Below are positions 1 to 24,652 of a DNA stretch of 24,652 nucleotides, one piece after another; position 1 is the first letter of the stretch; the number at the start of each line of letters is the position of its first letter. The position numbers and the translations under genes are program-made. The notes under the pieces are model-generated. The model had not been told where the DNA came from. It saw only the letters and a program-made list of their open reading frames with translations, and did no database searches. This stretch comes from a virus: IMG/VR virus record IMGVR_UViG_3300025671_000503, positions 1 through 24,652 of that record; one strand, 5' to 3'.

Positions 1-218
1 CAACTCAAACACAACAACCCGTTAAGCAAGCACCAAAGCCAACGCCTAAAGCTGAACGTGTTATTGTAGCCGAAGGAGATGAAAACTTCCTGAAGATTGT
101 TAAAGGCGTTTCAACTGGAAAGGCTACGCTTCAACAGGCACTTGATAAGTTTAATATCAGCGATGCGGTTGAGGCTTCGTTGAAAGAGAAAATTCAATCA
201 CTAGCTGAAATTGTGTAA
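1..218 (+). CDS. C-terminal end of an unknown early phage protein (5' truncated)
   Basis: The frame is open from the window edge (first full codon at base 3) to TAA at 216-218, leaving 71 residues. The visible part starts with a Gln/Pro/Lys-rich linker (QTQQPVKQAPKPTPKAE) and then a compact helical tail containing ENFLKIVKGVSTGKATL. A flexible linker followed by a small helical end is common in phage recombination proteins, and the neighbours (Gp157, SSB-like, RusA) make a recombinase such as a RecT or ERF relative plausible. No diagnostic motif is visible, so function is not assigned. The next gene starts two bases after the stop. Confidence 0.7.
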   Translation, partial: TQTQQPVKQAPKPTPKAERVIVAEGDENFLKIVKGVSTGKATLQQALDKFNISDAVEASLKEKIQSLAEIV

Positions 219-219
219 T

Positions 220-414
220 ATGGAATGGATAAGCGTTAAAGATAGGTTGCCTGATATAGACAATGAGTATATTGTTTCATTAGATTTTCTTGAAGTCAAA
301 AGCACAACTATGAACTTTATGTCTATGCCTTCTAAATGGTATACAATGTCTAGTATTGATGTTAGTAAACGAGTAACACATTGGATGCCACTACCTGAAC
401 CACCAAAGAAATGA
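220..414 (+). CDS. DUF551-family protein
   Basis: A 64-residue protein that starts WISVKDRLPD and ends VTHWMPLPEPPKK. These two ends are the hallmark of the DUF551 family (PF04448), small proteins very common in phages and prophages whose biochemical role is unknown. The length covers the whole domain. An in-frame TTG at 211 would add three residues, but it lies inside the previous gene's last codons and the family motif begins directly after the ATG at 220. The stop overlaps the next start as ATGA (411-414), so the two are probably translationally coupled. Family call is firm; function unknown. Confidence 0.85.
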   Translation: MEWISVKDRLPDIDNEYIVSLDFLEVKSTTMNFMSMPSKWYTMSSIDVSKRVTHWMPLPEPPKK

Positions 415-554
415 GCAAAGAACTATTCCACGACCTCCGCGAAATTGAAATAATCGCAGAAATGAACGAACGTGTTTACATGGATATACCTTCGCACCTA
501 CGCGACCAAATTAAAACAAGCAAATCAAACACAACTCAACAGAAAAAGAAATGA
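411..554 (+). CDS. small hypothetical protein, 47 residues
   Basis: A short gene placed exactly between two others, with ATGA overlaps at both ends (411-414 with the DUF551 gene, 551-554 with the Gp157 gene). That spacing is the main evidence that it is real. The product begins MSKELFHDLREIEIIAEMNERV, is acidic and probably helical over its first 30 residues, and ends in a Gln/Lys-rich tail (QQKKK). No family recognised. It may serve mainly to couple translation across the operon. Confidence 0.6.
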   Translation: MSKELFHDLREIEIIAEMNERVYMDIPSHLRDQIKTSKSNTTQQKKK

Positions 555-1045
555 AAAAATCATTGTACAACATTGAACAAGAGTACCTAGAAATAGCTAA
601 CCAACTAGAAGACGGTGAACTATCTCCCGAACTGGAAACGGCACTAGCGATAAACGAGCGGGAACTGCAAGGAAAGGCGATAGCTTACGCCTACGTGATT
701 AAAGAAGCTGATGATGCGGTTAGCGTAATTGATGCTGAGATAAAGCGTCTACAAGGCTTAAAAAAGACCGAGCAGAACAAGGCTAAAAGACTCAAAGAAA
801 CTATTAGCAACGCGATGGAATTGTACGGAATAACTGAAATCAAAACCGAAACGCTTAAACTAAACTTTAGACGTTCTGAAGGTGTGGTTTGTACGGACTC
901 AACCATTTCAATAGCTGAAGAGTTTGCTACTATTGTACCTGAGAGTATCAAACCTAACTTAATAGCAATTAAAGCAGCTATCAAAGAAGGTATAGAAGTT
1001 ACTGGATTTGAAATAGAAGAACGTTATTCACTTCAAATTAAGTAA
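551..1045 (+). CDS. Siphovirus Gp157-like protein
   Basis: A 164-residue protein with the Gp157 (PF05565) pattern: an N-terminal helix starting MKKSLYNIEQEYLEI, a long central coiled coil (about residues 45-90) with KRLKETISNAMELYG, then a short beta-rich end with LKLNFRRSEGV, a stretch of the P-E-S-I-K-P type, and a final FEIEERYSLQIK. In that family the C-terminal half typically reads as a small strand-rich domain after the helix. Gp157 homologues sit beside phage recombination and replication genes, and one was linked to phage resistance in Streptococcus thermophilus; the molecular role is not settled. The position, upstream of the SSB-like and RusA genes, fits. Confidence 0.85.
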   Translation: MKKSLYNIEQEYLEIANQLEDGELSPELETALAINERELQGKAIAYAYVIKEADDAVSVIDAEIKRLQGLKKTEQNKAKRLKETISNAMELYGITEIKTETLKLNFRRSEGVVCTDSTISIAEEFATIVPESIKPNLIAIKAAIKEGIEVTGFEIEERYSLQIK

Positions 1046-1046
1046 T

Positions 1047-1220
1047 ATGAGCGAACTAGAAAGTAGGGTTAAGTTCCTTGAACAACACATTGAGAAGATG
1101 TACGACCACATAGAAGAGTGGAAAAGGTTAGCTTTAAAAAAGGATGAGATTATTGACACCTACAAAGAACTGCTAGACCATTACAAAGGCAAGTTAGAAC
1201 AGCAAAGAGATGAAATTTGA
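1047..1220 (+). CDS. small coiled-coil protein, 57 residues
   Basis: Starts one base after the Gp157 stop and overlaps the next gene by 11 bases. The product (begins MSELESRVKFLEQHIEKMYD) is almost entirely charged helix with a heptad-like pattern of L/I/V/Y, ending KGKLEQQRDEI, so a coiled-coil oligomer is likely. No family recognised. The tight spacing on both sides and strand agreement support it as a real gene; function unknown. Confidence 0.6.
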   Translation: MSELESRVKFLEQHIEKMYDHIEEWKRLALKKDEIIDTYKELLDHYKGKLEQQRDEI

Positions 1221-1551
1221 AAAGCAACTTTCAGACCTAAACAAGTACGTTAACGAGTACTATTCTTGCAACCTTCAGGACGGTAATAAACTATCTTTGT
1301 TGATGCAGAAGATAACAGGATTGTTATACTACTTGGAAACAGAAAGAAGCAAGACTCACGACCTTTACGAAAACGCGGTTTTCAAACTTGTTAAAGGAGG
1401 GTCAACAGTTGCAAGGGCTGTTAACGAGGCGAACGTTTTATATCCAGAGATGTATCAACTTAGACGCATAATGGACGGGGGCTATCGGATAGTAGACGCA
1501 ATCAGAACAAACATCAGTTATTTAAAATCAGAAAAACAATCAATTAATTAA
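1210..1551 (+). CDS. hypothetical helical phage protein
   Basis: A 113-residue protein, predicted mostly helical from its residue pattern (amphipathic stretches at about 1-20, 28-60 and 75-105), with no membrane segment and no catalytic motif that I can identify. The segment ARAVNEANVLYPEMYQLRR resembles the helical 'decide and bind' segments of small phage accessory proteins, but this is only a shape-based remark. It lies six bases upstream of the SSB-like gene, so it may belong to the recombination module. Function not assigned. Confidence 0.65.
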   Translation: MKFEKQLSDLNKYVNEYYSCNLQDGNKLSLLMQKITGLLYYLETERSKTHDLYENAVFKLVKGGSTVARAVNEANVLYPEMYQLRRIMDGGYRIVDAIRTNISYLKSEKQSIN

Positions 1552-1557
1552 ATCAAA

Positions 1558-1953
1558 ATGAGTTACGAAGTAAAAGGAGTACTAAGAAAGGTGTTGCCTG
1601 TTCAATCAGGTACATCAAAAGCAAGCGGCAAAGAATGGCAGAAACTGTCTTTCGTTGTTGCTAATAACAACGGCTACGAAGGACGCGAACAGTTATACTG
1701 TTTTGAAATCTTCGGTGCTGATAAGGTGGACAACTTCATCAAGTACAACCAAGAAGGTAGTGAGGTTGTCGTAAAGTTTGACATCAGAACGAACGAGTAC
1801 AACGGGAACTACTATACGTCTTTGGCAGCGTTTCACGTGCAATCAGGCGAACGAGTTGAGCAAGAAGCATACACGCCTGAAATTAGTGGAAGTGGAAGAC
1901 CGAAACCACAACCAATAGCTGAAGACATTGGAGAAGATGATTTACCCTTCTGA
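1558..1953 (+). CDS. DUF3127-type OB-fold protein, probable phage single-stranded DNA-binding protein
   Basis: A 131-residue protein. Residues 1-100 match the DUF3127 pattern (PF11325, mainly Bacteroidota): VKGVLRKVLPVQSGTSKASG, then EWQKLSFVV, FGADKVDNF, VVVKFDIRTNEYNGNYYT and a final strand. This is an OB-fold arrangement. A low-complexity Pro/Gly linker follows (about 105-120), and the protein ends EDDLPF, the acidic, Phe-terminated tail by which bacterial SSBs recruit partner proteins. I therefore infer an SSB role. The next gene, a RusA-type resolvase, overlaps its stop by one base, consistent with a recombination module. Alternative: another OB-fold DNA-binding protein. Confidence 0.75.
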   Translation: MSYEVKGVLRKVLPVQSGTSKASGKEWQKLSFVVANNNGYEGREQLYCFEIFGADKVDNFIKYNQEGSEVVVKFDIRTNEYNGNYYTSLAAFHVQSGERVEQEAYTPEISGSGRPKPQPIAEDIGEDDLPF

Positions 1954-2273
1954 TGCGTATAAACATCAAACCGTTATCAGTTAACCAAGTATGGCAAGGC
2001 AAGCGGTTCAAAACCAAAGCCTATAAAGACTACGAAAAAGAGGTTCTGTTAACGCTTAAACCAATGAATGTGAATGGGGGCAAATTACGCCTCCATTTGC
2101 GTTTTGGGCTATCTTCTAAGAACGCGGATATAGACAACCCAGTTAAGCCGTTTGTTGATTGTCTCCAGAAGCGTTACGGTTTTAATGACCGTCAGATTTA
2201 CAGCTTGATAGTTGATAAGATTGACGTTCCAAAAGGTCAAGAGTTCATTGAGTTTGAGATAACAGAGTTGTAA
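1953..2273 (+). CDS. rusA: RusA-family Holliday junction resolvase
   Basis: A 106-residue protein, close to the usual RusA length. The family core is present: an N-terminal PLSVNQVWQG segment, a basic strand-helix, and the acidic cluster NADIDNPVKPFVDCLQ (Asp59 and Asp61) followed by FNDRQIYSLIVDK (Asp79, Asp88), matching the metal-binding aspartates of RusA resolvases (PF05866). RusA cuts four-way DNA junctions during phage recombination and before packaging. The start shares a base with the upstream stop (TGATG), so it is coupled to the SSB-like gene. It is the last gene of this operon: a hairpin and a promoter follow. Confidence 0.85.
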   Translation: MRINIKPLSVNQVWQGKRFKTKAYKDYEKEVLLTLKPMNVNGGKLRLHLRFGLSSKNADIDNPVKPFVDCLQKRYGFNDRQIYSLIVDKIDVPKGQEFIEFEITEL

Positions 2274-2297
2274 TGCTTATTTAGAAGCATTCTAAAT
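2272..2297 (+). promoter_or_regulatory. operator-like dyad A, overlapping a hairpin after rusA
   Basis: Two inverted repeats share this stretch. One is ATTTAGAA-GCA-TTCTAAAT (2279-2297), with perfect 8-base arms. The other is AATGCTT (2272-2278) with AAGCATT (2285-2291) around a 6-base loop; as RNA it could be a weak terminator for the upstream operon, although no T-run follows. The first dyad recurs with the same core arms and spacing at 9373-9389, which favours a protein-binding operator. It lies 24 bases upstream of the -33 element of the next promoter. Confidence 0.5.
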
Positions 2298-2320
2298 TAG
2301 GGTCAATAGTGAAATAATAC

Positions 2321-2350
2321 TTTGACGTATCAAATCAATTAGTACATTTG
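2321..2350 (+). promoter_or_regulatory. Bacteroidota-type promoter upstream of the HTH gene operon
   Basis: TTTG at 2321-2324 and TACATTTG at 2343-2350 match the -33 TTTG and -7 TAnnTTTG elements used by the primary sigma factor of Bacteroidota, with an 18-base gap. Transcription would start near 2355, upstream of the ATG at 2392, which argues against the in-frame GTG and TTG at 2353 and 2356 as starts. Confidence 0.65.
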
Positions 2351-2391
2351 AAGTGTTGAAACAATTAACACTAACCAAAACAACAGAAATT

Positions 2392-2613
2392 ATGAAATTT
2401 TATAACCATTGTAATCAGGCACTTTACGAGGAAGCGAAAAGGGTAATATCAAATTTTGACTGGCATCCGTCTTACAAGAGCCAGACATTATCTATCGTAG
2501 TTGATGAGCTTGAGTGCGGTCAAATGATACAAACTGAAACTGGCGGTTATACGATTCCTTTCACCGTTTCTGATGTGAAAGACTTTGTTCGCATTGTTTC
2601 TGATAGAGGCTAA
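2392..2613 (+). CDS. hypothetical protein, 73 residues
   Basis: First gene after the promoter at 2321-2350. The product begins MKFYNHCNQALYEEAKRVIS and looks like a small alpha/beta protein without membrane segments or recognisable motif. In-frame GTG and TTG codons 36-39 bases upstream fall at or before the predicted transcription start, so the ATG is chosen. It precedes the HTH gene and could be an accessory regulator, but this is position only. Confidence 0.55.
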   Translation: MKFYNHCNQALYEEAKRVISNFDWHPSYKSQTLSIVVDELECGQMIQTETGGYTIPFTVSDVKDFVRIVSDRG

Positions 2614-2659
2614 ATCTAAAACGGGGCGAGGCATCCTACACCTCTTTAACTTAAACAAC

Positions 2660-2845
2660 ATGATAAGACTAAACATCCCCGACCTAGACGAAGTGATAGC
2701 AGAAGCTAACCGTAAAGGAGTAACCATGTACCGTATCGCTAAAGACACGGGGTTATCTTCTGAAACAGTTAGCAGATACTTCACAGGTCAAAAGGTTACA
2801 ACACGAACAATGGAACGAATCATTAACTACATAAACAAAGCATAA
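2660..2845 (+). CDS. small helix-turn-helix regulator (XRE/Cro-like)
   Basis: A 61-residue protein. Residues 22-43 (TMYRIAKDTGLSSETVSRYFTG) form a clear helix-turn-helix with the XRE arrangement: a positioning helix with IAKDTGLS and a recognition helix with ETVSRYF. The following TTRTMERIINYI is the usual closing helix. The open frame extends upstream to a TTG at 2585, but that region overlaps the previous gene, and the N-terminus MIRLNIPDLDEVI fits a compact single-domain Cro-size protein. Such proteins repress or activate phage operons. The palindromes at 2279-2297 and 9372-9390 are candidate binding sites (inference). The stop overlaps the next start as TAATG. Confidence 0.75.
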   Translation: MIRLNIPDLDEVIAEANRKGVTMYRIAKDTGLSSETVSRYFTGQKVTTRTMERIINYINKA

Positions 2846-3078
2846 TGAGCATTTACAGAATCAAATGGCACGGTTACGAGTTGACCATCGAAGCAAACGT
2901 ATTCAATACAGAAGTGGAAATAGAGGACATTGACGGCATATCGTTAGTAGACTTTTACCACAACGCGGATAACTACACGCTTGGAGAGATTGAAACACTT
3001 GTACTGGAACAAGAAGCTGAACGGCAAGCGGAAGCAGCAAGCTACCAAGACCACGACACGCTATACGAACGAGATTAA
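2845..3078 (+). CDS. hypothetical protein, 77 residues
   Basis: Coupled to the HTH gene by a TAATG overlap. The first 40 residues (MSIYRIKWHGYELTIEANVF onward) suggest a small beta sheet; residues 50-70 are a charged helix with EQEAERQAEAAS. No cysteine motif, membrane segment or known family seen. Eleven bases separate it from the methyltransferase gene. Function unknown. Confidence 0.55.
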   Translation: MSIYRIKWHGYELTIEANVFNTEVEIEDIDGISLVDFYHNADNYTLGEIETLVLEQEAERQAEAASYQDHDTLYERD

Positions 3079-3088
3079 AATAGAAACA

Positions 3089-4492
3089 ATGAAAACAAAT
3101 ACAATGAGACAAGAAAAGCTATTCAAAGACAAAGTAGAATTGATAACGGTTGAATCTGTAATTGGTTCAGGTTATGAAGAAGATGTGGCAAAATTAGCCA
3201 TTGAAGACAAGATAGCTTATAGAGCGGCACGTAAAAATATGCAGATTCATTCGGCTATAATTCTAAAAATGAATGATGAATTTGCTGGATTCTTTACCTA
3301 CGAAATAAATCACGATGCTAAAGAATATTGCTTGCTTCAATCAGCAATGTACCCAAGATTTAAAGACGTTGATATTTATCAGCAAATGGTTAATAAAATT
3401 ATTGAAGGGAATACTTTTGGTTACCCAATGATAATGACGGTTTCAAAAAAACATGATTTAGAAAAACCCTCAGTATTTGAAGAAATAGGGTTTAAAGTAA
3501 ACTTAGATAAAAACGACTTTAAATACGTTTATTACGGAGAACCTGAACAAGTTAGAATGAAGCTGTTAGCGCATACAGCAATGACAAATTTATGGCGATC
3601 TACTTCGGGGTTATGGCTTCAAAACAAAAGGGAGTGGAATAGACAGATTGACGCGGCTGGAGAAAAACATGGTGTGCCAAACCCAAGATTCGCTTCGCGT
3701 GAAGGTTGCTGGCAAGGGGCTAAAGGCTTTTCAAATGTGGTATTATCTAAGAACGAAATAGTAGAAGGAAAGATTATTCATAACGATAAGAAAACGCTAA
3801 ATGGAAACGCATCAGTATTAGACCCGACAGCTTGTGAAATAATAGCTAGGTTTTTTATGCCTAAAGGCGGAAAACATATTTACAATCCATTTGGCGGTGG
3901 CGTTCAAATGGGGTTTGTTGCGGGCGGTTGTGGATTTACTTATGAGTCTTCAGAGATAAGAAAAAACCAATGTGATACAAATAATGAAATTTGTAAAGAG
4001 TTTGAAGATGTTAAATGGCACTTATCAGACACATCAAAATACATTCCAGAACGAAAAAGCGATTTAACTTTTTCATGCCCTCCTTATTATAGAGTTGAAA
4101 AATACATTGATTACGATGGCTTACCACCTAAAGGCGAAATAAACCATTTAGGAAGTTATGAGGAGTTTAGAGACACATTATTTCAAGGTTATAAAAACGC
4201 TATAAAAGCAATGAAAGACAACACTTTCTTTGTGGTTATGACAGGAGATAGTAGAGATAAGAACGGTGCTTATTACGGGTGCGAAGCTGAACATGAATTA
4301 TTTTTCAAAGAACAGGGGCTTTACATTTACAATAAGGTAATTTATTTGGAAAGTGAGTTTACGCGGTTCTCACAAGCAAAGAAAACTCTACATCACAGAA
4401 AGTACCCTAAGGCAGACCAAAAGATTTATATGTTCTACAAAGGGGACATGAAAAAGATAAAAGAACTTTACCCTAATATTGGAAGACTATGA
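3089..4492 (+). CDS. GNAT-like domain fused to a DNA methyltransferase, predicted adenine (or cytosine N4) modification enzyme
   Basis: A 467-residue two-part protein. Residues 150-467 form a Rossmann methyltransferase: motif I YNPFGGGVQMGF (265-276) for S-adenosylmethionine and motif IV SCPPYY (329-334), the amino-group methylase active site, followed by VMTGDSRDKNG and a C-terminal SRDKNGAYYG-type hairpin, as in phage N6-adenine/N4-cytosine methylases. Residues 45-150 look like a GNAT acyltransferase (strand AGFFTYEI, a helix after LLQSAMYPRFKDVDIYQQM, and EEIGFKV near the end), similar in fold to phage Mu Mom, which carries out a DNA hypermodification. The start at 3089 is chosen because the open frame upstream overlaps the 2845 gene in another frame. 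The stop overlaps the radical-SAM-like gene (ATGA, 4489-4492). The GNAT call is a reading of secondary-structure pattern, not a database result. Confidence 0.7.
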   Translation: MKTNTMRQEKLFKDKVELITVESVIGSGYEEDVAKLAIEDKIAYRAARKNMQIHSAIILKMNDEFAGFFTYEINHDAKEYCLLQSAMYPRFKDVDIYQQMVNKIIEGNTFGYPMIMTVSKKHDLEKPSVFEEIGFKVNLDKNDFKYVYYGEPEQVRMKLLAHTAMTNLWRSTSGLWLQNKREWNRQIDAAGEKHGVPNPRFASREGCWQGAKGFSNVVLSKNEIVEGKIIHNDKKTLNGNASVLDPTACEIIARFFMPKGGKHIYNPFGGGVQMGFVAGGCGFTYESSEIRKNQCDTNNEICKEFEDVKWHLSDTSKYIPERKSDLTFSCPPYYRVEKYIDYDGLPPKGEINHLGSYEEFRDTLFQGYKNAIKAMKDNTFFVVMTGDSRDKNGAYYGCEAEHELFFKEQGLYIYNKVIYLESEFTRFSQAKKTLHHRKYPKADQKIYMFYKGDMKKIKELYPNIGRL

Positions 4493-5250
4493 GAGAGTAC
4501 ACAAACACAATAACGTTTACTAAAAACATTCGTGGCGTTTATTCTTTAGACCCTATTCTTGGCTGTTCCTCTGGAATGGCTGAGAATGAAAAGGGTTGTT
4601 ACGGAGATTGCTACGCTGCTAGATATGCCAAAAAGTACGGCTACGACTTCTCTAGAAACGTTTTAAGACATTTTAAAGATGAAAAGCACATAGCACTAAT
4701 CAAAAAGAGAATAAATGCTATTAGCTTACCTTTTATCAGAATGGGTACATCGGGCGAGCCTAGCGAAGATTGGGAACATACGCTATCAATTATTGAGAAG
4801 TTAGGACACGTGGATAAAGAAATAGTTATAATCACAAAGCATTGGAAACAATTAACAGACTGTCAACTACAAAGGCTTTCAAAGTTTAATGTTTGTGTGA
4901 ATACTTCTGTATCTGCATTGGATGGTAATATTCTTGAAGTTGGATTGCGTGAATATGAAAGGCTAAAACCTTTTTGTAGGTCAATTTTGCGTGTTGTTTC
5001 TTGTGATTTCAATCTGGATAATTTAGAAGGGCAAAGTCTTGATAGAACACAAGAAAACATATTTAAAAATTATGAGTTTATTGATACTGTTTTAAGGGTT
5101 TCTCTTAATAATCCTTTAGTAACTGAGGGTATAATAAACACACATAAAACAAAGTTCTTAGGTAAGGCGTGTAATATCAGTAAGCGGTTTAAGAAAACTT
5201 ACTTTGGAGGCTGTAATAACTGTTTGGAAATGTGTGGCGTAAATATGTAA
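4489..5250 (+). CDS. cysteine-rich radical-SAM-like protein (DUF5131 / phage Gp37-Gp68-like)
   Basis: A 253-residue protein starting inside the methyltransferase stop (ATGA). The N-terminus carries LGCSSGMAENEKGCYGDCYA (Cys26, Cys37, Cys41), a Cys cluster directly followed by Tyr-Ala as in the DUF5131 family, where it is taken to bind a 4Fe-4S cluster. Central strands (PFIRMGTSGEPS, EIVIITKHW, VCVNTSVSALD, ILRVVSCDF) fit a TIM-barrel radical-SAM-like core. The C-terminus has a second cluster, CNNCLEMC (Cys242, 245, 249), suggesting an auxiliary cluster. The spacing CX10CX3C is not the canonical CX3CX2C, so the radical chemistry is inferred. Coupling to the GNAT-methyltransferase gene suggests a joint role in building a modified base. 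Confidence 0.6.
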   Translation: MREYTNTITFTKNIRGVYSLDPILGCSSGMAENEKGCYGDCYAARYAKKYGYDFSRNVLRHFKDEKHIALIKKRINAISLPFIRMGTSGEPSEDWEHTLSIIEKLGHVDKEIVIITKHWKQLTDCQLQRLSKFNVCVNTSVSALDGNILEVGLREYERLKPFCRSILRVVSCDFNLDNLEGQSLDRTQENIFKNYEFIDTVLRVSLNNPLVTEGIINTHKTKFLGKACNISKRFKKTYFGGCNNCLEMCGVNM

Positions 5251-5269
5251 CGACATTAAATAAGAAACA

Positions 5270-5713
5270 ATGAAAGAACAAGAACGCAAAGAGATAATTG
5301 AGTGTTTGGAGTTTGTCGCAAATCAATTTGACGCTGATAGAACCAGGACAAAAGAACTGATTGAGGCAATGAAGAAAATCAATTGCGAAACAGAGTTCAG
5401 TCACCTTCAGCAACTCAAACTTAAACAGTTGGTTGATACGTGCTGCCACTTGCTGGACTACGATAACAACGAAGCTACAAACGCTTCACGCGATGTTGTG
5501 GAGGTTGAGAAACGAAGGGCTATCTATTACTTTGCCTACTCTATAAACGAGTACAACCCGCAGATATTTTACGGTTTGGCTAAGGCGTTTGGAAAGCATA
5601 GAACCAGCTTCAACCATCATGTCAACAAAGCAAAGGAGTTGTTAGATTGCAAGGATAAAACGTTCATGTTTTACTACAACAAATTGTTGTCTCACCAGTT
5701 TGATTTATCCTAA
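5270..5713 (+). CDS. DnaA-domain-IV-like DNA-binding protein
   Basis: A 147-residue protein. Residues 80-124 (KRRAIYYFAYSINEY, then LAKAFGKHRTSFNHHVNK) resemble the C-terminal DNA-binding domain of DnaA: a helix, then a helix-turn-helix with a Gly-Lys-His-Arg-Thr-Ser segment at the place of the DnaA signature. There is no AAA+ ATPase part, so it would bind DNA but not load helicase by itself. It could bind an origin or act as a regulator. A second such protein lies at 8916-9377. Its 3' end contains the -33 element of the next promoter. Confidence 0.5.
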   Translation: MKEQERKEIIECLEFVANQFDADRTRTKELIEAMKKINCETEFSHLQQLKLKQLVDTCCHLLDYDNNEATNASRDVVEVEKRRAIYYFAYSINEYNPQIFYGLAKAFGKHRTSFNHHVNKAKELLDCKDKTFMFYYNKLLSHQFDLS

Positions 5714-5729
5714 CTAATTACTATATTTG
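5699..5729 (+). promoter_or_regulatory. Bacteroidota-type promoter of the replication operon
   Basis: TTTG (5699-5702) and TATATTTG (5722-5729) match the -33/-7 consensus with a 19-base gap, the best-formed promoter in the window. It sits at the end of the DnaA-like gene. The transcript would begin about 5735 and carry a leader of roughly 145 bases before the first full gene at 5883. Confidence 0.75.
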
Positions 5730-5732
5730 TTC

Positions 5733-5861
5733 AATCGCTCGCCAAAGCGATTCTAAATAACAGGTAATGACAAACAAACATTTTATCGGAAGGAAGTAAT
5801 CGGTTGACGGGTTTACCTGTTTATCTGTCCTGATTCTACGTGTGGCAGCGTAGCCTTCCGA
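5733..5861 (+). ncRNA. structured 5' leader or small RNA with a potential pseudoknot
   Basis: Between 5714 and 5882 no full gene is present, but four perfect stems are. Stem 1: AATCGCT (5733-5739) with AGCGATT (5746-5752). Stem 2: AACAGGTAA (5759-5767) with TTACCTGTT (5813-5821). Stem 3: TCGGAAGG (5786-5793) with CCTTCCGA (5854-5861). Stem 4: CTACG (5836-5840) with CGTAG (5849-5853). Stems 2 and 3 are interleaved, which as RNA is an H-type pseudoknot, and stem 4 abuts the 3' strand of stem 3, so the two could stack. It lies directly downstream of a strong promoter and 21 bases before the next gene. It could be a riboswitch-like leader, an autonomous RNA or a protein-binding leader; I do not recognise a known class. 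Confidence 0.55.
5767..5799 (+). CDS. possible 10-residue upstream reading frame in the leader
   Basis: ATG at 5767 opens a frame MTNKHFIGRK ending at TAA 5797-5799. The start overlaps the last base of the 5' strand of stem 2, and the frame runs through the 5' strand of stem 3, so translation would disrupt the pseudoknot. A leader peptide acting on the structure is possible, but a frame this short is expected by chance. Confidence 0.2.
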   Translation: MTNKHFIGRK

Positions 5862-5882
5862 ACTTTTTACAAATGTCAAAAG

Positions 5883-6095
5883 ATGACGGTTAAATTTTAT
5901 TCAGTAGACGGCATGAACTCAATTGAGATAATGCCAAATTATGAACGGTTGCATGTAAGCATTGACTGCTTGGATGGTTATGGTATGCCAATAGGTACAA
6001 CAATCGAACTAGACAACGAGGACATAGATGATTTCATTTTTGTTTTGAACGAGTTTAAAAAAAGATTATCAGATGGCACGACCTCAGAGGCATAA
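5883..6095 (+). CDS. hypothetical protein, 70 residues
   Basis: First full gene after the structured leader; overlaps the replisome organiser gene by 23 bases. The product begins MTVKFYSVDGMNSIEIMPNY, alternates hydrophobic and polar residues in its first 45 positions as in a small beta sheet, and ends in an amphipathic helix (FVLNEFKKRLSDG). No recognised family. Being first in the replication operon it may be controlled by the leader RNA. Confidence 0.6.
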   Translation: MTVKFYSVDGMNSIEIMPNYERLHVSIDCLDGYGMPIGTTIELDNEDIDDFIFVLNEFKKRLSDGTTSEA

Positions 6096-6819
6096 TGTAG
6101 ACTACTTTCCACACTACATTTCAGACGGCAAAAAGATGTTCATAATTGAATCTAAGTTTGGAAACGATGGTTATGCTGTATGGTTTAAGATACTTGAAAC
6201 TCTTGCTAAGACAGATGACCACTGGATAGACTTAAACGAAGAGTCTAATTTAATGTACTTAGCCGCTAAGTGTAGGGTTTCAGATAGCTTGTTGATAGAT
6301 ATAATTGAATCAGTAGTAAAACTTGGAGAGTTAGACGCTGAATTTTGGTATGCTGAAAAGGTGGTTTGGTGTCAAAAGTTCATTGAAAGTATTGACGATG
6401 CTTACAGAAAAAGAGGCAACCCGTGTATGACTAAAGAAGGTTTACGGCAACATTTATGGAGTTTAGGGCGGAAGATTGGCGGTTTAAGTGGTAGTAAAGG
6501 CGGTGAAAACCCACAAAGTAAAGAAGAGAATAGTAAAGAAGATATTAATAAGCCCGACCTTTTTCAAATTTTCTGGAATCTTTACGGTAATAAGATAGAG
6601 GAGGTCAAATGCCAAAGAGCATGGTTTAACATCGAACATGCAGAATATCCTAAGATAATTGAACACGTACCAAAGTTCGTAAATGCTTCAGGTAAATTCC
6701 TTTGCAAACCTTTAAACTATCTTGAAGGTAGGCGGTGGAAAGACGAACAACTGCCAAACTATGCGTCAAAAGAAGAGCCTAAGAAAGAACGATTTATTCC
6801 AACACCCCCGAAACTATGA
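6073..6819 (+). CDS. replisome organiser / helicase loader-type protein (DUF4373, Lin1244/Lin1753-like)
   Basis: A 248-residue protein. Residues 1-110 match the Lin1244/Lin1753 N-terminal domain (PF14297): VDYFPHYISDGKKMFIIES, FGNDGYAVWFKILE and a winged-helix pattern in LMYLAAKCRVSDSLLIDIIE. The centre (about 130-160) is a low-complexity Gly/Ser/Lys/Glu linker. The C-terminus (NLYGNK..., FLCKPLNYLEGRRW) resembles the end domain of phage replication proteins that contact the helicase. It probably binds the phage origin and delivers DnaB, whose gene overlaps its stop by four bases (ATGA). The family call is good; loader activity is inferred. Confidence 0.75.
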   Translation: MARPQRHNVDYFPHYISDGKKMFIIESKFGNDGYAVWFKILETLAKTDDHWIDLNEESNLMYLAAKCRVSDSLLIDIIESVVKLGELDAEFWYAEKVVWCQKFIESIDDAYRKRGNPCMTKEGLRQHLWSLGRKIGGLSGSKGGENPQSKEENSKEDINKPDLFQIFWNLYGNKIEEVKCQRAWFNIEHAEYPKIIEHVPKFVNASGKFLCKPLNYLEGRRWKDEQLPNYASKEEPKKERFIPTPPKL

Positions 6820-8156
6820 TAGAGAAACAAGTAATAGGAACGCTCATAACAACGCCTGACAAGTACGTTGAAGTTAGTGAGTTGTTGAATGAAAACAGTT
6901 TTACGGATTCATCAACTAAGGCTATATTCTCTACGTTTCTGAAGCTATACAACAAAGGCTCAAACATAAGTCTAGCTTTATTGCAAGAGCGCGTTAATCA
7001 ATCTGACAACCCTTGCAACATTGCGGATGTAATCGACTTTATGGATTCAGGAAGTGCTTTCTATGAGCATTGCCAAATTTTAAAAGAGAAAGAGGTTAGG
7101 CGTGAGCAATCTGTTCTAGGTATGGAGTTGGTGTCTAGGTCTGGTGATGTGAAAGAAGACCCGTTTGAAACTAACGACTACTTAATGGATGAAGCCGAAC
7201 GCATTGTTTCAATGGTTGATTTTGGCAAGAACAATTCCAACATGGAACTTATAAAGGCGGTAACTACCAAAATGGAATTAGCGTCTAAGAGTAACGGTAT
7301 GACGGGTCTTTCAACTGGCTTTAAAGAACTTGACCGTGTGTATGGTGGTCGGCAAAATTCAGACCTTATAATCAAAGCCGCTAGACCCGCAATGGGTAAA
7401 ACTGCACAGGCATTATGTGAGGCTAAACACATGGCTTTTGAATCCAAGAAAAAGGTAATCTTCTTTAGTCTTGAAATGAGCGCAGAACAATTAATGCAGC
7501 GTTTGGTTAGCGTTCATACTGGTATTCCTTTGGGTTCAATTAGAAGCGGAGATTTAACATCTACTCAATGGAATACATACAACACAATGGCTGATTACTT
7601 AACCGATGACAATCTGATAATTGTAGATAACGTTTATTCATTGAATGGCATACGAACTAAGTGTAAGAAGCTGAAGATGAAAGGCGGTATCAACGCGGTC
7701 TATATTGATTATCTTCAACTGATAAACCATAAGGTATCTTCAGGAAGGTCAAAAGAACAAGAGGTAAGCGAAGTATCAAGGGCATTAAAGATGTTAGCAA
7801 AAGACTTAGACGTTCCTATTGTTTGTCTTAGCCAACTATCAAGAGCAGTTGAAACAAGGGGCGGCACACATAAACCGATGCTTTCAGATTTACGAGATTC
7901 AGGTGCTATTGAACAAGACGCTGATATTGTGGAGTTCATATTCAGACCTGAGTACTACGATAAAGAAGACCCTTCACTACATGGAGTTGCCTATGTGATA
8001 ATTGCAAAGCATAGAAACGGGGCGTGTGGGGATATTGAGTTGAGATTCAAGCATGAATGTACTAGGTTTGAAAACGTAGGATACCAACAACCAATTGAGC
8101 AGCCAGTTCAAAGTACTATGAAACCATCAAACGCATTTGAAGAACCCCCTTTCTGA
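6816..8156 (+). CDS. dnaB: replicative DNA helicase, DnaB family
   Basis: A 446-residue protein with an N-terminal helical domain (1-100) and a RecA-like motor from about residue 160 (TGLSTGFKELDRVYGG). Motifs seen: Walker A ARPAMGKTA (189-197), FFSLEMS (216-222), Walker B VYIDYLQL (295-302), CLSQLSR (337-343) and DLRDSGAIEQDADIV (358-372). These are diagnostic of DnaB-type hexameric helicases (PF00772/PF03796), which unwind the phage replication fork. The length is close to bacterial DnaB. The C-terminus ends EEPPF, an acidic short tail. Coupled to the upstream organiser gene and to a 25-residue frame downstream. Confidence 0.95.
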   Translation: MIEKQVIGTLITTPDKYVEVSELLNENSFTDSSTKAIFSTFLKLYNKGSNISLALLQERVNQSDNPCNIADVIDFMDSGSAFYEHCQILKEKEVRREQSVLGMELVSRSGDVKEDPFETNDYLMDEAERIVSMVDFGKNNSNMELIKAVTTKMELASKSNGMTGLSTGFKELDRVYGGRQNSDLIIKAARPAMGKTAQALCEAKHMAFESKKKVIFFSLEMSAEQLMQRLVSVHTGIPLGSIRSGDLTSTQWNTYNTMADYLTDDNLIIVDNVYSLNGIRTKCKKLKMKGGINAVYIDYLQLINHKVSSGRSKEQEVSEVSRALKMLAKDLDVPIVCLSQLSRAVETRGGTHKPMLSDLRDSGAIEQDADIVEFIFRPEYYDKEDPSLHGVAYVIIAKHRNGACGDIELRFKHECTRFENVGYQQPIEQPVQSTMKPSNAFEEPPF

Positions 8157-8233
8157 TGAGTAGACCAAGACACATAAGCGAAATAATAGCCGAAATATTA
8201 ACACAAATTCAGAGCAATGAACAAAGACTTTAA
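8156..8233 (+). CDS. possible small protein, 25 residues
   Basis: ATG at 8156 shares a base with the helicase stop (TGATG) and the frame ends at TAA 8231-8233, inside the start of the cytosine methyltransferase gene. The product is MSRPRHISEIIAEILTQIQS plus five residues, one amphipathic helix. The coupling geometry matches the rest of the operon, but a frame this short could be chance or only a means of carrying ribosomes to 8217. Confidence 0.4.
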   Translation: MSRPRHISEIIAEILTQIQSNEQRL

Positions 8234-8903
8234 AGTGCTTAATCTTTACGCTTGCTTGGGTGGCAATCGTTACAAATGGGATGAGGTGGCAGAGGAAGCT
8301 GGAATTGATATGAAAGTAACTGCGGTTGAATTAGACCCTGAGTTAGCTAAGTTGTATAAAGAGCGTTTCCCAAATGATACGGTAATAGTTGCTGATGCTC
8401 ACCAATATTTATTAGATCATTACAAGGAGTTTGATTTCATTTGGAGTTCGCCCCCTTGCCCTAGTCACAGTATAGCAAGAGCATACAATTCAAAATATGA
8501 AACACTATACCCTGACATGAAGCTGTACGAAGAAATTATAATGTTGAATAATGTCTCTAACGGTAATGATGCAAGATTTAAAGGTAAGTTTGTTGTTGAA
8601 AATGTAGTTCCATACTACGAACCATTAATACTCGCAAAGAAGCGAGGTAGGCATTTATATTGGACAAACTTTAATTTACCTAATATATTGACGGATAGAA
8701 AAAACCCAGAATTAGGTCATGCAAAAAGCGAAGTTTTAGAACTTTCAAAGTTTCACGATTATGATTTTAAACAATACAATGGGAATCAAAGCAACATGAA
8801 AATAGCCCGTAACCTAGTAGACTACGAAGCTGGCAGAACCATCTTTGAAACTGCACTAGGAATTATTAGAAAGAAAGACGTAACACAAACAGAACTATTT
8901 TAA
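8217..8903 (+). CDS. cytosine-C5 DNA methyltransferase-like protein
   Basis: A 228-residue protein with the core of a C5-cytosine methylase: motif I NLYACLGG (9-16) for SAM, VTAVELDPE (34-42), motif IV SSPPCPSHS (77-85) with the catalytic Pro-Cys pair, and motif VI VVENVVPYYEPL with ENV (128-130). A KRGRHLYW stretch stands where motif VIII lies, and LVDYEAGRTIFETAL at the end resembles motif X. It is shorter than bacterial Dcm-type enzymes (usually 300-400), so the target-recognition region is small, as in many phage homologues. Expected role: methylating phage DNA against host restriction. Between the helicase and a DnaA-like gene. Confidence 0.8.
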   Translation: MNKDFKVLNLYACLGGNRYKWDEVAEEAGIDMKVTAVELDPELAKLYKERFPNDTVIVADAHQYLLDHYKEFDFIWSSPPCPSHSIARAYNSKYETLYPDMKLYEEIIMLNNVSNGNDARFKGKFVVENVVPYYEPLILAKKRGRHLYWTNFNLPNILTDRKNPELGHAKSEVLELSKFHDYDFKQYNGNQSNMKIARNLVDYEAGRTIFETALGIIRKKDVTQTELF

Positions 8904-8915
8904 ATCAGAATCAAA

Positions 8916-9377
8916 ATGAACAAACAAGAACTACAAGCAATCGAAGTATTAGTTGACCAATTCAGGGAGAAGCTAATCAACTCACACAACGAAATAAGTA
9001 AGTACGCCTTTGCCGTCAACTCCAGCGAAGAAAAATTCAACAAGTACGTCAACGCAATAGCTGACTACTTTTGTATCAACGCGAAAGACATAACGGGCAA
9101 GCGGTCAAGGCTAACGGACATTAAGAAGTCTAGACACATCTTATGGTGGTTATGCAGAACGGGAGACACTAATGTTAAATGGTCATTGTCTAAGATAGGG
9201 CAAAAGACCTGTGAAGAAAGACCTTTCGACCATGCAACGGTATTGCACGGGGTTAGAACGCTAGGTAATGATATTGACTATTGTCATGTTACTAAGCAAG
9301 ATATAAAAGCTATTGTTGAGTGCTTGGGTATGCGGTTGGTTAAGGTCGGTTCATCGTGGCAAGCAAAGGTTATTTAG
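8916..9377 (+). CDS. DnaA-domain-IV-like DNA-binding protein (second copy type)
   Basis: A 153-residue protein. Residues 42-118 match DnaA domain IV well: NAIADYFCINAKDITGKRSR, then KKSRHILWWLCR and the signature-like DHATVLHGVRTL (105-116), compared with the DnaA consensus DHTTVLHAxRKI. There is no ATPase domain. A free-standing domain IV can recognise DnaA-box-like DNA, so it might steer origin choice or compete with host DnaA. It follows the cytosine methylase by 12 bases and its stop lies inside operator-like dyad B. Fold call is good; role is inference. Confidence 0.7.
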   Translation: MNKQELQAIEVLVDQFREKLINSHNEISKYAFAVNSSEEKFNKYVNAIADYFCINAKDITGKRSRLTDIKKSRHILWWLCRTGDTNVKWSLSKIGQKTCEERPFDHATVLHGVRTLGNDIDYCHVTKQDIKAIVECLGMRLVKVGSSWQAKVI

Positions 9378-9390
9378 AATGATTCTAAAG
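9372..9390 (+). promoter_or_regulatory. operator-like dyad B
   Basis: TTTAGAAT-G-ATTCTAAA, a perfect inverted repeat (9373-9389) with 8-base arms. The core TTTAGAA-N3-TTCTAAA is the same as dyad A at 2280-2296. It ends 11 bases upstream of the TAAATTTG box at 9401 and covers the place of the -33 element, a position suited to repression or activation. It also includes the stop codon of the upstream gene. Confidence 0.55.
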
Positions 9391-9400
9391 GAATTGTTGT

Positions 9401-9408
9401 TAAATTTG
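9401..9408 (+). promoter_or_regulatory. candidate -7 promoter box TAAATTTG
   Basis: TAAATTTG matches TAnnTTTG and lies 62 bases upstream of the gene at 9471. No good TTTG at the expected -33 distance was found; that position falls in dyad B, so the promoter may depend on a regulator. Confidence 0.45.
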
Positions 9409-9470
9409 ATTCTCACAACGGTACGGCTAAACAATCGGAATTAACGGGTAGAACCCACAAACTAAATACT

Positions 9471-9698
9471 ATGACAGCACACGAAACACTTAAGTCTTTT
9501 GGGATTGACGTTCAAAGATTGCATGACGAAAAACCAATGCTTTATACCAACATTATCAGGTCAATGGAAGAATACGCACAACAACAAGTTAATTCTGTTT
9601 ATTTAGATGATGTTGTAAAATCGGATAAACACCGAGTTGTTCGTAGAGGGCATTTTGATGAGTTTGACGCACCGACCGATTGTAATGCGTTAGGATAA
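9471..9698 (+). CDS. hypothetical protein, 75 residues
   Basis: Begins MTAHETLKSFGIDVQRLHDE and has a helical first half (ends EEYAQQQV) followed by a polar tail with HRVVRRGHFDEFDAP. No membrane segment or known motif. It is isolated between the promoter box at 9401 and the hairpin region at 9714, so it may be transcribed alone. Function unknown. Confidence 0.55.
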   Translation: MTAHETLKSFGIDVQRLHDEKPMLYTNIIRSMEEYAQQQVNSVYLDDVVKSDKHRVVRRGHFDEFDAPTDCNALG

Positions 9699-9713
9699 TA
9701 AATTATCTGTTTT

Positions 9714-9765
9714 ACAATGGCTCGCTATGAAACGCGCGTTTAGCGTGTTGTATAGCGTTGGTTGT
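9714..9765 (+). repeat. hairpin region with alternative pairings
   Basis: The gap 9699-9807 has no gene. CGCTAT (9723-9728) can pair with ATAGCG (9752-9757), and ACAA (9714-9717) with TTGT (9762-9765), giving an imperfect long hairpin. The same CGCTA can instead pair with TAGCG (9741-9745) around a 12-base palindrome AAACGCGCGTTT (9730-9741). A small hairpin GTGC (9777-9780)/GCAC (9787-9790) follows. The GC-rich arms stand out from the AT-rich surroundings. It could be a regulatory leader of the next gene or a DNA-level site. Confidence 0.45.
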
Positions 9766-9807
9766 GATTAATAATAGTGCGGTATAGCACACTAATTGAT
9801 AGAAGAA

Positions 9808-9990
9808 ATGAAAGAACAAGAAACTGAAATGATAGAATGCCCAGATTGCAATGGCGAGGGTGCTTGGTATAATGACACATCAGGACAATGTACGGTGAGA
9901 ATGAATGATTGCTGCGGAGGTTGCGGTTATGATGTGGATTGCGAAACTTGCAACGGAACGGGCGAAATTGAAAAAGAAGAGGAAGAATGA
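9808..9990 (+). CDS. small DnaJ-type zinc-knuckle protein
   Basis: A 60-residue protein with two CxxCxGxG motifs, CPDCNGEG and CETCNGTG, separated by CCGGCGY. These repeats are the zinc-binding units of the DnaJ cysteine-rich domain. The J-domain is absent, so it is likely a free zinc-knuckle that binds protein or nucleic acid; small phage proteins of this type are common. An in-frame TTG at 9796 is possible, but the ATG at 9808 is preferred. Ends in an acidic tail (EIEKEEEE). ATGA overlap with the next small membrane protein. Confidence 0.7.
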   Translation: MKEQETEMIECPDCNGEGAWYNDTSGQCTVRMNDCCGGCGYDVDCETCNGTGEIEKEEEE

Positions 9991-10115
9991 AACGTTACCA
10001 AGTAAAGCGTTGGGATAAACGCAACACGCTAAAAGCTAAGAAGTATGTAACACCTTTCCTGTTTATGATGTGGATGGCTGTAATAGGGATGGTTTATAGC
10101 GTGGTGTTTGTTTAA
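9987..10115 (+). CDS. small one-helix membrane protein, 42 residues
   Basis: The start overlaps the zinc-knuckle stop (ATGA). The N-terminal 20 residues are strongly basic (MKRYQVKRWDKRNTLKAKKY), followed by one hydrophobic helix from about residue 21 to the end (TPFLFMMWMAVIGMVYSVVF). Positive charge before a single helix predicts an inner-membrane protein with its N-terminus in the cytoplasm. It could be a superinfection or lysis accessory, but nothing proves this. Confidence 0.6.
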   Translation: MKRYQVKRWDKRNTLKAKKYVTPFLFMMWMAVIGMVYSVVFV

Positions 10116-10121
10116 TTTGAC

Positions 10122-10147
10122 TATATTTGTAAACTAAAGATTTAGTT
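10122..10147 (+). promoter_or_regulatory. promoter box TATATTTG with adjoining AACTAAA/TTTAGTT dyad, upstream of terminase
   Basis: TATATTTG at 10122-10129 matches TAnnTTTG; no convincing -33 element is at the usual distance. Two bases on, AACTAAA-GA-TTTAGTT (10132-10147) is a perfect 7-base-arm dyad at the expected transcription start. Its AACTA...TAGTT frame recurs twice upstream of the gene at 11797, suggesting a shared late-gene operator. The terminase small subunit starts at 10179. Confidence 0.55.
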
Positions 10148-10178
10148 GTTATTTGATTATTCAAACTAATTTTACATA

Positions 10179-10433
10179 ATGCCAAGCGGAGGTAAACGTA
10201 AGGGTGCTGGACGCAAATCAGAAGCTGATAAGAAAAGCATTTTAAAGGGGTTAGAACCTTTTAAAGCTGATTGGTTCAAAGCCGTTGGAGATGGTCTTAA
10301 AGATGGTAACTACAATTTTTGTAGGTTGTATGCTGAGTATATGTTTGGCAAGCCTACTGAACACGTAGACGTTACTTCAAACAATGAGCCGTTCATATTG
10401 AAACTAAATGGAACTAAGTCCGAAGCAAAGTGA
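10179..10433 (+). CDS. probable terminase small subunit (short)
   Basis: An 84-residue protein opening MPSGGKRKGAGRKSEADKKS, the basic GGKRxGAGRK start typical of phage proteins just upstream of large terminases, followed by one or two helices (ADWFKAVGDGLKDG, FCRLYAEYMFGK) and a tail. Small terminase subunits bind the packaging site and pass DNA to the motor. It is shorter than usual (100-180 residues) and no full HTH is seen, so the call rests on the start motif and on the 26-base overlap with the large subunit. Confidence 0.6.
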   Translation: MPSGGKRKGAGRKSEADKKSILKGLEPFKADWFKAVGDGLKDGNYNFCRLYAEYMFGKPTEHVDVTSNNEPFILKLNGTKSEAK

Positions 10434-11733
10434 AGCATTTGAGTTAGCTACTTCGGGTGAAAAGGATGTTTTATTGTATGGAGGAGCAATCAGAGGTGGA
10501 AAAACCGTTTGGCTACTTACAACGTTCTGCTATCTAGCTAGTGAATACGCTGGCTCAAGGTGGGTAATAGTCAGAGAATCATTACCGACACTAAAACGAA
10601 CTACTTTAGTATCATTTCAAGCATTACTGTCTGAAGGGCTTTCACAATATGTAAGTGATTTCAATAGAGATACTTTTACGGTTACTTTCAAGAACAACAG
10701 TCAGATTATATTCATGGCTGAATCATTCGACACCGATAAGGAATTAAACCGCTTTAGAGGTCTTGAAATAAATGGTGCTGGTGCTGAAGAAATAAACGAA
10801 CTTCAGGAGGCTACTTTTAATAAGCTGATTGAAAGAACAGGAACTTGGCTAAAAGCTGGCGATGTACCTAGCGTCATTCTTGCAACGTGTAACCCAACCC
10901 ACAATTGGGTAAAGTCAAAGTTTTACGATAGATGGAAGAACGGCACACTACCTGAAAGCTGGGCTTACATTCAAGCAAAGATTACGGATAACCCTTTCAT
11001 ACCAAAAAGCTATTTGGAGGGCTTAAAGGCTAACATGATGCCTTTAGACTATCAAAGGTTTGTTGAGGGAGATTGGGAGGTAATAGAAATAAGTAACCAG
11101 TTCGCCTATGAATGGTCTGATGAACACCACATCAAGCCGTGTATCCACAGAGATGACAAACAGTTGATTATTTCAATGGACTTTAACATAGAGCCTTTTG
11201 GATTCATTTACTCTCATGTATGGCAAGATTCAGAAGGTTGGCATTGTCATATCTTCATGGAAGAGACAATAAAAGACGGTTCGATAATCAAGGCGGTCAA
11301 CTCAATACGTTCTAAATTCACCCAAAACCTTTGGAATTGCATTATCACGGGAGATTACAACGGAAACAAGAAAGAGATAAGCCAAAACGACCATGCGTCT
11401 AACTTTGAGCAGATACGTAGGGAGTTAAGGCTGAAGCATAGCCAAATACAGACGATACCAAACCCGAAGCACGTTAATAGCCGTAATGACCTGAATTACA
11501 TCTTGTATCATTCTAGGGGTAATGAGTTTGATATTGACTTTAGGATTGACCCGAAGTGTGAGAATACTATTAGAGATATGCGATTCGTAGAGGCTGATGG
11601 TACGGGTTCAATCATCAAGAGCAATCGTAAGGACATACACCAGTTAGCCGACCATTTAGACTGCGTTAGATACTTAGTCAACCATCATTCTGTTAAGCAG
11701 TATTTGAAGTATAGGCAAAAGGTTTACATCTAG
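10408..11733 (+). CDS. terL: terminase large subunit
   Basis: A 441-residue packaging motor. ATPase part: Walker A GGAIRGGKT (25-33), acidic pair GAGAEEIN with Glu127/Glu128 as Walker B end, and coupling motif ATCNPT (159-164). Nuclease part: Asp258 in SMDFN, Asp316 in ITGDYNG, and Asp415/Asp418 in HQLADHLDC, an RNase H-like metal site that cuts concatemers. Length is typical for a siphovirus TerL. The start at 10408 is inside the small-subunit gene; the N-terminus MELSPKQSEAFELATSG runs straight into the adenine-binding Q motif, supporting it. Unusually, the next gene is a glycosyltransferase rather than a portal. Confidence 0.93.
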   Translation: MELSPKQSEAFELATSGEKDVLLYGGAIRGGKTVWLLTTFCYLASEYAGSRWVIVRESLPTLKRTTLVSFQALLSEGLSQYVSDFNRDTFTVTFKNNSQIIFMAESFDTDKELNRFRGLEINGAGAEEINELQEATFNKLIERTGTWLKAGDVPSVILATCNPTHNWVKSKFYDRWKNGTLPESWAYIQAKITDNPFIPKSYLEGLKANMMPLDYQRFVEGDWEVIEISNQFAYEWSDEHHIKPCIHRDDKQLIISMDFNIEPFGFIYSHVWQDSEGWHCHIFMEETIKDGSIIKAVNSIRSKFTQNLWNCIITGDYNGNKKEISQNDHASNFEQIRRELRLKHSQIQTIPNPKHVNSRNDLNYILYHSRGNEFDIDFRIDPKCENTIRDMRFVEADGTGSIIKSNRKDIHQLADHLDCVRYLVNHHSVKQYLKYRQKVYI

Positions 11734-11736
11734 GTG

Positions 11737-11766
11737 TTGGCGTGTGTAAACTAAAAAATAGTTTTG
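11737..11766 (+). promoter_or_regulatory. Bacteroidota-type promoter upstream of the glycosyltransferase
   Basis: TTG at 11737-11739 and TAGTTTTG at 11759-11766 (TAnnTTTG) are 19 bases apart. Transcription would begin near 11772, 25 bases before the ATG at 11797. The -7 box lies inside the first of two direct repeats. Confidence 0.55.
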
Positions 11767-11786
11767 TAACTAAGAAAATAGTTGTA
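11749..11786 (+). repeat. tandem operator-like repeats AACTAA...TAGTT
   Basis: Two near-identical units sit head to tail: AACTAAAAAATAGTTTTGTA (11749-11768) and AACTAAGAAAATAGTTGTA (11768-11786). Each is itself an inverted repeat, AACTA-N5/6-TAGTT. They overlap the -7 box and the transcription start. The dyad at 10132-10147 has the same arms, so all three may bind one regulator of the late genes. Confidence 0.55.
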
Positions 11787-11796
11787 CTTTAGCAAC

Positions 11797-12672
11797 ATGA
11801 ACATCGTTTTAGCCGCATTTGGCAAAAGAGGTTACTTCTATTCAGCGTATAATCTTGCTTTTTCTATAAAGCATTACGACAAAGACGCTAAGATTCTACT
11901 CATTCACGATAAGGGAATTAGTGCGTTACCTCCACATGAAGCTGACATATTCGATATTAAAGTTGAAATAGATGAGGCTACAACTCATCCTTTAGGTTTG
12001 TTTGATGCTGGTCATGTTAAGTTGAATGTTTACAAGATAGCCACTAAGCACTTCAAAGAGTATCTGTTCTTAGACGTTGACGCAATCGTGTTAAAGTCTA
12101 TAAAGACATGGTATTCAGATGCACAGAATAGCGGTAAAGAGTTTCTTACGGATGTTCGTGGTATTGGCGGCATCAATGATGTGATAAACTATTCTGTATG
12201 GGCTTCAAACGAGAATATTTGGGAGCAGTTCAAATTGGATAAAGACGCTAAGTATCCAGCCGTTCAATCTTCTTGGCACTATGCTAAAAAGACAAAGGGC
12301 AATACTGCAATGTTCAATGATGCTTTAAAACTAAACAGAACCACATTCACAGACCGTTCCAAGTTGCTTATCAAGTGGGGCAAATGCTTACCTGATGAAC
12401 TTGTTATCGGTGGTGCTTTAGCGCGTAGAGACTTTGATGCTTCGTTTGATTACGAACCTATATTCTTTCCTAATCGTCACTTGCCACTAAGCGAACTAAA
12501 AGAACGATATTACGTGCTTTCAATGTTTGGTAATGGTAGAGGTGCTGCAACAATGGTAAAGGTGGATTTCAAAGAGTTCTATGACCGTTACATGATAAGA
12601 ATGTTCAAAGACAACGGAATGAATTTGAAGTATAAGAACAGTTCGATAATGAGAGATAAAATGATAAACTGA
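11797..12672 (+). CDS. glycosyltransferase, GT-A fold (GT8-like)
   Basis: A 291-residue protein. The N-terminus (MNIVLAAFGKRGYFYSAYNL) and the DxD motif in LFLDVDAIVLKS (Asp93-Val-Asp95) are those of nucleotide-sugar-using GT-A enzymes such as family 8. Further on, DELVIGGALARRDFD fits the acceptor/catalytic half. An in-frame TTG at 11782 was not used because the operator repeats extend to it. It lies between terminase and the scaffold-like gene, each coupled by TGATG. Possible substrates are virion proteins, host glycans or a modified base; the sequence does not say which. Confidence 0.7.
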   Translation: MNIVLAAFGKRGYFYSAYNLAFSIKHYDKDAKILLIHDKGISALPPHEADIFDIKVEIDEATTHPLGLFDAGHVKLNVYKIATKHFKEYLFLDVDAIVLKSIKTWYSDAQNSGKEFLTDVRGIGGINDVINYSVWASNENIWEQFKLDKDAKYPAVQSSWHYAKKTKGNTAMFNDALKLNRTTFTDRSKLLIKWGKCLPDELVIGGALARRDFDASFDYEPIFFPNRHLPLSELKERYYVLSMFGNGRGAATMVKVDFKEFYDRYMIRMFKDNGMNLKYKNSSIMRDKMIN

Positions 12673-13121
12673 TGATTGAAAAAGTAGAAATAGTATTTCA
12701 AGAAACTGGTAAGCGAAAGAAAGTGCTTGTTAGTTGGCTGTTGTCTCAAGCTGGTCAATGGGCTTTTGAGGCTAGTCCGTTCATTGTACAAGACAATAAT
12801 CTTGCTGAAAAGATTGTAGGTCAGACGTTCAACGGCAGACCAGTTAAAGAGTTGTTGATTGCAAGGTTTAATTATCTAAAGACGGTACTAAATGAAACCA
12901 ACGAAGATTTATACGCTGATAATGCCACCGAAGACGAAGCCGAAGTTGAGACAAATCAAGCAGACCAATTGATTTCTGATTTGATTGATATTGAGGACAT
13001 TCAGGCAATGAATAACATAGAAGACGTTAAGGCGTTCTTGGATTCAAAGGGCGTTAAATACGACAAACGAAAGAAAGGTATTGAGTACTTTAAAGAATTA
13101 GCACTAAACACAATTAACTAA
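12672..13121 (+). CDS. unknown protein with a possible HeH/LEM-like end
   Basis: A 149-residue protein. The first half (VEIVFQETGKRKKVLVSWLL onward) is a mixed alpha/beta segment; the middle (about 85-105) is very acidic (ATEDEAEVETNQ). The last 40 residues, IEDVKAFLDSKGVKYDKRKKG then YFKELAL, have the helix-extended-helix spacing seen in HeH/LEM nucleic-acid or protein-binding domains, often at the ends of phage head-tail proteins. Coupled on both sides (TGATG, TAATG). Position suggests a virion or assembly role; no confident family. Confidence 0.5.
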   Translation: MIEKVEIVFQETGKRKKVLVSWLLSQAGQWAFEASPFIVQDNNLAEKIVGQTFNGRPVKELLIARFNYLKTVLNETNEDLYADNATEDEAEVETNQADQLISDLIDIEDIQAMNNIEDVKAFLDSKGVKYDKRKKGIEYFKELALNTIN

Positions 13122-13939
13122 TGAAAATAGAATTAAAAGACGTACTAGGTTACACGGGAATTGAACTAGGCGAAGATGCAACGCCCGACACTTTTAAGAA
13201 GTCCTTTGATGAGGTGTTCATCCGTAAAGACCAAGCGATTGAGTTAGATGATATTAAAACGCCTATTGTTGGTGAGACTACAAGAAAGTTTGCAACAGAA
13301 CTAAAGAGGGCGGCTAAAGAATCAGGTCTTGAATTAAGCGAAGATGAAACAAAGCTACCAGTTAGTGATTTGGCTCGTGCTATCTTAGCTAAAAAAGATG
13401 AGGTCTATACTTCCAAGATTCAGGAACTAGAAACAAGTTCAAAGAAGCCAAGTGAGGCTTTTGAGGCATTGCAGACCAAGTACGCTCAACTAGAGACCAA
13501 GTTCAACGACATTGACAACATGAAGAACGACCTAGCGTCTAAGTTGACTGAAAAGGATAAAGAGTTCGAGCAGTTTCAACACAACTTTAAACTAGGAGAG
13601 GCAACCAAAGACATTTGGGGTAAGGTTAATTCTAATCTAAGTGAAACGGCATCAGAACTTGAAAGACGCGGATTTGTTTCAGCAATGAACGACAACTACA
13701 AGATTCAGTTAGACGGTGATGTTCCTGTGATTACCACAAAGGAAGGTTCTAGGATTCCTAACCCGAATAAACATGGCGAGTTTCTATCTCCAACGGACGT
13801 ACTACTTCAAGAAGCTGAAAAGCTAAAGATTAGAAAGGTTACTGATACGAGTAAGGTTAAGCCACATCAGCAACCACAACCAACGCCAACTAATAACCCT
13901 GAAGGCGTTAGACAAAGCAGATTGATACGACACAAATGA
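13121..13939 (+). CDS. scaffold-like coiled-coil phage protein
   Basis: A 272-residue, highly charged protein. Residues 85-165 form a long coiled coil (for example LQTKYAQLETKFNDIDNMKN), followed by a helical segment (NFKLGEATKDIWGKV) and a basic, Pro/Gln-rich tail (KPHQQPQPTPTNNP). Phage capsid scaffolds share this order: coiled-coil body and basic C-terminus that binds coat protein. The call is by composition and position only, and is weakened because no major capsid gene follows. Stop overlaps a small gene at 13936 (ATGA). Confidence 0.5.
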   Translation: MKIELKDVLGYTGIELGEDATPDTFKKSFDEVFIRKDQAIELDDIKTPIVGETTRKFATELKRAAKESGLELSEDETKLPVSDLARAILAKKDEVYTSKIQELETSSKKPSEAFEALQTKYAQLETKFNDIDNMKNDLASKLTEKDKEFEQFQHNFKLGEATKDIWGKVNSNLSETASELERRGFVSAMNDNYKIQLDGDVPVITTKEGSRIPNPNKHGEFLSPTDVLLQEAEKLKIRKVTDTSKVKPHQQPQPTPTNNPEGVRQSRLIRHK

Positions 13940-14109
13940 TACTCACAAAACAACAAGAAGCTAATCTAGTTGCTAACGCTAAAGCAATGATTGAGGCTAA
14001 GAAAGGCGTTGAGGCTAATTTGAACAACCTGATTAAAGAAGCTCAAAAGATTGGCTACCTTGTTTCTCCTAAAACTGGGGAGGTTAGAAAATCATTGATT
14101 ATTACGTAA
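13936..14109 (+). CDS. small helical protein, 57 residues
   Basis: ATGA overlap with the scaffold-like gene supports translation. The product is one or two helices (MILTKQQEANLVANAKAMIE onward; NLNNLIKEAQKIGYLV) and a short strand-like end (KSLIIT). No family recognised. It could be a head-assembly accessory. The TAACTTTG box at 14107-14114 begins in its stop codon. Confidence 0.5.
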   Translation: MILTKQQEANLVANAKAMIEAKKGVEANLNNLIKEAQKIGYLVSPKTGEVRKSLIIT

Positions 14110-14114
14110 CTTTG
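14107..14114 (+). promoter_or_regulatory. candidate -7 box TAACTTTG just before 14119
   Basis: Matches TAnnTTTG and ends five bases before the ATG at 14119, so any transcript would be almost leaderless. No good -33 element. Could be coincidence in a short gap. Confidence 0.3.
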
Positions 14115-14118
14115 TATC

Positions 14119-14493
14119 ATGAGTATTTGTAGCCCTTGCACTAAAACAATCCCTATTGTTTACTGTTCAGATTCTGTTTATATCGGTGATTGGATTGCTG
14201 GTGTTGGAGTTGATGTTCAAGTATGGTGGATGAACACCGCTAACGGTAGAGTTGGAAACGCTGAAGTAACTACTTTAGCCGATGGAAAAGTAACCGTTGA
14301 TATTACTGGTAAAATGGAGGGTGCTTCTTATGAGGTGTGGATAAACGAAGAAACGGGTAAAATGATGGTCAAAGATGCGTTCTACTTACCCAATACAACT
14401 ACTTCGGTTGATTGTGTTACGGTTGAGTTTCAACGCGCCTACGATGGCTCTGATGCCGTTACGGTTGCTGAAAGCACACTTACAACAGAATGA
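14119..14493 (+). CDS. small beta-rich protein of the structural region
   Basis: A 124-residue protein. After a Cys-containing start (MSICSPCTKTIPIVYCS), the residue pattern alternates as in a beta sandwich (VDVQVWWMNTANG, GKVTVDITGKM, SYEVWINEETGK, VTVEFQRAYDG). This suggests an immunoglobulin-like fold, as found in phage virion decoration or tail proteins, but I cannot place it in a family. It is unlikely to be a major capsid protein because it is too short. ATGA overlap with the membrane-protein gene. Confidence 0.5.
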   Translation: MSICSPCTKTIPIVYCSDSVYIGDWIAGVGVDVQVWWMNTANGRVGNAEVTTLADGKVTVDITGKMEGASYEVWINEETGKMMVKDAFYLPNTTTSVDCVTVEFQRAYDGSDAVTVAESTLTTE

Positions 14494-14801
14494 CAGTAAT
14501 ACTACTTTCTGCATTGTCAATAATCGGGCTACATCATAGCGTTGATTTATTGCTCTATTCATTTACAGGAAAAGACCTTAGTGTCTATTGGGATATGCTA
14601 GAGGCTTTCGATAGTAAGTGGAAGAACGTACTCAAACCCGTTATCTTTTGCGTCTATTGTATGCCTAGTATTTGGGGTACTATCTTTTACTTTTGGTGGT
14701 CGTTCATTTACGGTGGGGGTGTTGTTGGTTGGATACCTTCAATACTTGCAATGGCTGCGATAATTCACATATTTGAAAGGCTTAGAAATGCACTTGATTA
14801 A
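14490..14801 (+). CDS. small membrane protein with a CxxC pair in the second helix
   Basis: A 103-residue protein with three hydrophobic segments at about 2-24 (LLSALSIIGLHH), 47-72 and 75-96. The second begins VIFCVYCMPSIWG, placing a CxxC at the membrane surface, like the DUF1360-type and related phage membrane proteins. It could be a holin (size and helix number would fit) but lacks the usual dual-start motif and lies before the tail genes, not next to an endolysin. Function left open. Confidence 0.55.
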   Translation: MTVILLSALSIIGLHHSVDLLLYSFTGKDLSVYWDMLEAFDSKWKNVLKPVIFCVYCMPSIWGTIFYFWWSFIYGGGVVGWIPSILAMAAIIHIFERLRNALD

Positions 14802-15054
14802 GATACCGTTTACATTCTACTTCAAAACCAATTCACACGTTGATTGGGATTCTTTGGGAGTTCCTGAACCTGAAGAAGATAATGAAGAGAAACAAGTTCA
14901 CGATGCTTATATTAATCCGAGCATAATCAATTACATTGAACCCGTTATTGGCGGTGAAGGTAGTTACGTTTGCATTGGAGAAGATAAGAGTTGGCACACG
15001 CCTTTATCAGTTGATGAAGTTGCAAAATTGATAAATGAAAAAACTGATATTTAA
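14788..15054 (+). CDS. hypothetical protein, FlbD-like pattern
   Basis: An 88-residue protein overlapping the previous stop by 14 bases and the next start by 20. The middle is acidic (PEPEEDNEEKQ); the rest reads YINPSIINYIEPVI ... SYVCIGEDK ... TPLSVDEVAKLINE, similar in pattern to small FlbD-type proteins (a strand, a turn and a short helix ending EVAKLI). Role unknown. Position before the tail-chaperone gene suggests a tail-assembly link. Start at ATG 14788 preferred over TTG 14773. Confidence 0.5.
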   Translation: MHLIKIPFTFYFKTNSHVDWDSLGVPEPEEDNEEKQVHDAYINPSIINYIEPVIGGEGSYVCIGEDKSWHTPLSVDEVAKLINEKTDI

Positions 15055-15661
15055 GTTACTTTCTAAAGTGTCAAAGCAAACCGTTGATGAGTACATAACT
15101 CAAAGATGGTCTAAGCCTTTAGACTTTGATGCACTTCAATTGGCTTTTGTTGACACAAACGGCAAGGCTTGGTATGAGTTTCCTGATGGGTTGGGTAACC
15201 CAATGAAACGGATGGCGGCTAATTTACAGGCTTACGAGTATCTAACGGCTAGAATGTCTCCTGATATGTTTGATGCTGCTTGTGAGGACATTAATAAGGC
15301 TTTAGCACATGGAAAGGTTGTTGAGGCTGGTGCTATCCTTACAAGGCTTAAAACGCTCAAAGATGAGGTTATTCCAGTTGACGTATTGATTAACTTGATA
15401 GCTACTGATTTAGTTCGTGAGGACGAAAATCCAAAAGACAACAACCCACACATTCACCAAGAGAAATGTGATTATTTGAAGGGTGCTATTGAAAGAGGTG
15501 ATAGCTTTTTTTTTCGTCTGACCGTTGTGAAAGACCTATCAAAGCGGTTCAAGATTTCCAACGAATCATGGACAGTTATCTTAAAAGGATTTCAAGAAGC
15601 GGTAAGGGCAGCAAAAGCGGAAAGGGATATACTTCTTTCGATGACCTCCAAAAAGGAATAA
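15035..15661 (+). CDS. tail assembly chaperone (gpG-like), zero-frame product
   Basis: A 208-residue protein directly before the tape measure gene, the place of tail chaperones. It is mostly helical (for example LTARMSPDMFDAACEDINKA). At codons 158-160 it reads three Phe from a run of nine T (15506-15514); a shift of one base back at this run puts the ribosome in the frame of the next gene (15568-15834), with no stop up to 15834. The predicted fusion is about 266 residues, the gpG/gpGT arrangement known for lambda and many siphoviruses. The normal product continues to 15661. No direct sequence similarity to gpG is claimed. Confidence 0.7.
   Translation: MKKLIFKLLSKVSKQTVDEYITQRWSKPLDFDALQLAFVDTNGKAWYEFPDGLGNPMKRMAANLQAYEYLTARMSPDMFDAACEDINKALAHGKVVEAGAILTRLKTLKDEVIPVDVLINLIATDLVREDENPKDNNPHIHQEKCDYLKGAIERGDSFFFRLTVVKDLSKRFKISNESWTVILKGFQEAVRAAKAERDILLSMTSKKE
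15506..15514 (+). other. probable -1 ribosomal frameshift site (T9 run)
   Basis: Nine T bases spanning exactly codons TTT TTT TTT of the 15035 gene, followed by CGT. Slipping back one base gives TCG TCT GAC and a frame open to 15834. The same frame has stops at 15490, 15499 and 15502, so it opens only just before the run, as expected for a frameshift product. A sequencing or assembly error in a homopolymer is the main alternative. Confidence 0.65.
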
Positions 15662-15834
15662 GCACCAACGCTTATACATTCAACAAGTTTGTAAGAAATG
15701 TAATGGCAGAAAGTCATGCTCAATATGTTGAGTTAATGGGCTTAACTGCTAAAGAGTTCTTGTTTGAATTGCTTATCTTTGTAGAACGTGTTGAGAAAGC
15801 ACGGAACGAGCGCGATAAAAGGGCGGCTAAATAA
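15514..15834 (+). CDS. frameshift-encoded extension of the tail chaperone (gpT-like)
   Basis: Bases 15514-15834 are open in the -1 frame and overlap the zero-frame gene by 148 bases. The extension includes QRIMDSYLKRIS, a Gly/Ser/Lys linker (SGKGSKSGKG) and a helical end NAYTFNKFVRNVMAES and KEFLFELLIFVERVEKA. A stand-alone start at ATG 15568 (88 residues) is possible. The large overlap is much longer than the operon's usual 1-26 bases, which favours frameshifting. Confidence 0.65.
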   Translation, partial: SSDRCERPIKAVQDFQRIMDSYLKRISRSGKGSKSGKGYTSFDDLQKGISTNAYTFNKFVRNVMAESHAQYVELMGLTAKEFLFELLIFVERVEKARNERDKRAAK

Positions 15835-15858
15835 CCCTAACTCATTCTATTCAATGGA

Positions 15859-18027
15859 ATGGCTACTGATAAAATCGTTGCTGAATATACCGTAAAGGTA
15901 GATGCCGCTTTAAAGAATCTTGATAAGTTAGCCAATAAGGTTAATAAGATTGATGACGAGCGTAAGAAAACGCAAGCTGGGTTCAAAGATATGTCCAGTT
16001 CCCTTGCATCGTCATTCTCTAAGGTTGGCGCGGCTATCGGTTTAGCTTTCAGCACTCAACAGTTAGTTTCTTTTGGCAAAGAAGCGATTGAATTAGCGGC
16101 AAAAGCAGAGGGTATAAGTAGGGCTTTTTCTAGGCTAAATAACCCAAATCTATTAGCTGACCTACGAAAAGCTACTAAAGGCACGGTTAGCGATTTAGAA
16201 CTTATGCAGCGTGCTGTGCAAGCTAAAAACTTCAAGATACCATTAGACCAAATGGCTACTCTTTTAGAGTTTGCCACTAAAAGAGCAACAGAAACAGGGC
16301 AAAGTGTTGATTATCTAGTTGATTCGATTATAACTGGATTGGGTCGTAAGAGTCCGTTGATTTTGGACAATCTTCAACTTACCACTAAAGAACTTCAAGA
16401 AGAACTCGGAGACACAGCTTTATCCGCTGCAAGTATAGGTGAGTTAACGGAAGCGGCTGCAAAAGTAGCTAAAAGAGCCATTGAAGAAATGGGAGACCAA
16501 GCCGACACAACGGCTGAGAAGATTGCTCAAATAGGTGTTGCTTTCGAGAATCTGAAAACAAGCATTGGAACTGAATTAATATCAGAGATAGACAAACTAA
16601 ATACTGAACTAGAAAAAACGGGTCAACTATTCGGTGTTGACGATGTTAATCTATTTAGTATAGCTATGGGCGCGTTAGAAAACGCAATCAGAAACTTTAC
16701 GTTGCCGATTGAATTAGCAAACGAAAAACTACAAGAGTTTGGTGCTGCGTTTCAATTTCTGAAGGAGATACTTGGAATTACTGAAGGTGCTGTTGAAGAG
16801 TATATTAAAAGTGTTGAAAAGGCTTCTGTTGCCACTACGTCAGTTGCGGATGCTATCGGTGCTTTTTATAAAAGACTACGTGAGAATCAACAAGTAATAC
16901 CACAAGAGGTAATTACAATTGAATTGCTAAACAAGCAATTGTCTGACCTGAAAAAGGAACTTGCTAATGCTGAAGTTGGTTCGACAACGTTCTTTAGGAT
17001 ACTAGACAGGGTAACAACTAAAACAAAAGAACTTAACGAGGCAATTGCGCTAACAAAATTAGACGATGCCTTAAAGGTTGATACTGAAGAATCAATAGAG
17101 GCTTTCGGTCAGGTTATAGGCGCAACTGATAGTCTAAACGCAACAGTTACTGATATTTTTGGCGGTGCTGGTTCTGCAATGGTAGAGGCTTATTGGGATA
17201 CATTCTTGCAAAACTCTTTAGATGCACTAGAAACCACAGAAGAACGCACTAAACGTTTAATGGAGTTGGAAGAACTCAGAAGGCAAGATAACCGAGACTT
17301 CTTTGATACCACGTTAATGGCTTGGCAGTCACTTACCAACACCGTTGCAACACTCGTAGAGGCTCAATATCAAAGGCAATATAACGCGTTAGACCAATCT
17401 TTGAAGAAAGAACAGATAACACGCGAACAATACGATAAACGAAAGGCTCAATTAGGAAGAGAGCAAGCAAAGAAACAAAAGGAATTTGCAATCGTTCAAG
17501 CAGTTATCAATACCGCTTTAGGTGTTACAAATGCGTTCGCAACAGCCCCGAATATTATACTTGGCGCTGTTTTAGCGGCTGTTGTTGCGGCTGCTGGTGC
17601 GGCTGAAATTGCAACCATATCTAGTCAACCATTGCCACAATTTGCAGAAGGTGGTTGGGTTGATGGAAAGGGTCTTATACATGGACGCTCACACAAACAA
17701 GGGGGCGTTAAAATAGAGGCTGAAGGAAACGAGTACATAACTAAAGGAAAGTATGCTAAACCAAACGCTGAAATATTAGAGGCTATCAATACGGGCAACT
17801 GGGAGAAATATAAAATGGAAAACATTATAACACCAGCTATTGAGCAAGTTTTATCAGGCGGAATGGAAAACATAGGTGCGTCTTATATGCTTCAAAATCA
17901 GTTCAATGATAGAAACATACTTAGGGGGCTTGATAGAAATAGAATGTCTGAAAAGAATGGATTTATCTATCTAGGAGACAGAATAGAACGGGCTTTATTG
18001 TCAAAAGGAAACGATAGATATGCTTAG
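15859..18027 (+). CDS. tail tape measure protein
   Basis: A 722-residue protein. The N-terminus (AEYTVKVDAALKNLDKLANK) starts a helical region with small amphipathic repeats; residues 35-250 are Ala-rich helix (AIGLAFSTQQLVSFGKEA). A hydrophobic stretch lies at about 545-595 (LGAVLAAVVAAAGAAEIATI), as in tape measures that insert in the membrane. The C-terminus has the common FAEGGWVDGKGLIHGRSHKQ segment, also typical. Length sets tail length; by the rule of about 1.5 angstrom per residue the tail would be near 0.1 micrometre. It follows the chaperones and overlaps the next gene by 8 bases. Confidence 0.88.
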   Translation: MATDKIVAEYTVKVDAALKNLDKLANKVNKIDDERKKTQAGFKDMSSSLASSFSKVGAAIGLAFSTQQLVSFGKEAIELAAKAEGISRAFSRLNNPNLLADLRKATKGTVSDLELMQRAVQAKNFKIPLDQMATLLEFATKRATETGQSVDYLVDSIITGLGRKSPLILDNLQLTTKELQEELGDTALSAASIGELTEAAAKVAKRAIEEMGDQADTTAEKIAQIGVAFENLKTSIGTELISEIDKLNTELEKTGQLFGVDDVNLFSIAMGALENAIRNFTLPIELANEKLQEFGAAFQFLKEILGITEGAVEEYIKSVEKASVATTSVADAIGAFYKRLRENQQVIPQEVITIELLNKQLSDLKKELANAEVGSTTFFRILDRVTTKTKELNEAIALTKLDDALKVDTEESIEAFGQVIGATDSLNATVTDIFGGAGSAMVEAYWDTFLQNSLDALETTEERTKRLMELEELRRQDNRDFFDTTLMAWQSLTNTVATLVEAQYQRQYNALDQSLKKEQITREQYDKRKAQLGREQAKKQKEFAIVQAVINTALGVTNAFATAPNIILGAVLAAVVAAAGAAEIATISSQPLPQFAEGGWVDGKGLIHGRSHKQGGVKIEAEGNEYITKGKYAKPNAEILEAINTGNWEKYKMENIITPAIEQVLSGGMENIGASYMLQNQFNDRNILRGLDRNRMSEKNGFIYLGDRIERALLSKGNDRYA

Positions 18028-19900
18028 TACTTATTTAGATGGAACTTTGTATGACAATCCAATAGGGTTGAATGAACTATCCGAACGGATATACTTCAAT
18101 GCTGAGTTGTCAATGTATCTAAATAAATTAGAGGGTGATGTTGTCTTTATTGGTGACGGTTATAACTATCTAAGGTCTGCTTTTAATGATAGCACTTGCT
18201 CGTTAATTGAAGTATTGATAACCGATTCTGACGGTCTAAGTTATGACGGTGTAATATTTGCAAACGACATAAAGTGGAATCTAAGCAAAAGAGAAGCTGA
18301 ATGTAAAATTGTTTCGGATAAGCACATTCAATTAATTGATAACAATAAAGGTATTAAGGTTCAGTTAGGTGTTGCGCTTGCTAAAGACCTTGAATCAATA
18401 CAATCAACCACGACAACAGTTACACTACCTGATGTTACTGGAACAACAAATGTATCAAGAGTTGGTACTCGAATATTTGATGTGTTTTCTGAATTGGTTT
18501 CTTTTATGACCAATGATGAATTAACATTTGTATCAGACTACTTCGACCCTTCTAATGGTGGTGAGGCTTCTTATGACGTTATAATGACTGGAGAAGAAGT
18601 TAGATTAGGCGCGAATGATACCACTCCACTACTAAGCTATACTGACTTTTTCAATGACATGAACAAGCTACATAATTTAGCTGGTGTTATTGAGGGTGAT
18701 AACTTTAGAATTGAACCTAAAGAATACTTTAGACAATCAGGTACTTCAACCATCATTGAGAATATTAACGATGTTCAACAGGAGAGCCATAGAGAGCAGT
18801 TTTACGCGTCTGTTAAAATGGGTTCGTCTAAGGTTGCCGATGGGTTTGCTTACCTCATTAGACTTAGTTATAATGGCTTTCAGAAAGAGCAGTTTTTTCT
18901 TAGTGGGAATTGCAACCTAGACAACGAATTAGACTTGCAGCTTCAAACACTTGTAACTGATACCAATATCATTCAGGACATACAACCAGTTAGTCAGGGT
19001 GGTACTAACAACTCTGATTATGATGATGACATAGTTATTATTCATTGCAAGGTAGGCGATATTGCCGTTGTTACAATTAGCCCGTTAAGTACTGATTATT
19101 TCTATAACGAATATTACACAAATAGATACGTTTCAGAAAGATGGTCTTCAACATATCCATTCTCAATAATTCAATTATTAGAGACAGATAACCCGTTACT
19201 AAGAGCAACTTTAACGGCTGACCAAACGTTCTTAACAAGCCCTAATCAAAACAACTTCAGTCCTAATAACGATTCAGCTATACCAAACTTTGATATTGGT
19301 AATAATTATCAGATAGGTTCGATACTTGTCACGCCTATTTATTCTGAAAACATAGGTTATTTTGAAGCACCTTCTGACATGGTTGTCACGTTCTCGGTTG
19401 ACTTTCACATAACGGGTGCTTACTGGAAAACAACTATTTGGCACGTTGATTCAAGTGGTGAAGTACAAACACCATCAACATTAATAGATATTAATCCGTT
19501 CGTGTCTATCAGTAACCAATATTCTTTTTTCAATTACAGAAACGTTGTAGGGGGAACTACTATTTATATGCCGTCAGGAACTAGAATGTATGTAAGGGTT
19601 GATATATCTTCTGACGGAACTATTCATGAAGGTGGTGTTTTGGAGGCAATCCAAACGGGTACTTATGGCGGTGTTTATAAGATTATAAACGAGAATGACG
19701 CGTTTATATCAAGAACGTCTTTTAAGTATCCAACAGACGTTGAATCTTGGGCAAGCATAAAAGCAGAACCATTTAAAAGAGTTAATGGAACTTTCAATGG
19801 TGGGTTGCTTAGTGGATACCCGATAGACATAACTAGAAACATAACAACGGGCGCGGCTGATTTCAAACTATATCAAAGAAAAGGAGAAGTAAATGGCTGA
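18020..19900 (+). CDS. large tail-tip / distal tail-like structural protein
   Basis: A 626-residue, beta-rich protein with few Lys/Arg clusters and many Asp/Asn/Ser/Thr residues, typical of tail-tip proteins. The N-terminal part (to about 110) reads as a small domain (TYLDGTLYDNPIGLNELSER, YDGVIFANDIKWNLSKREAE). The rest alternates strands and loops; no catalytic motif or signal peptide. Position directly after the tape measure is where distal-tail and tail-hub proteins stand. It overlaps the tape measure by 8 bases and the next gene by 8 bases. Role is by context. Confidence 0.6.
   Translation: MLSTYLDGTLYDNPIGLNELSERIYFNAELSMYLNKLEGDVVFIGDGYNYLRSAFNDSTCSLIEVLITDSDGLSYDGVIFANDIKWNLSKREAECKIVSDKHIQLIDNNKGIKVQLGVALAKDLESIQSTTTTVTLPDVTGTTNVSRVGTRIFDVFSELVSFMTNDELTFVSDYFDPSNGGEASYDVIMTGEEVRLGANDTTPLLSYTDFFNDMNKLHNLAGVIEGDNFRIEPKEYFRQSGTSTIIENINDVQQESHREQFYASVKMGSSKVADGFAYLIRLSYNGFQKEQFFLSGNCNLDNELDLQLQTLVTDTNIIQDIQPVSQGGTNNSDYDDDIVIIHCKVGDIAVVTISPLSTDYFYNEYYTNRYVSERWSSTYPFSIIQLLETDNPLLRATLTADQTFLTSPNQNNFSPNNDSAIPNFDIGNNYQIGSILVTPIYSENIGYFEAPSDMVVTFSVDFHITGAYWKTTIWHVDSSGEVQTPSTLIDINPFVSISNQYSFFNYRNVVGGTTIYMPSGTRMYVRVDISSDGTIHEGGVLEAIQTGTYGGVYKIINENDAFISRTSFKYPTDVESWASIKAEPFKRVNGTFNGGLLSGYPIDITRNITTGAADFKLYQRKGEVNG
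19881..19886 (+). promoter_or_regulatory. Shine-Dalgarno-like AAGGAG before 19893
   Basis: AAGGAG lies six bases before the ATG at 19893, inside the end of the upstream gene. Other starts in the window lack such a sequence, in keeping with the weak SD use of Bacteroidota, so this may mark a strongly translated tail protein. It may also be chance in an A/G-rich coding end. Confidence 0.35.
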
Positions 19901-21452
19901 AACACTACCAAATCAACCAGTAATATTTGACCAAGCAGCCGACTGTTGGTTAGAAGATAGCGGCATGAATATTCTAGCCGAATACGGTGATATTACTCAA
20001 TTTCAAATGAAACTATCTCCATGTGGTAGTGATGTGAATGTAATATCAAACGGGAACTTTGCCAATAGTACTGATTGGACGGTTGGGGCTAGTTGGTCAA
20101 TATCAGGCGGTCAGGCTTGCCACACGGTTGGCACTTACGGTGTACTATCACAGCTTTCACCCGCAACAGATGGAACGTTGCTAAGAATGACATTTGATTT
20201 GGTTATAAGTCAAGGCTCATGTCTTATTCAGCATGGCAATACGATATTTAACATCTTTGAAAGCGGTTCTTACGAGTATTGGTACGAAGCTGATAGTTGT
20301 GTTTCATGGGCAATAGCCTGTAACGGCTCATCAAGCGTTTGTATCTCCAATCTTCAGGTGATGACAATCAATACTAACTTTAGTGTTGTAATCTTGGATT
20401 CTGACAATGTAACCGTTACACAATTAGACACGGCAGATGGTTACTTTACATTTGAAGACGGTTACTTTACTTGCTCAATAGATTGGGAAACATTGGCAAT
20501 ACCTGAAGGGTGCTACTCTTTAGTGGTAATAGACCCTTGCCCGTGCGCTCAAAGAGGCATTATACCATTAGACTTTGTAACGGGTTTAAACGCTTGGTCG
20601 TTAGCCTCTAGTTGGTTGATATTAGGCGGCACGGCAACTTATAACGGTTCTAGTACGGGTCAGGCTATATTGAATCATGTTATTTGCGATGAACTAACAT
20701 ACACCGTTCAATATACCATTTCGGGAATGGGTGGCAATGAAGAGTTTAACGTTCGTTTAGGTGCTACAAATGGCGTTACAAGAACTTCCGACGGCACTTA
20801 CACGGAGCAGATTACAAGTAGTGGCACTAGCTTTATAATGATAGGTAACTCAACATCAGGCACTCAAACGTTTGAGGTAACTGATATGCAGATAGAAGAA
20901 GCAACGCCCTCTAGTATTCTATATTCAAATACGATTGAGGTTTCAGAGGCTTTCGATTGCAAGACCCTAGCGTTGTCATTGTGTAATGATTCAGACGGGT
21001 TAGGCTTTGGGTTTGCTAATACGGGGTTTGCGCCATTAATGCGAATACCAGCGAGTTTAAACCGTTCTAGCTATCCAATGGAAAGGTTATCTTATGACAA
21101 CTCACTAGGACGTAAGGCAACGTATTACGGGCGTTCTCGTAAGGCTCAAGAGTTAGGCTTTGATGGTAAAGAGTTGATGCACGATTTCGCTAGTCTTTTC
21201 GGGTTAGCTGACCATTTCTACATAGACGGTGAAGAATACTTTGTTGAAGATGACGAGTATCCATCAATCAGTTGGTCGGACGGAGAAGATAGTGGAGGCG
21301 TAACGATAAACGTAAGTAAGAAAGTACAATTAATAGAGAATAAGAGATTGAGTAGTGCTTCGGTAGGTTGCGAAGTAGGCGGCTCAATACTCTTTGATAA
21401 TAATCTAGAAACAATAACAGACCAAGCAGATTCACCAATAACAACACCTTAA
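19893..21452 (+). CDS. tail protein with two carbohydrate-binding-like modules
   Basis: A 519-residue protein. Two regions share a pattern: about 50-157 (GNFANSTDWTVGASWSISGG) and 226-336 (AWSLASSWLILGGTATYNG); both read as a Trp-containing beta sandwich, like CBM4/9-type modules that bind sugars. Between them is an Ig-like stretch (VTVTQLDTADGYFTFEDG). The region after 340 is a phage tail-type domain (KTLALSLCNDSDGLGFGFAN; MERLSYDNSLGRKATYYGRS). I infer binding to host surface glycans. Rich in Cys (over ten), unusual for a cytoplasmically assembled phage protein. Confidence 0.6.
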   Translation: MAETLPNQPVIFDQAADCWLEDSGMNILAEYGDITQFQMKLSPCGSDVNVISNGNFANSTDWTVGASWSISGGQACHTVGTYGVLSQLSPATDGTLLRMTFDLVISQGSCLIQHGNTIFNIFESGSYEYWYEADSCVSWAIACNGSSSVCISNLQVMTINTNFSVVILDSDNVTVTQLDTADGYFTFEDGYFTCSIDWETLAIPEGCYSLVVIDPCPCAQRGIIPLDFVTGLNAWSLASSWLILGGTATYNGSSTGQAILNHVICDELTYTVQYTISGMGGNEEFNVRLGATNGVTRTSDGTYTEQITSSGTSFIMIGNSTSGTQTFEVTDMQIEEATPSSILYSNTIEVSEAFDCKTLALSLCNDSDGLGFGFANTGFAPLMRIPASLNRSSYPMERLSYDNSLGRKATYYGRSRKAQELGFDGKELMHDFASLFGLADHFYIDGEEYFVEDDEYPSISWSDGEDSGGVTINVSKKVQLIENKRLSSASVGCEVGGSILFDNNLETITDQADSPITTP

Positions 21453-21455
21453 ATA

Positions 21456-21977
21456 ATGGCACGATTTACACAATACCCAGCGGCTACAAGCCCAACAGAT
21501 TACACGGAGGCAACTAACTTTCTGATTGAAGCTCCAGACGGGACGGTCAAGTTAGCAAACTTAGAAGACCTTAGAAGTACATTCTTTTGTGGAACACTAT
21601 GTGCTTCTGCGACAATACCAACAGCAGAAGTATTGACATTAGGGTCAACTCCAATTGAGATTGTAGCAAATCCAGGTGCGGGATATATGATAGAGGTTAT
21701 TTCAGGTGTTGTCAAATTAGACTTTAATACAACTGCATATACTGGCGGCACAACTATTAGATTAATAACATCTGGAGGTGGTCAACCACAAGCTACTTGT
21801 ACCGTTTTAGATGCCACAGTATCCACGAATAGAAAATTTGCAATAGTAAGCCCTTCAACTGTCACTTATACACAACTATTAGAGAATGCGGCTTTAAATG
21901 TAGATGCCGTATCTGCTGTTGCTGCTGGTGATAGTGACATCGAAGTGTTTGTTCTTTACAGAATCATAGCCGTTTAA
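21456..21977 (+). CDS. small beta-rich virion protein
   Basis: A 173-residue protein with alternating strands (GYMIEVISGVVKLDFN, TTIRLITSGGG, IEVFVLYRIIAV), many Thr, Ala and Gly residues, no signal peptide and no motif. An N-terminal part (FTQYPAATSPTDYTEATNFL) resembles the start of small tail-fibre proteins that attach to a tip. It follows the carbohydrate-binding tail gene by three bases and overlaps the glycosyltransferase by one (TAATG). Likely a virion part, function not assigned. Confidence 0.5.
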   Translation: MARFTQYPAATSPTDYTEATNFLIEAPDGTVKLANLEDLRSTFFCGTLCASATIPTAEVLTLGSTPIEIVANPGAGYMIEVISGVVKLDFNTTAYTGGTTIRLITSGGGQPQATCTVLDATVSTNRKFAIVSPSTVTYTQLLENAALNVDAVSAVAAGDSDIEVFVLYRIIAV

Positions 21978-22831
21978 TGATAAGGATACTAAGGACAATC
22001 TACGACCATAACGGAAAGACTTACAAGGCGGGAACTATTATAAGCGAAACCGTTTTTAAAGCTAGGTTGTTAGATAGATTGTTTAAGAGCAAAGCTGTTG
22101 AATACGTAGAGTTAAAACCTACGCAAGAGTTCAAAGGCGATATTAAGCCCGTTATTGTTACGGGAATGTGGAAACGTCCTGAAGTGTTTAAGATATTCGG
22201 GCAACACTACAAAGATTTAGGAATTGACGTTATTGTTGCTGGTAGTGAGGGTAAAGAATCTGAAAAGCTGGCTAAGAAGTACGGGTTTCATTACATTGAA
22301 ATTGAAAACCAGCCATTGGCAACAAAGATGAACGCCACTACTCTAAAGGCTAAAGAGTTAGGTTACACTCATGTTATTTGTGTCGGTTCTGATGACCTAC
22401 TATCTAAAGAGTTGATTGATGAGTATTTAAAGTTAATGCGTAAGGGTTATGATTACATTGGTGTTACTGACTTTTATTTTTATGAGATGGAAAGCAGTAA
22501 GGCGGCTTATTGGGGAGGATATAGAGACAGACAAAGACTAGGTCACACGGCTGGTGCTGGTCGCGTTATAAGTAGAACATTGCTAGATGAATGGGATTGG
22601 AAGCCGTGGGACGATAAAGATTCAAAGTACTTGGACAACTCCATGCAAACCAAGCTACGTTCATCATTGCACCCTAAAACAACGTTCTCGTTAAAGGAAA
22701 AGGGGCTATTAGCGGTTGACATTAAAAGCCAAGTTAATATGACCCCGTTTGAATTGTGGGATAATACTTCGTACATTGACCCTAAATTGATAACGGATAA
22801 CTTCAATGTGCGGAATAGCGGCAACAATTAA
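21977..22831 (+). CDS. glycosyltransferase-like protein, GT-A (GT2-like)
   Basis: A 284-residue protein. Residues 1-50 form a small extra domain (DHNGKTYKAGTIISETVF; LDRLFKSKAVEYVE). From 58 on, strand-turn-helix VIVTGMWKRPEVFKIFGQHY, then HVICVGSDDLLSKELIDEY, where Asp139-Asp140 (SDD) is the metal and nucleotide-sugar site of GT2-type enzymes, and later WGGYRDRQRLGHTAGAGRVI. A GT-A call is good; donor and acceptor are unknown. It overlaps the tail gene stop by one base and the asparagine-synthase gene by 26 bases, so it forms a unit with the next two genes. Confidence 0.65.
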   Translation: MIRILRTIYDHNGKTYKAGTIISETVFKARLLDRLFKSKAVEYVELKPTQEFKGDIKPVIVTGMWKRPEVFKIFGQHYKDLGIDVIVAGSEGKESEKLAKKYGFHYIEIENQPLATKMNATTLKAKELGYTHVICVGSDDLLSKELIDEYLKLMRKGYDYIGVTDFYFYEMESSKAAYWGGYRDRQRLGHTAGAGRVISRTLLDEWDWKPWDDKDSKYLDNSMQTKLRSSLHPKTTFSLKEKGLLAVDIKSQVNMTPFELWDNTSYIDPKLITDNFNVRNSGNN

Positions 22832-24119
22832 CGGTTCTGATGGCGAAACCCAAATCATGGGCAGAGCCATTTCAAACAGAGGGCTTAACACTAAGAAAAC
22901 AAGGTTAAACGAATTATGTGTTTCGTTTGTCCACCTTCCAATAGTAGCTGATGACTTCAACCAACCATGTACTTATGGTAATGTTACCGTGTGGCTTAAT
23001 GGCTTTATAAGCAACTGGAAAGAGTTATGCACTAAATACATGGTTATTGCTGATAGCGATACTGAATACTTATCTTGGCACATAGCCAAAGGAAAGGATT
23101 TGAGCGAGTTAAACGGATTCTTTGCGGTCTTATACTACCAAGACGGAGTTAAGATGTTCACAGACCGTTACGGTATCAAACAGCTATACAAAATCAAGCA
23201 CAACGGAACGACCTATATCTGTTCTGAAGTAAAGGGACTAAAGGCAGTACTTGATTTAAATGTTGAGTTTGATGGGTTGGCTGATTTAGAATATTCGTTA
23301 GGTGTAATGAATGAAAACACAATCTATGCTAACGTAGAGCGTGTTGAGTGCTTGCCATTCGTTAAGCCTGAAAAGATTGAAGTTGACTACGAAACCGCAA
23401 AGGAAACATTATTGAAACTTTGGGGTAAGTCTATTGTAAGAAACTATTACGAAGGTGCTGGATGCTATCTAAGTGGAGGTGTTGATTCAGGAATGATAGC
23501 CAAATCATTAAACCCTAAATATACATTCTCTGTTGATTACTTGAACGAACTGTCAGAGATAGACAATATAAAGGAAAACTCAACAGGCATACACTACACG
23601 ATGATTTGCAATGAATCATTTAAGAACGAGTATGCGAATAAAACATTTGAGGCGTTAGATGACTTTAAGGCTGGCTCATGCTATACTAACTTTGCGATAG
23701 CTGAATTAGCATCTAAACATTGTCATGTTATTTATTCGGGTGCTGGAGGTGATGAAGTATTTAACGGCTATGCTCACAGATACGACAAATCTATTGATGA
23801 GGTAATAAGGCGAACGGACAAACCATTAAGACATTACGACATAACGCATAAAGAATACGATTGGAAGTTCTTGAAAGCCGTTCTAGTTGTTGAAGATAGG
23901 ATGGGTGGTTATCATTGTATGGAAACGCGTTATCCGTTACTGGATAATGAATTTGTTGATTATGCTTTATCTTTACCTGATGAGTATTTAGAAAACAAGC
24001 GAATATTAAAAGACATTTCAGGTCTAAGCGATAATGTTTTAAATGGCAAGAAGCGCGGGTTTTCAAATCCACATTATACCAATCAAGAATGGATAGACCA
24101 TGTCAAAGGAAATCTATAA
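22806..24119 (+). CDS. asparagine-synthase-like amidotransferase
   Basis: A 437-residue protein with both halves of AsnB-type enzymes. N-terminus MCGIAATING has Cys2, the class II glutaminase nucleophile; NRGL stands near the usual HRGPD, and SDTE (84-87) fits the glutamine site. The AMP-forming half has the PP-loop SGGVDSG (223-229) and GAGGDEVFNGY (312-322). It is shorter than usual AsnB (about 550-600). NGE of the glutaminase site is NGF here (65-67), so use of glutamine is uncertain. In phages and glycan clusters, AsnB relatives amidate sugar acids or peptides. Lies between a glycosyltransferase and an acyltransferase. Confidence 0.85.
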   Translation: MCGIAATINGSDGETQIMGRAISNRGLNTKKTRLNELCVSFVHLPIVADDFNQPCTYGNVTVWLNGFISNWKELCTKYMVIADSDTEYLSWHIAKGKDLSELNGFFAVLYYQDGVKMFTDRYGIKQLYKIKHNGTTYICSEVKGLKAVLDLNVEFDGLADLEYSLGVMNENTIYANVERVECLPFVKPEKIEVDYETAKETLLKLWGKSIVRNYYEGAGCYLSGGVDSGMIAKSLNPKYTFSVDYLNELSEIDNIKENSTGIHYTMICNESFKNEYANKTFEALDDFKAGSCYTNFAIAELASKHCHVIYSGAGGDEVFNGYAHRYDKSIDEVIRRTDKPLRHYDITHKEYDWKFLKAVLVVEDRMGGYHCMETRYPLLDNEFVDYALSLPDEYLENKRILKDISGLSDNVLNGKKRGFSNPHYTNQEWIDHVKGNL

Positions 24120-24603
24120 TCAAGAGGTAATTAATATAGACGGTAATTACATTCATAAGACCGCTATCATTTACCCTAATGTGAAGATGGGTAAAGGCAA
24201 TTACATAGGTGCTTATACTGTCATTGGTTCTAATGGCGAAATACGTGGTGTGAATCAATCAGACTTCAAAGGCTTTGTTACGATTGGAGACAATAACGTG
24301 ATTAGCGAACACGTAACGATTCAGCGACCATTTAAGGCAGAAGCTACAAGCATAGGAAACGACAATATCATAATGGCTCATGCTCATATCGGTCATGATG
24401 TTTACATTGGAAACAATTGCGAGGTATGTACTGGCTCAATCATTGGCGGTTACTCTATCATAAAAGACGATGTGAAGATTAAGCTAGGTGTAACGGTCAG
24501 GAATAGACTTGTAATAGGCAACGGCTCTCTAATAGGTCTTGGAAGCGTTGTTGTTAAAGATGTTGCGCCTAATTCAGTTGTTTACGGAAACCCAGCTAAA
24601 TAA
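24100..24603 (+). CDS. left-handed beta-helix acyltransferase (LpxA-like)
   Basis: A 167-residue protein built of hexapeptide repeats (for example IYPNVKMGKGNYIGAYTVIG, FVTIGDNNVISEHVTI, VYIGNNCEVCTGSIIGG), the left-handed beta-helix of acyl/acetyl transferases. AHIGHD (95-100) places His99 as the catalytic His equivalent to LpxA His125. It is shorter than LpxA (about 260 residues), lacking the C-terminal helical domain, so a sugar O- or N-acyltransferase fits better than lipid A synthesis. It overlaps the asparagine-synthase-like gene by 20 bases and ends the sugar cassette. Confidence 0.8.
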   Translation: MSKEIYNQEVINIDGNYIHKTAIIYPNVKMGKGNYIGAYTVIGSNGEIRGVNQSDFKGFVTIGDNNVISEHVTIQRPFKAEATSIGNDNIIMAHAHIGHDVYIGNNCEVCTGSIIGGYSIIKDDVKIKLGVTVRNRLVIGNGSLIGLGSVVVKDVAPNSVVYGNPAK

Positions 24604-24609
24604 AAAGAC

Positions 24610-24652
24610 ATGAAAAGAATTATACTGCTTATTTCCATTGGTTTAATTGGTT
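24610..24652 (+). CDS. start of a protein with a signal-peptide-like N-terminus (3' truncated)
   Basis: An ATG at 24610 opens MKRIILLISIGLIG before the window ends. A basic start followed by a hydrophobic run is that of a signal peptide or first membrane helix; too short to assign. Six bases follow the previous stop. Confidence 0.5.
   Translation, partial: MKRIILLISIGLIG

Follow-up and report, generated by a model that had tools for sequence, protein, structure and literature searches.

A phage-borne gene pair joining a radical-SAM fold to a GNAT-methyltransferase fusion, a candidate nucleic-acid hypermodification module

The window, which is the whole 24,652-base virus record that was analysed, contains two adjoining open reading frames on the same strand, P1 (ORF 3089-4492) and P2 (ORF 4489-5250), and their features are collected in Table 1. 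The original prediction had drawn attention to two motifs in P1, YNPFGGGVQMGF and SCPPYY, to a next gene that overlaps the P1 stop, and to two cysteine clusters in that gene (26/37/41 and 242/245/249). Both motifs are present in the translation of ORF 3089-4492, the genes share an ATGA start/stop overlap, and the cysteine positions are exact. In most relatives the two genes overlap by 1 or 4 bases. Searching solved structures by sequence returned nothing useful for P1 (best match 2zie, E 0.47), for P2, or for the different radical-SAM (rSAM) protein that replaces P2 in some relatives, and fold searches were therefore used, with structure models that rest on 66-69 related sequences.

Table 1. 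Features of the P1-P2 locus in the window.
Feature	Position	Strand	Basis
P1, GNAT-methyltransferase fusion, 467 aa	3089..4492	+	ORF and translation; AlphaFold2 model from 66 sequences, mean pLDDT 83.5
GNAT-fold domain, P1 residues 14-151	3128..3541	+	complete GNAT topology in AlphaFold2 model; VIA-align
Site expected for GNAT CoA loop, letters KDVDIY	3362..3379	+	differs from consensus [QR]xxGx[GA]
Methyltransferase domain, P1 residues 153-453	3545..4447	+	class I methyltransferase in model; homologous to MTase part of phage ParB-MTases
Motif I NPFGGG (predicted SAM binding)	3884..3901	+	conserved 65/65
Motif IV SCPPYY	4073..4090	+	xCPPYY in 65/65 P1 homologues
ATGA stop/start overlap of P1 and P2 genes	4489..4492	+	sequence
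P2, radical-SAM-fold partner, 253 aa	4489..5250	+	model pLDDT 95.9, pTM 0.92
rSAM cluster loop C-x10-C-x3-C-Y (Cys26, 37, 41), noncanonical, predicted	4564..4611	+	C-x9-11-C-x3-C-Y[AS] in 69/69
GGE-like predicted SAM-binding motif GxxG[DE]P, after strand 82-85	4744..4761	+	family-wide; G86, P91 invariant
C-terminal C-x2-C-x3-C-G (Cys242, 245, 249)	5212..5235	+	69/69 homologues

Sequence profiles recognise only the C-terminal half of P1, and the N-terminal domain became apparent from the structure model, which the original prediction had named as a check on its GNAT assignment. The model has a GNAT fold, and the domain is somewhat longer than the span of about residues 45-150 that had been claimed. 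VIA-align matched it over the range 14-151 to the catalytic subunit of human NatC (Z 15.1), to ElaA (Z 14.8) and to Naa50 (Z 14.7). The CoA pyrophosphate loop, [QR]xxGx[GA], is missing from the GNAT domain of all 65 of 65 full-length P1 homologues, and an invariant tyrosine, Tyr97 of P1, takes the second Gly/Ala position of the loop. Residues R45-R48, N74, Q84, N108, Y112 and T117 are invariant in the same domain (66/66), as expected for an active or binding site. Both a clear GNAT match by sequence and an intact CoA loop (WKGNGLAK) were confined to one tandem GNAT-MTase paralogue (L158:5254-5871), which sits directly 3′ of a normal P1 on a contig that ends within the paralogue. The description of the P1 domain as Mom-like did not survive beyond the common GNAT fold: P1 had no match to PF25680 at E<=1 and the hhalign comparison of its GNAT domain with Mom proteins reached a probability of 0.5%, so that membership of P1 in the Mom family was rejected and 'Mom-like' is best taken to mean no more than 'another GNAT'.

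The C-terminal half of P1 was correctly foreseen to be a methyltransferase, and a class I fold was found in the model. In profile searches it matched PF01555 (N6_N4_Mtase) with an E-value of 7e-5, which is under the curated cut-off, and the same profile was hit at E<=0.01 by 51 of the 66 P1 homologues. Much stronger matches were to phrog_12517 (E 6e-39) and phrog_498 (E 1e-37), which bear the label 'DNA methyltransferase'. The more specific claim of an amino-methyltransferase is in agreement with the PF01555 kinship, the class I fold and motif I, but not with motif IV, where a cysteine replaces the D/N/S of the amino-methyltransferase consensus [DNS]PP[YFW] (65/65). CPPY is also found in three phage relatives, P2559S, Mae-JY30 and B054. 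Phage ParB-methyltransferases (phrog_498; Listeria phage B054 gp77) share with P1 a homologous MTase domain, the CPPY motif IV and the preceding region, whereas their N-terminal domain is ParB, not GNAT, and no annotated rSAM neighbour was seen at three of their loci. At one locus of this kind, in Croceibacter phage P2559S (L255:4470-6111), the CPPY ParB-MTase is followed by a gene annotated as S-adenosylmethionine decarboxylase, which might hint at aminopropyl transfer.

By structure, the best matches of the MTase domain were Trm11, TrmN and Trm14, with archaeal Trm11 (aTrm11, 5e71) at Z 17.2 over 180 aligned residues in VIA-align. Since the nearest solved structures are thus tRNA m2G enzymes, an RNA substrate is possible, and the module could alter host or phage tRNA, for example to evade tRNA-cleaving defences; Elp3, another enzyme compared below, also acts on tRNA (PMC13315578). 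This reading seems distinctly unlikely to us, because the MTase sequence itself falls in phage ParB-linked families annotated as DNA methyltransferases, and because the fold of P2 is nearest to that of spore photoproduct lyase (SPL), a DNA enzyme.

The predicted structure of P2 is an rSAM partial barrel, and the original description of the second protein as radical-SAM-like was therefore borne out, albeit with noncanonical cysteine spacing. SPL (4fhf) came first in VIA-align, with Z 12.3 over 217 aligned residues, and the top matches below it were radical SAM enzymes as well. Foldseek against the PDB agreed weakly (best E 2.8e-3), and the viral structure models nearest to P2 are rSAM proteins too. 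The likeness to SPL, the nearest solved fold, is one of fold and domain content and not of close homology, as SPL is a stand-alone repair enzyme, while P2 has 12% identity to it, a C-x10-C-x3-C spacing and an invariant C-terminal cysteine trio. Elp3 was not among the 50 structural matches listed for P2, an absence that is compatible with kinship. Profile searches gave weak but consistent hints in the same direction: P2 of the window matched TIGR04470 with an E-value of 4e-4, and one or a few of the 69 P2 homologues matched TIGR04470, PA0069-type rSAM, DUF5131 or Fer4_12, among unrelated chance matches. DUF5131 (PF07505), for which a profile search had originally been proposed, was hit by one of the 69 homologues (E 8e-4) and not by P2 of the window; it may be a remote relative, and membership of P2 in that family was dropped because the match was too weak.

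Six cysteines of P2 (26, 37, 41, 242, 245 and 249) are invariant in the 69 homologues. The family does not have the canonical CX3CX2C; all 69 have C-x9-11-C-x3-C instead. As judged from the secondary structure of the model, Cys26 comes directly after strand 23-25 and Cys41 directly before helix 42-49, as in an rSAM cluster loop. Since rSAM enzymes with unusual cysteine spacing are known, such as QueE and ThiC, P2 was classed as an rSAM-fold relative. The C-terminal cysteine trio is possibly a second Fe-S or Zn site.

Relatives of P1 and P2 were gathered from viral contigs and bacterial genomes, yielding 144 distinct P1 sequences, a number that counts sequences and not independent phages, as viral contigs can overlap. 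P2 lies directly after P1 in 87 of the 144 and directly before it in 6, while in 34 the two form a single polypeptide of about 740-830 aa in the order P2(rSAM)-GNAT-MTase. In another 12 cases, P1 is followed by a different rSAM protein with the canonical CX3CX2C motif (13 with L191, whose rSAM start overlaps the end of P1). The remaining five comprise three P1 genes at contig ends, L191 with its overlapping rSAM, and L158 with the paralogue next to it. An rSAM-fold partner is thus fused to or adjoins every P1 that can be judged, with the one exception being L158, which is cut by the contig end and has the paralogue as its neighbour. This obligate coupling is far beyond chance, and it upholds across the 144 distinct P1 sequences the functional link that had been proposed from a single locus. 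In a Massilibacteroides MAG (L180:7569-7835), what comes after P1 is a remnant of 88 residues, in which nothing but the C-terminal end of the replacing rSAM is left.

The replacing rSAM matched Pfam Radical_SAM with an E-value of 1e-6, just under the curated cut-off, and comparison of P2 with this family (A3) by hhalign (probability 84%, E 8e-6) indicated remote kinship. On the P1 tree the replacing rSAM is scattered, with 12 changes, at least 7 of which are forced by well-supported branches. Because the partner was swapped at least 7 times, the GNAT-MTase seems to need an rSAM, though no particular one, and the repeated exchange together with the natural fusions is strong evidence of a joint reaction. 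These data also bear on another explanation, namely that P1 is an ordinary DNA methyltransferase, whose dead GNAT domain serves as a target-recognition or protein-contact module in the place of ParB, and that the rSAM protein has a separate task, such as repair or the removal of a modification. Such a division of labour would agree with the loss of the CoA loop in 65/65 homologues, with the presence of ParB at the N-terminal end of relatives, Listeria phage B054 gp77 among them, and with P2 being nearest to a DNA repair lyase. However, a shared reaction is favoured by the 34 fusions and by an rSAM that was exchanged at least 7 times, and the GNAT residues that are invariant in 66/66 are what one expects of an active or binding site, and we hold this explanation to be highly improbable.

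The module is essentially phage-borne. Two samples of bacterial genomes, of 395 and 297, each contained a single genome with the P2 family (2/692), which is thus nearly absent from them; the bacterial P1 records are metagenome or single-organism assemblies, mostly of anaerobic groups (Smithella, Desulfobacterales, Spirochaetes and Massilibacteroides). A search of 50,697 records yielded no isolate phage with P2 or the GNAT-MTase architecture. The replacing rSAM family often adjoins ParB and in a small number of phages also Mom, which is a point in favour of a role in hypermodification, although little weight was given to ParB, since both may simply sit near terminase genes. Mom genes were found in 2 of 28 P1-P2 records and, where the replacing rSAM is concerned, at 6 of 69 loci, and their co-occurrence was dropped as strong support because of the former count; this sparse link and the noncanonical cluster motif of P2 are points against the hypermodification model. 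A motif count for other methyltransferases near the replacing rSAM found little.

Several neighbourhoods deserve separate mention. At one locus (L223:4947-7110), genes for a canonical rSAM, for ParB and for a true Mom (PF25680, E 6e-47) lie side by side. At others (L202:5013-7801, L209, L239 and more), the neighbourhood of the replacing rSAM family includes ParB and a queuine tRNA-ribosyltransferase-like gene, the latter in 10 loci, and these may possibly represent a separate DNA-modification island. In the window itself, positions 22806-24119 encode an asparagine-synthetase-like amidotransferase (PF00733, E 1e-26; GATase_7) and 24100-24603 a hexapeptide-repeat transferase. The former was considered for the role of an amidating enzyme, on the model of CmoY, and rejected, since PF00733 occurred in 0 of 28 other P1-P2 records, and the pair is probably glycan related. 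A short C5-cytosine methyltransferase-like protein of 228 aa (PF00145, E 4e-8) is encoded at 8217-8903 of the window, and a similar gene lies near the P1-P2 pair of another contig (L004 4962-5591).

By analogy, the closest mechanistic precedent for the P1-P2 module appears to be Elp3 (tRNA cm5U34), a likeness in fold and domain content and not close homology: both combine an rSAM partial barrel with a GNAT domain, which in our family are on one chain in the 34 fused homologues and in separate genes in the window, and the domain order of Elp3, rSAM then GNAT, is the same as in the fused homologues. The module differs in its additional methyltransferase domain, in being phage-borne, in an rSAM half that is nearest to SPL, and in lacking the CoA loop by which a CoA-binding KAT site would be recognised. 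In Elp3, acetyl-CoA yields acetate at the GNAT (KAT) site, and the methyl carbon of this acetate is activated at the rSAM site and joined to C5 of uridine; acetyl-CoA can be replaced by free acetate (PMC13315578). The Mom protein of phage Mu (PF25680), which is a GNAT and modifies adenine at N6 (PMC7824862), resembles the module in its GNAT fold, phage origin and proposed base modification, but has no profile similarity to P1 and contains neither an MTase nor an rSAM domain. The missing CoA loop weakens a strict analogy with either Elp3 or Mom. In the thymidine hypermodification of phages M6 and ViI, radical-SAM enzymes and acetyltransferases act on phage DNA, where they are separate enzymes working on 5-hmdU-derived amino acids, and we know of no GNAT-MTase fusion in that system. 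The CmoA/CmoX/CmoY carboxymethylcytosine pathway is also a phage system, in which a DNA base is given a carbon handle that is then elaborated; it differs in using carboxy-SAM and a C5-methyltransferase, and the paper describing it names no rSAM or GNAT (PMC12783734).

Since an rSAM, an acyltransferase-like domain and a base methyltransferase are always joined, the module probably decorates phage DNA, or possibly RNA, with a chemical group. We believe, with somewhat more confidence than doubt, that P1 and P2 constitute one phage-borne, Elp3-like nucleic-acid hypermodification enzyme with a protective role, and we infer DNA as the substrate from the kinship with phrog_498, the SPL-like fold of the rSAM half and the phage setting. 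In such an enzyme, the MTase domain of P1 would bind SAM and flip out or position a base, probably in phage DNA, P2 would make a 5′-deoxyadenosyl radical from SAM using a [4Fe-4S] cluster, and the GNAT domain would keep a small acyl- or acetate-like donor beside the radical site of P2. A carbon group would then be joined to the base, as is done on tRNA uridine by the rSAM and GNAT parts of Elp3, and the attached group would shield phage DNA from restriction. The MTase domain added in the fused homologues may accordingly be regarded as the putative base-binding and targeting part. With the CoA loop lost, an acyl-CoA bound in the ordinary way is an unlikely donor. A modified adenine, the product named in the original prediction, is one of several possibilities, and the chemistry proposed there is only partly supported. 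A more tentative idea, which we think has less than an even chance of being right, is that of a new enzyme class in which the rSAM/GNAT pair adds carbon to a base held by an MTase-type domain, working like Elp3 on DNA and possibly with a donor other than acyl-CoA.

The steps could also run in another manner, with the MTase methylating an exocyclic nitrogen, P2 abstracting a hydrogen from that methyl group, and GNAT capping or exchanging the resulting group. An apparently complete MTase domain with its SAM motif (65/65) would suit this scheme, as would the fused homologues, in which a single chain carries the three activities. Its order of steps is an assumption, however, and in motif IV a cysteine stands in for the D/N/S of amino-methyltransferases, and we consider the scheme rather unlikely.

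The combination of rSAM, GNAT and phage methyltransferase was not found described in the literature searched, the scope of which did not extend to a 2013 survey of predicted DNA-modification systems (Iyer) or the thymidine hypermodification paper, and an earlier prediction in either is possible. The parts of the module are of known kinds, and the reaction itself has a real chance of being new. The homologues that carry rSAM, GNAT and MTase on a single chain make the module directly testable. Should the Elp3-like hypermodification model be true, modified DNA bases could be reached by a new route, namely radical carbon chemistry under the direction of a methyltransferase domain. The model would also touch on the question, left open by Mom, of how a GNAT without a CoA loop can serve in nucleobase chemistry, and under it phages would have a broader range of chemical defences against restriction, and perhaps against CRISPR.
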